A DNA stretch of 64,000 nt from contig NZ_CP023860.1 of the NCBI RefSeq assembly GCF_003326015.1, forward strand, positions 186,001 to 250,000, in the 5' to 3' direction. Under the pieces are notes generated by a model, which saw only the letters and a program-made list of their open reading frames with translations, did no database searches and was not told where the DNA came from. The position numbers and the translations under genes are program-made. Shown piece after piece: positions 1-64,000 of this stretch (the first letter of the stretch is position 1; the number at the start of each line of letters is the position of its first letter). Source of the DNA: Candidatus Thioglobus sp. NP1 (GTDB taxonomy: Bacteria; Pseudomonadota; Gammaproteobacteria; PS1; Pseudothioglobaceae).

Positions 1-918
1 CTTTATTGAAACCATAGTCATATCTCCTAAAAGTTCCATAGAAAATGCTGGCGCTGAAATTGAGCCCTTACTTTTAACAATAGTAGCATCTTCAGCACGA
101 AACCCCAACTGAACCTTCCCAGAATGTTTCTTACTTAAGCCTTCAATCTTTACGTTATCACATGTAAAAACGCCATCCTTAATTACGCCATTCATCAGAT
201 TCATAGCAGGAGAGCCAATAAAACTAGCCACAAAACTATTGGCAGGTTTATTGTATATTTCTTGGGGGGTTCCAACCTGCTGAACAAGTCCATTGTTCAT
301 CACAACAACACGATCAGCAAGGGTCATTGCCTCAACCTGATCATGCGTTACATAAATAGTTGTTACACGTAACTTATGCTGCAGGTTTTTAATTTGTGCA
401 CGTGTTGAGACCCTTAATTTTGCATCAAGATTTGATAGTGGCTCATCCATTAAAAAAACTGTTGGTTCACGAACAATTGCTCTGGCTAAAGCAACTCTTT
501 GTCTCTGCCCGCCAGAAAGTTCTCCTGGCTTTCGATGAAGGAAATCATTAAGTTCAACCATCTCGGATGCCCTCATTACCTTTTCTTTATGAAGAGCTTT
601 ATCAATATTCCTGACCTTTAGAGGGAATCTTATATTTTCATATACAGTCATATTTGGATATAGCGCGTAGGATTGAAAAACCATCGCCACATCACGGTCC
701 TTTGGCTCTAAATCATTAACAACTTTACCATTAATTGATACCTCACCATTTGTAACACTTTCAAGGCCAGCGATCATTCTCATAGTTGTCGTTTTGCCAC
801 ACCCAGAAGGGCCAAGTAATACCAAGAATTCTTCATTAGGAATAGTCAGATTAAAATTATCTACCCCAACGAAATCTCCCCAGCGTTTTGTGAGGTTTTT
901 TAGTTCAATTTCAGCCAT
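1..918 (-). CDS. ABC transporter ATP-binding protein, MalK/UgpC type (3' end cut by window)
   Basis: This is the ATPase subunit of an importer; it binds and hydrolyses ATP at the cytoplasmic face of a membrane permease. Reading leftward from the ATG at 918 gives 306 codons and the frame is still open at base 1, so the C-terminus is missing. Visible motifs are Walker A GPSGCGKTT near residue 37, the signature LSGGQRQRVALARA near 134, Walker B VFLMDEPLSNLDA and the switch His in YVTHDQVEAMTLADR. The residues after about 235 look like the start of the OB-fold regulatory domain of the MalK/UgpC/PotA class. It is divergent from the carnitine-degradation genes. The substrate cannot be read from this subunit; sugar, glycerol phosphate, polyamine or a betaine are all possible. 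Confidence 0.9.
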   Translation of the reverse strand, partial: MAEIELKNLTKRWGDFVGVDNFNLTIPNEEFLVLLGPSGCGKTTTMRMIAGLESVTNGEVSINGKVVNDLEPKDRDVAMVFQSYALYPNMTVYENIRFPLKVRNIDKALHKEKVMRASEMVELNDFLHRKPGELSGGQRQRVALARAIVREPTVFLMDEPLSNLDAKLRVSTRAQIKNLQHKLRVTTIYVTHDQVEAMTLADRVVVMNNGLVQQVGTPQEIYNKPANSFVASFIGSPAMNLMNGVIKDGVFTCDNVKIEGLSKKHSGKVQLGFRAEDATIVKSKGSISAPAFSMELLGDMTMVSIK

Positions 919-948
919 ATTTTTTTATGTATACTATTTATGATAAAG

Positions 949-981
949 TTGCATCGAATTTTGAAATGCATACGATTGCAA
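949..981. promoter_or_regulatory. Imperfect inverted repeat, possible operator
   Basis: TTGCATCG at 949-956 and CGATTGCAA at 973-981 form an inverted repeat with one extra base in the right arm. It lies between the divergent ABC ATPase and the carnitine genes, upstream of the proposed promoter of the latter. A dimeric regulator site is inferred from symmetry and position only; no regulator gene is in the window. Confidence 0.25.
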
Positions 982-1020
982 AAATATTATAGCACATGCT
1001 TTTTTCTTTTGTTACTGATG

Positions 1021-1049
1021 TTTAAAAAGTGTTCAATAAATCGTATATT
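1021..1049 (+). promoter_or_regulatory. Candidate sigma70 promoter of the carnitine genes
   Basis: TTTAAA at 1021-1026 and TATATT at 1044-1049 with a 17-base spacer, 64 bases before the first ATG. The whole region is AT-rich, so chance matches are likely and the call is tentative. Confidence 0.3.
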
Positions 1050-1113
1050 ATTTCAATCTAAATTTAGTATTAAATAAATTAAAATAACAAAAACCTATGT
1101 TTGGAGAAATCAT

Positions 1114-2025
1114 ATGACCAACCTACAACCTACACGGGAAGTGTTTATTACATGTGCTGTTACCGGTTCTGGTGACACGACAGGTAAATCAGATAAAGTA
1201 CCAATCACCCCGCAACAAATTGCTGACTCATGCATTGAGGCAGCTGAAGCTGGTGCAGCTATTGTCCATATTCATGTTCGCAACCCTAAGACTGGGGTGC
1301 CAGCTCGTGACCCTGCATTGTATGCTAAAGTTGTTGACATTATTCGTGAATCAAAAGTTGATATGGTAATCAACTTTACTGCAGGAATGGGTGGAGATCT
1401 GGTTTTTGGTTCTGCAGAAGAACCGCTTCCACTTAAAGAAGAAGGCACGGATATGGTTGGTGCATCTGAACGACTTGATCATGTTAGAAATATTCTTCCA
1501 GAAATATGCACGATTGATTGTGGAACAATGAATTTTGGTGAAGGTGGTTACGTTATGACTAACACTCCAGCTGTTCTTAAGGAGATGGCTGCTCAAGTTC
1601 AGGCACTTGGTGTAAAGCCAGAAATAGAATGTTTTGATACAGGACATCTGCAACTTGCGATCTGGTTAAAAAATCAAGGTTTGATTGATGACCCAGTAAT
1701 GATTCAATTATGTATGGGAATACCATGGGGAGCTCCAGATGATCTTCATACATTTCTAGCAATGACCTCAAGTATTCCTGAGGACTGGACTTTTTCAGCA
1801 TTCTCAATAAGTAGAAATCAGCTTCCATATGTAGCACTCGCGGTTTTAGCAGGTGGAAATATTCGTGTAGGCCTTGAAGATAATATCTATCTTAAACGTG
1901 GGGTCCTGGCTAGCAATGCTGATTTAGTTAAAAAAGCAGTGCAAACTGCTGAAGGTATGGGTTGTTCAATTTTGGGGCCACAACAAGTTCGTGATAATTT
2001 GAAGTTGGTTAAGCGCTGGGGATAG
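1114..2025 (+). CDS. Beta-keto acid cleavage enzyme (BKACE, DUF849), probably 3-dehydrocarnitine:acetyl-CoA cleaving
   Basis: BKACE enzymes condense a beta-keto acid with acetyl-CoA and split it into a CoA thioester and acetoacetate. At 303 aa this is full length for the family. Visible family features are FITCAVTGSG at the N-terminus, the metal-binding HIHVRNP near residue 50 and a late VGLEDNIYL that should carry the third metal ligand (Glu). The start is supported by GGAGAA about 7 bases before the ATG. Two bases downstream begins carnitine dehydrogenase. That pairing is the known context of the dehydrocarnitine-cleaving subgroup, which makes betainyl-CoA and acetoacetate. Family assignment is firm; the substrate is inferred from the neighbour. 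Confidence 0.93.
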   Translation: MTNLQPTREVFITCAVTGSGDTTGKSDKVPITPQQIADSCIEAAEAGAAIVHIHVRNPKTGVPARDPALYAKVVDIIRESKVDMVINFTAGMGGDLVFGSAEEPLPLKEEGTDMVGASERLDHVRNILPEICTIDCGTMNFGEGGYVMTNTPAVLKEMAAQVQALGVKPEIECFDTGHLQLAIWLKNQGLIDDPVMIQLCMGIPWGAPDDLHTFLAMTSSIPEDWTFSAFSISRNQLPYVALAVLAGGNIRVGLEDNIYLKRGVLASNADLVKKAVQTAEGMGCSILGPQQVRDNLKLVKRWG

Positions 2026-2027
2026 CT

Positions 2028-3506
2028 ATGAAAAGTATTAAGTCTGCAGGCGTTATTGGCGCAGGCGTTATTGGTAGTGGATGGATAGCTAGATTTTTGT
2101 TAAATGGAATTGATGTTTATGTCTATGACCCATCTACAGAAGCACCTGCAAATGTAGACAAAGTTGTTAAAAATGCTGAGCGATCATATAAAAAATTGCT
2201 CAGATCTGATCTGCCTAAAAAGGGCACTCTTTCATTCTCAAGCTCAGTCTCAGAAGTTGCAAGATCTGCAAAATTAATTATTGAAGCCGTTCCAGAAAGA
2301 CTTTCTGCCAAGCAATCTGTTTATGATGAAATTGAATCAAGTAGCAATAGTGAAGTCATTATTGCCTCATCAACCTCTGGAATTCTGCCTTCAGATTTAC
2401 AAGCTCAGATGTCACATCCTGATAGACTCTTAGTTGCCCATCCTTTTAATCCAGTTTATCTTCTGCCACTAGTAGAGATGGTTGGTGGTGAAAAAACCTC
2501 TAAAAAAGTAATTGAAGAAACAAGTAATATTCTTAGCGTTATTGGCATGTTCCCCCTCCATATTAAAAAAGAAATCCCGGCGTTTATTGCAGATAGACTT
2601 CTTGAGTCAGTATGGAGAGAGGCGCTATGGCTAGTCAATGATAATGTTGCTACTACTGAAGAAATTGATGATGCCATTCGTTATGGATTTGGACTTCGCT
2701 GGGCACAGATGGGGCTTTTCGAAACCTATAGGCTGGCTGGAGGAGATGCTGGCATGCGTCATTTCATATCCCAATTTGGTCCATGCCTTGAATGGCCTTG
2801 GACTCATCTTACCGATGTTCCCGAATTTACAGATGAACTAATAGATAAGGTATCCAATCAATCTGATTTGCAATCAGGTCAATATAGCATTGATGAATTG
2901 ATGCAAAAACGTGATGATAACTTGGTTGATTTTTTAAAAGTGCTAAAAAATAATCGATGGGGAGCTGGAAATATCCTTAAAGATTTTGATGAGAGACTAT
3001 CAAATCCAAAATCGAAAATAGAATTCTCAAAACTTGATTTAACTCAACCTTTACTCACTTTCGAAACAAAAATTCCAAAAGAATGGGTTGATTATAATGG
3101 GCATATGACTGAGTCTCGCTACCTTGAATGCTTTTCAGAAGCAACGACAGAAATGATGGCTATTGTTGGTGCCAACGAAGATTATATTTCTAGTGTTGGG
3201 TCTTACTTTACAGTAGAAACTCATATTCGACATTTAGATGAAGTATTAATTGGTGAAAAAATTTATTCAAAAACACAGGTTATCTTTGGAGAAAATAAAA
3301 AACTACACCTATTTCATTGGCTTTATCATGAGAGTGATCGATTACTAGCAACAGCTGAACATATGCTAATTCATGTTGATCTTAATACTCGAGCTGCTAG
3401 CTTACCTAATGACGATGTTTTAAAAAGAATGTCAATGGTTTATGAGGCCCACAAAGAACTGCCAAAACCAGATGGGCTTAATCGTGCAGTTGGTGATAAA
3501 TTTTAA
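2028..3506 (+). CDS. lcdH: L-carnitine 3-dehydrogenase fused to a betainyl-CoA thioesterase
   Basis: The N-terminal part (about 1-320) is an NAD-dependent 3-hydroxyacyl-dehydrogenase-type enzyme: Rossmann motif GAGVIGSGW at residues 10-18 and the catalytic-His region HPFNPVYLLPLVEMVGG near 140. It would oxidise carnitine to 3-dehydrocarnitine. The last 150 or so residues are a hotdog thioesterase, opening with the typical IPKEWVDYNGHMTESRY, which would hydrolyse the betainyl-CoA made by the upstream cleavage enzyme. Together the two genes give glycine betaine plus acetoacetate. The 492-aa length fits the known fused form of the enzyme in other proteobacteria. It starts 2 bases after the BKACE stop and its 3' end overlaps the convergent SDR gene by 4 bases. 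Confidence 0.9.
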   Translation: MKSIKSAGVIGAGVIGSGWIARFLLNGIDVYVYDPSTEAPANVDKVVKNAERSYKKLLRSDLPKKGTLSFSSSVSEVARSAKLIIEAVPERLSAKQSVYDEIESSSNSEVIIASSTSGILPSDLQAQMSHPDRLLVAHPFNPVYLLPLVEMVGGEKTSKKVIEETSNILSVIGMFPLHIKKEIPAFIADRLLESVWREALWLVNDNVATTEEIDDAIRYGFGLRWAQMGLFETYRLAGGDAGMRHFISQFGPCLEWPWTHLTDVPEFTDELIDKVSNQSDLQSGQYSIDELMQKRDDNLVDFLKVLKNNRWGAGNILKDFDERLSNPKSKIEFSKLDLTQPLLTFETKIPKEWVDYNGHMTESRYLECFSEATTEMMAIVGANEDYISSVGSYFTVETHIRHLDEVLIGEKIYSKTQVIFGENKKLHLFHWLYHESDRLLATAEHMLIHVDLNTRAASLPNDDVLKRMSMVYEAHKELPKPDGLNRAVGDKF

Positions 3507-4114
3507 AGGGATCTAGTTTGACATAGCACGCGGCCACTTATAGGGGCAGAAATTGTTCTTCTATATGCTTGGATAATACTTTCCTTTGACGTTGGTTCAA
3601 ACCCATCAAATAGCATCCCGTAGTGTTCGACAGAGTTTTCGATTATAGATGGGGAGACAATATTAATTCTTAACTTACCTGCATACTCTGCTGCAAGGAC
3701 TGAAACACACATATTAAGGGCACCATTAGCTGCTGCTGCAACTGCCCCACCCAAAATTGGCTCATCACCAATAATGCCACTTGTCAATGTGATTGATCCA
3801 TTTTCAGTTAAGAATGGGATTGCTGCTTTAGCAAGGTTTAACTGACTTAAACATTTAGTTGATAAGCCACTCGCAAAGTCTTCCATTGATAACTCATCAA
3901 AAGGCTTAAAGGGTGCCGTTCCAATACAAGAGACAAGTCCATCAAAAGAACCTATAGATGAAAAAACATCACTCACACTTTCAAAATCAAAAGCATCAAT
4001 TTTCAAATCAGGGCCTGAGCGGCTAGCTCGAATAACCTCATAATCAGCCTCAAGTCCTTCAACAACCTCTGTGCCTAACTTTCCAGTAGCACCGACTACA
4101 ACAATTTTTTTCAT
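3503..4114 (-). CDS. Atypical short-chain dehydrogenase/reductase lacking the Tyr-Lys pair
   Basis: This is a 203-aa Rossmann-fold protein with the nucleotide loop GATGKLGTEV at residues 8-17 and a structural NxS-type region (TENGSITLTSGI). The usual YxxxK catalytic motif is not present; the equivalent stretch reads GGAVAAAANGALNM. From memory, a subfamily of small SDRs has this substitution, so it is likely a family trait rather than decay. The reaction is unknown. It is convergent with the carnitine dehydrogenase gene (4-base overlap) and is followed upstream by lipid genes on the same strand, but a 44-base gap leaves operon membership open. Confidence 0.75.
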   Translation of the reverse strand: MKKIVVVGATGKLGTEVVEGLEADYEVIRASRSGPDLKIDAFDFESVSDVFSSIGSFDGLVSCIGTAPFKPFDELSMEDFASGLSTKCLSQLNLAKAAIPFLTENGSITLTSGIIGDEPILGGAVAAAANGALNMCVSVLAAEYAGKLRINIVSPSIIENSVEHYGMLFDGFEPTSKESIIQAYRRTISAPISGRVLCQTRSL

Positions 4115-4158
4115 TATAAATCCCTAATATTTATTAATAGTTAGGCCTAATATTAGCA

Positions 4159-4740
4159 TTAAAAAAGTAAATTGCCAATAGCTTTTTTTACCTCCACTCT
4201 GTTAGTCTTGGAATTAAGGCTCTCTCCAATACATACATGAATCTCTCTGCGAAAGCTAAATTTTTTGTTCTTTTTAATAGACCTTGGAGCCTTAGAAAAA
4301 AAACTGCCCCACATATTATTAACTGCAAAAGGAACTACTGAAACGGTGTCTTTAGATTCGGCTAATATTTTTTCAAAGCCTCTTTTTAAATCACTTAATT
4401 TACCAGTTGTTGAGATATGGCCTTCAGGAAACAAACCAACAACACAGTCATCATTTAACAGGGTTACAATACTTTGCATTGCATTTCGACTACTCTCAGG
4501 CCTTATTGATACAGCACCGACTCCTCTTAAAATCCAATTAAAAACTGGTTTTCTATAATAGTCATCATGAACAACGAAGCGAATTGTTCTTGGGGTGCTC
4601 CACTGAATTAAAGCAAAATCTATAAAGCTAATGTGATTGCCCAGAAGCAGTACAGGCCCATTTTTTGGAAGATTATCCAGGCCAGAAACTTTGAGTCGAT
4701 AGCGCCACCCAAATAATAATAAACCTACCAGTTGTCTCAC
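4159..4740 (-). CDS. PlsC-family 1-acylglycerophosphate acyltransferase
   Basis: This is a 193-aa acyltransferase of the lysophosphatidate acyltransferase family, probably at the inner membrane. The catalytic HX4D motif is visible as NHISFIDFAL near residue 35 and the substrate-binding motif as FPEGHIS near 103. The protein is short and has no separate N-terminal domain. It begins 2 bases after the LplT-like MFS gene ends, so the two are almost certainly co-transcribed. In other bacteria an LplT flippase works with an acyltransferase (Aas) to re-acylate lysophospholipids, and this pair may do the same. No acyl-ACP synthetase domain is present. Confidence 0.85.
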   Translation of the reverse strand: MRQLVGLLLFGWRYRLKVSGLDNLPKNGPVLLLGNHISFIDFALIQWSTPRTIRFVVHDDYYRKPVFNWILRGVGAVSIRPESSRNAMQSIVTLLNDDCVVGLFPEGHISTTGKLSDLKRGFEKILAESKDTVSVVPFAVNNMWGSFFSKAPRSIKKNKKFSFRREIHVCIGESLNSKTNRVEVKKAIGNLLF

Positions 4741-4742
4741 GT

Positions 4743-6041
4743 CTAAAGAATAGTTTTGAGTTTTTTAAGGACAATACCAAAACCAACGACTGCAATAAAG
4801 GCATTAAAGTAAAGTATAAATTCACTACCAAAATTTTGACTTGCAAGGAACATGGTAAATATTAAAAGGGAAATCATAGCAATATTTTGAAGCCAATTTT
4901 TACCTGCCAACATACTTCCAAGCCTATCTTCAGGAGAATGGGCTTGCATCAATGCATTTAGTGGAATAATCATCATCCCCGCCCCAACGCCAAACAAAAG
5001 AATAACTGAGGTTACTAGAATTAGGGCAGTTGAATTTGGAATAAAGTTCAGACTTGAAATTACCGGAACTAGAATTGCACAAACTGTAATCATAATTGAG
5101 CCTGTATAAATATTATTTATGCGGATAAAATTTAGACTTTTTCTTCCAGATAAGAAGGCCCCAATCATTATTCCAACTACAGAAGAGGCTAGCATTGCAT
5201 TTACCATTAGTGGGCTTTCAACTCCAAAATTTACTTTTGCATGCGCTGGTATAACTGCCACTAGATTTTGTGACATACCCCAAAATATTGCGGTACCTAA
5301 AATAGAATACCAAACAATTTCATTGCTTCTCATAGCTTTAAAGTTGTTTGTTAAGTACTTAAAAGAAACCAGTTTAGTGAACGATAGTTGGGTGGTTATT
5401 AATTTAGCAGGATAGAAGCGAGTTCCCAGAGTTGCTAAAAATTCAACAATTGAAAGTCCAACCAAAACCCAGCCTACAGGAGCTATTTTCATTAATATCT
5501 CTTCAGGAGTAGTTGCCTGCATTGCACCAAGATAAGCCTCAAATAAGTATGAGAAAAATACTGTTCCCATAAGAATAGCTATCAGAACAACCGAAGAGTG
5601 AAAGGCATTTCCCCTACTCAAGCCAGCCTTACTTAGACATTCTTTAATATAGCCCATTTTTGCTGGTGAATATATTGCGCTTTGTGTAGCTAAAAGTAAG
5701 GTAAAGCCAAATGCAATTTGGTACAAGCCATGGTAGTAACAGTAGGTAATTGCCAAGGTGATTAAGACGGCAGAAAACGCACTATAACGCATGATACGAG
5801 TCTTAGCAAATTTATCAGAAAGATATCCTGAGACCGAAAATAATAAGATAAATGGAACTAGGATCATCGCATTTACAATAGCAGTTAGGATAATCTGCTG
5901 CTGCTCACCATAGATCATAAAGATTGTATTTTGAATGATGATTTTGTGTCCTAAATCAACAAAAGCGTTTAGAAATACTGCGACCAAATAAATAGAAAAT
6001 ATAAGTCCACGACCTTTATCAATCTCTTGATTTTCTTGCAT
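4743..6041 (-). CDS. MFS transporter, LplT-like (lysophospholipid transporter family)
   Basis: A 432-aa polytopic membrane protein with many hydrophobic segments consistent with 12 transmembrane helices. The early FLNAFVDLGHKIIIQN and the loop SGYLSDKFAKTRIMRYSA between the second and third helices are typical of the LplT branch of the major facilitator superfamily. The adjoining PlsC-type gene supports a role in moving or recycling lysophospholipids at the inner membrane. An antibiotic or metabolite efflux role cannot be excluded from sequence alone. The ATG at 6041 follows a GGAGAGG-type ribosome site. Confidence 0.8.
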   Translation of the reverse strand: MQENQEIDKGRGLIFSIYLVAVFLNAFVDLGHKIIIQNTIFMIYGEQQQIILTAIVNAMILVPFILLFSVSGYLSDKFAKTRIMRYSAFSAVLITLAITYCYYHGLYQIAFGFTLLLATQSAIYSPAKMGYIKECLSKAGLSRGNAFHSSVVLIAILMGTVFFSYLFEAYLGAMQATTPEEILMKIAPVGWVLVGLSIVEFLATLGTRFYPAKLITTQLSFTKLVSFKYLTNNFKAMRSNEIVWYSILGTAIFWGMSQNLVAVIPAHAKVNFGVESPLMVNAMLASSVVGIMIGAFLSGRKSLNFIRINNIYTGSIMITVCAILVPVISSLNFIPNSTALILVTSVILLFGVGAGMMIIPLNALMQAHSPEDRLGSMLAGKNWLQNIAMISLLIFTMFLASQNFGSEFILYFNAFIAVVGFGIVLKKLKTIL

Positions 6042-6118
6042 ACCTCTCCAGACCTTAATTTATATAATAAATAGTATAAGAGAATTATTAAGGGATTAGT
6101 ACTTAATATCTGATTTGC

Positions 6119-7324
6119 TTATTGGAACTCTATGCCTTCAACTTCTGCAATAGTCTGCATATCCTTGTCACCTCTACCAGATAAGTTAATGATCATGGTT
6201 TTATCACTTGACCACTCTTTAGCTAACTTAACAGCATAAGCAATTGCGTGTGAAGGTTCAAGCGCTGGGATAATTCCTTCAACCTCGGTAAGCATATGAA
6301 AGGCTTCTAAAGCTTCTTTATCCGTTATAGCGACATACTCTGCTCTTCCAATATCTTTTAGATAGGCATGTTCGGGTCCGACACCTGGATAATCCAGACC
6401 TGCTGATATTGAATGACCTTCAATAATTTGACCATCCTCATTTTCCATCAAGTAAGTTCTATTTCCATGAAGCACTCCCACACTTCCTGCAGTCAAAGGG
6501 GCTGCATGTGCATCAGGGCCTAGATCAATACCTCGCCCACCAGCCTCAACACCAATAATTTTTACTGATTTATCTTCAATAAATGGATAAAAAAGTCCAA
6601 TTGCATTTGAACCACCTCCAACACAGGCAATTACTGCATCAGGTAATCCACCAACCTGCTCATTGAATTGCTCTTTTGCCTCTTTACCAATTACACTTTG
6701 AAAATCTCGAACTAGCATTGGGTAGGGATGAGGTCCAGCAACAGTTCCAATAATATAGTAAGTATTATCAATATTAGTTACCCAGTCACGCATCGCCTCA
6801 TTAAGAGCATCTTTAAGTGTTTTTGATCCCGCAGAAACAGGAACGACCTTGGCCCCAAGAAGTTTCATCCGGTATACGTTTTGCGCTTGTCTGTGAACAT
6901 CAAGTTCGCCCATATATACAACACACTCTAAACCAAGTCTAGCTGCAATTGTTGCGGACGCAACACCATGTTGACCAGCTCCAGTTTCAGCAATAATGCG
7001 AGTTTTTCCCATACGTTTCGCAAGTAAAGCCTGACCAATTGTATTATTAATTTTATGAGCTCCAGTATGGTTTAAATCTTCACGTTTCAAATAAATCTTA
7101 GCACCGCCAACTTTTTCAGTTAGGTTTTTTGCATAATAAAGAGGAGTTTCTCGACCTACGTAGTGCTTGAGGTCATCCTCAAACTCCTTAATAAATGCAG
7201 GATCGTCCTTAAATTTTTCATAAGCATCTTTCAACTCTGTAACAGCAGTCATAAGAGTTTCAGCTACAAAAACACCGCCATACTGATCAAAATGGCCTTT
7301 TTCATCTGGAAGGTTATAACTCAT
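6119..7324 (-). CDS. trpB: Tryptophan synthase beta chain
   Basis: PLP enzyme that joins indole and L-serine to make tryptophan. The 401-aa protein starts with the typical [18 protein letters not shown], has the PLP lysine in [13 protein letters not shown] near residue 90, the phosphate-binding GGGSNAIG near 236 and the C-terminal SGRGDKDM. Its start codon overlaps the trpF stop by 4 bases (ATGA), so translation is coupled. The alpha subunit gene trpA, usually next, is not downstream: the next gene is the MFS carrier, 77 bases away. Confidence 0.98.
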
Positions 7325-7932
7325 GATTGAATCTGTTTAATAAAAGCCTTTATTTTATCAATATCTTTGATGCCTGGCTCACTTTCAACACCACTTGAAG
7401 CATCTACAGCAAAAGGTTTAACCTGTTTAATCGCATCTTTTACATTTTCAGAAGTAAGCCCACCGGCAAGAATAATAGGCAAGTCAATATCAACACAGGC
7501 TAAAGACCAATCAAAAACTTCTCCAGTTCCACCATAATTACTAGGATTATAAGAATCGAGAAGTAAGGCACTTGCCATAGAAAAATCATCTGCTATTTGA
7601 GACACATTGGTATCCTGGGATACACGAACAGACTTAATGAAGGGCATTTGGAATTGAGTACAATCAATTACAGTTTCATCGCCATGAAACTGAAGGGTAT
7701 CGATTGGAACTTCGCATAGTATTTCATCAATAAAGCTTGGATTTGCATTTACAAATAAACCTACTCTATTTACAAAAGGAGGGAGAGATGAAACAATTTC
7801 TAGAGCATTTTCAATATCAATATTTCGTGGTGACTTCTCATAGAAAACCATACCAACAGCATCAACTCCAAGAAGTGATGCCTCTTTAGCATTAATAGCA
7901 TTTGTAAAACCACAAATCTTTACATTGGTCAT
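7321..7932 (-). CDS. trpF: Phosphoribosylanthranilate isomerase
   Basis: TIM-barrel enzyme of tryptophan synthesis that converts N-(5-phosphoribosyl)anthranilate to the deoxyribulose phosphate form. At 203 aa it is full length. The N-terminal VKICGF holds the catalytic Cys, and [20 protein letters not shown] and [10 protein letters not shown] are the typical phosphate-binding and active-site loops, with the late VDASSGVES. It is the first gene of a trpF-trpB pair overlapping by 4 bases. Confidence 0.97.
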
Positions 7933-8015
7933 TTAGATCAAAATTTTATTCTTAGAATATAGATTTTCTCACAGCCTAGAAAGGTTTTCCAAGCAATTAA
8001 CATCGTAAATTAATT

Positions 8016-10373
8016 TTATTTAGATTCTTTACTCTTAGTGGCAACTTTCTTTTTAGATTTTTTTGCCTTCGCCTTAGCTTTAGCTTTAATTTTTCCTTCA
8101 ATGGCTTTTTTACACTCTTCAAGAGTCAAGTCAGAAGGTGCCTTATCTCCAAAAACCTTCTGAACAGTAACATTTTTTTGTCCCTTGCCTCGTTTCTTAC
8201 CATTCCAGATATAGGGACCAAAGCGACCATTTAAAACTTGAATTTCGGAATCATCAAAAACCTTGATAATTCTTTCAGCATCAAACTTTTCTTTAGCAGC
8301 AATTAATTCTAATGCAGTCTCAAGAGAAACCTCCTCTGGAGAAACCTCTTTTAGAGATACATATTTCTTGCCATACTGAATGTAGGGGCCAAACCGCCCA
8401 TAGTTAGCTTTAATAGTCTCACCATCAACTGTTTCTCCTACTGTGCGTGGCATTTTAAACAACTCTAATGCTTCAACAAGCGTTATATTTTCTATATCTT
8501 GACCAGTTCGAAGTGACGCAAATGTTGGTTTTTCTTCATCATCCTTATGTCCAATTTGAGCAAAAGCCCCATAACGACCAAAGCGTACACTAACATTTTT
8601 TCCAGAAACAGGATCCTCACCTAAATCTCTCTTCCCATGAGTTTCATCTCTAGAGATATCCTTAGCGAGTTCAATTTGATCATGAAATGGATCATAAAAG
8701 TCTTTGATTACTCCCGCCCATGGCTTAGACTCTTCAGCAATCAAATCAAAGTTACTTTCAAGTTTAGCAGTGAACTCATAACCAATAATATTACTAAAAT
8801 TCTTTACTAAAAAATCCACTAATAAATAGGCAACATTTGTAGGGAATAATTTATTCTTTTCAGCACCAGTTGTCTCTGTTTGAATTGATTCTGAAATGAC
8901 ACCATCTACAATTTCAATATGCTGATACTCTCTCTGAATTCCTTCACGAGTGTCCTTGACTACATAATTCCTATCTTGCACTGTAGTGATCATAGTGGCA
9001 AAAGTCGATGGTCTCCCAATGCCCATTTGTTCAATCTCTTTAACTAATGATGCTTCTGTATATCTTGGTTTAGCTCTTGAAAAAGACTCTTTTGAAGTTA
9101 AATCTATTAATGATAAAGCGGCACCTTTTTCGATTTTTGGAAGTAACTTATCATCTGCAGCCATATAATCATAAACCTCCAGGAAGCCACCAAAAGTTAG
9201 CATCTCACCTTCAGCTATAAACCGCTCACTTCGATTTGATATATTAATATTAATTTTTGTCTTAAGTAATTGCGCATCACTCATTTGAGAAGCAAGGGTT
9301 CTTTTATAAATTAAAGAATAAAGCTTTGTTGATTGATCATCTAAACCTGGAATTGTTGGCTTTGTTAAGTCAGTTGGCCTAATTGCCTCATGCGCCTCTT
9401 GAGCACCTGTTGAATTTGTTTTATATCTTCTAGCTTGATGATGATCTTTTCCAAACTTTGAAATTATGACTTCTTGTGCAGCATCAATTGCCAACTCTGA
9501 AAGGTTTAAGGAGTCAGTCCTCATATAAGTAATAGCTCCTTCACGATACAAATTCTGAGCTATTGACATTGTTTGTTTGACAGAAAAACCTAACTTTTGA
9601 GAAGCCTCTTGCTGCAATGTAGAAGTAATAAAAGGAGCTTTAGGAGATCTCTTAGATGGCTTAGTTTCAACCGAGTTTACCTTTATAGTTGAATCTAGAA
9701 TACTTTCTACGAAAGCCAGAGCATCTTCTTTTGATTTAAAATCTTCACTAAGTCGAACCTCAAGAGTCTCTCCATCTTGATTGCTTAGAGAAGCCTTAAT
9801 TTTATGGGAACTAGTAGGTTTATGAGTTGAAATTTCACGCTCTCTTTCAACAACTAAACGAACAACTGGTGATTGAACTCTCCCAGCAGAACGAGCCCCT
9901 GAAATCTTTCTCCAGAGTACTGGTGATATCTCAAAGCCAACCAAGCGATCTATAATTCGCCTTGCCTGTTGAGCATTTACTAAGTCAGTATTAATTGTTC
10001 TTGGATTACTAATTGCTTTAGTGATAGCGCCCTTAGTAATTTCATGAAAAACAATACGAGGTGTGTCTTCTGCCAATGATAAGGCCTGCTGTAAATGCCA
10101 AGCTATTGCCTCACCCTCTCTATCCTCATCAGTCGCTAGGTATATTTTTGTTGCTGTCTTAACTGACTTCTTTAGATCTGCTACTACTTTCTTTTTGTCG
10201 GCACTAATTGCGTATGTTGGCTGAAAGTTATTTTCAATATCAACACCCATATCCTTCTTAGGCATATCCCTAATATGGCCAATACTTGACTTAACAACAT
10301 AGTCAGGACCTAGAAATTTTTCAATTGTTTTTGCTTTCGCTGGGGACTCGACAATAACAAGATTCTTTGACAT
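8016..10373 (-). CDS. topA: DNA topoisomerase I without zinc-finger cysteines
   Basis: Type IA topoisomerase that relaxes negative supercoils. It has the Toprim domain from residue 3 (LVIVESPAKAKTIEKFLG), acidic DEDREGEAIAWH near 115, and the catalytic Tyr in ITYMRTDS near residue 283. The C-terminal third holds repeated FGRYGAF / YGRFGPYIQYG / NGRFGPYIWNGKK modules in place of the Cys4 zinc fingers of E. coli TopA, and ends in a Lys/Ala-rich tail. A TTG lies one codon upstream, but the ATG at 10373 has better spacing to AGGA (6 bases), giving 785 aa. It lies directly after smg. Confidence 0.96.
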   Translation of the reverse strand: MSKNLVIVESPAKAKTIEKFLGPDYVVKSSIGHIRDMPKKDMGVDIENNFQPTYAISADKKKVVADLKKSVKTATKIYLATDEDREGEAIAWHLQQALSLAEDTPRIVFHEITKGAITKAISNPRTINTDLVNAQQARRIIDRLVGFEISPVLWRKISGARSAGRVQSPVVRLVVEREREISTHKPTSSHKIKASLSNQDGETLEVRLSEDFKSKEDALAFVESILDSTIKVNSVETKPSKRSPKAPFITSTLQQEASQKLGFSVKQTMSIAQNLYREGAITYMRTDSLNLSELAIDAAQEVIISKFGKDHHQARRYKTNSTGAQEAHEAIRPTDLTKPTIPGLDDQSTKLYSLIYKRTLASQMSDAQLLKTKININISNRSERFIAEGEMLTFGGFLEVYDYMAADDKLLPKIEKGAALSLIDLTSKESFSRAKPRYTEASLVKEIEQMGIGRPSTFATMITTVQDRNYVVKDTREGIQREYQHIEIVDGVISESIQTETTGAEKNKLFPTNVAYLLVDFLVKNFSNIIGYEFTAKLESNFDLIAEESKPWAGVIKDFYDPFHDQIELAKDISRDETHGKRDLGEDPVSGKNVSVRFGRYGAFAQIGHKDDEEKPTFASLRTGQDIENITLVEALELFKMPRTVGETVDGETIKANYGRFGPYIQYGKKYVSLKEVSPEEVSLETALELIAAKEKFDAERIIKVFDDSEIQVLNGRFGPYIWNGKKRGKGQKNVTVQKVFGDKAPSDLTLEECKKAIEGKIKAKAKAKAKKSKKKVATKSKESK

Positions 10374-10380
10374 CAAAAAT

Positions 10381-10396
10381 CCTACTGAAAAGTAGG
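10381..10396 (-). promoter_or_regulatory. Hairpin over the topA ribosome site, likely smg-topA translational coupling
   Basis: On the mRNA (minus) strand CCTACT-TTTC-AGTAGG forms a perfect 6-bp stem. The 3' arm contains most of the topA Shine-Dalgarno AGGA, and the smg stop codon TAG lies in the same arm. A ribosome finishing smg would open the stem and free the topA ribosome site. The pairing is seen directly; the coupling is inferred. Confidence 0.45.
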
Positions 10397-10870
10397 GTTA
10401 TCATCATTAAACACAATAGATTCAATCCACTGTGAAGGCACACCAGCCTCAGCACTATTTCCAATTACCATCATAACAACCCACTTCAAATCATCAATGG
10501 TAAGTTTGGAATCTTCAAGAGACATCACCTGGTCAATTACTATTTCTCTTTGGCTAGCATTAAGTTGGCCCATGTTTTCCATGAACATTATAAAACCCCT
10601 AGCCTTAGCATCAAGCTTACTTTTTTCATGTTGACTATATATGCGCATTGAATTATGAAGCGTATCAAAACTTGCAATCTTGCCATCTTGGAGAGCTGCA
10701 ATATTCTCCAACCAAACGAGGGCTTTTTCGATGCGATCAGAATCAAAGCCAGCGTCTGATAAATGAGACTTTAAAAGATCATCATCCAGCTCTTGAGATG
10801 AATCTTGCTCAGCAGACTCAAAAAGGAAATCAAACATAAAGGTGAGAACATCAAGAATATTATTAGTCAT
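10382..10870 (-). CDS. smg: Smg protein (DUF494 family)
   Basis: A 162-aa protein matching the Smg/DUF494 family found in beta- and gammaproteobacteria, usually beside dprA and topA. Typical features are the N-terminal ILDVLTFMFDFLFES, the acidic linker and LTIDDLKWVVMMVI near the C-terminus. Its biochemical role is not established. The gene ends 9 bases before the topA ATG, inside the hairpin at 10381-10396. The usual partner dprA is not beside it: the upstream side is the intergenic region before rpmH. Confidence 0.9.
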   Translation of the reverse strand: MTNNILDVLTFMFDFLFESAEQDSSQELDDDLLKSHLSDAGFDSDRIEKALVWLENIAALQDGKIASFDTLHNSMRIYSQHEKSKLDAKARGFIMFMENMGQLNASQREIVIDQVMSLEDSKLTIDDLKWVVMMVIGNSAEAGVPSQWIESIVFNDDNPTFQ

Positions 10871-11168
10871 ATAGCCTCTTCAAATTAATACATTTATCAC
10901 AAAACAATCCATACAGTACTCCCAATAAAAAGGGAGGGATAGAATAATTACTACTTGTGGGCGAGTATTTTTTTTTCAACCACTTTTTTTGAGTTGCTAC
11001 TGAACTGTATATGAATTAGTTAGTTATTTATCTGACATTATCCACATCTTTATAAAGATTGGGGCTAATTAACTCTGGAATAAACTTAAACACACAAATT
11101 TAACAAATAAACCTCGCTAGACCAATTGTGGTAAAATTTCACCAATTTTTTGTTAGTAGATATTCAAT
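10871..11168. other. Divergent intergenic region with a perfect DnaA box (possible oriC or remnant)
   Basis: This 298-base region separates leftward smg-topA from rightward rpmH-rnpA. TTATCCACA at 11038-11046 is the consensus DnaA box. Two near matches flank it: TTAAACACA at 11086-11094 and, inverted, TGTGGTAAA at 11127-11135, each with one mismatch. AT-rich runs lie to the left. A small hairpin CTCCC-N8-GGGAG occurs at 10919-10936. In pseudomonads oriC lies beside rpmH, but no dnaA or dnaN gene is present here. One good box is not proof of an origin. Confidence 0.35.
11129..11137 (+). promoter_or_regulatory. rpmH: Extended -10 promoter element of the rpmH operon
   Basis: TGGTAAAAT at 11129-11137 matches an extended -10 box. 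No convincing -35 box lies at the usual distance. It is 32 bases before the rpmH ATG and overlaps a weak inverted DnaA box. Confidence 0.4.
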
Positions 11169-11303
11169 ATGAAAAGAACATTCCAACCAAGCGTACTCAA
11201 ACGCAAGCGCAACCATGGCTTCAGAGCTAGAATGAAGACTCGTTCTGGACGCGCTATATTAAGTGCTCGAAGAAAAAAAGGGCGCAAACGCTTAGCCGCT
11301 TAA
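11169..11303 (+). CDS. rpmH: 50S ribosomal protein L34
   Basis: A 44-aa, very basic protein beginning [18 protein letters not shown] and ending in a run of Arg/Lys, the standard L34 sequence. It is a component of the large ribosomal subunit. It is the first gene of the conserved rpmH-rnpA-yidD-yidC cluster, with rnpA starting 4 bases after its stop. The reading is complete from ATG 11169 to TAA 11303. Confidence 0.97.
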
Positions 11304-11307
11304 TATC

Positions 11308-11658
11308 ATGACGAGCTCGCTCGCTAAATGTGTGCGCATAACGAAAGCTAGTGATTATGCTGACATTTTTCAAAATGGTACACATTCACAAAGTAAGTAT
11401 TGGAAACTAATAGTGAGTGATTCAGGAAACTCTAGTTCTCGGTTAGGTCTTGCTATATCCAAAAAGATTTTCAAAAGAGCGGTTGATAGAAACCTTTTTA
11501 AGCGTTTAGCAAGAGAAGCCTTTAGAAAGAGTAGAAATGAATTGGAGGCGCTTGACTTTATTATTATGGTTAAAAAAACAGTGACTATCAATAATGCATT
11601 AATAACAAAAGATCTTCTTAAGTTGATGAAAGATACTAAAAGCAGAACTAAAATTTAA
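11308..11658 (+). CDS. rnpA: Ribonuclease P protein component
   Basis: Basic 116-aa protein subunit of RNase P, which matures the 5' ends of tRNAs. The diagnostic [23 protein letters not shown] near residues 50-70 (the RNR motif region) is present, followed by DFIIMVKK. It lies 4 bases after rpmH, and its TAA overlaps the yidD ATG by one base. Confidence 0.96.
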
Positions 11659-11885
11659 TGAAGTACATTCTTCTGCCATTTATTAAACTTTACCAGTGGC
11701 TTATTAGTCCATTACTGGGCAATAACTGCCGTCATATTCCCTCATGTTCAGAATATACTTTTGATGCAATAAAATATCATGGGGCAATAAAAGGGGTTGC
11801 GCTAGGTGCAAAAAGAATAAGTAAATGCCACCCCTGGACTGAAGCCAAATTTGATCCAGTTCCAAAAAATAATTTGAATAACTAA
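11658..11885 (+). CDS. yidD: Membrane protein insertion efficiency factor YidD
   Basis: A 75-aa member of the YidD family, thought to assist YidC-dependent membrane insertion. The conserved core [21 protein letters not shown] with its Cys residues and the later RISKCHPW are visible. It overlaps rnpA by one base and sits 11 bases before yidC. Confidence 0.95.
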
Positions 11886-11896
11886 TAGTTAAACTA

Positions 11897-13543
11897 ATGA
11901 ATACTCAAAAAATCTTTCTCTTTGTTGCAATTTTCTTAACTATATTTATTCTATGGGATAAGTGGGAGATTACTCAAGCTGTTGATGCCAATGGAAATGT
12001 AGTATCCAAGACAGCTATAGTTGGTGTTGACTCTCAAGATGATGCAATTGATATTCCCAAGGCAAGCGATGTTCCACTTGTTTCAGAATCTACAATTGAA
12101 GATAACGCTCCAATAATGGAAAGTGGTAGTAACATTCAAGGCGCTTTCACCACAGTTGTTACTGACCTTTTAACTGTCGAAATTTCTCATAAAGGCGGAA
12201 CTATAATTAACGCTTATTTAAATGATTATCCAAATGAGTTAAATTCGGAAGAAAGATTTCAATTACTTAGCAACTCTGCAGGTAGTATTTTTCATGCTCA
12301 GAGCGGTCTAATACCGGCTGATCAAATGCCAACACATCAATCTAAATTTACCTCTAACAGAAAAGAGTATTTTCTAGAAGGTGATAGTGAATTGATTGTT
12401 CCTCTAAGCTGGACTGGAGATAATGGCATCCAGGTTACAAAAAATTATCACTTTAAACCTAACAGCTACATTATTGAAGTTGATTATGATGTCACTAATA
12501 ATAGTAATGAAGATAAAACAGTAAGTAGTTACACGCAACTAGCTCATGGGAACTTAATAGAATCCAGTGGTTTTGCTATGGGTATGCAAAACTTTAATGG
12601 TGGCGCAATATACAATGATGAAGAGGTTTTTGAAAAAATTGATTTTGATGAGTTTGATTCTAACCCTAAAACAACTTCATTAGGTGGTTGGGCAGCGATG
12701 ATTCAGCATTACTTTTTTGCAGCATGGATACCTTCTGAAAATGAGAAACACACTTATTCAACTAAAACTAGCAGAGATAATTATCTCCTAACAACGGTTA
12801 ATCCAAGTCAAAGAATTCTGGCTGGCTCATCTTCAACACTTGGGAAAAATCAGCTCTATATTGGACCAAAAGAACATGTTCGTCTCGAGTTACTTGCTCC
12901 AGGCCTTGATAAAACTGTGGACTATGGATTCCTATTTATTGTAGCGAAACCATTATCAGTATTTCTCCATTGGATATACAGTTTTGTTCAAAACTGGGCT
13001 ATTTCTATAGTCCTCTTGACCTTAGCTATTAAGCTTGCTTTTTATAAGCTCTCTGAGAAATCATTCCGCTCAATGGCAGGAATGAAAAAACTGGCGCCAA
13101 GGCTTCAGAAAATCAAAGAAACGTATGAGGGTGATAAACAAAAAATTGGTAAAAAAACCATGGAGCTTTACAAAACAGAAAAAATTAATCCAGCTGCAGG
13201 TTGCCTTCCTATTCTTGTCCAAATTCCAGTTTTCATTTCTGTATATTGGGTTCTAATTGAAATGGTTGAGCTAAGACAAACTCCATTTTTATATTTACCA
13301 GACCTTGCTGCAAAAGACCCATACTTTATATTACCATTAATTATGGGTGCATCCATGTGGTTCCAACAAAGACTCAACCCACCACCTGCAGATCCAATTC
13401 AAGCAAAAATAATGATGATGTTACCAGTTGTATTTACTGTATTTTTCTTATGGTTCCCTTCAGGATTAGTATTGTATTGGGTTACAAATAATGTTCTATC
13501 AATAGCTCAACAAGTTTACATTAACAAAAAAATTAACGGATAA
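11897..13543 (+). CDS. yidC: Membrane protein insertase YidC
   Basis: Inner-membrane insertase that inserts and folds membrane proteins, alone or with Sec. The 548-aa length fits the gammaproteobacterial type: one N-terminal transmembrane segment (about 5-21), a large periplasmic domain (about 25-330) and a C-terminal five-helix core from about residue 350. The core contains KLAPRLQKIKETYEGDKQK and INPAAGCLPILVQIPVF. It follows yidD; the usual next gene mnmE is absent and a KdsC-like phosphatase follows instead. Confidence 0.97.
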   Translation: MNTQKIFLFVAIFLTIFILWDKWEITQAVDANGNVVSKTAIVGVDSQDDAIDIPKASDVPLVSESTIEDNAPIMESGSNIQGAFTTVVTDLLTVEISHKGGTIINAYLNDYPNELNSEERFQLLSNSAGSIFHAQSGLIPADQMPTHQSKFTSNRKEYFLEGDSELIVPLSWTGDNGIQVTKNYHFKPNSYIIEVDYDVTNNSNEDKTVSSYTQLAHGNLIESSGFAMGMQNFNGGAIYNDEEVFEKIDFDEFDSNPKTTSLGGWAAMIQHYFFAAWIPSENEKHTYSTKTSRDNYLLTTVNPSQRILAGSSSTLGKNQLYIGPKEHVRLELLAPGLDKTVDYGFLFIVAKPLSVFLHWIYSFVQNWAISIVLLTLAIKLAFYKLSEKSFRSMAGMKKLAPRLQKIKETYEGDKQKIGKKTMELYKTEKINPAAGCLPILVQIPVFISVYWVLIEMVELRQTPFLYLPDLAAKDPYFILPLIMGASMWFQQRLNPPPADPIQAKIMMMLPVVFTVFFLWFPSGLVLYWVTNNVLSIAQQVYINKKING

Positions 13544-13552
13544 CTTCGCTTA

Positions 13553-14086
13553 ATGAAATCAAATAAAAAAGCTGAAAGTATTGCTAAAGGAATCAAACTT
13601 TTAATACTTGATGTTGATGGTGTTTTAACTGATGGCGGCATCTATTTTAACGATGATGGAGTAGAGCATAAAAAATTTGATTCACAAGATGGTCTTGGTA
13701 TTAAATTACTCCAATTATCTGGAATTGAGGTTGCAGTAATTACTGCACGAAGTACAAAGTCAGCAGCGCATAGACTTGATGGTTTGGGGGTCAAACATCA
13801 TTATCATGGCGTCCTTGATAAAAGCATTGCTCTAAAAGATTTAACCGAAAAATTATCGATTGGTTTAAGTGAGTCTGCATATGTTGGAGATGACATTATT
13901 GATCTTCCTGTTATGACAAAGATTGCGCTTCCGATTGCTGTTTCAAATGCTCAAGATATCGTAAAGGATTATGCGCTTCTAGTTACTGAAAAGAGGGGAG
14001 GTGATGGAGCAGTTCGAGAAGTATGCAACTTCATACTGAAATCGCAAAATAAATATGATGACTTAATACAAACTTTTATAAAATGA
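13553..14086 (+). CDS. kdsC: KdsC-type HAD phosphatase (3-deoxy-D-manno-octulosonate 8-phosphate phosphatase)
   Basis: A 177-aa HAD phosphatase without a large cap domain. HAD motif I is LLILDVDGVLTDGGIYF (nucleophile Asp near residue 20), motif II is in AVITARSTKSA and motifs III/IV in YVGDDIIDLPVM. This is the KdsC pattern, which removes phosphate from KDO-8-P in lipopolysaccharide core synthesis. The gene is not beside kdsD or the lpt genes as in E. coli, so a related sugar-phosphate or nonulosonate phosphatase is possible. It overlaps the next gene by 4 bases. Confidence 0.85.
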   Translation: MKSNKKAESIAKGIKLLILDVDGVLTDGGIYFNDDGVEHKKFDSQDGLGIKLLQLSGIEVAVITARSTKSAAHRLDGLGVKHHYHGVLDKSIALKDLTEKLSIGLSESAYVGDDIIDLPVMTKIALPIAVSNAQDIVKDYALLVTEKRGGDGAVREVCNFILKSQNKYDDLIQTFIK

Positions 14087-14388
14087 CACCCTTTCAATCT
14101 CAGTGTTATGAGGCCTTAAAAAAAATTCCTCCAGGGAAAGTAATTTCATATGGGGGTCTTGCTACAATGATAGGCCGACCTTTAGCTCATCGAGCAGTTG
14201 GAAATGCTATGAATAAAAATCCATTTGCTCCAAAAGTACCTTGTCACAGAGTAGTTAAATCAAATGGAGATCTTGGGGGTTTTGCAGATGATATCCATCT
14301 CAAAATAAAACGCCTTCATGAAGAAGGCGTGGAAGTTGCGAATAACAGGATTGTAAATTTTCAGTCTGTGCTCTTTAAAGCGCCTTAG
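14083..14388 (+). CDS. Short Ogt/MGMT-family DNA alkyltransferase with intact PCHRV
   Basis: A 101-aa protein consisting only of the DNA-binding/catalytic domain of O6-alkylguanine-DNA alkyltransferases. It has IPPGKVISYGGLA (helix-turn-helix), RAVGNAMNKNPFAPKVPCHRVV with the acceptor Cys, and the closing RLHEEGVEV. Alkyltransferase-like (ATL) proteins of the same size usually have Trp in place of this Cys; here the Cys is kept, so direct methyl transfer is possible. The start overlaps the kdsC stop by 4 bases. Its stop lies in the terminator hairpin shared with atpC. Confidence 0.85.
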   Translation: MTPFQSQCYEALKKIPPGKVISYGGLATMIGRPLAHRAVGNAMNKNPFAPKVPCHRVVKSNGDLGGFADDIHLKIKRLHEEGVEVANNRIVNFQSVLFKAP

Positions 14389-14398
14389 CGCTTTTTCC
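14377..14398. terminator. Shared bidirectional terminator between ogt-like gene and atpC
   Basis: AAAGCGC (14377-14383), loop CTTA, GCGCTTT (14388-14394), followed by more T on the plus strand and by T residues on the minus strand. The loop region holds the end of both convergent genes: TAG of the alkyltransferase at 14386-14388 and TAA of atpC at 14385-14387 (minus strand). Confidence 0.7.
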
Positions 14399-14801
14399 CT
14401 CTCATCTTAGAGATCATTTGAAGCTGCATCATTGACTCAGCGAGCGCCGCTTGAGTAGTTGAAATATCTTGTTCCGTCTGAGAATTAGACATCGCTTCTT
14501 CAGCACGCTTTTTCGCTTCAAGAGCCTTTGACTCATCTAAGTCATCTGCACGAATTGCTGTATCAGAAAATATTGTAACGGTATCAGGCTGAACCTCAAT
14601 GATACCTCCAGAAACAAAAATAGACTCAACGCCATTCTCTGTTTCTACTCTCACCTCACCGGGTTTAAGAGTACTTATCAAAGGAACATGCATAGGGTAC
14701 ACGCCGATCTCACCCATTGTAGCTGGCGCAAACACACACTTTGCCTCCCCTGAGTATATCTCCTCAGTTGCGCAAACTACATCAACATGTATTACTGCCA
14801 T
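14385..14801 (-). CDS. atpC: ATP synthase epsilon subunit
   Basis: A 138-aa subunit of the F1 central stalk that couples rotation and restrains ATPase activity. The N-terminal beta-sandwich is seen in IHVDVVCATEEIYSGEAKCVFAPATMGEIGVYPMHVPLI and the C-terminal helical region follows residue 90. It is the last gene of the operon, directly abutting atpD, and ends in the shared terminator. Confidence 0.97.
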   Translation of the reverse strand: MAVIHVDVVCATEEIYSGEAKCVFAPATMGEIGVYPMHVPLISTLKPGEVRVETENGVESIFVSGGIIEVQPDTVTIFSDTAIRADDLDESKALEAKKRAEEAMSNSQTEQDISTTQAALAESMMQLQMISKMRGKKR

Positions 14802-16196
<1,395 letters not shown>

Positions 16197-16204
16197 TTAA
16201 ATCT

Positions 16205-17068
16205 TTAAACAGCAGCAGCACCGGCTACAATCTCAGAGATTTCTTGAGTAATAGCTGCCTGCCTTGCCTTGTTATAAATTAATTGTAAGTCATCAATCAT
16301 ATCACCAGCATTTTCTGTTGCGCTGTGCATCGCAATCATTCTAGAAGATTGCTCACAAGCAATATTTTCTACAATTCCTTGATACACTAATGCTTCGATA
16401 TACCTCACAAGCAGGGCGCTCAACGCACTCTCTGCATCTGGTTCATATATGTAATCCCAATGGTGATCCTTACTTTTTTCATCAGTAACTTCCATTGGTA
16501 CAATTTGCTTAACAGTTGGCACTTGCGTCATTGCACTTGCAAAACTATTATAAGCAATCATAATCTGATCAATGTCGCCTGAATCATAACGATCAAGCAT
16601 TACTTTAATAGTGCCTAAGAGATCATCAAATTGAGGCTTGTCACCAATATCAGTAAGAATAGAGTTAATTTTAAGTCCAGTATTTTTAAAAAATGAAGTC
16701 GCTTTTTTACCAATCGTACAAAGTTCAACCTCAACTTTATCTGATTGCAAAGTTGCTATATCTTTCAAAAGGCTTCTAAATAAGTTAGTATTTAAACCAC
16801 CACAAAGACCTCTATCACTAGAGATAACAATAATTCCTACACGCTTTTTTTCTTCTGAAGATGTCATATATGGATGCTTAAACTCAGAGTTAGCATGAGT
16901 CAGATGTCCAATAACATTAAGAATTTTTTCAGCATAAGGTCGAGAAGCAAGCATTCTATCTTGTGCCTTTTTCATCTTAGAAGCTGCAACCATTTCCATG
17001 GCCGAAGTAATCTTCTGAGTATTTTTAATACTCGCGATTTGTGTTCTAATTTCCTTACCTACTGCCAT
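16205..17068 (-). CDS. atpG: ATP synthase gamma subunit
   Basis: Central rotor shaft of F1, 287 aa. The conserved ends are intact: [29 protein letters not shown] at the N-terminus and [29 protein letters not shown] at the C-terminus. It lies 6 bases after atpA. Confidence 0.98.
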
Positions 17069-17074
17069 ATCTTT

Positions 17075-18616
17075 CTACCAAGTATTATTAGCTTTAAAGT
17101 CATCTATAGCAGCCTGAAGTTTTGCTGCTATATCATCACTGTAGTCACCAGATTCATTAATAGTAGTCATCAATTCTGTCTGGCTTGTGTTCATATAAGC
17201 AAGAAGTGCTGCTTCAAATGCAACAACCTTATTTGCCTCAACATCATCAAGTGCACCAGAGTTAGCTGCAAAAAGTGAGGTTGCCGTTTCAGCAACATTT
17301 AGAGGTGAATACTGTGCCTGTTTCATTAATTCAGTCACACGAATTCCTCTATCAATCTGCGCTTTAGTTTCTGCATCAAGGTCAGATGCAAACTGAGCAA
17401 AGGCTGCTAATTCACGATACTGTGCTAAGTCAAGACGGATACTACCTCCAAGCTTTTTAATTGCTTTAGTTTGCGCTGCACCACCAACCCTAGAAACTGA
17501 AAGACCTGCATTAATAGCTGGGCGAATTCCTGAATTAAATAAGTCTGTCTCCAAGAAAATTTGTCCATCTGTAATAGAAATTACATTTGTTGGAACAAAT
17601 GCAGATACATCTCCAGCTTGAGTCTCAATGATAGGAAGAGCTGTTAATGAACCTGTCTTTCCCTTTACTTCACCATTAGTTACTTTTTCAACATACTCAG
17701 CGTTTACTCGTGATGCTCTCTCTAATAAACGAGAGTGCAGATAGAATACATCTCCCGGATAAGCCTCACGTCCAGGTGGGCGCTTTAAAAGAAGTGATAC
17801 TTGGCGATAAGCCCATGCTTGTTTAGTTAAGTCATCATAAACAATTAGTGCATCTTCACCACGATCTCTAAAATACTCTCCCATTGCACATCCAGCGTAA
17901 GGAGCAATATATTGAAGGGCTGCTGAATCAGATGCTGACGCTGCAACAATAATAGTATGCTCTAATGCGCCATGTTCCTCTAGTTTTCTAACAACAGTAG
18001 CAATTGAAGAAGCCTTTTGTCCAATAGCGACATATATACATTTAACACCGGTCCCTTTTTGGTTAATAATGGCATCAATTGCAACAGCAGTTTTTCCAGT
18101 TTGACGATCACCAATAATAAGTTCACGTTGACCACGTCCAATTGGAACCATTGCATCAATCGCCTTAATTCCTGTTTGAATTGGCTGATCAACTGATTGT
18201 CTTTCAATTACACCTGGGGCAACAACTTCGATTGGGCGAGTAACAGCTGTTTTGATCTCACCTTTTCCTTCGAGATCAACTCCAAGAGGGTTAACAACAC
18301 GACCAAGTAACTCATTACCAACTGGGACTTCCATAATTCGATTTGTACACTTAACAGTATCACCTTCTGAAATGTGAAGATAATCACCCAATACAACTGC
18401 ACCAACAGAATCCTGTTCTAGGTTAAGAGCCAAACCAAAAGTATTTCCTGGAAACTCAAGCATCTCACCAAATTGAGCATCTGCTAAACCATGAATTCGA
18501 ACGATTCCATCACTAACACTTATTACTGTGCCTTCTGTACGAGCTTCTGCTGAAAAATCAAAGCCCTCTATTTCTTTTTTAATTAAATCACTGATTTCAG
18601 AAGCGTTTAATTGCAT
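17075..18616 (-). CDS. atpA: ATP synthase alpha subunit
   Basis: Non-catalytic nucleotide-binding F1 subunit, 513 aa. The N-terminal [15 protein letters not shown]-loop [15 protein letters not shown] near residue 170 and the Arg-finger region [13 protein letters not shown] near 370 are present. The length equals that of E. coli AtpA. Confidence 0.99.
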
Positions 18617-18637
18617 AACAAACCTCTCTATATAAAA

Positions 18638-19186
18638 TTAATTTACAGACAAAGAAACGCCTAAAGCGTCAACCCTTGCCTTTATTGATGTATCAATTAC
18701 TTTGTCACCTTCTTTGATAATAACCCCACCTTTAAGAGTCTTATCAATTTCAGTTTCAACTGATACAGTTGTTTTATGTTTACTTGTCAAATTCTCAACA
18801 ATTGCCTTTTGTTCTGCGTCACTTAACTCAAATGCACTAATAACTTTGAAATTCTTACTCTTGTTAGCGTTAGATACAGCTGACTCAAAAGCATCGGCAA
18901 TACTGCTAAGAGCAGTTGAGCGATCATTGCTTAAGATAAGATTTATAAATGCAGCCTCTTGTTGACTTAGAACACGTGCGTTTGTCTTAGCTATTAGAGC
19001 AGAAATCAAATCAAATTTTTGACTCATACTTTTGCCTGGAGAAGCTATAAATGCCTTTGTATTTTTATCAGACATAATAGCACTAGCAGCGGCTAAAAAA
19101 CCACTCCAATCTGAGACATTATTACTTTGACCAGCAATTTCAAAAATCGCTTGAGCGTATGGCTTGGCAATTGTCGATAATTCCAT
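18638..19186 (-). CDS. atpH: ATP synthase delta subunit
   Basis: Peripheral stalk subunit linking F1 to subunit b, 182 aa. It opens with IAKPYAQAIFEIA and ends with the typical GGVIIKEGDKVIDTSIKARVDALGVSL. It lies between atpF and atpA with 9- and 21-base gaps. Confidence 0.97.
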   Translation of the reverse strand: MELSTIAKPYAQAIFEIAGQSNNVSDWSGFLAAASAIMSDKNTKAFIASPGKSMSQKFDLISALIAKTNARVLSQQEAAFINLILSNDRSTALSSIADAFESAVSNANKSKNFKVISAFELSDAEQKAIVENLTSKHKTTVSVETEIDKTLKGGVIIKEGDKVIDTSIKARVDALGVSLSVN

Positions 19187-19195
19187 CGCCGCTTC

Positions 19196-19666
19196 CTATA
19201 GTGATTGAGAAAGCTTTGAAAGCATATCTTTATGGGCCTTAGAATCAACCTCTTTTTCTAATACGGAGTTGACTCCCTGCATGACCAAACTAGACACTTG
19301 ATTTTTAAGCTCGTTACGCGCCTTCACTACCTCTTGATCTAGATCAGACTTGGCATGAGCTTTGATTTTTTCTGCCTCTTCAGAAGCTAAACCTTTAGCA
19401 GTATCTATCATTACATTTGCTTGTTTGTCAGCATTAGCAATAATTTCTGCCGCTTTATTTTTGGTACTTTCAATTAGCTCTTCAGCATTTTTTTGGGCAA
19501 GTGCGTGCTCTTCTTTTCCAAGCTCAGCAGCTTTTAATCCATCTTCAATTGCTTTTTTACGAGCTTGCATTGCTTCAACGAGTGGTGGCCAAACAAACTT
19601 CATACAGAACCAAACAAACATGGCGAACATAATTGTTTGTCCAATCAGCGTTAGGTTAATATTCAT
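19196..19666 (-). CDS. atpF: ATP synthase subunit b
   Basis: Peripheral stalk subunit, 156 aa: one N-terminal transmembrane helix ([24 protein letters not shown]) and then a long charged coiled coil. The length matches E. coli AtpF. No second b or b' gene is present. Confidence 0.98.
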
Positions 19667-19702
19667 AGCGTAATACCCTTGTTAATTAAAAAGAATGCAA
19701 AT

Positions 19703-19939
<237 letters not shown>

Positions 19940-19961
19940 TTACTCCTACTTATAAAAAAAA

Positions 19962-21127
<1,166 letters not shown>

Positions 21128-21164
21128 TTTTTCACTAACCACCCTGACTATATACAAAGGCAAT

Positions 21165-21192
21165 ATTATACAATTTACTAACAAATAGTCAA
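21165..21192 (-). promoter_or_regulatory. Strong sigma70 promoter of the ATP synthase operon
   Basis: On the minus strand TTGACT (21192-21187), a 16-base spacer and a perfect TATAAT (21170-21165). The expected transcript start is near 21158, about 16-31 bases before the possible atpI GTG starts. No other strong match lies in the 103 bases between recN and atpI. Confidence 0.7.
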
Positions 21193-21287
21193 GTCATCTA
21201 AGTACAAATTATTTACTTAAAAGCCAAATAAACTAAAGAACAATATTTAAGGTATTAAATTAACTGAAACGCTAATTTAAAAAATAA

Positions 21288-22949
21288 TTAAGCACTTGAT
21301 TTAATCATTTCTTCAGCAGCCATTTTTGTCTTATCACTAACCTTAATGCCTCCGAGAATTCTGGCCACTTCATCTGTTCTTTGAAGCGGGTTAAGATTTG
21401 TAACTTCTGTGAATGTTGCTCCATTTCTCTGAATTTTAACTACCTTCATATGTTCCTTTCCTTGAGCTGCAACTTGAGCAAGATGGGTGACACAAATGAC
21501 CTGATACCTTGCTGATAGTTGTTTCAGCATCTGCCCAACAATTTCTGCAACTGATCCACTAATCCCAACATCTACCTCATCAAAGACTATCGAAGGCGTA
21601 AGTTCAGTCTTACTAGTAACAACTGAAAGTGCTAGTGAAATCCTTGAAAGCTCACCTCCAGATGCAACTTTATTTAGCGGCTTTAGATCTTGTCCAGTAT
21701 TTGTTTTAACCTTTATTACAATCTCTTCTTCACCATTTAGTTGAATTGATTGGCTAGGTGAACTAAGATGAAAAAGAACCTCACTGCCAGGCATGCCAAG
21801 ATTTTGCATTAACTCTGTAACTTTTTTTGAAAGAGATTTGCTTGCGGTGGATCTTTTTGAAGTTAATATTTTTGATTTTTTATAGTAATCTTTTTCAATT
21901 TTATCCTGCTTATTAATTAACTCATCTAGCATTTCTGAAGAAGAATCTATTCCATCAAGTTTTTCTTCTAAGCTAGACTTAATTTTAAGAAGCTCTTTAA
22001 TTTGACAACTATGCTTTCGACCAAGATCATGAAGAATATTAATTCTGATTGCAAGCTCTGAAGAATTATCTTCTGAGCTACTTATCTTACTGAGGTAGTC
22101 TGATAAGTCATAAATACTTTCTTGAATCTGAACCTGTGCGCTTGATAATAGAGACTGAATTGAATCAAGACGATTGTCATACTCCATAGATTCACCAATA
22201 ACACTTTCGCCTTCTATTAAAATATTATTCACTCCAGAATCATGATCTAAAGATTCTAAAATCCTTGAGATTTTTTCCACTAATAAACTTGCATTCTGAG
22301 AAACTTTAAAATCATCTTCAATGCTATCGAGCTCTTCTTGGGTCATATCTAGCTGCTCTAGCTCATTTAGTTGATGATTGAGAAATTCTTTTTTAGATGA
22401 CAAATTTTCATTATTGTTTTTTAAGTTAGAAATCTCATCTTTTATTTTTTTAAAATTATGGACAATTATATTTATTTCTTGACATAAGCTTTTAGTTCCA
22501 GCGTAATCATCTAGTAAGATTCGATGCTGATTATTTCTAAGTAAGAGTTGATGCTCATTTTGACCATGCATATCAATTAAATAGCTTCCAATGTCTTTTA
22601 AAATCGATAATGGAACATTAGAGCCATTTACATAAGATCTAGACTTACCATCCGCGCTTATTACTCTTCTTAGAATGCACTCATCATCACTTTCAAGGTC
22701 AAGACTCTCTAATAATGTCTGAAGAGCTTTATTACCACCAAGAATAAATGTTGCTACTATTTCAGCTTTATCCTTACCTTTTCTAACCAGCAAAGAATCA
22801 GAGCGACCTCCAGTAACAAGATTTAATGCTTGAATTAATATTGATTTTCCAGCACCTGTTTCACCCGTTACAACAGTCATTCCAGTATTAAACTCGATAC
22901 TTAAGTCTTCAACAACAACTAGGTTTTTAACAGACAATTGATCAAGCAT
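21288..22949 (-). CDS. recN: DNA repair protein RecN
   Basis: SMC-like ATPase of double-strand-break repair, 553 aa. It has the N-terminal LDQLSVKNLVVVEDLSIEF and Walker A TGETGAGKSILIQAL near residue 31, two long coiled-coil arms (about 150-350), then the ABC signature LNKVASGGELSRISLAL near 425 and Walker B TPSIVFDEVDVGISG. It begins 6 bases after nadK. The nadK-recN pair divergent from grpE is the E. coli arrangement. I saw no clear LexA box. Confidence 0.97.
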   Translation of the reverse strand: MLDQLSVKNLVVVEDLSIEFNTGMTVVTGETGAGKSILIQALNLVTGGRSDSLLVRKGKDKAEIVATFILGGNKALQTLLESLDLESDDECILRRVISADGKSRSYVNGSNVPLSILKDIGSYLIDMHGQNEHQLLLRNNQHRILLDDYAGTKSLCQEINIIVHNFKKIKDEISNLKNNNENLSSKKEFLNHQLNELEQLDMTQEELDSIEDDFKVSQNASLLVEKISRILESLDHDSGVNNILIEGESVIGESMEYDNRLDSIQSLLSSAQVQIQESIYDLSDYLSKISSSEDNSSELAIRINILHDLGRKHSCQIKELLKIKSSLEEKLDGIDSSSEMLDELINKQDKIEKDYYKKSKILTSKRSTASKSLSKKVTELMQNLGMPGSEVLFHLSSPSQSIQLNGEEEIVIKVKTNTGQDLKPLNKVASGGELSRISLALSVVTSKTELTPSIVFDEVDVGISGSVAEIVGQMLKQLSARYQVICVTHLAQVAAQGKEHMKVVKIQRNGATFTEVTNLNPLQRTDEVARILGGIKVSDKTKMAAEEMIKSSA

Positions 22950-22955
22950 AGATTT

Positions 22956-23774
22956 TTATACCTTCTGTCCCCAATGAAGCTTTGAGCGAATAATCTCAAA
23001 ATAGTCATATCCCTTAGGGTGAATTAAATGGACAAAATTTTCATGTTGCTTTACTCTTATTGATGCCCCCTCTGTTACAGTTACTGAGGACTGTGCATCA
23101 AAACTAACTGTAGCACTCTCCTCACAATCCAATAGGGTAATAAGAACTTCACTTTCACCATGGAGAATAAACGGCCTATGGCTCATTGTATGTGGGCTAA
23201 TTGATACAAGGCAAATCGTATTAGCACTAGGATGCATTATTGGGCCACCGCTAGATAATGCATAAGCAGTTGAACCAGTCGGTGTTGTAACGATTAGACC
23301 ATCAGCTCGCTGATTATTAACAAAATCGTCATCAACATGCAGCTCAAACTCTATCATTCTAGGAGCTAAATTCCGATGGATCACAACCTCATTAAAGGCT
23401 AAATTTTTTGATAAAACCTTTCCGTTTTGCTCAATTTGACAACTTAATAGTGATCTTTTTTCCTTGATAAACTCACCATCTAAAATATTACCAACAACGG
23501 TAATCATTGAATCAACTGAAACATCAGTTAAGAACCCAAGTCTCCCTAGATTAATACCAAGAATGGGAATGTTAAAGTCCACATAAGTTCTAGCTGTATT
23601 TAATAATGTACCATCACCGCCAACAACAATTATTAAATCAGCTTGCTTTTCAAAATCATTGGAGTCCTCTAAAAGAACTACCTTCTTATGTTTAAGAAAC
23701 ACACCAAGCTCCAAACCAGTTTTTTGACTGGTAAAATCATTTGGTTTACAGATAATGCCGATTGTATTAAACAT
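22956..23774 (-). CDS. nadK: NAD kinase
   Basis: Phosphorylates NAD to NADP; 272 aa. The family motif GGDGTLLNTART near residue 52 and TTPTGSTAYALSSGGP near 160 are intact. It is the first gene of the nadK-recN pair and is divergent from grpE across a 65-base space. Confidence 0.97.
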   Translation of the reverse strand: MFNTIGIICKPNDFTSQKTGLELGVFLKHKKVVLLEDSNDFEKQADLIIVVGGDGTLLNTARTYVDFNIPILGINLGRLGFLTDVSVDSMITVVGNILDGEFIKEKRSLLSCQIEQNGKVLSKNLAFNEVVIHRNLAPRMIEFELHVDDDFVNNQRADGLIVTTPTGSTAYALSSGGPIMHPSANTICLVSISPHTMSHRPFILHGESEVLITLLDCEESATVSFDAQSSVTVTEGASIRVKQHENFVHLIHPKGYDYFEIIRSKLHWGQKV

Positions 23775-23778
23775 AGGC

Positions 23779-23808
23779 CTTGAAATATCCTAAAGAGTGA
23801 CTAAATAT
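23779..23808 (+). promoter_or_regulatory. Candidate sigma32 heat-shock promoter of grpE
   Basis: CTTGAAA at 23779-23785 is a perfect sigma32 -35 box. CTAAATAT at 23801-23808, after a 15-base spacer, keeps the AT half of the CCCCATnT -10 box but not the C run. The pair ends 31 bases before the grpE ATG, which fits the known heat-shock control of grpE. Confidence 0.4.
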
Positions 23809-23839
23809 CATCTTAAATATACATTAGTTTAATTAAACA

Positions 23840-24385
23840 ATGACAAAAAAGAAAGAACAAAAATCGCAAAAAGATACTACTTCTGAGGTTAATGAAGAAG
23901 TATTGAGTGGATCTGAAGAATTAGAAGATCTAAAGTCTCAGCTAGAAGAAGCTCAACATTCAGTTAAAGAAAATTGGGACAAATTATTACGCTCACAAGC
24001 TGAGATGGAAAATCTCAAAAGGCGAACCTCAAAAGATCTAGAAAATGCTCACAAATATGCACTCGATGGTTTTGTAAAAGCCCTATTAGAGGTTAGAGAT
24101 TCTCTTTCAATGGGTTTAAAATCAGCATCTGATGAAAATGCGACCCTTGAAGATACTATTACAGGACTAGAATTAACTAATAAAGTCTTTAACTCAACAC
24201 TTGAAAAATTTGGGGTTGAAACACTAGATCCAAAAGATGAAAAATTTAATCCAGAACTTCATGAAGCTGTGACAATGGTTCCTATGCCTGATAAAGATTC
24301 TAATACTGTTCTTGAGGTTATACAGGTTGGTTTTACGCTTAATGGAAGACTAGTAAGGCCTGCAATGGTTATTGTTGTTCAGTAG
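23840..24385 (+). CDS. grpE: Nucleotide exchange factor GrpE
   Basis: Co-chaperone that releases ADP from DnaK; 181 aa. There is an acidic N-terminus, a long coiled coil through about residue 90 with the typical [25 protein letters not shown], and a C-terminal beta domain ending [23 protein letters not shown]. No dnaK or dnaJ follows; the next genes are accessory and on the other strand. Confidence 0.97.
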
Positions 24386-24463
24386 ATTCACTCTTTTAAG
24401 TCATTGATTTTAAATATATTTAAGAGTTTGAAGCAAATGTAAGAGTGATCCTATAACAAAACC

Positions 24464-24886
24464 TTAATTACATTTTTCATTTTGTTCAGTCATTTCAATC
24501 TTTCTTATTGTCATTGTATCAATAATATTGTGAATCTCTTTTAGTAATGAGGTGTCATTTGAATATGATTTATCTCCACCATCATAACCAATTAACCAAA
24601 GTCCATATTTATTCTTATACCTATCTGGAATAATATATTTGTTAATATCATCTCCAACAATTCTAATATACTTCAAATTTCTTTCTTCATTTTCACAACT
24701 ATTTGTTTTAAAAAAATCGTCAGTTTCATTAATGAAATGAATATCTTTTGTAATAAAGAGGACTATTCTTTTGTCCCATGAAAATGAATTAATATATTCT
24801 TCTAAATTTATTTTTACACTTGAATTACTCATGATTGGAAACATTAACAAAGTTAATAATAGGCACAATACTTTTATCCTGTTCAT
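24464..24886 (-). CDS. Exported DUF4174-family protein
   Basis: A 140-aa protein with an N-terminal signal-type hydrophobic stretch (about 4-22). The rest fits the DUF4174 pattern: WDKRIVLFITKDI early, then YGLWLIGYDGGDKSY, and near the end IIDTMTIRKIEM, which corresponds to the family's IDxMPMRRxEM. The fold is thought to be thioredoxin-like, but no CxxC is present. The function is unknown. It stands in an AT-rich accessory patch and is convergent with grpE. Confidence 0.65.
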   Translation of the reverse strand: MNRIKVLCLLLTLLMFPIMSNSSVKINLEEYINSFSWDKRIVLFITKDIHFINETDDFFKTNSCENEERNLKYIRIVGDDINKYIIPDRYKNKYGLWLIGYDGGDKSYSNDTSLLKEIHNIIDTMTIRKIEMTEQNEKCN

Positions 24887-24934
24887 CAGAGTACTTATTG
24901 TATCTAGATTCTATTAGTCAAAATACAATTTGAT

Positions 24935-25297
24935 TTAACTCTTCTTGCTTTGATGAACAACTACTGGATTTGTTATATTCTTCTTTATTAACTTATTAAT
25001 AAATGTTTGTTTATCTTTAAGAAGTAGCTCAAGATACTGATCATTATTACAAAAAACAACATTACCATCTTTATCTTCAATATAAAAATAGCCCCAATCA
25101 GTTATATCATCAAGGCTAGTCGTTTCATTGGGTGATAAGTGTTGCGTATAGAAATGCTTCCACCATTTTTTTGAAATCCCTTCACTTTGTTGAAGTTGAA
25201 TCTCTAATGATTCTAAATCTTCTGCATTAAAATCATATGTAATAAAATCGACCTCTTCCTGGTTTTCTACGTAATAAGTAACTGAAAAAAAATTCAT
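24935..25297 (-). CDS. Hypothetical protein
   Basis: I do not recognise this 120-aa acidic protein (MNFFSVTYYVENQEE...). It has no signal peptide or membrane segment. A stretch rich in aromatic residues (KKWWKHFYTQHL) and ITDWGYFYIEDKDGNVVF are its most notable parts. A TTG two codons upstream is possible, but the ATG at 25297 is preferred; neither has a good ribosome site. It lies 48 bases upstream of the DUF4174 gene on the same strand and is divergent from the cupredoxin. Confidence 0.5.
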   Translation of the reverse strand: MNFFSVTYYVENQEEVDFITYDFNAEDLESLEIQLQQSEGISKKWWKHFYTQHLSPNETTSLDDITDWGYFYIEDKDGNVVFCNNDQYLELLLKDKQTFINKLIKKNITNPVVVHQSKKS

Positions 25298-25379
25298 ATG
25301 CAAATAAGGTTAAAATCGATTGAAGAATAATTTTAAACTAAATTAGGTCATTTTTTAGTGAGTCTGGAAGGGTACTTTT

Positions 25380-25805
25380 ATGAGAATCTTAATTACATTA
25401 TTTATATTTATAAATTTAGTAGTAGTTTCAAAAATTACTGCAGCAGAAACTATTAAAATTGAGTTTACCGAAGATGACTCATATAGCATTGAAGTAGCAT
25501 TTATTGATGTTGGAGACACTATAGAGTGGTTTCCAAAGAATGAGGGGCATAATGTAGAATTTCTTGTTGGTCCTAACATGAATGCTCTTCCACATAATTC
25601 TAAGATGAACGAGTCTCACTCTGTTCTTTTTAAAACTCCAGGAATTTATTTGTATGGTTGCACACCACATCTAAATATGGGCATGTTGGGTCTAATTATT
25701 GTTGGTAAGGATTTTCATAATCTAGAAAAAGTTAATAAAGTTGAATTGTCTTTCGTTGCAAATTCAGTTTTAGGTAGGCTGATAAAAACTGCACAATCAA
25801 ATTAA
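25380..25805 (+). CDS. Exported cupredoxin, pseudoazurin/plastocyanin-like
   Basis: A 141-aa periplasmic blue-copper-type protein. A signal peptide (about 1-21, ending ITAAE) precedes a single cupredoxin domain. The type 1 copper ligands are visible: His in NEGHNVEF near residue 60, then Cys, His and Met in LYGCTPHLNMGMLGLI near 98-106. The spacing fits the pseudoazurin group, which passes electrons to periplasmic reductases, but no partner enzyme is nearby. GGAAGGG before the ATG supports the start. Confidence 0.85.
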   Translation: MRILITLFIFINLVVVSKITAAETIKIEFTEDDSYSIEVAFIDVGDTIEWFPKNEGHNVEFLVGPNMNALPHNSKMNESHSVLFKTPGIYLYGCTPHLNMGMLGLIIVGKDFHNLEKVNKVELSFVANSVLGRLIKTAQSN

Positions 25806-25819
25806 TATAGTTCAGATAA

Positions 25820-26206
25820 ATGTCAGAAGGAATACTAAAAAATGTACTTCATACAAAATACTTTGACAATGGTCTTAAGCGTCAAGAAGGGAGTACTTTT
25901 AATGGTAACAAAGAGGGAAAGTGGATTGAGTGGTATGAAAATGGCCAGATAAAAAAAGAGGAAACTTTTAAAGATAATATATGGCATGGCAAACACTCCT
26001 ATTGGTATGAGAGTGGCCAAAAAATGAGAGAAAGCAGAGATGTTAACGGTGAATATGAGGGTATGTGGGTTTCCTGGTACGAAAATGGTCAGAAATTGAA
26101 ACAAGGAAGATTTAAAAAAGAGAAAAAAGATGGAAAGTGGATCACATGGAATGAAAATGGTCAAATAATATCAGAGAGAGTCTATAAAAAAGGTGAAAAA
26201 ATTTAA
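25820..26206 (+). CDS. YwqK/MORN-type repeat protein
   Basis: A 128-aa protein made of about five tandem units of roughly 23 residues around the core WYENGQ(K/I) (YFDNGL, WYENGQ, WYESGQ, WYENGQ, WNENGQ) with intervening GKW or GMW. This is the MORN-like repeat often annotated as a YwqK-family antitoxin repeat. No toxin partner is visible on either side, so an antitoxin role is not supported. There is no signal peptide. It lies 14 bases after the cupredoxin gene and may be co-transcribed. Confidence 0.7.
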   Translation: MSEGILKNVLHTKYFDNGLKRQEGSTFNGNKEGKWIEWYENGQIKKEETFKDNIWHGKHSYWYESGQKMRESRDVNGEYEGMWVSWYENGQKLKQGRFKKEKKDGKWITWNENGQIISERVYKKGEKI

Positions 26207-26289
26207 GAGGAATCTATACCTAATTTACAATTGCTAAGAATATAACACTAGTTACAATGTTAAATAGTATCCAAATGGAAAAGTAAAGA

Positions 26290-26454
26290 TTATTCTTGTT
26301 CAATCTCTTCATCTTCTAGAAAATCAAGTTCATCATCAGACCTCATTGAATATTCTTCAATAGTATCATTTTTTTTAGCACGAAGCTCTTCCAATCTTCT
26401 CTTTCGTCTATCATTTGGAGAGCCATTTTTAGTATTATATTTAGCTAGAGTCAT
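26290..26454 (-). CDS. Small charged hypothetical protein (54 aa)
   Basis: An open frame from ATG 26454 to TAA 26290 encodes a basic N-terminal half (NGSPNDRRKRRLEELRAKK) and a very acidic C-terminal half (SDDELDFLEDEEIEQE). The amino-acid use looks protein-like rather than random, and it fills most of an otherwise empty 297-base space. No ribosome site is seen before the ATG and I know no family for it. Confidence 0.45.
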   Translation of the reverse strand: MTLAKYNTKNGSPNDRRKRRLEELRAKKNDTIEEYSMRSDDELDFLEDEEIEQE

Positions 26455-26503
26455 AACTAAATATTATAAAATAAATTATCTATGGTTTTTAATCTTAATT
26501 TAG

Positions 26504-27148
26504 ATGCAAATTAATTCAAACCAAAAAACTATCAATAAGTATGAAATTCCAATAGCGCCCTATTTGAAGGATTTATCAAGTGTTGCTATGTATCTTGATG
26601 AAATGAACTTTCAGCTATTGACTCAGATTGAGCCCTACAAAAATAATAATATTTGGACAGCGGTATCTCTGCATGGATTTGGTGCATGCCCATCAGATAT
26701 TTTCAAACCAGGGTTTACAAAAAATAAAATAATAGTTGATACAAAATTACAATGGACAACTCTTCGCAACCAATCAGTAATGAAACCATTATGTGAAATA
26801 GTTTTTAATTTACCCTGTGATTTTGAGAGAATTCGCATTATGAAGCTACTATCAGGCAAAGCCCTAAAAAAACATACTGATAATATTGATAATGATATAA
26901 AAAATAAAAAAGTTGTACGACTTCACATACCCATTAGAACTAGTAATGATGTTATTTTTACTTTATACAATAATGAAGAAGATAAAGTAGGTGAAGAAAT
27001 AAATTTAAAAACAGGGCATTATTACTATCTTGACGTTACTAAGCCTCATTCAGTAAGAAATAAAAGCAGTGTTGACCGATATCATCTTGTAGTGGACTGC
27101 TTTGTAAATGATGAATTAAAGGCTCTGCTTCATAACTTTACTCCATGA
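26504..27148 (+). CDS. Aspartyl/asparaginyl beta-hydroxylase-like 2-oxoglutarate oxygenase
   Basis: A 214-aa cupin-fold, Fe(II)/2-oxoglutarate-type protein. The iron ligands fit KKHTDN near residue 127 (HxD) and the distal His in TKPHSVRNKS near 182. The following Arg in DRYHLVVDCF would bind 2-oxoglutarate, and VVRLHIPIRT is the typical strand between them. This is the Asp/Asn hydroxylase-like family, whose bacterial members modify amino acids or peptides. The substrate is unknown. It stands alone, with long non-coding space after it. Confidence 0.75.
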   Translation: MQINSNQKTINKYEIPIAPYLKDLSSVAMYLDEMNFQLLTQIEPYKNNNIWTAVSLHGFGACPSDIFKPGFTKNKIIVDTKLQWTTLRNQSVMKPLCEIVFNLPCDFERIRIMKLLSGKALKKHTDNIDNDIKNKKVVRLHIPIRTSNDVIFTLYNNEEDKVGEEINLKTGHYYYLDVTKPHSVRNKSSVDRYHLVVDCFVNDELKALLHNFTP

Positions 27149-27189
27149 GCTGAATATTTAACTTAAAGTATAATAAAACGGTATTTTTA

Positions 27190-27211
27190 TCAATAAATAG
27201 CTATTTATTGA
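27190..27211. repeat. Perfect 22-base palindrome
   Basis: TCAATAAATAG at 27190-27200 is followed directly by its exact reverse complement at 27201-27211. It is about 175 bases upstream of the -35 box of the downstream operon and 40 bases after the hydroxylase stop. It could be a regulator site or a weak terminator stem; there is no T run after it. Confidence 0.5.
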
Positions 27212-27386
27212 CAATAAAAGCTGATTTTTTTATTTTTTATCTTAAAAATACTATTTATTCTATATAAAATCCTTATTTTTACGAAAAAATATCATTTTTC
27301 TGCGTATTTAGGTGTTTATTTTAATAAATTAGAATATTTAAATAAAAATTTAACCTTAAATACTTAAAATATCTTATTTTTACAAC

Positions 27387-27415
27387 TTGACATACTACAT
27401 TTAATACTTTATATT
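27387..27415 (+). promoter_or_regulatory. Near-consensus sigma70 promoter of the pyridinium-degradation operon
   Basis: A perfect TTGACA at 27387-27392, a 17-base spacer and TATATT at 27410-27415. A start near 27422 would give a leader of about 75 bases before the GTG at 27497. Confidence 0.7.
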
Positions 27416-27425
27416 TCATATTACT

Positions 27426-27506
27426 CAAGTCGGCAGGCAGTGAGAGAAAAAGGTGTGTGCCCTGAAAGATTTTTGATATTATAAATGGACTGACTTGTGT
27501 CTCACT
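27426..27506 (+). promoter_or_regulatory. Structured 5' leader that can sequester the GTG start (riboswitch-like candidate)
   Basis: CAAGTCGG (27426-27433) pairs with CTGACTTG (27490-27497), an 8-bp stem with one G-T pair; its last G is the first base of the GTG start codon. Inside, CAGGCA (27434-27439) pairs with TGCC-C-TG (27458-27464), with one bulged C. In addition, AGTGAGA in the inner loop (27439-27445) is exactly complementary to TCTCACT (27500-27506) at the start of the coding region, allowing a pseudoknot or an alternative fold. It matches no riboswitch class I can recall. The pairings are seen by eye; function is inferred. Confidence 0.4.
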
Positions 27507-28336
27507 TGGAAATAACTCACCAAAATAATGTCCCTACTCTTTTTAATAGAGATGGAACTTCATATCAAACTTATGGTACCTCCGGGCATTCTTTAATTTT
27601 TATACATGGAGTTGGAATGTGTGCTGATATATGGGAACCTCAGGTTGAATATTTTGCAGAAAAATTTCAGGTGTTGACATATGACCTTCTCGGTCATGGC
27701 CAAACTCAACTCAACAATAATTTGCCTCAACTCAATGATTATGTTGAACAATTAAACAATCTAGTAAATAGTCTTAATATCTCAAAGTTTTTTTTAGTTG
27801 GTCACTCAATGGGTGCAATTATAAGTATTGCATATTCTTTAAAGTATCCTGGCAAAATACTATCCCTTATTCCTTTAAATATTGTATTTAATCGAACTAA
27901 AAAAGCGCGTAATGATGTTTTAAAGAGAGCTGAAAGCATCTTAAATTCAAAAAAAATACTTAATATTGATCAAACTTTAGTACGCTGGTTCAAAAATAAA
28001 ACTAGCTCTGAAGATCTTATTAAAATTGATAAAGTGATAAATATTCTAAAAAATGCATCACCTAAGGGTTATGGTGAAGCATATCGAATATTTGCTTTGT
28101 CAGACAAAATCTTTATTAATAATCTTTCAGAAATACAAGTTCCTGTTCTATACTTAACAGGAAGCGAAGATTTAAATTCTACAGCCCTAATGTCTGATCA
28201 GATGTCAAAAAAAACACCTGGCAGTTTAAGTAAGTCTATTAAAGGTGAGGCTCATATGATGGCATATATATCTGGGCATAAAGTCAATCCAATAATAGAA
28301 CAATTTTTTATTAATACTCAAAATAATACGCAATGA
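27497..28336 (+). CDS. Alpha/beta hydrolase, TgnD-like (ring-opened trigonelline intermediate hydrolase)
   Basis: A 279-aa alpha/beta-hydrolase with oxyanion region LIFIHGVGMCADIW near residue 36, nucleophile Ser104 in GHSMGA, acid Asp in LYLTGSEDLN and a catalytic His in GEAHMMAY. It heads an operon with flavin reductase, luciferase-like monooxygenase and aldehyde dehydrogenase. That set matches the trigonelline pathway of Acinetobacter, in which TgnD splits (E)-2-((N-methylformamido)methylene)succinate to succinate semialdehyde, methylamine, formate and CO2. The start is GTG 27497, placed where the hydrolase fold should begin. It overlaps the reductase gene by 4 bases. Confidence 0.75.
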   Translation: MSHLEITHQNNVPTLFNRDGTSYQTYGTSGHSLIFIHGVGMCADIWEPQVEYFAEKFQVLTYDLLGHGQTQLNNNLPQLNDYVEQLNNLVNSLNISKFFLVGHSMGAIISIAYSLKYPGKILSLIPLNIVFNRTKKARNDVLKRAESILNSKKILNIDQTLVRWFKNKTSSEDLIKIDKVINILKNASPKGYGEAYRIFALSDKIFINNLSEIQVPVLYLTGSEDLNSTALMSDQMSKKTPGSLSKSIKGEAHMMAYISGHKVNPIIEQFFINTQNNTQ

Positions 28337-29280
28337 AGAAAGAAGAAACTAGAGACTTAAGACATGCGCTTGGTTCGTTTCCAACTGGAGTAACAATTGT
28401 TACCTCTTTAGACAAAAATGACAAACCAATAGGCTTTACTGCAAACTCCTTTACATCAGTATCACTAGATCCTCAATTAATATTAATATGTATTGATAAA
28501 GCCTCATTTAATATTGAATCTTTCTCTACAGGGAAGAATTTTGCTGTTAGTGTTCTATCAGAGAATCAACAACACATCTCTAATACTTTTGCAAGCCCTG
28601 AAGATGATCGTTTTAAAAATATCAAATGGGAGAAAAAAACTACTGGAAGCCCAATTATTTCAGGTTCTGTTGCCTGGTTTGACTGTATTAAAAATCAGTT
28701 TATAGATGCTGGTGATCATTTTATTCTCATTGGAAAAGTAGCAGAGTTTGATAGCAACAAGCAAACTCCACTAGTTTATTTACGCGGTAATTATGTTAAT
28801 CTTAGTCTTGAGCAAAAGATGTTACTTGCAATGGAAAATAAGAATACCAAGATACTTGTGGGTGCTCTCATTGAGTGGCGTAAAAAAATACTACTTTTAG
28901 AAGATAAAGCAACAAGCCTTCTATATTTTCCAACTGCGACTAGGCTTGGTCAAGCAAGTGATGATGAAAGCCTCCTTGGTAAGCTTGAAAACCTAAATAT
29001 TAATATATCAGACCATTATCTATTTTCAGTATTTGAAAACAGTGATGATAAAACCAGTTTAATATATTATCGAGCTCAGGTCGAAGATGGGTCTTCAGTT
29101 ACCTCAGGTAAATTCTTTGAATTTGATTCAATTCCTTTTAAGCAGTTGACTGATGAAGCGAGTAGAATAATGCTTAAACGCTATATTAAAGAAAGAGAGT
29201 TGGATGCTTTTGGAATATTTGTAGGTAAGGAAAGTGAAGGCAAAGTAGAAGCAATATCTAAAATTAATCAAAATATATAG
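28333..29280 (+). CDS. Flavin reductase with an extra C-terminal domain, TgnA-like
   Basis: Residues 1 to about 160 are a flavin reductase-like domain (ALGSFPTGVTIVTS, GFTANSFTSVSLDPQLILICID, NFAVSVLSENQ) that would supply reduced FMN to the monooxygenase encoded next. About 155 further residues follow that are not part of a standard flavin reductase. They run as alternating strands (KILVGALIEWRKKILLLED, LYFPTATRLGQ, HYLFSVFE, SLIYYRAQVEDG) and look like a Nudix-type fold without a recognisable Nudix box. An accessory or regulatory domain is likely. The first domain is certain; the second is a guess from pattern. Confidence 0.8.
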   Translation: MKKEETRDLRHALGSFPTGVTIVTSLDKNDKPIGFTANSFTSVSLDPQLILICIDKASFNIESFSTGKNFAVSVLSENQQHISNTFASPEDDRFKNIKWEKKTTGSPIISGSVAWFDCIKNQFIDAGDHFILIGKVAEFDSNKQTPLVYLRGNYVNLSLEQKMLLAMENKNTKILVGALIEWRKKILLLEDKATSLLYFPTATRLGQASDDESLLGKLENLNINISDHYLFSVFENSDDKTSLIYYRAQVEDGSSVTSGKFFEFDSIPFKQLTDEASRIMLKRYIKERELDAFGIFVGKESEGKVEAISKINQNI

Positions 29281-29291
29281 GGGCTATTAAT

Positions 29292-30329
29292 ATGGATTTT
29301 TCTTTATTTATACAAATGGAAAGGATCGATGAGGAACAGTCACAGAAACGTTTGTATGATGAGTTTGTTGATTTATGTCAAATAGCTGATAAGTCTGGTT
29401 TCAAAACAATATGGACTGGCGAACATCATGGTATGAACTTTACTATTGCCCCTAATCCATTTGTCAATATTGCCGATTTAGCAAATAAAACAAATAATGT
29501 CAGGCTTGGAACTGGAACAATTATTGCCCCTTTTTGGCACCCAATAAAACTTGCTGAAGAAGCTGCAATGACAGATATTATTTCAGATGGAAGATTAGAA
29601 ATAGGAATTGCTCGAGGAGCCTACTCCTTCGAATATGATCGGCTTGCAGGTGGCATGGATGCCTTTTCAGCTGGTAGCGCTTTAAGAGAAATAGTACCCG
29701 CTATAAAGGCTTTATGGAAGGGTGACTATACTGGGGATGGAGAGCATTGGTCGTTTCCAAAAACTACTAGCTCACCAAAACCCCTTCAATCACCTAATCC
29801 ACCTATTTGGATTGCAGCAAGAGACCAACATTCTCATGACTTTGCCGTTGAAGAGGGATGTAATGTTCAAGTGACGCCTTTATGGCTTGGTGATGATGAA
29901 GTTTCATCTTTAATGGATAGATTTAATAATTCATGCAAAAAATTTAAAGAAATTCAGAGGCCAAAAATAATGGTTCTTCGACATACGTTTGTGGGTGAAA
30001 GTGAAGAGGAGGTCGTGCAAGGCTCTAAAGATATATCAAGATTCTATTGTTATTTTGGCGCATGGTTCAAGAATGAAAGACCAATTGAACAAGGGCTTAT
30101 CGAAAAACTTACTGAAGAAGAGATGTCTAAACTTGAAATGTATTCTCCTGAAAAAATGCGTAAAAACAGCATTATTGGAACTGCTGATGAAGTTATTCAA
30201 AGAATTAAATTTTGTGAAGATCTTGGCTATGATGAGTATAGTTACTGGATTGATAGTAGCATGAGTTTTGAAAAGAAAAAGAAGTCGTTAGAGCTCTTTA
30301 TTGAAAAAGTGATGCCAGAATTTACTTAA
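29292..30329 (+). CDS. Luciferase-like FMN-dependent monooxygenase, TgnB-like
   Basis: A 345-aa bacterial-luciferase-family TIM barrel: WTGEHHGMNFTIAPNPF near residue 44, LGTGTIIAPFWHPIKLAEEAAM, the phosphate-binding GRLEIGIARGAYSFEYDR and NPPIWIAARDQHSHDFA. It needs reduced flavin from the reductase encoded 11 bases upstream. In the trigonelline pathway TgnB oxidatively opens the N-methylpyridinium ring. The isomeric marine betaine homarine or another N-heterocycle are alternative substrates. Family is firm; substrate is inferred from operon content. Confidence 0.85.
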   Translation: MDFSLFIQMERIDEEQSQKRLYDEFVDLCQIADKSGFKTIWTGEHHGMNFTIAPNPFVNIADLANKTNNVRLGTGTIIAPFWHPIKLAEEAAMTDIISDGRLEIGIARGAYSFEYDRLAGGMDAFSAGSALREIVPAIKALWKGDYTGDGEHWSFPKTTSSPKPLQSPNPPIWIAARDQHSHDFAVEEGCNVQVTPLWLGDDEVSSLMDRFNNSCKKFKEIQRPKIMVLRHTFVGESEEEVVQGSKDISRFYCYFGAWFKNERPIEQGLIEKLTEEEMSKLEMYSPEKMRKNSIIGTADEVIQRIKFCEDLGYDEYSYWIDSSMSFEKKKKSLELFIEKVMPEFT

Positions 30330-30340
30330 AAGGAAATTGA

Positions 30341-31810
30341 ATGAAACACTTTAAGCATTATATTAATGGAAAGTTTAGCGCTGGATCAAACCACTTTGAA
30401 AGCCTTAACCCGGCCACAGGTCAACCATGGGCAACTTTTCCAGCTGCCTCTAAAGAAGAGTCAAACCTTGCTATTGAATCCGCGCATGAAGCTTTATATA
30501 AAGGCCCATGGTCAGAATTTACAGCAACTGAAAGAGGCAAAATAATTTATAAACTTGGTGACCTAATATCAGAACACGCAAGCGAGCTAGGTGAACTTGA
30601 AACAATGGATAGTGGAAAGTTAGCTGCTGAAACAAAAGCGCAATCCAGCTATGTTGCAGATTATTATTATTATTATGCAGGCTTAGCAGACAAAATTCAA
30701 GGTGAGGTTCTCCCAATAGATAAACCAAATATGAGGGTTTTTACTACTCGTGAACCCATTGGGGTAGTAGTTGCAATCGTTCCATGGAACGCTCAACTTT
30801 TTTTATCAGCAACAAAGATAGCGCCTGCTTTGGCTGCTGGCAATACTATTGTTGTTAAAGCTTCGGAACAGGCTCCTGCAGCGCTTTTTAAATTTGCTGA
30901 ACTGGTTCAAAAAAGTGGCTTTCCACCTGGTGTTATAAATATAATTACCGGTTTTGCAGAGCCTTGTGGTCGCACCATTACGTCTCACCCTAAAGTTGCA
31001 AGGGTTGCTTTTACAGGTGGTACCGAAGTAGCAAGGCATATAGTTAGAAATACTGCAGAAAATTTTGCACATGTTAGTCTTGAACTTGGTGGTAAATCAC
31101 CAATGTTAATTTTCGATGATTGTAATATCGATGGTGCAGTAAATGCTATTATTGCAGGGAATTTTGGAGCATCTGGACAAAGTTGCGTTGCTGGCTCAAG
31201 AGTATTTATACAGAGATCAATTCACAAGAAAATCATTAATGAGATTAAAGATCGAGCAAGATTAATTACCGTAGGTGATCCTCTGGATGAGAATACACAA
31301 GTTGGCCCCCTAGCAACAAAACATCAAGTTGAAAGAGCCTCAGTTGTTATAAAAAATTCTATTAAACAAGGAGCAACACTTATTTTTGGTGGGGGCACTC
31401 CAAAACACATGCATCAAGGATGGTACTTTGAGCCTACTATGCTTGATTGTCATAGTCAGGAATATGACTGCGTAAAAACTGAGCTCTTTGCTCCAGTTAT
31501 TAGTGTCATTGCTTTTGATACAGAAGATGATGTAATTGAAATGGCAAACGATTCTGAATATGGCCTTGGAGCCGGCGTTTTTACAGAAAATCTAGCGAGA
31601 GCTCATCGAGTAAGTCAACAAATTCATTCTGGGATTGTATGGATAAATACTTATAGAGCGATTTCTCCAATCTCTCCATTTGGAGGATTTAAACAAAGTG
31701 GGGGGAGTCGTGAAGCAGGAGTTGATGCAATCCACGAATATACTAGAACTAAAACAACATGGATTAATACCTCAAGTGAACCAATGAGTAACCCTTTTAT
31801 AATAAGGTAA
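30341..31810 (+). CDS. Aldehyde dehydrogenase, TgnC-like
   Basis: A full-length 489-aa NAD(P)-dependent aldehyde dehydrogenase. Markers are VVAIVPWNAQLFL near residue 146, FTGGTEVARHI, the general-base Glu in LELGGKSPM near 252, the nucleophile Cys in GQSCVAGSRVF near 287 and the C-terminal PFGGFKQSGGSREAG. In the trigonelline operon TgnC oxidises the hydroxybutyrolactone form of the ring-opened product, and this gene occupies the matching place. It follows the monooxygenase by 11 bases. Confidence 0.85.
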   Translation: MKHFKHYINGKFSAGSNHFESLNPATGQPWATFPAASKEESNLAIESAHEALYKGPWSEFTATERGKIIYKLGDLISEHASELGELETMDSGKLAAETKAQSSYVADYYYYYAGLADKIQGEVLPIDKPNMRVFTTREPIGVVVAIVPWNAQLFLSATKIAPALAAGNTIVVKASEQAPAALFKFAELVQKSGFPPGVINIITGFAEPCGRTITSHPKVARVAFTGGTEVARHIVRNTAENFAHVSLELGGKSPMLIFDDCNIDGAVNAIIAGNFGASGQSCVAGSRVFIQRSIHKKIINEIKDRARLITVGDPLDENTQVGPLATKHQVERASVVIKNSIKQGATLIFGGGTPKHMHQGWYFEPTMLDCHSQEYDCVKTELFAPVISVIAFDTEDDVIEMANDSEYGLGAGVFTENLARAHRVSQQIHSGIVWINTYRAISPISPFGGFKQSGGSREAGVDAIHEYTRTKTTWINTSSEPMSNPFIIR

Positions 31811-31848
31811 TCTGCACAATAAATAAGCAAAACTAATAGGAGTAACAA

Positions 31849-32229
31849 ATGGATAAAAAATTATTTGAACTTGGACTTTCTAAAAGAAAGGCAACTCTTG
31901 GAAGTGAGTATGTTGAAAAAAATTTAGAAGCAGCTGATGACTTTAACGAAGATTTTCAAAAACAAATGACAGAATGGTGCTGGGGATTTGGCTGGGGTGA
32001 TGATACAATTAATGAAAAAACAAGATCTATGATGAATTTAACAATGATAGCTGCTCTAGGAAAAATGGATGAATGGGAGATACATCTTAAAGGGGCACTT
32101 ACAAATGGTGTCAGCAAAGATGAGATTAAATCAATACTTCATGTTATTGCAATATATTGTGGTGTTCCTCAGGGTGTTGAGTGTTTCAAAATTGCCCGCA
32201 AGGTTTTAGAAGATTCTGGAGAGATTTAA
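31849..32229 (+). CDS. Carboxymuconolactone decarboxylase-family protein
   Basis: A 126-aa all-helical protein of the CMD/AhpD family (RSMMNLTMIAALGKMDEWEIHLKGALTNGVSKDEIKSILHVIAIYCGVPQGVECFKIA). The AhpD-type CxxC is absent; a Cys is in IYCGVPQG. It is preceded by a good ribosome site (AGGAG) and lies 38 bases after the aldehyde dehydrogenase. I do not recall it as part of the known trigonelline operon, so it may handle an extra intermediate or tune the pathway. Confidence 0.8.
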   Translation: MDKKLFELGLSKRKATLGSEYVEKNLEAADDFNEDFQKQMTEWCWGFGWGDDTINEKTRSMMNLTMIAALGKMDEWEIHLKGALTNGVSKDEIKSILHVIAIYCGVPQGVECFKIARKVLEDSGEI

Positions 32230-32243
32230 TATGCGCAGAGGTC

Positions 32244-33140
32244 TTAACTCGATTTATTAGAGGTAGTCATAGCTACTGCAAATGCTATTAATAAAACTCC
32301 AATTATTGAAATAAGGTTCATAGTTTCCCCAAATAAATACCAAGCTTGTATAGCAACAAGTGCTGGCACTAAATAAAAATAACTCCCAACTCTTGCTGAT
32401 GCATCTTGCTTGATCATTGTCATTAATAGAAGGACTGCCCCAATTGAAAGCCCAAACACCTGCCAGGCTAAGGTAACAATAAATGTATTAGTCCAATTAA
32501 TATCGCCATTCTCAAAATAAAAAGACATAACAATGCACAGTATAAAAGCACCAAAATATTGGACTAGAGTCCCACTAATTAAATCCATGTCATTACAAAA
32601 TCGCTTTTGATATATAGTACCAAGAGAGATACCAACTAGAGATCCAAAAACAGCTAAAACCGCCCAAAAAGAATAATTGGTAAATAGTCCAGTAATAGCA
32701 AAATCAACCTTTTCAAATAAAATTAAATATAACCCTATAAGCCCTATTATCAAACCCATCCATTGTTTCTTTGAAACACGCTCATGGAGAATTACTCCTG
32801 CTATCAATGCCATTCCTAGGGGCTGAAGACCAATGATCATTGCGGTAAGGCCAATAGATATATCCCACTTAATTGCTTGAAAAACTCCACCAAGATAAAT
32901 CCCATGAATTAATAAACCTGTTACCATTAAGTGGATAAAGGCCCAACCAGACTTCGGCCAAATACTCTTATTAGCTTGCATTAATATAAACAGCACTATC
33001 AATGTAAGGCCATTACGATAAGTCAATAAAGTAAAAGGTTCAGCATATGGAAGGCCATATTTTGCAGCTACAAAGCCTGTACTCCAAATTAAAACAAATA
33101 ACCATGGCGTAAGGCGCGCGCTTAAAGCAAGATTTTTCAT
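32244..33140 (-). CDS. EamA/DMT-family transporter
   Basis: A polytopic protein of the drug/metabolite transporter family with about ten transmembrane helices in two EamA repeats (LFVLIWSTGFVAAKYGLPYAEPFTLLTYR and, in the second half, LVGISLGTIYQKRF). Such proteins usually export metabolites or amino acids. The frame is open from a TTG at 33152, but the ATG at 33140 (MKNLALSARLTPWLF, 298 aa) fits the family start. It is convergent with the preceding operon (14-base gap), so it has its own promoter. Confidence 0.88.
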   Translation of the reverse strand: MKNLALSARLTPWLFVLIWSTGFVAAKYGLPYAEPFTLLTYRNGLTLIVLFILMQANKSIWPKSGWAFIHLMVTGLLIHGIYLGGVFQAIKWDISIGLTAMIIGLQPLGMALIAGVILHERVSKKQWMGLIIGLIGLYLILFEKVDFAITGLFTNYSFWAVLAVFGSLVGISLGTIYQKRFCNDMDLISGTLVQYFGAFILCIVMSFYFENGDINWTNTFIVTLAWQVFGLSIGAVLLLMTMIKQDASARVGSYFYLVPALVAIQAWYLFGETMNLISIIGVLLIAFAVAMTTSNKSS

Positions 33141-33274
33141 AAAAAACACCAAAAATTCATTAACTTAATGGATCACTAATTAAAATAGATATTCTTGTTA
33201 ATTTAGAATAGATTTTATACAAAATACCCTTATGGCAATAAAGAAACGCAACAAGAGCCAAACAGTTGTTAGAC

Positions 33275-33280
33275 TATAAT
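33275..33280 (+). promoter_or_regulatory. Possible -10 box of dsbD
   Basis: A perfect TATAAT 28 bases before the dsbD ATG. No -35 match stands at 16-18 bases, so an activator or chance match is possible. Confidence 0.3.
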
Positions 33281-33307
33281 TAAGGTTATCAAATCTTAAA
33301 TAATTTT

Positions 33308-35146
33308 ATGAAGCATTTTTTTGCAATTATTCTGCTTTTTTTTCTTGCACCTTTTTCTCAAACTTGGGCCGAAACTTCAATAATTATTGATGAATCGGGT
33401 CTAAGTCAAACCATGTCTTCTAGCCAGATTTTGGCCAATGATGCCCAATTGAATGTTAATCATCCTCTCCCAGTTTCACAGGCATTTAACCTCCAAGCAC
33501 GGCAACTAGATAATAAGACAATTAGCGTCTCATGGGCTATAACTCCTAACTATTATCTTTATAGAGATAAAATATCTTTTACATTAGAGGGTGCTAGCAT
33601 TGAAAGTTCGGTTTTTCCAAAAGCTAAGCTGAAAGAAGATGAATTTTTTGGTGAAGTTAATATTTATGACACGCCTGTAGAAATAACCCTTTTGTTAAAA
33701 AATATAACTAGCAACCCTATTGATTTAATAATTAATCATCAGGGCTGTTGGAATGGTGGCGTTTGCTACCCTCCCCAGAGTGATCAAATTAAGGTTGATT
33801 TAACTGGATCTAAGGCATACCCCAGTCCTTTATTAGAACAGATAACTACTAGTGAACTTAGTGTTAAAGAAAAGTTTCAGCAAGGTGGGTTAGCTTTATT
33901 TATTGCTGCATTTATAGCTGGACTAGCCTTATCCTGGACTCCATGTGTATATCCAATGGTGCCAATATTATCTGGAATTATCATTGGGCAGAAGCATGCT
34001 CCTAGTAATTTTAAAGCTATCTTAATGTCATTAGTGTTTGTTCTGTCAATGTCAGTAGCTTATGGTTTAATTGGTGCTACTGCAGGATTCTTTGGGGCAG
34101 GAATAAATCTTCAGGCAATAATGCAAACGCCTTGGGTTTTAGTAACTTTTAGTTTAATTTTTATCGTTCTTGCTTTTTCAATGTTTGGTTTTTATGATAT
34201 TCAGCTACCTTCTAAATTTCAAAACAAAATTACAAGTATTAGCAATAATCAAAATGGTGGAAATTTTGTTGGTGTCAGCATCATGGGTTTTCTCTCTGCC
34301 CTAATTGTTGGGCCATGTGTAACTCCATTTTTAGCTACAGCCTTAAGCTACGTTATTGCTGGTGGAAGCGCCTTAAAAGGTGGAATAAGTCTTTTTGCAA
34401 TGGGCTTGGGGATGGGTGTTCCATTAATAATCATATGTGGGTGGGGGGTTAATGCAATCCCTAAAGCTGGGCCATGGATGGAAAATGTGAAAAGAATTTT
34501 TGGTTTCCTAATGATAGCTGTTGCCCTATTCCTTCTGGATCGAATTCTTAGTCCACTCTTATCACTTATTTTTTGGGCTCTTTTATTAACTTATGCTCCT
34601 ATTAAACTTGGTATCTTTAAAAATCTAACAAGGTCAATTAAACTATGGGATTTACTATTTAAACTTTCTGGTTTAATTATATTTATTTATGGAATATTGC
34701 TTTGGGCGCTTGTTGCAAAAGGGGGTGGTGATATTCAACAACCAATTGACTCAATAATTTATGGTGAAAATATCAGCTCTTCAAAAAGTATCGAATTTGA
34801 AACAGTTTTAAATGAAGCTCAGCTAAATGCTGAAATAGCTAAAACTAAAAATACTAGTAAGCTTCTGATCGTTAAATTTTATGCTGACTGGTGTATTGCT
34901 TGTAATAAGCTTGAAAGAGTTGTCTTTTCAAATAAGCTAGTTAAGGATGTCTTAAAAGGCTCTTTAAGATCTACACTTGATGTCACTGAAAATAATCGCT
35001 TTAATCAATCAATGTTAGCGCGGTTCTCACTTGTTGGGCCTCCAGCACTATTATTTTTTAAAAATGGTGAGGAATTAAGGGCTTATAGGATTATTGGGGA
35101 AATGAGTGCTAAAGATTTTATTACCCATCTAGAGAAAATCAAATAA
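33308..35146 (+). CDS. dsbD: Thiol:disulfide interchange protein DsbD
   Basis: Carries reducing power from cytoplasmic thioredoxin to periplasmic proteins such as DsbC and the cytochrome c maturation system. The 612-aa protein has a signal peptide (about 1-21), an N-terminal periplasmic domain with its Cys pair in QGCWNGGVCYPPQ near 147-153, an eight-helix membrane domain with Cys in LSWTPCVYPMVPIL and VGPCVTPFLA, and a C-terminal thioredoxin domain with FYADWCIACNKLE near 528. All six catalytic cysteines are kept. It lies upstream of accB as in many gammaproteobacteria, but aroQ, often between them, is absent. Confidence 0.97.
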   Translation: MKHFFAIILLFFLAPFSQTWAETSIIIDESGLSQTMSSSQILANDAQLNVNHPLPVSQAFNLQARQLDNKTISVSWAITPNYYLYRDKISFTLEGASIESSVFPKAKLKEDEFFGEVNIYDTPVEITLLLKNITSNPIDLIINHQGCWNGGVCYPPQSDQIKVDLTGSKAYPSPLLEQITTSELSVKEKFQQGGLALFIAAFIAGLALSWTPCVYPMVPILSGIIIGQKHAPSNFKAILMSLVFVLSMSVAYGLIGATAGFFGAGINLQAIMQTPWVLVTFSLIFIVLAFSMFGFYDIQLPSKFQNKITSISNNQNGGNFVGVSIMGFLSALIVGPCVTPFLATALSYVIAGGSALKGGISLFAMGLGMGVPLIIICGWGVNAIPKAGPWMENVKRIFGFLMIAVALFLLDRILSPLLSLIFWALLLTYAPIKLGIFKNLTRSIKLWDLLFKLSGLIIFIYGILLWALVAKGGGDIQQPIDSIIYGENISSSKSIEFETVLNEAQLNAEIAKTKNTSKLLIVKFYADWCIACNKLERVVFSNKLVKDVLKGSLRSTLDVTENNRFNQSMLARFSLVGPPALLFFKNGEELRAYRIIGEMSAKDFITHLEKIK

Positions 35147-35374
35147 ATTTGCACTAATATCTTCTAAATGCATTGAATGGGGTCTATTTTGAGCTAAATA
35201 GCTGGTAAAATTCATTTACTGATTTAAAATTAAAAAGTCTTGCCTTAGGGTCCTTTTGCAGTCAAATATCCTAAGCTAAAAAACAAACTGGGTGTCATTT
35301 CATGCCTTAAAGGATGATGTGATTATTTGTTGTTATTGTAATTACCCATTACAAAAAATTTTAAGGGAGAGGAA
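35147..35374 (+). promoter_or_regulatory. Non-coding leader region between dsbD and accB
   Basis: The 228 bases hold no open frame I can support. TGGTAAAAT at 35203-35211 is an extended -10 element that could start accBC transcription with a leader of about 155 bases. Long accBC leaders that take part in regulation are known in E. coli. A strong ribosome site (GGGAGAGG) precedes the accB ATG. Confidence 0.35.
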
Positions 35375-35818
35375 ATGGATATTCGTAAAGTAAAAAAATT
35401 GATGGAGCTTCTAGAGCAGTCTGGTATGTCAGAAATTGAAATAAAAGAAGGTGAGGAATCTGTAAAAATTTCAAGATATGGCAATACCCCATTACAACCT
35501 CAATCATTTATTCAACAGCCACTGCCAACGTCTCAAGCCAATGCTGCTCCCCCTTCCTCAACTACTGAAGCTTTATCACTCAATATTAATTCTATAACTT
35601 CACCGATGGTAGGCACTTATTATTCAGCTCCATCACCTACTGCCAAGCCCTTTGTTTCAATTGGTCAACAGGTTAAAGAGGGTGATACTATAGGAATTAT
35701 TGAGGCTATGAAAATAATGAACCAAATTGAAGCAGATCAATCAGGAGTTGTTGTTAATATCCTTGTTAAGGATGGAGATGCCGTTGAATTTGGACAACCT
35801 CTTATTGTAATAGAATGA
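35375..35818 (+). CDS. accB: Acetyl-CoA carboxylase biotin carboxyl carrier protein
   Basis: Carries biotin between the two half-reactions of acetyl-CoA carboxylase. The 147-aa protein has an N-terminal [28 protein letters not shown], a Pro/Ala/Ser-rich linker (about 45-72) and the biotinyl domain with the modified Lys in [11 protein letters not shown] near residue 112. The thumb region is present ([19 protein letters not shown]). It overlaps accC by 4 bases. Confidence 0.98.
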
Positions 35819-37170
35819 GTTCAATTAAAAAAGTCTTAATTGCCAATCGTGGTGAGATTGCATTGCGTATTTTAAGGGCATGCAAAGAGCTTGAAATTCA
35901 AACTGTTGCTGTATATTCAACAGCTGATAAAGATTTAAAGCATGTTAAATTAGCAGATGAAGCAGTTTGTATTGGCCCTCATCCTTCTGTCAAGAGCTAT
36001 CTTAACATTCCAGCAATTATTAGTGCAGCTGAACTTACTCATGCTGATGCTATTCACCCAGGCTATGGATTTCTTTCTGAAAATGCTGATTTTGCTCAGC
36101 AGGTGGAAGAAAGTGGTTTTATTTTTATTGGACCTCGGCCTGAGAATATTAGAGTTATGGGTGATAAAGTTGCGGCAATTGAAGCAATGCAAAGCTCAGG
36201 TGTTCCCTGTGTTCCAGGCTCGGATGGAGCTCTTGATAAAAACACCAAGAGAAGCGTCAAGATTGCCAAGGAAATTGGATTTCCTATAATAATAAAAGCC
36301 TCAGGTGGAGGGGGTGGTCGTGGTATGAGAATTGTTGAGTCTGAAGATGAATTGGAAGGCTCTATTGAATTAACAAAAACAGAGGCTCTAAGTTTTTTTG
36401 GAAATGAAGAGGTCTACATGGAAAAATTTCTTACTACACCAAGACATGTAGAGGTGCAGGTTCTAGCAGACCAACATGGCAATGCTATTCATCTTGGTGA
36501 AAGAGACTGCTCAATGCAACGACGTCATCAAAAAGTTGTTGAGGAAGCACCAGCCCCAGGAATTAGCATGAAATTAAGAAATCAGATTGGGACAATTTGT
36601 TCTGATGCATGTAAAAAAATTAACTATCGCGGTGCTGGAACTTTTGAGTTTCTTTTTGATAAAAATAAGTTTTATTTTATTGAAATGAATACCAGAGTTC
36701 AGGTTGAACACCCTGTAACAGAAATGATTACTGGAGTTGATATTGTCCGTGAGCAAATTCTTATAGCAGGAGGCGAAAAATTATCGCTCACCCAAGAGCA
36801 AGTTGAGATTAAAGGCCATGCAATAGAATGTAGAATTAATGCAGAAGACCCAGAAACCTTTATGCCTTCTCCGGGAAAAATTACTCAGTATCATGCAGCT
36901 GGTGGACTAGGCGTTAGGATAGATTCACATGTTTATAACGGTTATAATGTTCCGCCTCACTATGACTCGATGATTGGAAAAGTGATTACTTTTGGTGAAA
37001 ATAGAGCTAATACAATTATTAAAATGCAAAATGCTCTTGATGAAATGGTTATTAATGGAATTAAAACAAACATTCCACTTCAAAGAAAAATTATGAATGA
37101 CAAAACATTTAAAAAAGGTGGAATGAACATCCACTATCTTGAAAAGATGCTTGGAGAAGATGAATCATGA
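35815..37170 (+). CDS. accC: Biotin carboxylase subunit of acetyl-CoA carboxylase
   Basis: ATP-grasp enzyme that carboxylates biotin on AccB; 451 aa. Markers are [20 protein letters not shown], the Gly-rich loop [13 protein letters not shown] near 163, the ATP/metal site [17 protein letters not shown] near 287 and [13 protein letters not shown]. It overlaps accB upstream and argC downstream, each by 4 bases. Confidence 0.98.
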
Positions 37171-38201
37171 ATATTAAAGTTGGGATTATTGGTGGCTCAG
37201 GATATACAGGCATCGAACTTCTGCGCATCCTTCATCTTCATAAAAGTGCCAAAGTTGCTGTAATTACCTCAAGGGCACTTGAAGGTAAAAAAGTTTCAGA
37301 AATTTTTCCAAGTATGTCAGGAATATCAGATTTAGAATACTCATTGCCAGATGATAAAGCCCTTTATGAATGTAATATAATTTTCTTTGCAACACCTCAT
37401 GGGGTTGCAATGAATAGCGCCAACTCATTTATCAATAAAGGCATTAAGGTTGTTGATTTAGGTGCTGATTTTAGAATTAATGATGCAGATCTATGGTCTG
37501 AGTGGTACAACATGGAGCATACTCAAAGCTCTCTTTTAAAAGAGGCCGTCTATGGTCAACCTGAAATTAGAAGAAATCTAATCAAGGAGGCTCGACTTAT
37601 TGCTAATCCTGGTTGTTACCCTACTGCAGTTCTTCTTGCACTAAAGCCACTTCTTGAGAATAATTTAATTGATCCATCAAACATTATAGCTGACTGTAAA
37701 TCTGGAGCCAGTGGAGCTGGTCGTATCGCAAATCAAAAAATGCTTCTTAGCGAAGCCTCTGAAAATTTTAGGGCTTATGGAGTTAGTGGGCATCGTCATT
37801 TTCCTGAGATTAAACAAGAACTTGAACTTATTGCGAAAGGTCCTATTGGACTTACATTTGTCCCTCATCTCATTCCAATGATCCGGGGCATTGAGGCTAC
37901 AATTTATGTCGACTTACTTGATTCGAATGTTGATATTCAATCTTATTTCGAAAATGCCTACAAAAATGAAGAATTTGTTAAAATATTACCAAAAGGTGCT
38001 TATCCTGAAACACGCTCTGTTAAGTCCTCGAATTATTGCCAAATTTCAATCGAGTATATTGAACACAGCAATAAACTCGTAATTATGTCGGTAATTGATA
38101 ACTTAGTGAAAGGAGCTGCTGGTCAAGCAATACAGAACATGAATCTTATGTTTGGCCTTAATGAGCAGGAAGGCCTAAAACAAGTTGGCTTACTGCCTTA
38201 A
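37167..38201 (+). CDS. argC: N-acetyl-gamma-glutamyl-phosphate reductase
   Basis: NADPH-dependent reductase of arginine synthesis; 344 aa. The Rossmann motif [18 protein letters not shown] starts at residue 4, the catalytic Cys is in [14 protein letters not shown] near 152 and the conserved SGASGAGR is near 176. Its ATG overlaps the accC stop (ATGA), so fatty-acid and arginine genes are co-transcribed here. Confidence 0.97.
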
Positions 38202-38233
38202 ATGTTATTTATAAAAATAGGAATTAACGAGAA

Positions 38234-38593
38234 ATGTCTACACTAGCTGTCGAAATTCAAGATGAAGCCGATATAGTCTTTAGTGATAGTGCTGCAACGA
38301 GAGTTGCACAGCTCATCAAAGAGGAGAAAAATCCGGCCTTAAGGTTACGTGTATATATTACGGGCGGTGGCTGCTCTGGATTTTCATATGGCTTTACTTT
38401 TGATGAAAACCTCAAAGAGGGTGATAGTGGTGTCAATAAGCAGGGTGTAGAGCTTGTAATTGATCCAATGAGCTATCAATATCTTATGGGTTCAACTGTT
38501 GACTACCTAGAAGACCTTCAGGGTGCTCGATTTGTTGTAACCAATCCTAATGCTAAAACCACTTGTGGTTGTGGCTCTTCTTTTTCAATTTAA
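38234..38593 (+). CDS. erpA: Iron-sulfur cluster insertion protein ErpA
   Basis: A-type Fe-S carrier of 119 aa with the three ligand cysteines in [11 protein letters not shown] (near 49) and TTCGCGSSF at the C-terminus. The ending and the presence of only one such gene here fit ErpA better than IscA or SufA; ErpA delivers clusters to apoproteins such as IspG and IspH. It lies 32 bases after argC. Confidence 0.92.
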
Positions 38594-38603
38594 TAATAAT
38601 ACT

Positions 38604-39740
38604 ATGACCGAATATATCCCAGGCCTAGCTGGTGTTCCAGCCACTAAATCAGCAATCTCTTCGATTGATGGGGAAAAAGGGGTACTTGCATACAGAGGCT
38701 ACTCTATTCAGGACCTTGTCAAACACTCTTCATTTGAAGAAACTGCTTTATTATTAATGAATGGTGAACTTCCTTCAACAAATGAACTTTCAGACTTTAA
38801 AAATATTTTACAAAAAAGAAACGAAGTAAAACGCAAAATACGTCATTTACTTTGGTCACTTCCACCAACAGGGCACTCAATGGATGTGCTTCAAACTGCA
38901 ATGGCTGCGATGGCGACTTTCTACCCAGATGCTGGTGCAGCAGATCCAGATTCTGCTTATACCCAAAATGCACTCATTAAGATAATTTCAAATATGAGCA
39001 CATTAGTCGCAATGTGGACTCGCATCAGTAGAGGATATGATCCAATTCCACCAAGCAACAAAATGTCATATGCTGAAAATTTTATGTACATGTGTTTTGG
39101 AGAGGAATCTGACCCAGAAATTGTTCGTCTTTTGGATGCTTGTTTAATTTTACATGCGGAACATACAATCAATGCTTCCACGTTTTCAACTATGGTAACA
39201 GCGTCTACGCTTGCCAATCCTTTTTCTTCAATTGCCTCTGGAGTTGGAACTCTTGCTGGACCTTTGCATGGCAATGCAAATGAAAATGTACTCCTAATGC
39301 TTGATGAAATTGGTTCTGCAAAAAATGCCCGTGGTTGGATTGAAAACAGACTCAAGAATAAACAAGTTATTTGGGGAATGGGTCATCGAGAATATAAAAC
39401 CAAAGATCCTAGAGCTACAATTCTTGAGAAAATGATTAAAACTTATATTAAGAAGAATGGCCTCAGCTTATCTAACCGCTTCGAAACAGCGCTTGAAGTT
39501 GAAAAAATTTGTGATGAGTTATTATCACAAAAAGGAGTCTACCCTAATGTCGATTTTTATTCCGGCATCTTATATTCAGAGATATTTAACTTTACCAAAG
39601 AACACTTTACTCCTATCTTTGCCATGGCTCGTTCAGCTGGATGGGTTGCTCATTGGCATGAGCAGGTTAGCCATAATAGAATCTTTAGACCAACACAGAT
39701 ATATACTGGTGCTGACTTTAGAGACTACCCCTCAAGTTAG
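38604..39740 (+). CDS. gltA: Citrate synthase
   Basis: Condenses oxaloacetate and acetyl-CoA in the TCA cycle. Start at ATG 38604 ([19 protein letters not shown]), 10 bases after the erpA stop. An in-frame upstream start at 38550 would overlap erpA by 44 bases and adds unrelated residues, so it is rejected. The 378-aa enzyme has catalytic His in [13 protein letters not shown], the second His in [11 protein letters not shown], the [14 protein letters not shown] region and catalytic Asp in [10 protein letters not shown] near 318. The length fits the shorter citrate/methylcitrate synthase type, so 2-methylcitrate synthase activity cannot be excluded. Confidence 0.93.
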
Positions 39741-39742
39741 TA

Positions 39743-40483
39743 ATGGCTAAGACTACTCACTTTGGCTATAGAGAAGTCGATGTTGAAAAAAAACAAGGCC
39801 TTGTCAGAGAGGTATTTGACTCAGTAGCTGGAAAATATGATCTTATGAATGACGTTATGTCATTAGGAACACATCGCTTATGGAAGAATTACACAATAGC
39901 AAGTAGTAATGTCACTAAAGGTGATCATGTACTTGATATTGCAGGTGGTACTGGAGATCTAGCGATAAAGTTTCGAAAGAAAGTTGGGGCCTCAGGTAAG
40001 GTCATATTGTCTGATATTAATAACTCAATGCTAGATGAGGGCAGAAGAAATCTTATAAATCATGGCATCATTGATGTCGAATTTGTTCAAGCAAATGCTG
40101 AGATGCTTCCATTTGAAGATAATACCTTTGATTGCGTAAGTATTGCTTTTGGCTTGAGGAATGTGACTAATAAAGATATAGCCCTTCAACAGATGTATCG
40201 CATTTTAAAAAAAGGTGGGACATTGCTAGTTTTAGAATTTTCTAAAGTTGAGAATGAAATGCTTGAAAAAATATATGATCTTTATTCATTTAATTTAATA
40301 CCTAAGTTTGGTGAATTTTTTGCAAATGATGAAGATAGTTATCAATATCTTGCAGAATCCATACGTAAGCACCCAGACCAGGAAACTCTTAAAGCAATGG
40401 TGCTTGATGCTGGATTTGGCTTTTGTGAATATCATAATCTAACTGGTGGTATTGTTGCACTTCATAAAGCAATCAAAACCTAA
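39743..40483 (+). CDS. ubiE: Ubiquinone/menaquinone C-methyltransferase UbiE
   Basis: SAM-dependent methyltransferase of quinone synthesis; 246 aa. It has [25 protein letters not shown] near residue 25, the SAM-binding [12 protein letters not shown] near 65 and the family motif [12 protein letters not shown] near 134. It begins 2 bases after the citrate synthase stop and heads ubiE-ubiJ-ubiB. Confidence 0.98.
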
Positions 40484-40485
40484 AA

Positions 40486-41007
40486 ATGTTTCAGCTTGCT
40501 ATAGAAAAAGCGCTAAACCATATGATTAATACCAATAGTATTAATACTGATCGAATGAATAACAAGCTTATTGGGATTAGGGTTAATGATATTGACTTGA
40601 AATTATTTTTTATGTTTTCAAATTCTCGAGTTTTTGTAATTGAGAATAATGGACAAGAACCTGTAGATGTTGATATTTCACTTAACAAAACAGCTTTTTT
40701 ATCTTTATTTAAAGGTATTTCCTTTGAAGAACTGATTGAAACTGATGAGATTGAAATTAATGGAAGCATTAAAACAGCTCAACAATTAGCTGATTTAATG
40801 GCCCTTTCTTCCATCGATATGGAGGAGCTTATTTCTCAATATACGGGTGATATTATTGCTCACCAGTTAGGCAAGACTCTCCGAGCTATTAAAGAAAAGT
40901 CAGTAGAGGGCAATTTGGATATTATTGAAAGCTGTAAGAATGAATTGACCACTCTTTTAGTGGCGCCTGGTAAATCAAGTATTTTTAAAAAGAGGCCTTT
41001 TAAATGA
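40486..41007 (+). CDS. ubiJ: Ubiquinone biosynthesis accessory factor UbiJ
   Basis: A 173-aa protein with an SCP2-type lipid-binding N-terminal domain (about 10-105) and a helical C-terminal part. Together with UbiK it organises the soluble ubiquinone synthesis complex. Sequence similarity in this family is low, and position between ubiE and ubiB is the main support. GSIKTAQQLADLMALSSIDMEELIS matches the typical end of the SCP2 domain. It overlaps ubiB by 4 bases. Confidence 0.88.
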   Translation: MFQLAIEKALNHMINTNSINTDRMNNKLIGIRVNDIDLKLFFMFSNSRVFVIENNGQEPVDVDISLNKTAFLSLFKGISFEELIETDEIEINGSIKTAQQLADLMALSSIDMEELISQYTGDIIAHQLGKTLRAIKEKSVEGNLDIIESCKNELTTLLVAPGKSSIFKKRPFK

Positions 41008-42608
41008 GAAATTTTTTTCAATTCCTTCGCATCCTGAGGACTCTTATAAAATATCGCCTAGATTATCTTATCTTATCAAGCTCGCTCTTAAAAAGCTTCA
41101 AGCCCTTGGTATATCTTACACCATGGCATTATTTTCCAAGTAAAAAACTTTCGCGTGGTGAAAGAATTCGATTGGCACTTGAAGAGCTAGGCCCTGTCTT
41201 TATAAAATTTGGTCAAACTTTATCTACGAGACGGGATCTTCTTCCAGATGACATTGGTGATGAACTAGCAAAACTTCAAGATACTTGTCCACCATTCTCT
41301 GAGAAAGAGTCTAAATCAATTATCGAAAAAAACCTAGGCTCCAGTGTTGGTGAACTATTTAAATCTTTTGATGATAAGCCACTTGCTTCAGCATCAATTG
41401 CCCAAGTCCATACTGCCACAACACACAACAATGAAGAAATAATTATTAAGGTTGTTAGGCCAGGCATTGAGAAGCTCATCAAGCGTGATGTAGGTTTACT
41501 GTATGCATTTGCTAGTTTGGCAGAAAGCCATCCAATAGGCAAAAGACTTAGACCAAAAGAAGTAATTGAAGAATTTGAAGGGATTATTTATAACGAGCTC
41601 AACATGATGATTGAAGCAGCTAACGCCTCACTTCTTGGCAAAAACTTTAGCGACTCTGACCTTCTGTATGTCCCAAAAGTTCATTGGGAGTTTTGTCGTT
41701 CCAATATATTAGTTACTGAACGCATTTATGGAACTCCAGTAAATAACATTGAGGCCCTTATAGAGAATAAGACAGATCTTAAAGTTCTTGCTGAAAATGG
41801 AGTTATTATTTTCTTCACCCAAGTCTTCGATCATAATTTTTTCCATGCAGATATGCATCCAGGAAATATTTTTGTTGGAAAAAATGATCAATATACTGGT
41901 GTTGACTTTGGAATTATGGGGACATTGAGTGAAGAGGATCAATATTTTCTTGCTCAAAACTTTTTAGCATTTTTTAACCAAGACTACAAAAGAGTAGCCC
42001 AAGTTCATCTTGAGTCAGGATGGATACCTGAAGGCACAAATGTTCTTGAGTTTGAGAATGCCATTAGAAGCGTTTGTGAGCCAATATTTCAAAAGCCACT
42101 AAATGAAATTTCTTTTGCGCAAGTTCTTTTAAGTCTTGCGAAGGAGGCAAGACGCTTTGATATGACAATACAACCTCAGTTGCTTCTTCTGTATAAAACA
42201 TTATTTAATATTGAAGGGCTAGGGAGAACTTTGTATCCAAATCTAGATTTATGGGCAACTGCAAAACCATATCTTGAGAAACTTACTAAAGATAAATATA
42301 GCATAAAGGGCTCTTTAAAAAAAATCTCAGATAAGCTTCCTGAACTTGTTTCCGAGTTGCCAGAGTTGCCAATGCTTGTTATTAACGCCTTAAAACAAAT
42401 TGAAAGTGGGGCTCATAAACAAGAAAATTCAAAAAAACAGACAGAAGCAATTATTTCTCAGCTCCAATCAAATTTGTCAAAACAAAGATCGGCAATATTC
42501 GCAGCGTCTCTGGTCATACTTGCAGGAATTTTAGCAACTCAGTCAATGTGGCTCTTTGCAGGGGTTAGCTCAAGCTTAAGTTTTCTTATATGGCTGAGGT
42601 CACGCTAA
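41004..42608 (+). CDS. ubiB: Ubiquinone biosynthesis kinase-like protein UbiB
   Basis: Atypical ABC1/ADCK/UbiB-family ATPase needed for ubiquinone synthesis; 534 aa. The KxGQ-type motif KFGQTLSTRRDLLP near residue 70, the Ala-rich nucleotide loop PLASASIAQVHTA, the catalytic region FFHADMHPGNIFV and the metal-binding DFGIMG are present. Two C-terminal transmembrane helices (about 495-530) anchor it in the membrane. Confidence 0.96.
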   Translation: MRNFFQFLRILRTLIKYRLDYLILSSSLLKSFKPLVYLTPWHYFPSKKLSRGERIRLALEELGPVFIKFGQTLSTRRDLLPDDIGDELAKLQDTCPPFSEKESKSIIEKNLGSSVGELFKSFDDKPLASASIAQVHTATTHNNEEIIIKVVRPGIEKLIKRDVGLLYAFASLAESHPIGKRLRPKEVIEEFEGIIYNELNMMIEAANASLLGKNFSDSDLLYVPKVHWEFCRSNILVTERIYGTPVNNIEALIENKTDLKVLAENGVIIFFTQVFDHNFFHADMHPGNIFVGKNDQYTGVDFGIMGTLSEEDQYFLAQNFLAFFNQDYKRVAQVHLESGWIPEGTNVLEFENAIRSVCEPIFQKPLNEISFAQVLLSLAKEARRFDMTIQPQLLLLYKTLFNIEGLGRTLYPNLDLWATAKPYLEKLTKDKYSIKGSLKKISDKLPELVSELPELPMLVINALKQIESGAHKQENSKKQTEAIISQLQSNLSKQRSAIFAASLVILAGILATQSMWLFAGVSSSLSFLIWLRSR

Positions 42609-42617
42609 AAAGGAAGC

Positions 42618-42647
42618 CTTACAAAAAGAGGAAATATCGGGTAAAAT
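42618..42647 (+). promoter_or_regulatory. Candidate rplY promoter
   Basis: CTTACA at 42618-42623, an 18-base spacer and TAAAAT at 42642-42647 preceded by GGG. A start near 42654 would put the hairpin at 42656-42680 at the very 5' end of the transcript. Confidence 0.35.
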
Positions 42648-42655
42648 CATCCTCC

Positions 42656-42680
42656 AGCTTGTCTGGTCGCAAGACGAGTT
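42656..42680 (+). promoter_or_regulatory. Leader hairpin upstream of rplY
   Basis: AGCTTGTCT and AGACGAGTT pair across the 7-base loop GGTCGCA: 9 bp including two G-T pairs. L25 is known to repress its own translation through the rplY leader in E. coli and relatives. Whether this stem serves that purpose is inferred from its position. Confidence 0.4.
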
Positions 42681-42733
42681 GTATTTGTTACATCGCTTAA
42701 TGTGGTGTTTTTTTATTTATTGGAGATCTCAAA

Positions 42734-43423
42734 ATGAGTATAACTGTAAACGCTATTTTGCGTGAAGATCAGGGGAAAGGTGCGAGCCGCCGCCTGAGAA
42801 AAAAAGAAATGGTACCAAGCATTATCTATGGTGGGAAAAAAGAGCCGATAATGATTTCACTTAACATTCATGAAATTACGCATCTTCTAGAAGATGAACA
42901 TACTTTCACCTCTGTTTTAGACTTAATGGTTGACAAACTTGAAGAGTCAGTAGTATTAAAAGACGTTCAACGTCATCCTGCTAAAAATACTATTAATCAC
43001 GTAGACTTTTTACGTGTTGATGCCAAACAAGCTCTTGTAACTAATACTCCATTACACTTTGTGGGTATGGAAGAAAATGAAGCTTTAAGGCTTGGTAATA
43101 TGCTAAATCAATTTGTTGTTTCTGTTGAAATATCATGCCTACCAAAAGACCTACCAAATGGAATTAATGTTGATGTAACTAATCTTGCTCTAGGTGAACA
43201 CATCTCTTTAACTAACCTCATCATGCCAGAAGGCGTTATTATGACTGCACTTCAACATGATGATATTGAAGCTCATGACCAAACTATATGCTCTGTTTCT
43301 GAGCCTAAGGTTATAGAAGAAGAGGAAGAAATTATAGATACAGATGAATCAGAGGCAGAGGGTGGTGAAGACCAATCTGAAGACTCAGGTGATTCAAAAG
43401 ATGGTGACGCAGAAGAGGAATAA
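42734..43423 (+). CDS. rplY: 50S ribosomal protein L25, general stress (Ctc) form
   Basis: 5S rRNA-binding protein. The N-terminal L25 domain (VNAILREDQGKGASRRLRKKEMVPSIIYG) is followed by the TL5/Ctc C-terminal beta domain, giving the long form; residues from about 190 form a strongly acidic tail (DESEAEGGEDQSEDSGD). The total is 229 aa. Ribosome site GGAG precedes the ATG. It is followed by pth and ychF, the conserved order, but prs is not upstream. Confidence 0.95.
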   Translation: MSITVNAILREDQGKGASRRLRKKEMVPSIIYGGKKEPIMISLNIHEITHLLEDEHTFTSVLDLMVDKLEESVVLKDVQRHPAKNTINHVDFLRVDAKQALVTNTPLHFVGMEENEALRLGNMLNQFVVSVEISCLPKDLPNGINVDVTNLALGEHISLTNLIMPEGVIMTALQHDDIEAHDQTICSVSEPKVIEEEEEIIDTDESEAEGGEDQSEDSGDSKDGDAEEE

Positions 43424-43472
43424 AATGTTACTATTCTTATTGACTCAATAAGTATAAAAACGAAGCGTTGTA

Positions 43473-44042
43473 ATGATTAAATTAATTGTTGGACTGGGTA
43501 ACCCAGGAAAGGATTATCAAACACATCGTCACAACGCTGGCTTCTGGTTCGTTGACTCATTAGCAACCAAATTTGATGTTCAATTTACTGCTAAATCAAA
43601 ATTTCTAGGTGAGTCCAGTTCAATTACTCTAGGGAATAAATTAACTCACCTTTTGAAGCCAAAGACCTTCATGAATAACTCAGGTGGATCAATTAAAAGC
43701 CTCGCAAACTATTACAATATAAAATCTGATGAAATTTTGGTTGCACATGATGAGCTTGATCTTCCTATTGGAACCGTTAAATTAAAAATGAGTGGCGGTC
43801 ATGGTGGACATAATGGACTAAGAGATACAATTAAGGCACTTGATACTAATAATTTTTATCGCCTAAGAATTGGAATTGGCCATCCAGGCACTAAAGATGA
43901 TGTTGTTGACTTTGTATTGAGTTCTCCAGGCATTTCGGAATTGAAGCATATTGAAAGCAGTATGAATAATGCAATTGAAGTCGTTGATTCACTTGCTAAT
44001 GGTGATTTTGAAGATGCTATGCTTCGTCTTCATACCGAATAA
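43473..44042 (+). CDS. pth: Peptidyl-tRNA hydrolase
   Basis: Recycles peptidyl-tRNAs released from ribosomes; 189 aa. It has IVGLGNPGKDYQTHRHNAGFW with catalytic His near residue 20, PKTFMNNSGGS near 65, the catalytic Asp in AHDELDLPIG and GGHGGHNGLR. It lies 12 bases before ychF. Confidence 0.98.
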   Translation: MIKLIVGLGNPGKDYQTHRHNAGFWFVDSLATKFDVQFTAKSKFLGESSSITLGNKLTHLLKPKTFMNNSGGSIKSLANYYNIKSDEILVAHDELDLPIGTVKLKMSGGHGGHNGLRDTIKALDTNNFYRLRIGIGHPGTKDDVVDFVLSSPGISELKHIESSMNNAIEVVDSLANGDFEDAMLRLHTE

Positions 44043-44054
44043 TGAGGAGCCTTA

Positions 44055-45146
44055 ATGGGATTTAAATGTGGTATTGTTGGGCTTCCTAACGTAGGAAAGT
44101 CAACACTTTTTAATGCGCTCACAAAAGCTGGAATAGATTCAGAAAACTATCCTTTTTGTACAATTGAGCCTAATATTGGAATTGTCCCAGTGAATGATTC
44201 TCGACTTCAAAGCCTTGCAAATATAGTATCCCCTGAGAAAATATTGCCAACTACAATGGAGTTTGTCGATATTGCTGGCTTAGTTGAAGGAGCCTCTAAA
44301 GGAGAGGGGCTTGGAAATCAGTTTCTTTCAAATATTCGCGAAACAGATGCAATTCTCCACGTAGTTAGATGCTTTGAAGATGAAGATATTATTCATGTAT
44401 CAGGCAAGGTTAATCCTCTTGATGATGTAGATACAATAAATACAGAACTTGCTTTAGCAGATCTTTTAAGTGCTGAGAAGTCTTATCAAAAGGCTATTAA
44501 AAACTCTAAGGCTGGACAAAAAGAAGGCTTGCCATTAAAAAATTTACTTGAAAAAATTCTTCCAAAGCTTGAAGAAGGCATTGCAATTAGATCAGTAGAA
44601 TTTAATCCTGATGAACACAAACTAATAAAGAGCTTACAACTACTCACCTCAAAACCTGTTCTTTATGTTGCAAATGTTAGCGACTCAGGCTTTGTCAATA
44701 ATCCTCATTTAGAAGAGCTAAAGGACTATGCAAAAAATCAAAATAGTGAAGTTGTGGCAGTATGTGCTGATATTGAGGCAGAAATAGCAGAACTAGATGA
44801 TGATGATAAACAAGGCTTTTTAGATGAAATGGGACAGAAAGAATCTGGGCTTGATCGCCTAATTAAAGCGGGTTATGGATTACTTGGCCTTCAAACATAT
44901 TTTACTGCTGGTGTAAAAGAAGTTAGGGCTTGGACAATTAATGTTGGAGATTCTGCACCAGTTGCTGCAGGTAAAATTCATGGTGACTTTGAAAAAGGCT
45001 TTATAAGAGCTGAAACTATTTCATACAAAGACTTTATAGATTATAAGGGTGAAAAAGGATCAAAAGATGCTGGAAAATTACGCTCCGAAGGAAAAGAATA
45101 TATTGTGCAAGACGGCGATGTAGTTCATTTTTTATTTAATGTATAA
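44055..45146 (+). CDS. ychF: Ribosome-binding ATPase YchF
   Basis: Obg-family P-loop protein with ATPase preference; 363 aa. It has G1 [15 protein letters not shown] at residue 8, switch region [20 protein letters not shown], the divergent G4 region and the C-terminal TGS domain ([31 protein letters not shown]). The length matches E. coli YchF. Confidence 0.98.
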
Positions 45147-45160
45147 CGACTAGATTTAAA

Positions 45161-46687
45161 ATGAAAAATACAAAATTACTAATGATTTTAGATGGCTGGG
45201 GTTACTCTCCATCTTCTGAAAATAATGCAATTGCAATGGCTCATACTCCCAACTGGGATTATTTTATTAGTGAATATCCTAACACTCTTTTAGGAACATC
45301 TGGCCCAAGTGTTGGACTCCCAGAAGGTCAAATGGGTAACTCAGAAGTGGGGCATTTAACAATTGGGTCTGGCAGAATTATTGAACAAGACTTTACTAGA
45401 GTTGAAAAGGATATCAAAAGTAGAGAATTTTATAAAAATAGCACCCTCTGTAATGCGCTTGATAAAGCCAATAAAAATCTTAAAGCTGTTCATATACTTG
45501 GGCTTTTATCGGATGGTGGAGTCCACTCTCATCAGGATCATATTCATGCGGTATTAGCCTTAGCAAAACAAAAAGAGTGTAAGGAGGTTTATGTTCATGT
45601 TTTTACTGATGGGCGCGATACTCCTCCAAATAGTGCCATAGAATTTATTGAGCTTTTAGAATCAAAAATTAATACGCTCCAAACTGGCAGAATTGTATCT
45701 ATAGTAGGTAGATTCTATGCAATGGATAGAGACAATCGATGGGACAGGGTGGCTAAAGCATACAAATTAATTGCCTCTGGAAAAGGAGATAGAAAGGCAG
45801 TTTCAGCAAAAAATGCAATTCAAATGGCTTATGCGGAAGGTGAAACTGATGAGTTTATAGCCCCAACAACAATAGGTGATCACATATCTGTTAAAGAGGG
45901 TGATACTATAATTTTTATGAACTATCGAGCCGATAGAACTAGAGAGCTAACACAAGCCCTGGCCTTACCAAAATTTAAAGGCTTTGAGAGAGACTCTTTT
46001 AAATCTAGCAATTTTATTTGTCTTACTGAATACAACAAAGACTTTAGCCTAGAAAGCGCCTATCCTCCTGTTAAAGTTAAGAATACTCTGGGCTTCTATC
46101 TTTCCAGCCTTGGCTTTAAACAATTAAGAATTGCTGAAACAGAAAAGTATGCACATGTGACCTTCTTTTTTAATGGTGGTGAAGAAGAAAAACTTCCTGG
46201 AGAAGAAAGGAAATTAATCAAATCTCCTAATGTTAAAACTTATGATCTAAAGCCTGAAATGAGTGCTTTTGAATTAACTGAAAATTTAGTTGCCGCATTA
46301 AAACTAGAAAAACATGAGCTCATCGTCTGTAATTTTGCAAACACCGATATGGTTGGCCATTCAGGGAATCTCAGCGCAGCTATTAAAGCTGTTGAAGCAG
46401 TTGATAAGTGTCTAGGTGAAATCTATCAAACTGCCAAAAAAAGTGGTGTTGAAATTCTTATAACTGCTGATCATGGCAATGTAGAGCAAATGATAAACCC
46501 TGAGACACACAATCACCATACTGCTCATACTACCAATCCAGTTCCATTCATTTATATTGGAAATAAGAATGTCTCGCTTCAAGAGCCACATCTTGGTACA
46601 CTTGCAGACATAGCGCCTACAATCTTGGCAATTATGAAGATTGAACAGCCTAAAGAAATGACAGGCCAAAGCCTTATTAAAGAGTAG
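45161..46687 (+). CDS. gpmI: 2,3-bisphosphoglycerate-independent phosphoglycerate mutase
   Basis: Mn-dependent glycolytic enzyme that interconverts 3- and 2-phosphoglycerate; 508 aa. Metal-binding [10 protein letters not shown] at the N-terminus, the phosphorylated Ser in [16 protein letters not shown] near residue 62, [11 protein letters not shown], and the late ADHGNVEQM are present. It is followed 13 bases later by rpe. Confidence 0.98.
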
Positions 46688-46700
46688 AACGGAGATCACT

Positions 46701-47375
46701 ATGAAGCAACAAAATTTTATTGCGCCCTCTATACTTTCTGCAAACTTTGCAAAACTAGGTGAAGAGGTAGACGCTGTTCTTGCTGCTGGTGCTGATATTG
46801 TTCATTTTGATGTAATGGATAATCACTATGTCCCCAACCTAACAATAGGCCCTCTAGTTTGTGATGCCCTCAGAAGTCATGGGGTAACAGCACCAATTGA
46901 TGTTCACTTAATGATTAAACCTGTAGATAGGATCATTCCAGATTTTGCGAAGGCAGGTGCATCATATATTACCTTTCATCCTGAAGCCTCTGAACACATT
47001 GACAGAACCATTGGACTCATAAAAGATAATGGCTGTAAGGTAGGATTAGTTTTTAACCCCGCAACTTCATTACATTATCTTGATCATGTTATTAATCAGC
47101 TTGACATGGTTTTATTAATGTCAGTGAATCCTGGATTTGGTGGCCAATCTTTTATTCCTGCCTCACTTCAAAAGCTTAGCGAAGTTAGAAAGATGATTGA
47201 TGATAGAGGCCTCCATACTAGACTGGAGATTGATGGAGGTGTTAAAATCAATAATATACAAGAAATTTCTGCTGCTGGTGCAGATACCTTTGTTGCCGGA
47301 TCAGCAATCTTTAATACCGAAAATTACAAATCAACGATTGATGAAATGCGAGCTGAATTAGCGTTTGCAAAATAA
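46701..47375 (+). CDS. rpe: Ribulose-phosphate 3-epimerase
   Basis: TIM-barrel metalloenzyme of the pentose phosphate and Calvin cycles; 224 aa. It has [53 protein letters not shown] and [10 protein letters not shown]. Together with gpmI upstream it forms a small sugar-phosphate cluster. Nothing here shows a Calvin-cycle context. Confidence 0.97.
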
Positions 47376-47451
47376 CTCTTAATACTAAATTTTAAGACTA
47401 CTCTTCTAGCAATTATGAGAAAATATTCTCTTTGATTTAATCTGAGGGTTT

Positions 47452-48753
47452 ATGGGCAAGTCGTCTTTCTTTGGTCCTGAAACAATATCATTGCATACTG
47501 GCTATGAGCCAGATCCAGCGTTTGGAAGTCGTGCAGTTCCTGTTTACCAAACAACCTCGTATGTTTTTGAAACAGTCGATGAGGCTGCTGCTCTTTTTAA
47601 TATTGAAAAAGGTGGCCATATATATAGTCGTATGACGAATCCAACTGTAGCCGTTTTAGAACAACGAATTGCTGCACTTGAAGGTGGTGTTGGAGCAATA
47701 TGTACAGCTTCAGGGATGAGTGCAATATTTGTAACGCTTATGACTCTTTGCTCTGCTGGTGATCACATTGTAAGTGCTTCACAGATATATGGATCAACTG
47801 CTACTCTCTTAAAACATACACTTAAAAGATTTAATATTGACTGTACTTTTATATCTATAAATGATGAAAAAGCACTGAAAGACGCAATTCAAGAAAATAC
47901 AAAACTTGTCTTTTGTGAGTCAATTGGAAATCCAGGCTTAGAGGTATCAGACCTTCCTAAGATTTCTAAAATAGCCCATAAAAATAATTTACCGCTTGTA
48001 ATTGATGCTACTTTTGCAACTCCAGCTCTTTGTAAACCCATAGATCATGGCGTTGACATTGTAATCCACTCTGCAACAAAATGGATTGGAGGACATGGTG
48101 TTGCTGTTGGAGGAGTAATTGTTGATGGTGGAACTTTTGACTGGGGATCAAGCAACAAACACCCTACTCTGACAACGCCATATGAGCCTTTTCACGGAAT
48201 AAACTTCTGGGAGGAGTTTGGTCCTTCCGCACTATCTATGAAAATTAGAGCAGAATCTATGAGAGATTTTGGTCCTGCTATGAGCCCACATAGTGCATTT
48301 TTACTTCTTCAAGGCATTGAAACCCTTGCTTTGCGTATGAATCAACATGTAAAAAATGCTATTAAGCTCTCTAAGTGGCTTTTAGAGCAGTCACCTGTAA
48401 TGTGGGTAAATCATCCAGATCTGCCAGAAAATCCAACTTATGAAATTGCCAAAAAACTTTTTCCAAATGGTGCTGGTTCAATGTTGTGCTTTGGAGTTAA
48501 AGGAGGCAGAGAAGGTGGTGCGGCATTTATTAATGGAGTTAAATTGTCGTCTAATTTAGCAAATGTTGGTGACGCTAGAACACTAGTTCTTCATCCAGCC
48601 ACAACCACTCACTCGCGCCTTGACGATGAAGCTATGAAGGCTTCTGGTACAAGCCCAGACTTAATTCGTGTGTCAGTGGGAATTGAATCTATTGAAGATA
48701 TCATTAATGACTTTAAGGCTGGTCTTAAAGCAGTAGACAAGGCTATTTCATAA
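47452..48753 (+). CDS. metY: O-acetylhomoserine/O-acetylserine sulfhydrylase (MetY type)
   Basis: PLP enzyme of the Cys/Met metabolism family that replaces the acetyl group of O-acetylhomoserine with sulfide or methanethiol. The 433-aa length and LHTGYEPDPAFGSRAVPVYQTTSYVF start are MetY-like. The PLP Lys is in HSATKWIGGHG near residue 209, and ALEGGVGAICTASGMSAIF is typical. Its stop overlaps the next ATG by one base, so it heads a five-gene operon with acyl-CoA genes, which suggests a link to a sulfur-containing substrate. Confidence 0.93.
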   Translation: MGKSSFFGPETISLHTGYEPDPAFGSRAVPVYQTTSYVFETVDEAAALFNIEKGGHIYSRMTNPTVAVLEQRIAALEGGVGAICTASGMSAIFVTLMTLCSAGDHIVSASQIYGSTATLLKHTLKRFNIDCTFISINDEKALKDAIQENTKLVFCESIGNPGLEVSDLPKISKIAHKNNLPLVIDATFATPALCKPIDHGVDIVIHSATKWIGGHGVAVGGVIVDGGTFDWGSSNKHPTLTTPYEPFHGINFWEEFGPSALSMKIRAESMRDFGPAMSPHSAFLLLQGIETLALRMNQHVKNAIKLSKWLLEQSPVMWVNHPDLPENPTYEIAKKLFPNGAGSMLCFGVKGGREGGAAFINGVKLSSNLANVGDARTLVLHPATTTHSRLDDEAMKASGTSPDLIRVSVGIESIEDIINDFKAGLKAVDKAIS

Positions 48754-49544
48754 TGAATATTGTTGTAGATGGAAGCAACGCCTTTGTAGCGACTGGTGGC
48801 TGTGCCTTTGATCCAAAAAAACCAACAGTAGTATTTATTCATGGAAGTGGTCTGGATCATAGATCATGGGCTCTCCAGTCAAGATGGTTTGCATTTCATG
48901 GGTTCTCGGTATTTGCACCTGACCTTCCAGGTCATAGTCTTTCAGAGGGTGAACCAATCAAATCTATTGAAGGCATGGGAAAGTGGATTGTAAAAGCATT
49001 AAAAGTATCAGGCTGTGAATCTATTCATCTTGTGGGACATTCACAAGGGTTTCTAGTTGCTCTAGAAGCGGCTAGCGTATTAGGGGATAAATTAAAAACG
49101 TTAACTGCAGTTGCAAGTGCATCCTCTATACCTGTAAATGAAGCTTTGGTTGAAGCAGCAAAAAAAACACCTCTTGATGCAGCTGATATGCTACTCAAAT
49201 GGGGATTTGGAAGTAAGTCACACGCAGGAGTCAGTGCCATTCCAGGGATGCAACCTATTGGAATTGGTCGACAAATTATGTCTAAAAATCCATTAGCTGA
49301 AGACCTTATTGCCTGTACTAAATATGAAAATGGAATAAATTGTGCGAAAAATGTAAATATTCCTTCCCATGTTATCCTTGCAACTGAAGACAAAAATACG
49401 CCCTATCGATTTGGACTAGAATTAGCAGACTTATTAAAAGCTGAAACCTCTACTATTTCTAATGCAGGACATATGTTGCCGATAGAGGCTCCAAAGAATA
49501 CTCTTGATGCAATTAAATCATTTATCTTAAAAAAATCAGAATGA
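48753..49544 (+). CDS. Alpha/beta hydrolase
   Basis: A 263-aa alpha/beta-hydrolase with oxyanion loop VVFIHGSGLDHRSW near residue 28, nucleophile Ser in GHSQGFLVALEA near 93, acid Asp in ILATEDKNTP and catalytic His in SNAGHMLPIEAP. It is translationally coupled to metY (TAATG) and to the next gene (4-base overlap). The position suggests an esterase or thioesterase step in the same pathway; the substrate is unknown. Confidence 0.85.
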   Translation: MNIVVDGSNAFVATGGCAFDPKKPTVVFIHGSGLDHRSWALQSRWFAFHGFSVFAPDLPGHSLSEGEPIKSIEGMGKWIVKALKVSGCESIHLVGHSQGFLVALEAASVLGDKLKTLTAVASASSIPVNEALVEAAKKTPLDAADMLLKWGFGSKSHAGVSAIPGMQPIGIGRQIMSKNPLAEDLIACTKYENGINCAKNVNIPSHVILATEDKNTPYRFGLELADLLKAETSTISNAGHMLPIEAPKNTLDAIKSFILKKSE

Positions 49545-51838
49545 AAAATCAAATAAAAAAAGTTGGCGTTATTGGCGCCGGCACAATGGGGGCTGGAATT
49601 GCAGGCCAAGTTGCTAACGCAGGAATTGAGGTTTGGCTTTTAGATCTTCCCAGTGATGGTGAAAATGTAAACATGCTTTCACAAAGAGGACTAGAAAGAC
49701 TTAAAGACCCAGATATGCCTGGACTCATGAGCAAACATGCTGAACAACTTATTAAATTGGGAAATACTAGAGATCATTTTGATCAATTAAAAGATTGTGA
49801 CTGGATTGCTGAGGCCGTTGTAGAAAGACTGGATGTTAAACAGGCGCTTTACAAGCAACTCAATGATAACTGTAAAGAGTCAACGATCATTACTTCTAAC
49901 ACCTCAACAATTCCAATAAGCCTATTGACAAAAGGAATGCCACTAAGCTTTTGTGAGCGCTTTGCAATTACTCACTTCTTCAATCCTGTTCGCTTTATGA
50001 GGCTCTTAGAGCTAGTTCGAGGAGAGCAAACAAGGAAAGATGTTATGGAGACACTTGATACATTTTGTGAAACAATGCTTGGAAAAGGGGTTGTCTCTTG
50101 CTCTGACACTCCTGGATTTCTTGCAAATAGAGTTGGTGTTTTTGCAATCCAGTGCGCTCTTCACAAAGCATTTGAATACAAACTTTCGCCAACAGAAGCT
50201 GACGCTTTTTTTGGAAGGCCACTTGGCCTTCCTAAAACTGGAGTCTTTGGTCTTTATGATTTAATTGGTATCGACCTCATGGCTGATGTTGCTAAAAGTC
50301 TTGAAAATATCCTTCCACAGAACGACCCTTTTCATCGATATTCATCGCCAATTGCATTTGTGTCTGCAATGATTGCTAATGGTCAAACTGGAAATAAAAA
50401 TGATCAGGGTTTTTATAAGCAAGTTGGTGATGATAAGAAAGTAATTGATCTTTCTAGCGGTGACTATATTAACCATGAGCGGTTAAAAATGCCCCTACTT
50501 GATAAGGCAGAAAAGCTCGGAGTAACTGCAATTATTAACGATAAAAGTAGTTATGGTCTCTATATTTGGGATGTACTCTCTGAAACTCTTTGTTATGCTG
50601 CCTCTCTAGTTCCAGAGGTCACAGAAGATCTTACCCAAATTGATGATGCAATGAAGCTTGGCTATAATTGGATTAAAGGTCCGTTTGAGCTAATTGATGA
50701 AATAGGCATTGAATACTTTATCAACAGACTTCAAAGTAGTGGAAAAGAGGTTCCAGAATTCCTTATGAATAGCGCTAGTAAAAAATTTTATAGCAGCCCA
50801 AACTCAATACTCAGTGCCCTTTCGCCTTCTGGACGTTTGAATCCAATTCAAAGATCTAAAGGTGTTCTAAGATTTTCTGAGGCAAGGCAAACCTTAAAGC
50901 CTGTTAACTCTAATGAGTCTGGTAGTTGGTTTGAGTATGAAGGTGCGGCAATTGTTGAGTTTCATTCAAAGGCTAACGCACTTGATAGTGAAAGCTTAGA
51001 TATGATCTCTGATGCCATTATTGAGTCTGAAAAGAAAGGGCTTAGGGGTGTAATAATTCATAATGACTTCCAGCATTTTTCGTGTGGAGTCAGTCTATGG
51101 AGTGTCAGAAACTACTTTGAAAAAAATGACTTTGATGGTCTTGATGCCTTTCTAACTTACTTTCAAAACACTATGCTGCAAATGAGAAACTCAAAGCTTC
51201 CAGTTATTGCAGCGCCTGTTGGTATGTCTATTGGTGGAGGATTTGAGGTTGTTCTGCATGCAGACCATGTAGTCAGTCACGCAAACTCAGTCATGGGACT
51301 GGTCGAATCTTTTGTAGGTGTTGTGCCTGCTGGAGGAGGATGCAAAGAGACGCTATATCGCTGGACAGAAAAACTAGAAGATTCTAAAAAGGGTGCTTGG
51401 AAATCTTTTATGAATATTGGTCTAGGAAGAAAAGCCAACTCACCACAAGAGGCTGATGGCTTATCAATGCGAAGATCAGGTGATGTTTTTCATATGAACC
51501 GTGATAGGATATTGAATATTGCTCTTTCATCAATTGATAGCACTAAAAAAGCTACCAAAAGAGAGCCGCTTACTCTATCTGGAAATGAGCAATTTCAAGA
51601 GATGCTTGAATGGCTTGAAGTAAACCACAAAAAGGGCATGCTTACTCCTCACGATGTTACCGTTGGAACTGAAATTGGAAGAATTATGTCGGGTGGTGAG
51701 TGTAAAGCTGGAACTATTTTTTCTGAACAAAGAATCCTAGATGCTGAGCGTTCCTCCTTTATTACTCTTGCTCAAACTCAAGAAACTCAAGCAAGAATTG
51801 TTTCCATGCTAGATAATGGCATTACTCTTAGAAATTAA
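49541..51838 (+). CDS. FadN-like 3-hydroxyacyl-CoA dehydrogenase/enoyl-CoA hydratase
   Basis: A 765-aa bifunctional beta-oxidation enzyme with the dehydrogenase first and hydratase last, the FadN (Bacillus YusL) order, opposite to FadB/FadJ. The Rossmann motif GVIGAGTMGAGIAGQ is at residue 8 and the catalytic His/Glu in THFFNPVRFMRLLELVRGE near 145. The crotonase-like domain begins near 465 and contains MSIGGGFEVVLHADHVVSHANSVMGLVESFVGVVPAGGG with its oxyanion Gly residues and one catalytic Glu. It lies in a five-gene operon with an acyl-CoA ligase and dehydrogenase. Confidence 0.9.
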   Translation: MKNQIKKVGVIGAGTMGAGIAGQVANAGIEVWLLDLPSDGENVNMLSQRGLERLKDPDMPGLMSKHAEQLIKLGNTRDHFDQLKDCDWIAEAVVERLDVKQALYKQLNDNCKESTIITSNTSTIPISLLTKGMPLSFCERFAITHFFNPVRFMRLLELVRGEQTRKDVMETLDTFCETMLGKGVVSCSDTPGFLANRVGVFAIQCALHKAFEYKLSPTEADAFFGRPLGLPKTGVFGLYDLIGIDLMADVAKSLENILPQNDPFHRYSSPIAFVSAMIANGQTGNKNDQGFYKQVGDDKKVIDLSSGDYINHERLKMPLLDKAEKLGVTAIINDKSSYGLYIWDVLSETLCYAASLVPEVTEDLTQIDDAMKLGYNWIKGPFELIDEIGIEYFINRLQSSGKEVPEFLMNSASKKFYSSPNSILSALSPSGRLNPIQRSKGVLRFSEARQTLKPVNSNESGSWFEYEGAAIVEFHSKANALDSESLDMISDAIIESEKKGLRGVIIHNDFQHFSCGVSLWSVRNYFEKNDFDGLDAFLTYFQNTMLQMRNSKLPVIAAPVGMSIGGGFEVVLHADHVVSHANSVMGLVESFVGVVPAGGGCKETLYRWTEKLEDSKKGAWKSFMNIGLGRKANSPQEADGLSMRRSGDVFHMNRDRILNIALSSIDSTKKATKREPLTLSGNEQFQEMLEWLEVNHKKGMLTPHDVTVGTEIGRIMSGGECKAGTIFSEQRILDAERSSFITLAQTQETQARIVSMLDNGITLRN

Positions 51839-51849
51839 CAGTCAAGACT

Positions 51850-53463
51850 ATGAATAAAAATCCTGCTAATTTTGTTCCACTAAGCCCCATTTCTTTCTTA
51901 CATAGAACAGCAGACATTTATGCAGACTACCCATCGGTTGTTTATGAGGACAGATCATACACCTGGAGTGAGTCAAGAGAAAGGTGTGTGCGTATTGCAT
52001 CAAGCCTAAAAGATTATGGCATAAAAACAGGTGATACTGTCTCAGTACTTGCATTTAATACTCCAGAAATGTTTGAGTCGCATTTTTCAATTCCAATGGC
52101 TGGAGCAATTTTAAATACTATAAATATTAGACTTGATGCTGCAACAATTGCATATATTTTTGACGACAGCAATGCAAAGATGCTCTTTGTTGATAGAGAG
52201 CTTTTTAGTGTTGCATCAGAAGCACTCTCTATCGCCTCAGTTAGCCCAAAAATTGTAGTAATTAACGACTCTTTTGCTGAATCACAGCCTGATGTTTCTT
52301 CAGATATAACTGACTATGAGTCTCTTGTTATGGATGGAGACCCGCTATATGATTGGCAAATGCCAGATGATGAATGGAGCCCACTTTCATTGAGTTATAC
52401 CTCTGGAACAACTGGAAAGCCTAAAGGTGTTGTCTATCATCATAGAGGTTCCTACCTAATGAGCATGGGTACCGTAATTGGATGGAACCTTCCAAACCAT
52501 CCTGTTTATTTATACTCTGTTCCATTGTTTCACTGCAATGGCTGGGGTCATGCCTGGACAATGGCAGCGCTCGCTGGAACTATTATTTGCCTTAGGTCAT
52601 TTGCCCCTGAAAAAGTTTTTAGTCTCCTTGACCAGCACAATGTAACTCATTTTGGAGGGGCTCCTATAATGCTAAACATGCTTGCTAATGCCCCTAAAGA
52701 AATACAAAAATCTTTTACAAGAGAAGTTAAGGTTATGACTGCTGGAGCACCACCCCCAGCCAAAGTTCTAGAAGGAATGATGTCGCTTGGATTCAATGTT
52801 ATGCATGTATATGGTCTGACTGAAACCTATGGGCATATTCTTCAAGCAGCGCCTCAGGCCTCTTGGCTTAACAAGAACCCAGCTGAACTTGCCAAACTTA
52901 GTTCAAGGCAAGGCGTAAGGTTCCCAATGACTGAAGATGTAAGTGTAATTGATCAGGAAACTGGACGGCATGTTCCTCATAATGGTGAGGCAATTGGTGA
53001 AATTGTTATAAGGTGTAACACCTGCATGATGGGTTATTGGAATAACCCTGAGGCAACAGAAGAAGCCTTTGCAGATGGCTGGTTTCATAGTGGCGACTTA
53101 GCTGTAATCTATGCTGATGGCTATATTCAAATCAAAGATAGGTCGAAGGATATCATCATATCAGGTGGTGAAAATATTTCATCCGTAGAAGTTGAAAATG
53201 TACTTTATCAACACTCTGCAGTTGGAGAAGCAGCAGTAGTAGCAATGCCAGATGAGACCTGGGGAGAGGTGCCATGTGCCTTTGTAGAGCTTAAGTCTAA
53301 CCAACAAGCTTCTGAAAAAGAGCTTATAGAATTTTGCAAGAATAATATGGCTAAATTTAAAAGACCAAAAAAAGTAGTTTTTGGTCCACTCCCAAAAACT
53401 GCGACTGGGAAAATTCAAAAACACGAGCTTAGAGCATCGGTTAAAAACCTGGGGGAGAAATAA
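51850..53463 (+). CDS. Acyl-CoA synthetase, DmdB-like
   Basis: A 537-aa adenylate-forming ligase that activates a carboxylic acid to its CoA thioester. It has the P-loop-like LSYTSGTTGKPKGVVYHHRG near residue 178, HVYGLTETYG near 318, the hinge region GDLAVIYADGYIQIKDRSKDIIISGGENISS, and the catalytic Lys in PKTATGKIQKHELR at the C-terminus. The N-terminus (NFVPLSPISFLHRTADIYADYPS) resembles the medium-chain/3-methylmercaptopropionate-CoA ligase group. The true acid cannot be read from sequence by eye. Confidence 0.88.
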   Translation: MNKNPANFVPLSPISFLHRTADIYADYPSVVYEDRSYTWSESRERCVRIASSLKDYGIKTGDTVSVLAFNTPEMFESHFSIPMAGAILNTINIRLDAATIAYIFDDSNAKMLFVDRELFSVASEALSIASVSPKIVVINDSFAESQPDVSSDITDYESLVMDGDPLYDWQMPDDEWSPLSLSYTSGTTGKPKGVVYHHRGSYLMSMGTVIGWNLPNHPVYLYSVPLFHCNGWGHAWTMAALAGTIICLRSFAPEKVFSLLDQHNVTHFGGAPIMLNMLANAPKEIQKSFTREVKVMTAGAPPPAKVLEGMMSLGFNVMHVYGLTETYGHILQAAPQASWLNKNPAELAKLSSRQGVRFPMTEDVSVIDQETGRHVPHNGEAIGEIVIRCNTCMMGYWNNPEATEEAFADGWFHSGDLAVIYADGYIQIKDRSKDIIISGGENISSVEVENVLYQHSAVGEAAVVAMPDETWGEVPCAFVELKSNQQASEKELIEFCKNNMAKFKRPKKVVFGPLPKTATGKIQKHELRASVKNLGEK

Positions 53464-55217
53464 TGTCAAACTACACAGCGCCTGTTGAGGATATGAGCTT
53501 TGTATTGAAGGAAGTTGTTGAGATTGAAAAACTTTGCAATGAGACTGGCCTTGATACTTCAACAGTTGAAATAATTGATACTGTTTTAGATGCTGCAGGA
53601 AAGCTTGCAAAAGAAGAAATAGAGCCAATCAACAAAACTGGTGATTCAGAAGGTTTAAAAATTGACAGCTCTGGTAAAGTCACAACCGCTAATGGCTTTA
53701 AAGAGGCTTACCAGCATTTTGTTGAAGGAGGTTGGGGGTCATTACAATTCTCACCTAATTATGGTGGACAGGGAGTCCCATTTGTTGTTGCTGCCAGTGT
53801 TCAAGAGATGTGGCATTCAGCAAATATGTCATGGGGTCTGTGCCCACTTCTAACTCAAGGTGCGGTTGAAGCAATAACTTTAAATGCAAATGAGGAGCTA
53901 AAACAGCGCTACCTTCCAAAGCTAATATCTGGTGAGTGGAGTGGCACGATGAATCTTACTGAGGGAGATGCAGGAACAGATGTTGGCTCACTTAAAACTC
54001 GTGCAACTCCAAAAGATGACCATTATTTAATTCGTGGCCAAAAAATTTATATCACATGGGGTGAACACGATATGGCTGATAATATCATTCATTTAGTATT
54101 AGCCCGATTGCCAGACTCTCCTGAAGGAGTTAAAGGCATCTCTTTATTTTTAGTGCCAAAGATTCTTGTCAATGATGACGGGTCTCTTGGTCAACCAAAC
54201 GACTTAAAAGCACTATCTATTGAGCATAAAATTGGAATTCATGCTTGCCCTACATGTGTCATGAGCTATGGAGAAGAAGATGGTGCAATTGGATATTTAG
54301 TTGGTGAGGAAAATAGAGGCATACAGTGTATGTTCACTATGATGAATAATGCAAGGCTCACAGTTGGCCTTCAAGGAGTATCGGTTTCAGAACGAGCATA
54401 TCAGCAAGCACTTAACTTCTGCAATGAAAGAGTTCAAGGCGTTGCTCCAGGATTTCAAGAACCTGGGCCAATCATTAGACACCCTGATGTGAAAAGAATG
54501 TTATCAAATATGAAATCAATAACTGAAGCATCCAGAGCATTAGCTTATTCTGCATGTGCAGAGGTTGATTATTCTGGAGGCGCTATGCCAAAAGAATTGC
54601 TAGAAAAACATAAAAGAAAGCTTGGTATTTTAACGCCTGTTGTAAAGGGCTGGTGTACGGAAACTGCTCAAGAGGTTGCCTCTGTCAGCCTTCAGTGTCA
54701 CGGTGGAATGGGCTATGTTGAAGAGACTGGAATTGCCCAGATTTTAAGGGATGCGCGCATACTCCCTATCTATGAAGGGACAAATGGGATTCAAGCAATG
54801 GATCTAATTGGAAGAAAATTAATTAGTGATGGTGGGCAAGGACTCACCGAGCTAATCGCAGAGATGAAAGAGTGCTCTAATAACAAGATATTAGAAGATC
54901 TTATTTCAAGTTCTCAGATAGCTAGGTTTGACAAGTCTCTTGACGATCTTGAGACTGCAGCCTCACTAATACTTAAGAACTCAGAAGACAACAATCACTC
55001 TGGAAAAGTTGCCTTTGATACACTAATGATGCTTGGCACGATTGCAGCTGCATGGCAAATGATTAAAAGCCTAGAAAAAGCAAAAAATGCTTTTAAAAAT
55101 AACTCTGTGTCTTCTGAATTTTTAGAAGAAAAGACCGAAACTGTAAAACACTTTTTAGACTTTATCTTGCCGAGATATTTGGCTAACTTCGCAACAATAT
55201 GTGCTGCCTCTGAGTAG
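53463..55217 (+). CDS. Acyl-CoA dehydrogenase, DmdC/FadE-like long form
   Basis: A 584-aa FAD enzyme of the acyl-CoA dehydrogenase family with an extra C-terminal segment, the form seen in DmdC and related FadE-type proteins. It has YTAPVEDMSFVLKEV at the N-terminus, the FAD region MNLTEGDAGTDVGSLKTRA near residue 162, GIQCMFTMMNNARLTVGLQG near 282 and the QCHGGMGYVEETGIAQILRDARILPIYEGTNGIQ segment near 410. Its ATG overlaps the ligase stop by one base. It ends 3 bases from the convergent SOUL gene with no terminator between. Confidence 0.9.
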   Translation: MSNYTAPVEDMSFVLKEVVEIEKLCNETGLDTSTVEIIDTVLDAAGKLAKEEIEPINKTGDSEGLKIDSSGKVTTANGFKEAYQHFVEGGWGSLQFSPNYGGQGVPFVVAASVQEMWHSANMSWGLCPLLTQGAVEAITLNANEELKQRYLPKLISGEWSGTMNLTEGDAGTDVGSLKTRATPKDDHYLIRGQKIYITWGEHDMADNIIHLVLARLPDSPEGVKGISLFLVPKILVNDDGSLGQPNDLKALSIEHKIGIHACPTCVMSYGEEDGAIGYLVGEENRGIQCMFTMMNNARLTVGLQGVSVSERAYQQALNFCNERVQGVAPGFQEPGPIIRHPDVKRMLSNMKSITEASRALAYSACAEVDYSGGAMPKELLEKHKRKLGILTPVVKGWCTETAQEVASVSLQCHGGMGYVEETGIAQILRDARILPIYEGTNGIQAMDLIGRKLISDGGQGLTELIAEMKECSNNKILEDLISSSQIARFDKSLDDLETAASLILKNSEDNNHSGKVAFDTLMMLGTIAAAWQMIKSLEKAKNAFKNNSVSSEFLEEKTETVKHFLDFILPRYLANFATICAASE

Positions 55218-55220
55218 TTT

Positions 55221-55742
55221 TTAGCTTTTAATTCTAACCATTATTTCGTTTTTACGAAACATTGGAAGTGCCCAAGGAGAATTAAACTGAGCAACCATAT
55301 AACCGCCTTTTATCTCAATCTTATTATCAGCAATAAGCTCTGAAAGTTTTTTTTGATAGCTCATGCTTCGTGACTCCGTAGCCCATCCACCAAAAGATAG
55401 TACAGCAACCTCACCAAGACTTTCTTTCTGAATTGATACTTCACTTGTGTTGGCCGCTGGAAGATCTCTCATAGAGTGCGCTTTAGGCATAACAAAAGAA
55501 ATATTAAAAGTATTTAGTCCTTCAGCAGGGCAGTCAGAAATTACAGGGGCAGTCATAGCGATTTTCATTCCTTTATCATTACCACCAAAAATATAGCTTG
55601 CAACTCTTCTAAACCCAGCAGAAGTTGAGCTTTTGAAATCAGCCTGAACTTTTGTTGTAGCAATAACCATATCACTATAATGACGAACTTCAAAGCCTTC
55701 ATATTTAGAGATTATTTTATATTCAGGGGTTTCAATGGCCAT
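55221..55742 (-). CDS. SOUL heme-binding family protein
   Basis: A 173-aa SOUL/HBP-family protein (PEYKIISKYEGFEVRHYSDMVIATTKV at the start, then MTAPVISDC and SFVMPKAHSMRDLP). No signal peptide is seen, so it is likely cytoplasmic. Members bind heme or porphyrins; the role in bacteria is unclear. It is the last gene of the leftward lipid-modification operon, 3 bases after the DUF1295 gene. Confidence 0.9.
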   Translation of the reverse strand: MAIETPEYKIISKYEGFEVRHYSDMVIATTKVQADFKSSTSAGFRRVASYIFGGNDKGMKIAMTAPVISDCPAEGLNTFNISFVMPKAHSMRDLPAANTSEVSIQKESLGEVAVLSFGGWATESRSMSYQKKLSELIADNKIEIKGGYMVAQFNSPWALPMFRKNEIMVRIKS

Positions 55743-55745
55743 TTT

Positions 55746-56639
55746 TTATTCTGTATTTTTTTTTCCAAGCAAAGGAATCAATATTGGTGTCATGCTCTTG
55801 TACTTAAGATAGTCCTTATCCTTACCCCATTTTTTTTCAGCTTTTTCTTCTAAAAATGGTAGTCCGCTTATTTTCGTTAAAAGAAGATATACAAAAACTG
55901 GTGATACAAGCGTTATGAGCTGCCAGCCAGAAAGAAGTGGTAAAGATATAATTGCAATCCCCATCCAAAGAACAATCTCTCCAAAATAGTTTGGATGTCG
56001 AGATATAGACCAAAGACCAATTGTTATAAACTTATCCTTATTTTCAGGAATTTCACTAAAGCTCTTTTTTTGTTTATCAGCAATGGCCTCAAAAGCAAAT
56101 CCTAGAACCCAGAGAGTAAAACCTGCCATAAAAAATAAATCAAGCGTCCCCTGGTGATTTAAAACAATAATGGTAACAGCGTTTACTGTTGTTAAGAAAA
56201 CCCATAAAGCAGATAAAGTCCATGTCATTAAAAACTTTAACAATGACTTCTTGATCTCTCTAAACCTTTTGTCTTCTCCACTCTTAACTATTCTTTTATA
56301 GAGAAAAGTTCCAAGTCTAAGTGTCCAAATTGATACAAAAATAGCCACAATAATTGAGCGGATAGATGCTTGCTGTCCCAAACTAAAGATCGCAAGAATC
56401 GCTGTAGAAACTATTAGAAGGGTTGCAATCATCCCTGTAAAGTCAAAATATTTTTCTGAGCTTGTTAAAAGAGAGGGAATTGCAACAACCCAATGCACAA
56501 CGAAACTAACCACAGCACAAAAAAGAATTACTGGCACTCCGTAAAGAGTTGCACCCTCAACTGTTGCAGCGCTTGCAACAAAGTAGGCCGTCAAAATACA
56601 GGCAATAATGGCAATTAGATCCTTGGTATTATCTTTCAT
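55746..56639 (-). CDS. DUF1295 membrane protein (steroid 5-alpha-reductase-like)
   Basis: A 297-aa membrane protein with about seven or eight hydrophobic helices and the family motif LWSISRHPNYFGEIVLWMGI near residue 215, the NADPH-binding part of the steroid reductase/isoprenylcysteine methyltransferase-like fold. It is probably a reductase or methyltransferase of a lipid. It overlaps the preceding Cfa-family gene by one base and belongs to the same operon. Confidence 0.88.
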   Translation of the reverse strand: MKDNTKDLIAIIACILTAYFVASAATVEGATLYGVPVILFCAVVSFVVHWVVAIPSLLTSSEKYFDFTGMIATLLIVSTAILAIFSLGQQASIRSIIVAIFVSIWTLRLGTFLYKRIVKSGEDKRFREIKKSLLKFLMTWTLSALWVFLTTVNAVTIIVLNHQGTLDLFFMAGFTLWVLGFAFEAIADKQKKSFSEIPENKDKFITIGLWSISRHPNYFGEIVLWMGIAIISLPLLSGWQLITLVSPVFVYLLLTKISGLPFLEEKAEKKWGKDKDYLKYKSMTPILIPLLGKKNTE

Positions 56640-57673
56640 TATGGCTTCTCAAAAAGATAGTGGGAAACGCCCCACTCTGAGCCTTTATTAAAACCAAAGA
56701 GAACCTCACATGACATGAAAAAAATGCGCCACCTTTGAAACCACGTGCTTGCTTCATTTTTACCGTAAGTCTTTTCAAATAGTTTGAGCACTTCCTTTTT
56801 ATTTTCATCCATTTTATTAAGCCAGGCAAGAGAGGTTTTTTCATAATGAGTGCCCTCTACCTTCCAGTCTTTTTCAATTTTCATCCGATTAGAAAAGCAA
56901 GTCAAAAGCTTATGAGAAGGCATTTGTCCTCCACTAAAAAATTCTCTGGCCATCCAGTCACCTTCACCTTTGTCTTCAAATGGATAGGCAATTTCCTTAT
57001 GAGAGAAAATATGAACAAAAAGCTTTCCATCTTTTTTTAACCACTCGCTTACTCTCTTAAGAAGCTCATCATAGTTGCGCATGTGTTCAAACATTTCAAT
57101 AGAAACTACTCGATCAAAGGTCTTTTCAGAGGAAAAGTCATTCATATCAGCAGTGATAACTTTAATATTTTTAATCTTAAGCTCATCACATTTTTTTTCA
57201 ATAAATTGCCTCTGATCATTTGAGTTACTTACAGCAGTTATTTTACTATTAGGATAAGTTAGTGCCATATGAAAAGTTAATGAGCCCCAACCACATCCTA
57301 GCTCCAAAACCTCTTGTCCATCAGAAAGAGCCGCCCTTTTACTAGTAAGTTTTAACATCTCAACTTCTGAGTCATCCAGTGTCGAAGTCCCCTGTGGCCA
57401 ATAACCAGAACTATATTTTAGTTTTGCGCCTAAAACCAGCTCAAACAACCTTGGGGGGACCTCATAGTGTTGCTCATTTGCCTTTTCAGGAACCAGCGCA
57501 ATAGGGCTTTCCATTAATATGTCTACCCATTTTTGGTGTTTTTCTTCCCTAGCTTTAAGGCTTAAGTCATTTGCATCTTTAAGTCTTTGCCCACAAAGTT
57601 TACTTATTCCAAGCCTAATAAAAAAATCAGGCAATATTCCTTTTTCAGCAAGTTTAATTAATAACTTAATCAT
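56639..57673 (-). CDS. Cfa-family SAM-dependent methyltransferase (second copy)
   Basis: A 344-aa class I methyltransferase related to cyclopropane-fatty-acid synthases. It has LELGCGWGSLTFHMALTYPN near residue 120, then SIEMFEHMRNYDELLKRVSEWLKKDGKLFVHIFSHKE and GGQMPSHKLL. It is shorter than Cfa, lacks the usual Cfa N-terminal domain, and differs clearly from its neighbour (57676-58965), so it is not a recent duplicate. It may methylate unsaturated fatty acids or another substrate. It follows the Cfa gene by 2 bases. Confidence 0.85.
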   Translation of the reverse strand: MIKLLIKLAEKGILPDFFIRLGISKLCGQRLKDANDLSLKAREEKHQKWVDILMESPIALVPEKANEQHYEVPPRLFELVLGAKLKYSSGYWPQGTSTLDDSEVEMLKLTSKRAALSDGQEVLELGCGWGSLTFHMALTYPNSKITAVSNSNDQRQFIEKKCDELKIKNIKVITADMNDFSSEKTFDRVVSIEMFEHMRNYDELLKRVSEWLKKDGKLFVHIFSHKEIAYPFEDKGEGDWMAREFFSGGQMPSHKLLTCFSNRMKIEKDWKVEGTHYEKTSLAWLNKMDENKKEVLKLFEKTYGKNEASTWFQRWRIFFMSCEVLFGFNKGSEWGVSHYLFEKP

Positions 57674-57675
57674 AT

Positions 57676-58965
57676 TTAATATGAAATCTGAATGTCTTTG
57701 GCGTCTGGCTTTGCAAAAATAAATTGAAAGTCGCCTATTAAGTTTTCCAGAAAACCTGCTTCACAATATATAAGGTAAAACTCCCAAATTCTTATAAAAG
57801 ATTCTGAAAAACCAAGTTCTTTTACTTGTGGCAAAACCTTTTTAAAATCTTCTCTCCAAATCTCTAAAGTTCGCGCATAGTGTCTTGTAATATCCTCAAC
57901 ATCCACTAATGCTAAATCTGTTTTTGTTTTTATTGCACCTTTAATCTGAGGCATTGAAACAAGGCATGAGCCTGGGAAAATATATTTTCTAATAAAGTCT
58001 ACTGAGTTTTTATAGGCATCAAAATCAGGATCGTTGTAGGTTATACCCTGCAGCGCCATAAGGCCATTTTGTTTTAATAAGGAAGAGGCCTTCTCAAAAA
58101 ATCCTGGGACATATTCTGAACCTACAGCCTCAATCATCTCTATTGATATTACCTTATCAAAAGACCCTTCAAGTTCACGATAGTCCTTATTCAAAAGGGT
58201 TATTTGATTCTCTAGCCCTTCTCTCTTGATCAATTCTGCAGCATAGTTAAACTGACTATCTGAGATTGTAGTAGTTGTAACATTACACCCATAGTTTTTA
58301 GCTGCATGTATTGCAAAGCTACCCCAGCCAGTTCCAATCTCAAGAACACTGTCCTCTTTCGAAAGCTTGAGTTTTCTGCAAAACCTATCTAGTTTTTCAA
58401 CGGACGCATCTTTCATACTAGAGCCTTTATTTAAAAAAATTCCACTTGAGTATGTCATTGTTGAATCAAGCCATAGCTTATAAAAGTCATTACTTAAATC
58501 ATAGTGAGCTAGGATATTATTCTTACTACCTTGCAAAGTATTTTGCCTTTTCTTATGAATTATTTTAGTTATAGGGTTGGTGAGCCGGGCAAGCCCAGAC
58601 TCAAGCCCTACCATTATTTTTTTGTTCTTTATAATCACTTGAACTAGTTTAACTAAGTCGTCTGATGACCAGTAACCGGCGGTATAAGCCTCTGCAGCAC
58701 CATTAATACCTCCACTTCCCAAGAAAACATAAAACTCTTGTGATAGTACGTTAACAGTAGCATGGAGCTTAGCATCTGGATCACCAAATTTATGTTCTGT
58801 AGAGCCATCAATTATAGTTAGGCCTCCAATCTTAAGCCCTTTGAGCTTTTTAAGAAGTATGTTTTTAAATATAGAAGTTGTCCAGGTGGCTCTATGGATT
58901 TTTTGAATGTCTTTAACAAGGACATCAACTGATAACTTTGAACTATTTTTTTTATTTGAACTCAT
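57676..58965 (-). CDS. cfa: Cyclopropane-fatty-acyl-phospholipid synthase-type methyltransferase
   Basis: A 429-aa Cfa-family enzyme that transfers a methylene or methyl group from SAM to the double bond of phospholipid acyl chains. An N-terminal domain (about 30-130) is followed by AHYDLSNDFYKLWLDSTMTYSSGIF near residue 155, SAM-binding LEIGTGWGSFAIHAAKNYG near 200, SIEMIEAVGSEY, and FIRKYIFPGSCLVSMPQI. It overlaps the DUF1365 gene by 4 bases. Confidence 0.93.
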   Translation of the reverse strand: MSSNKKNSSKLSVDVLVKDIQKIHRATWTTSIFKNILLKKLKGLKIGGLTIIDGSTEHKFGDPDAKLHATVNVLSQEFYVFLGSGGINGAAEAYTAGYWSSDDLVKLVQVIIKNKKIMVGLESGLARLTNPITKIIHKKRQNTLQGSKNNILAHYDLSNDFYKLWLDSTMTYSSGIFLNKGSSMKDASVEKLDRFCRKLKLSKEDSVLEIGTGWGSFAIHAAKNYGCNVTTTTISDSQFNYAAELIKREGLENQITLLNKDYRELEGSFDKVISIEMIEAVGSEYVPGFFEKASSLLKQNGLMALQGITYNDPDFDAYKNSVDFIRKYIFPGSCLVSMPQIKGAIKTKTDLALVDVEDITRHYARTLEIWREDFKKVLPQVKELGFSESFIRIWEFYLIYCEAGFLENLIGDFQFIFAKPDAKDIQISY

Positions 58966-59726
58966 AATTTATCTGGGTGTGTGAAAAATGGCGCCCTCTT
59001 GATATAAAGTATAAAGGCTTGCCAATGTATTCTATAAACTACCATCAAGGTAATAAATGGAAAACGAAGTATAGCCTTAAAAAGGCTCCTATTTGAAAAA
59101 ACCTTCCTCTTTAAGTTAAGCGCGACATCAAAGACCATTTTATCTTCTTTAAAGTTTCTCATGTAGACACTCAAGTTACTTTCTGGTTGAGAAAAAGACC
59201 AATCATAGTCATGGTCCATTCCCCAGAAAGGGCTAACATGGAGTTGTTTTTTTGGTGATGCTACCAATCTTGGCTTATTATTTGTTTGATTCTGTTTTTC
59301 AATTACGTATGCATATCTTTCTTTCCATGGCGTATTCGTAACTTCAGCCATGATTGCCTCAACTTTATCATCAGCCTCATTAAAGCAATAATAAAAACTT
59401 ACTGGATTAAAACAATAGCCAAAATACCGCAGGTTTGTTAGAAGCCTAATTGGCCCATTAAAACTTCTACCAGTTTTCTCTAAAAGAGTTAAACGAACTG
59501 CATCTTCTAAATCAACTTGGGGGTCACCATGATAATCACTCCTTCTAAATGAAACTATCGCAGGCTTATTTATATTCCATAGTAAAGATGGGCTCATTGT
59601 TGTGCTCAAAGATGTAATATCAATGTATGCCATAAATATTGGGTATTTAAAAAACCTAGTAAACGGCGTATGGCGTCGATGAAAAATAGTACCCCAATAT
59701 AAATGATGTTTTTTTGAAAGGCTCAT
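58962..59726 (-). CDS. DUF1365 family protein
   Basis: A 254-aa protein with the DUF1365 pattern: YWGTIFHRRHTPFTRFFKYPIFMAYID, then LLTNLRYFGYCFNPVSFYYCF and EVTNTPWKERYAYVI, KQLHVSPFWGMDHDY. The family is regularly found between an FAD oxidoreductase and a Cfa-type enzyme, as here, but its activity is not known to me. It overlaps both neighbours by 4 bases. Confidence 0.92.
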   Translation of the reverse strand: MSLSKKHHLYWGTIFHRRHTPFTRFFKYPIFMAYIDITSLSTTMSPSLLWNINKPAIVSFRRSDYHGDPQVDLEDAVRLTLLEKTGRSFNGPIRLLTNLRYFGYCFNPVSFYYCFNEADDKVEAIMAEVTNTPWKERYAYVIEKQNQTNNKPRLVASPKKQLHVSPFWGMDHDYDWSFSQPESNLSVYMRNFKEDKMVFDVALNLKRKVFSNRSLFKAILRFPFITLMVVYRIHWQAFILYIKRAPFFTHPDKL

Positions 59727-60967
59727 AGGGCTTTATTAAAAGAATTACAAACGTCTAGGGCGCTATTGACTCCATCTTCATGAAAGCCATTACCCCAATA
59801 AGCCCCACAATAAAAAGTATTATTTACCCCACTTATTTGATGTTTTTTCTTTTGCGCTTCTATTCCATCAACTGTGAAAAGAGGGTGATGGTATAAGATT
59901 CTCTTGATAATTTTTTTTGGGTCAATTTGTTCATCACCATTAAGTGTTACCAAGAAATCTATTTCTGTTTCTAGTGACTGTAAGATATTCATATTATAAG
60001 TTAGTGACACAGGTTTACTTTTGTCGGTGTTCAAAAAATTCCAACTAGACCACGTTATCTTTTTCTTTGGCAGTATTCTAGAGTCGGTATGCAATACTGC
60101 CTCATTTTTTTGATAGGGGAGCGACCCTAAAATATTAGTTTCTTCTAGGCTTGGATCTTCTAAAAGCTCAAGCGCCTGGTCACTATGTGTTGCAAAAACT
60201 ACTTTATCAAAGATCTCAGCAGAGCCGTGATCTCCGTAGAAAACCTCTATGCCCTTATCACTTCGCCTTACCTTTTGAACTGGAGTTGAAAGCTTAATAT
60301 TTTCTTTATAGCCCCTAACTATTTTTTCAATATAGCTTTTTGAGCCACCACTTATAACAAACCATTGGGGGCGATTAAATATTTGCAGAAGGCCATGGTT
60401 TTTAAAAAACCTAATATAAAAAGCTGCTGGCATTTCTGTCGTCATTGAGGCTGAAGTAGACCATATTGCTGCCCCCATTGGGATAATATAGTTATCAATA
60501 AATTGAGAACTAAACTTGTGTTTTTTTAAGAAATCATTTATCGTAGTCGTTCTGTTTATTCCCTCTAGCTCTGAAACAGCAATACGATTAAACTTTAATA
60601 TATCTTTAATCATCACATAGAATGATGGTTTTAAAAGATTAAGTCTTTGGGCGAAAAGAGAGTTTAAGGAGCCTCCAGAATATTCAAGCCCTGAAGATGG
60701 TGACTTCACACTAAAGCCCATAGATGTTTTTTGTGTTTTAACCTTTAGCTTATTAAGCAACTTAATAAAATTAGGGTAGGTTCTCTCATTGTACACAATA
60801 AATCCTGAATCTATATGCCAAGACTTGTTGTCTATTTTTATCTCATGAGTATGCGTATGTCCGCCTATATAGTCATTGGCTTCAAAAACAGTTACGTCAT
60901 AATCTTTACATAAAAGATGGGCTACAGTTAGACCTGATATTCCACTTCCGATAATAGCAATTTTCAT
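59723..60967 (-). CDS. FAD-dependent amine-oxidase-type oxidoreductase
   Basis: A 414-aa flavoprotein with an N-terminal dinucleotide-binding motif IAIIGSGISGLTVAHLL, the second-strand VFEANDYIGGHTHTH, and a C-terminal FAD-binding YCGAYWGNGFHEDGVNSAL. It heads the six-gene operon with DUF1365, two Cfa-family enzymes, DUF1295 and SOUL. In Rhodobacter, similar sets respond to singlet oxygen and some members make methylated or furan fatty acids, so a desaturation or oxidation of a membrane lipid is plausible. That role is inferred. Confidence 0.9.
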   Translation of the reverse strand: MKIAIIGSGISGLTVAHLLCKDYDVTVFEANDYIGGHTHTHEIKIDNKSWHIDSGFIVYNERTYPNFIKLLNKLKVKTQKTSMGFSVKSPSSGLEYSGGSLNSLFAQRLNLLKPSFYVMIKDILKFNRIAVSELEGINRTTTINDFLKKHKFSSQFIDNYIIPMGAAIWSTSASMTTEMPAAFYIRFFKNHGLLQIFNRPQWFVISGGSKSYIEKIVRGYKENIKLSTPVQKVRRSDKGIEVFYGDHGSAEIFDKVVFATHSDQALELLEDPSLEETNILGSLPYQKNEAVLHTDSRILPKKKITWSSWNFLNTDKSKPVSLTYNMNILQSLETEIDFLVTLNGDEQIDPKKIIKRILYHHPLFTVDGIEAQKKKHQISGVNNTFYCGAYWGNGFHEDGVNSALDVCNSFNKAL

Positions 60968-61026
60968 TTCTTTACAGCCAGCTTTGTGTTTGTCGCCTCC
61001 CTTTTAGGCTAGAAACATATAATAAC

Positions 61027-61041
61027 CAACAATTACTGTTG
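61027..61041. repeat. Inverted repeat, possible operator of the lipid operon
   Basis: CAACA, five bases, TGTTG: a perfect 5-bp inverted repeat 60 bases upstream of the FAD oxidoreductase ATG, overlapping the -35 of the rightward promoter-like pair. A regulator site is inferred; no sigma factor, anti-sigma or MerR-type gene is adjacent. Confidence 0.25.
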
Positions 61042-61074
61042 ATTTAGTTAAAAAGACATAATTATATAGGGTGT

Positions 61075-61134
61075 TAATCCAATGCATGTTTTTTATTCAT
61101 AGGCTTTATTAAGCCCCAGATCTAGGGGCTTTTA
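61075..61134 (+). ncRNA. Candidate short intergenic RNA with intrinsic terminator
   Basis: TTGATT at 61039-61044, an 18-base spacer and TATATA at 61063-61068 would start a transcript near 61075. It would end at the hairpin AAGCCCC (61111-61117), loop AGATCTA, GGGGCTT (61125-61131) and its T tail, giving about 60 bases. No upstream plus-strand gene needs this terminator, since both flanking genes point away. The hairpin is clear; the RNA itself is a hypothesis. Confidence 0.3.
61111..61134 (+). terminator. Intrinsic terminator in a divergent region
   Basis: A GC-rich 7-bp stem AAGCCCC/GGGGCTT with a 7-base loop and a TTTT tail on the plus strand. On the minus strand the tail is weaker. It lies between two divergent operons and upstream of the rpsB promoter. 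Confidence 0.6.
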
Positions 61135-61148
61135 TCAAAAAATAGTCT

Positions 61149-61177
61149 TTGCTAAATCAAAAAAAATATGGGATAAT
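61149..61177 (+). promoter_or_regulatory. rpsB promoter
   Basis: TTGCTA at 61149-61154, a 17-base spacer and GATAAT at 61172-61177. The transcript would begin near 61184, leaving a leader of about 150 bases before rpsB. Confidence 0.5.
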
Positions 61178-61183
61178 CACCGG

Positions 61184-61335
61184 CTTCCAGAAATTAAGTA
61201 TGGAACAGGATTTGCTGAACAACTATTCAGCAAGTAATTTAATGTATCACACGGAGCCCCAATAACAGTCAGGGTGCCCTTCATGAGGGGTTGATTGTTA
61301 GGCGACGTGGAAGTCTTAACCCAAGGAGAAGTTTT
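61184..61335 (+). promoter_or_regulatory. Structured rpsB leader, likely S2 autoregulation site
   Basis: The leader contains a perfect 8-bp hairpin TTGCTGAA (61212-61219) with TTCAGCAA (61226-61233), and a second stem CCCTT-CATG-AGGGG further on. Long rpsB leaders of gammaproteobacteria are bound by S2 to repress rpsB-tsf, so this is the expected place for that control. A clear ribosome site AAGGAGAA lies at 61322-61329. Confidence 0.5.
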
Positions 61336-62370
61336 ATGGCGAAAGCGTCAATGAAAAAAATGTTAGAGGCTGGTGTTCATTTTGGTCACCGTTCTCGTTT
61401 TTGGCATCCAAAAATGGAGCCATTTATCTATGGAACACGTAATGGTGTTCACATAATTAACCTAGAAAAAACCCTACCACAGATGAACGATGTGCTTAAT
61501 TTTGCGAGCAAAACTGCTGCGCAAGGTGGATCAATTCTTTTTGTTGGAACAAAAAGGGCTGCTAGTAATATTATTAAAGAAGAGGCGATCCGCTGCGGTA
61601 TGCCTTATGTTAATCATCGTTGGCTAGGTGGCATGATGACAAATTATAAGACCATTAAAGCGTCGATTAAACGACTTAAGGATCTTGAGTTTTTAGCTGA
61701 AGAAAACTTTTCTCAGTTTACAAAAAAAGAAGCCCTTCTGATGAGTCGTGAAATGGAAAAGCTTGAGAGAAGTCTTGGTGGTATTAAGGACTTGGGAAGT
61801 ATTCCTGATGTTGTTTTTGTTGTTGATATCGGACATGAGAAAAATGCTGTTAGAGAAGCTCAAACACTTCGCTTACCAATTATTGGTGTTGTTGATTCAA
61901 ATCATAACCCAGAAGGCATAGACTATGTCATAGCTGGTAATGATGATTCAATTCGGGCTATTAGCTATTATGCTCGAGAGATTGCTAATGCAGTCCTTGA
62001 AGCTAAAGCTTCAATGCCAACGCCAAAAGCTTCTGAAAAAAATGCTAAACAAGACGTGACTGCAAAGAAGCCTGTAGCTAAAAAAACAGAGGATGTTACT
62101 TTGGTGCCTGATGAGGCTTCCAAAGCAGAGGCAGATGATGATACTAAGCAACCTGCTAGTCAAAAAGTGGGCGCTGAAGCCAAAGAGCCTGTTGAGACTA
62201 AGGAGCCTGCGGCAAAGAAACCTGCGGCAAAGAAACCAGCTGCAAAGAAAGCTGCTGCAAAGAAACCAGCTGCAAAGAAAGCTGATACTAAAAAACCTGC
62301 TGCAAAGAAGCCTGCTGCAACGAAGCCTGCGGCAAAGAAACCAGCTGCAAAGAAAGCTGATACTAAATAA
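61336..62370 (+). CDS. rpsB: 30S ribosomal protein S2 with long Lys/Ala/Pro tail
   Basis: The start is ATG 61336 ([19 protein letters not shown]) with AAGGAGAA 7 bases before it; an in-frame upstream ATG at 61291 lies in the leader and is rejected. Residues 1-228 are a normal S2 ([44 protein letters not shown]). About 115 more residues follow, rich in Lys, Ala, Pro and Glu, ending in repeats of PAAKK like the tails of histone H1-type proteins. E. coli S2 has about 241 residues, so the tail is unusual. tsf follows after 32 bases. Confidence 0.97.
62204..62367 (+). repeat. 15-base coding repeats (PAAKK units) in the S2 tail
   Basis: About ten tandem, slightly varied 15-base units around CCTGCGGCAAAGAAA encode [10 protein letters not shown] and PAATK, twice interrupted by ADTKK. 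The two ADTK copies sit in nearly identical longer blocks, which points to internal duplication. Confidence 0.85.
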
Positions 62371-62402
62371 ACAATATAGAGCGCAATAAGAGGAGATAGA
62401 TT

Positions 62403-63284
62403 ATGGCAATTACGGCCGCTTTAGTCAAAGAATTACGAGAAAGAACTGGTGCAGGAATGATGGACTGCAAGAAGGCATTGGTAGAAACTAATGCTGATCT
62501 TGAAGCAGCCATAGATCTTATGCGAGCCTCAGGTGCTGCAAAAGCAGCCAAAAAGGCGGGGCGAGTAGCTTCAGAAGGCCTTGTCAATGTTACAACTAGT
62601 GATGATAATAGAGACGCAGTTATCCTTGAAGTTAATTCTGAAACAGACTTTGTTACTAAGGGCTCTGCCTTTATCGATTTTGTTAATGAGCTCGGGGCGC
62701 TTGCGTTAAAAAATAAGCCCGCCTCTGTAGAGGAGTTTTTAACACAAACTTTAGACTCAGGTGAAACTGTTGATCAGGCTAGAGAAGGAATAATTGCTAA
62801 GATTGGTGAAAATATATCAGTAAGAAGGGTTCAAAGTATCAACTCTGGAAAGGGTGTTTTGGGTGCTTACAAGCACGGTGATCGTATTGCGGTTCTTACC
62901 GTTTTAACTGGTTCTGATGAAGATCTAGCAAAAGACATTGCAATGCATATTGCCGCCTCTAAACCAGAATGTGTAAGTGAAGATGAGCTTTCAGCAGACC
63001 TGCTTGAGAGGGAGAAGGCTATTTTTATTGAGCAAGCAAAAGAAAGTGGAAAGCCAGATGATATTATTGAAAAAATGATTGTTGGCAGGATGAAAAAGTT
63101 TGTTAATGAAGTTACGCTTTATGGCCAGTCTTTTGTTAAAGATCCTGATATGACAGTTGGAGCTCTTGTTAAGTCTAAAAGCTCAGAGGTTGAGTCATTT
63201 GTTCGCTATGAAGTTGGTGAGGGCATAGAAAAGAAAGAGGATAACTTTGTTGAAGAGGTTATGGCTCAGGCCCAAGGAAGCTAA
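62403..63284 (+). CDS. tsf: Elongation factor Ts
   Basis: Guanine-nucleotide exchange factor for EF-Tu; 293 aa. It has the N-terminal UBA-like LVKELRERTGAGMMDCKKALVETN and the core contact motif ILEVNSETDFVTKG near residue 75, then AMHIAASKPECVS. It follows rpsB in the conserved rpsB-tsf operon and ends before a strong terminator. Confidence 0.98.
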   Translation: MAITAALVKELRERTGAGMMDCKKALVETNADLEAAIDLMRASGAAKAAKKAGRVASEGLVNVTTSDDNRDAVILEVNSETDFVTKGSAFIDFVNELGALALKNKPASVEEFLTQTLDSGETVDQAREGIIAKIGENISVRRVQSINSGKGVLGAYKHGDRIAVLTVLTGSDEDLAKDIAMHIAASKPECVSEDELSADLLEREKAIFIEQAKESGKPDDIIEKMIVGRMKKFVNEVTLYGQSFVKDPDMTVGALVKSKSSEVESFVRYEVGEGIEKKEDNFVEEVMAQAQGS

Positions 63285-63301
63285 TTACTATGCACACAAC
63301 A

Positions 63302-63327
63302 AAAGGCACCATTGGTGCCTTTTTTTA
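63302..63327 (+). terminator. Intrinsic terminator after rpsB-tsf
   Basis: AAAGGCACC-ATT-GGTGCCTTT is a perfect 9-bp stem followed by further T residues, 17 bases after the tsf stop. It could also work for the convergent ABC gene through the A run on its left side. Confidence 0.85.
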
Positions 63328-63342
63328 TAGCTATATAAGCCC

Positions 63343-64000
63343 TTAAGCGGGCATAAGTTTAATTAGGTGTTTAGAGTAGGTATGATTTGGAGCATTAAAC
63401 AAATCATTGGTTGTAGCTATTTCGCAAATTGAACCTTGGCGCATAACAGCGACACGATCACACATTTGGTGAATTACTGGTAAGTCGTGGGATATAAAAA
63501 GCATTGTGAGGTTCAGCTCATCTTGGAGATCTTTTAGCAGGTTCAAAATATGCGCTTGCACCGATACATCAAGCGCAGAGGTAGGTTCATCACAAATTAG
63601 AATTTTGGGTCGAGAGGCAAGGGCTCGTGCAATTGAAATCCTCTGCCGCTGACCTCCAGAGAATTCATGAGGATACTTAATCATGGCATTTGTACCTAAG
63701 CCAACATGATCTAAAAGGTCACGTACAATTTGTTTCACTTGACGATTAGAGGTAGCTGTTTTATAGTAATGAATGGGTTCTGCAACAATGTCTTCTACTG
63801 ACATCCTTGCATTCAAAGAAGAGAAAGGATCCTGAAATATCATTTGCAAGCTGCGTTGGGCAGCAACAGCCTCCATACCTTTAAAGTTGTTTGTGACGTC
63901 TTTATCAAAAAGCTTCACGGTACCTTTATCAATGTGGAGCAAACCTGCAATAAGTCTTGCAACTGTACTTTTGCCGGAACCAGACTCTCCAACAAGTCCA
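63343..64000 (-). CDS. Oligopeptide-type ABC transporter ATP-binding protein (5' end cut by window)
   Basis: ATPase of the Dpp/Opp/Gsi/Yej importer class. The frame is open through base 64000: upstream of an internal TTG at 63942 it encodes GLVGESGSGKSTVARLIAG, the Walker A motif, so the gene continues beyond the window. Also visible are the Q-loop region MIFQDPFSSLNARMSVEDIVAEP, signature FSGGQRQRISIARAL, Walker B ILICDEPTSALD and switch His in FISHDLPVIH. It ends soon after NHTYSKHLIKLMPA, without a long Oligo_HPY tail. It could be a DppF-type subunit or the second half of a fused YejF/GsiA-like ATPase. Confidence 0.9.
   Translation of the reverse strand, partial: GLVGESGSGKSTVARLIAGLLHIDKGTVKLFDKDVTNNFKGMEAVAAQRSLQMIFQDPFSSLNARMSVEDIVAEPIHYYKTATSNRQVKQIVRDLLDHVGLGTNAMIKYPHEFSGGQRQRISIARALASRPKILICDEPTSALDVSVQAHILNLLKDLQDELNLTMLFISHDLPVIHQMCDRVAVMRQGSICEIATTNDLFNAPNHTYSKHLIKLMPA

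Follow-up and report, generated by a model that had tools for sequence, protein, structure and literature searches.

Known systems

Several small riboswitch families, namely preQ1-I, SAM-II and SAM/SAH, follow a common plan. About 40 nt long and located in leaders of metabolic genes, they consist of a hairpin whose loop pairs with the downstream tail as a pseudoknot, the third loop being rich in purines. More generally, a near-invariant single-stranded block combined with a loop-tail pseudoknot is typical of ligand-binding RNAs. To our knowledge, little is known of how bacteria sense pyridinium compounds. The SAM/SAH riboswitch is described in one account as an H-type fold (PMC7367207). On the catabolic side, one report has TgnA and TgnB opening the ring of trigonelline and considers them unlikely to act on homarine; the same report lists trigonelline as a betaine measured in ocean particles and describes the growth of Ruegeria pomeroyi as poorer on homarine than on trigonelline (PMC8269262).

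The tgn-like operon and its leader

The stretch of DNA analysed here (hereafter the window; 64,000 nt, G000:C1:186001-250000) belongs to a closed 1.69-Mb genome and carries a plus-strand operon that can be compared gene by gene with the annotated trigonelline cluster of Acinetobacter sp. PK01. Both contain a hydrolase, tgnA, tgnB, tgnC and carboxymuconolactone decarboxylase (CMD) genes, at 38-66% identity. In the window, an alpha/beta hydrolase gene with a GTG start comes first (27497-28336; 38% identity to the hydrolase of the annotated tgn cluster), followed by genes for a TgnA-like flavin reductase (28333-29280; 39% to annotated tgnA), a TgnB-like LLM monooxygenase (29292-30329; 66% over 345 aa to annotated tgnB, the oxygenase component of the flavin-dependent trigonelline monooxygenase), a TgnC-like aldehyde dehydrogenase (30341-31810; 54% to annotated tgnC) and a CMD family protein (31849-32229; 46% to the CMD gene of the annotated cluster). 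The presence of a TgnB orthologue together with tgnA and tgnC in the order of the annotated cluster, at 66, 39 and 54% identity, respectively, identifies the operon, as judged from its sequence, as a predicted tgn-like operon of the trigonelline type. The substrate type named in the original prediction is hence supported by the LLM protein and by the similar gene order. The Acinetobacter cluster differs in that additional genes separate tgnC from the CMD gene. Further, this annotated plasmid cluster has GntR and amino-acid-synthesis-family genes and no leader of the kind described below, whereas the window has the leader and, as had been remarked from the sequence, no evident regulator either within the operon or directly beside it. 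The three annotated tgn-type clusters checked (L209, L210, L211) all carry GntR genes and have no leader. Flanking the operon are a plus-strand gene for a PF05118 aspartyl/asparaginyl beta-hydroxylase-like protein 5' of the leader (26504-27148) and a convergent EamA-family transporter gene on the minus strand (32244-33152), possibly a carrier of the substrate or product.

Upstream of the hydrolase gene, a -35 hexamer TTGACA (27387-27392) and a -10 hexamer TATATT (27410-27415), both on the plus strand and separated by a 17-nt spacer, agree with the consensus at 11 of 12 bases. The promoter scan returned 8 promoter-like sites in all against 6.3 expected and by itself proves nothing; the near-consensus promoter that had been proposed is borne out by conservation, in that TTG[AC]C is kept 34-45 nt 5' of the core described below in all 21 distinct leaders of the window's genus (and in 32 of 65 others), while the -10 hexamer is visibly conserved in the aligned upstream stretches. 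The transcript start would accordingly be expected a few bases 5' of 27424. The leader is also, as had been claimed, richer in G+C than its surroundings, with a fraction of 0.41 (27426-27500) against 0.16 upstream (27180-27400) and 0.31 in the coding sequence.

The original prediction conceded that its pairings might be due to chance. By folding energy the leader is not structured beyond chance, with 165 of 200 shuffles of 27420-27520 at least as stable, but by conservation it is, with 23 of the 29 genomes of the genus carrying it. The leader is a structured, conserved element, the fold of which differs from the one first proposed.

The conserved core and its covarying fold

The conserved RNA core, a putative aptamer of 38 nt, occupies 27424-27461 on the plus strand. 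Its pattern occurs once in the window and in none of 100 shuffles, and model R3 matches it at 27418-27464 with 66.8 bits. Alignment A3, of 57 copies, defines three helices. In P1, CUCA (27424-27427) pairs with UGAG (27441-27444), and in P2, GUC (27429-27431) pairs with GGC (27436-27438), with both helices paired in 57 of 57 copies. The GGCA of the hairpin loop (27432-27435) pairs with UGCC in the tail (27458-27461) as a pseudoknot. Between hairpin and tail strand lies an unpaired GGUGUG (27452-27457), near-invariant by column conservation in A3, which we consider a candidate ligand pocket.

Across this hairpin with its loop-tail pseudoknot, 98.6% of the alignment cells are paired, and two-sided changes affect 6 of 11 pairs in 19 cells, spread over P1, P2 and the pseudoknot; none of 500 shuffles reaches the paired-cell, pair or cell values, although the number of further pair types is reached by 23 of 500. 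When the partners are slid by 1-3 columns as a control, at most 1 pair and 2 cells have a two-sided change. The third pair of P1 changes from C-G to G-C in L130, L131 and L132, and in P2 a C-G pair becomes G-C in 9 copies and a G-C pair A-U in L002. The pseudoknot taken alone has two-sided changes in 3 of 4 pairs and 6 cells (0 of 500 shuffles), with GACA/UGUC in L178, L179 and L186 (the last from a gammaproteobacterial order), AGCA/UGCU in L185, and a fourth pair that turns from A-U to G-C in L181 and in the second copy of L178, while being non-standard in 8 of 57 copies. Kinship among the sequences inflates such covariation counts; the changes fall in different orders, however. Additionally, the searches were blind to part of what they recovered. 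Model R2 contained the nested stem considered below and neither P1 nor P2, yet it retrieved CUGA/UCAG for CUCA/UGAG (L130-L132) and GUG/CGC for GUC/GGC (L133-L136); R3 contained the P1/P2 hairpin without the pseudoknot, yet it retrieved the pseudoknot variants.

Alignment A1 held 41 of 69 distinct cores, near-identical ones being omitted, together with L036, and was then extended by the seven divergent copies L130-L136. L187 (within a flavin reductase ORF) and L189 were omitted as probable chance matches; L188, although upstream of a hydrolase gene, was left out for lacking U13 and a clear 3' block and for its poor fit to the fold, and L191 (G884) because it has either diverged or been interrupted by an inserted stretch of about 110 nt, beyond which lies a second canonical 3' block. 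The 57 rows of A3 include the second copy of L178, which was read by eye and not reported as a model match.

These results bear directly on the helices first proposed. A lack of covarying substitutions had been named as a refutation, and helices in the leader do covary, so that the leader survives this test; however, the ones that do so are P1, P2 and the 27432-27435/27458-27461 pseudoknot, and the earlier reading had missed the hairpin at 27424-27444 altogether. The complementarity of 27439-27445 to coding bases 27500-27506 is perfect as claimed, but as a pseudoknot it fails comparison, with the needed complement present in 1 of 21 leaders of the window's genus. The 6-bp inner stem fares no better, as a nested stem of this kind, GGCAGGCA/UGUGUGCC, was tried and rejected, having no two-sided change on 49 sequences. 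Against the present fold, RNAalifold favours this nested stem, as it must, being unable to draw pseudoknots. Since the 4-nt loop is wholly used in the pseudoknot above a 3-bp P2, an arrangement that is sterically tight, P2 and the pseudoknot may alternate and may not coexist in full.

Distribution of the core

Within the window's genus, R3 detects the core in front of this operon in 23 genomes out of 29. The set coincides with the genomes in which a hydrolase orthologue (E <= 1e-80) comes with upstream sequence; in a 24th genome with the orthologue (G012) the gene starts at a contig edge, and the five genomes without the orthologue give no match. Among the first 25 hydrolase relatives, the upstream stretches share the core in the form CTCAAGTCGGCAGGCAGTGAG-n-AAAA-GGTGTGTGCC, while most of the remaining intergenic sequence differs; the core is absent upstream of the relative L024, from another genus, and L017 is cut by a contig end.

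Beyond the genus, the core also turns up in other Gammaproteobacteria and among Alphaproteobacteria. The exact 19-mer of its first part occurs in 66 stretches of GTDB genomes, 19 of them from the window's group and the rest mainly from Rhodobacteraceae, with Hyphomicrobiales, Kiloniellales and a few Gammaproteobacteria. At 65 of 68 exact 19-mer sites a same-strand ORF overlaps or begins within 400 nt, in a search that covered sense ORFs. Model searches found the core in 14 of 345 genomes in the family of the Shimia genome G795 (Rhodobacteraceae). In the orders to which G796 and G809 belong, it was found in 5 of 61 and 4 of 199 genomes, respectively; for the order of G788, 9 of 109 genomes matched, of which two were taken for chance and one (L188) fits poorly. 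The core is rare, since apart from the window's own genome a search of 398 genomes of the phylum with R2 gave a single weak match (G490, 26.3 bits), regarded as chance; a pattern search of 369 genomes of the class matched the window's own genome alone. The 19-mer had no match in viral contigs, and plasmids yielded neither a core match nor an MttB protein match at 1e-60.

Most genomes have a single copy; G789 and G810, with two target genes each, have two. Two overlapping tandem cores stand ahead of a flavin reductase gene in genomes of the order Hyphomicrobiales (L179 with L181 in G1250; L178 in G1326, the second copy there read by eye). At L191 (G884; 3081-3240, minus strand), a diverged core and, about 110 nt further on, a second canonical AAACGGTGTGTGCC block stand ahead of mttB, an arrangement that could represent a split copy or a partial duplication. 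A second core at L055 (G800; 7337-7355, minus strand) lies about 3.3 kb from the mttB leader with no convincing gene behind it.

A single MttB group as the other target

Of the 40 neighbourhoods fetched, 35 have the leader ahead of a member of one blast cluster, of which the members at L041 and L036 are PF06253 MttB proteins. In 32 of 35 leader-bearing genomes, one such MttB orthologue stands beside the leader, at 51-100% identity to the L041 query, while the other MttB paralogues listed in leader-bearing genomes are at most 30% identical to it. The association also holds in the opposite direction. Among the 345 genomes drawn from Rhodobacteraceae, 18 have the MttB orthologue and 14 of these have the leader (R2), as against none of the 327 without the orthologue. 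Of 17 MttB-orthologue genomes with upstream sequence, two (G883 and G1049, at L197 and L202) are without the leader; G884 has the odd copy noted above by R3 (35.1 bits), and G1033 is cut by a contig end. The converse case is seen in G810, G796 and G803, which have leaders of the LLM or flavin-reductase type and no leader-linked MttB orthologue, and in G789 one core stands ahead of mttB and another ahead of a flavin reductase gene.

The leader-linked proteins of L041 and L036 match the MttB superfamily (PF06253); the L041 protein differs from the trimethylamine methyltransferases of TIGR02369 in scoring 285.2 bits, below the equivalog cut-off of 525. As mttB is mostly alone among housekeeping neighbours, its substrate is not readable from context. 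The glycine-betaine MtgB of Ruegeria, as described in one report, is also a PF06253 protein, and a non-pyridinium betaine is therefore a possible ligand for the mttB-type leaders (PMC12478193).

Individual loci have neighbours of some interest. At L078 (742-6978), from the likewise leader-bearing Aestuariispira, two leaders accompany genes for a flavin reductase, a TgnB-unlike LLM protein (31% identity to TgnB over 162 aa), an amino-acid-synthesis-family protein, a hydrolase and an aldehyde dehydrogenase, with an upstream Rieske oxygenase weakly related to GbcA. Nicotinate phosphoribosyltransferase and isochorismatase-domain (nicotinamidase-like) genes converge on the leader-linked mttB of L156 (10931-12912, minus strand) in 1 of the 40 neighbourhoods, and at L172 (6094-8598, plus strand) a gene for a DAO and GCV_T protein (sarcosine/dimethylglycine dehydrogenase-like) lies directly 5' of the leader and mttB. 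The mttB orthologue of G1026 (L201 and L128) contains one in-frame TAG and an apparently interrupted start region, and is possibly decayed.

Pairing at the start codon

The original prediction centred on an 8-bp stem closing on the first base of the GTG start codon, and this stem exists as described; 27426-27433 pairs with 27490-27497 through 7 Watson-Crick pairs and one G-U, ending on the G of GTG, and the stem is present in the minimum-energy fold of 27422-27525. Part of it is the segment GACUUG (27492-27497, plus strand; hereafter anti-P1), which can pair with CAAGUC (27426-27431) across the first base of GTG in a putative off state. As a regulatory helix the stem stands in part. Related pairings in a shuffle test reach p <= 0.05 in 14 of 22 genus leaders, but the window's own leader (p 0.13) fails to do so, as do L003-L008 and L021. 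In all 22 genus leaders, the best duplex that the 5' strand can form starts within the stretch from 6 nt before to 11 nt after the called start, the search region having ended 22 nt past the start, and the mean duplex energy is -9.25 kcal/mol against -5.28 for shuffles. In L002, column 12 has become A, its P2 partner U, and the anti-P1 sequence UUUGAG, all changed together.

Elsewhere, p <= 0.05 is reached in 6 of 47 mttB-type leaders, and we rejected anti-P1 as a general output device on this count. In the rows classed as LLM/other it is reached in 3 of 16, a group that includes the mttB-type L093, L128 and L133 and the L055 copy without a clear gene, the leader groups having been set by crude protein motifs. 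Strong anti-P1 matches occur in L050, L063 and L185, the last in another reading frame relative to an ATG. In the window, the anti-P1 fold has an energy of -16.6 kcal/mol and the fold with P1 and P2 forced, computed without the pseudoknot, -14.3 kcal/mol; the two are therefore close. The 8-bp stem may hence be a competing off-state pairing in the window. Taken together, the (G)ACUUGAG-like pairing at the start and the close fold energies make a switch that turns expression on by freeing the start the best reading, at least of these data.

A candidate riboswitch for trigonelline

A conserved core with three covarying helices stands ahead of a tgn-like operon here and ahead of a single MttB orthologue group elsewhere. 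The covarying 5'-leader structure expected of a riboswitch is present (6 of 11 pairs, 0 of 500 shuffles), and so, probably, is a single metabolic theme, namely the tgn-like operon or one MttB group. On this basis we propose, with a probability of roughly 0.58, that the core represents a riboswitch class that responds to trigonelline, or to a close N-methylpyridinium, by switching on the breakdown of that compound. The transcript would begin shortly upstream of the core, and the core would fold into the P1/P2 hairpin with its loop paired to the downstream UGCC, leaving the conserved GGUGUG as the probable pocket for the ligand, presumably trigonelline (N-methylnicotinate) or one of its close N-methylpyridinium relatives. 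When no ligand is bound, the 5' strand CUCAAGUC would pair with the (G)ACUUGAG-type sequence at the start codon and block translation; ligand binding would hold the 5' strand in P1/P2, so that the start is freed and the breakdown operon comes on.

The most serious competitor keeps the same RNA switch and changes its ligand to homarine, nicotinate, a ring-opened intermediate, methylamine or another N-methyl compound. A tgn-like operon and an N-methyl demethylase family would be linked most simply by a common substrate, and in the window's genus the best characterised relatives are tgn genes; however, the leader also precedes the MttB group, the substrate of which may be another, and the LLM gene of L078, the product of which is so distant from TgnB that its substrate may differ, leaving room for a related ligand. 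For the individual candidates, the neighbours of L156 would fit nicotinate release, yet they occur at 1 of 40 loci only, and homarine has against it that, in the report cited above, TgnA and TgnB are held unlikely to act on it (PMC8269262). We consider another ligand a minority possibility, to be taken seriously.

The remaining explanations are much less probable. A conserved RNA-binding protein might control translation by binding the leader, for which a hairpin of near-invariant sequence would be well suited; however, no regulator gene recurs in the compared neighbourhoods, the neighbours of which are partly annotated, and the near-invariant single-stranded block with the loop-tail pseudoknot resembles ligand-binding RNAs, so that we regard a protein site as improbable. 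Still less credible is a DNA operator for a dimeric regulator. P1, the loop/tail pairing and CUCAAGUC...GACUUGAG are inverted repeats in DNA as well, and compensatory changes in half-sites can mimic RNA covariation, but P2 retains T-G in 55 of the 57 copies, with C-G in the other 2, a wobble that is sensible in RNA only, and the core lies 3' of the promoter and, at 65 of the 68 sites, has the same orientation as an ORF downstream of it (sense ORFs being those searched). A short, conserved, transcript-like element could also be a trans-acting small RNA or the target of one; this we judge the least likely of all, as at the examined sites the core lies in a gene leader and mostly occurs once per genome, the second copy of G800 without a convincing gene notwithstanding.

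We found no counterpart of the proposed trigonelline switch among the Rfam families. Rfam 15 (4227 families) at the gathering threshold gives no match in the window or in 14 loci, and permissive scans give none to the leader at E <= 10 (27100-27800, plus strand) or at E <= 1 in four divergent loci, in agreement with the earlier statement that the leader matches no known riboswitch family. The preQ1-I, SAM-II and SAM/SAH families, which we take to be included in the Rfam library, gave no model match in the window or the scanned loci. The core shares their size, their hairpin with a loop-tail pseudoknot, their purine-rich third loop and their leader position, but it differs in core sequence, in having genes for the breakdown of N-methylated compounds as targets and in a pseudoknot 3' strand that is not at a Shine-Dalgarno sequence. 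No published report of the core RNA was found among the open-licence papers listed. We rate the core RNA as a new class within the riboswitch kind.

Implications

A more specific form of the proposal, to which we give slightly less than even odds, is that this is the first riboswitch for trigonelline (or an N-methylpyridinium), and that it serves, depending on the lineage, as an on-switch for either TgnABC-type oxidative ring opening or corrinoid-dependent demethylation by MttB, sometimes as a tandem pair. If so, the unnamed MttB group would be a trigonelline demethylase. A covarying leader linked both with a tgn-like operon and with one MttB group provides a testable ligand and a functional lead for that group. 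Should trigonelline indeed be bound, it would be a new type of ligand for riboswitches, and the leader would be a marker for trigonelline metabolism in marine genomes.
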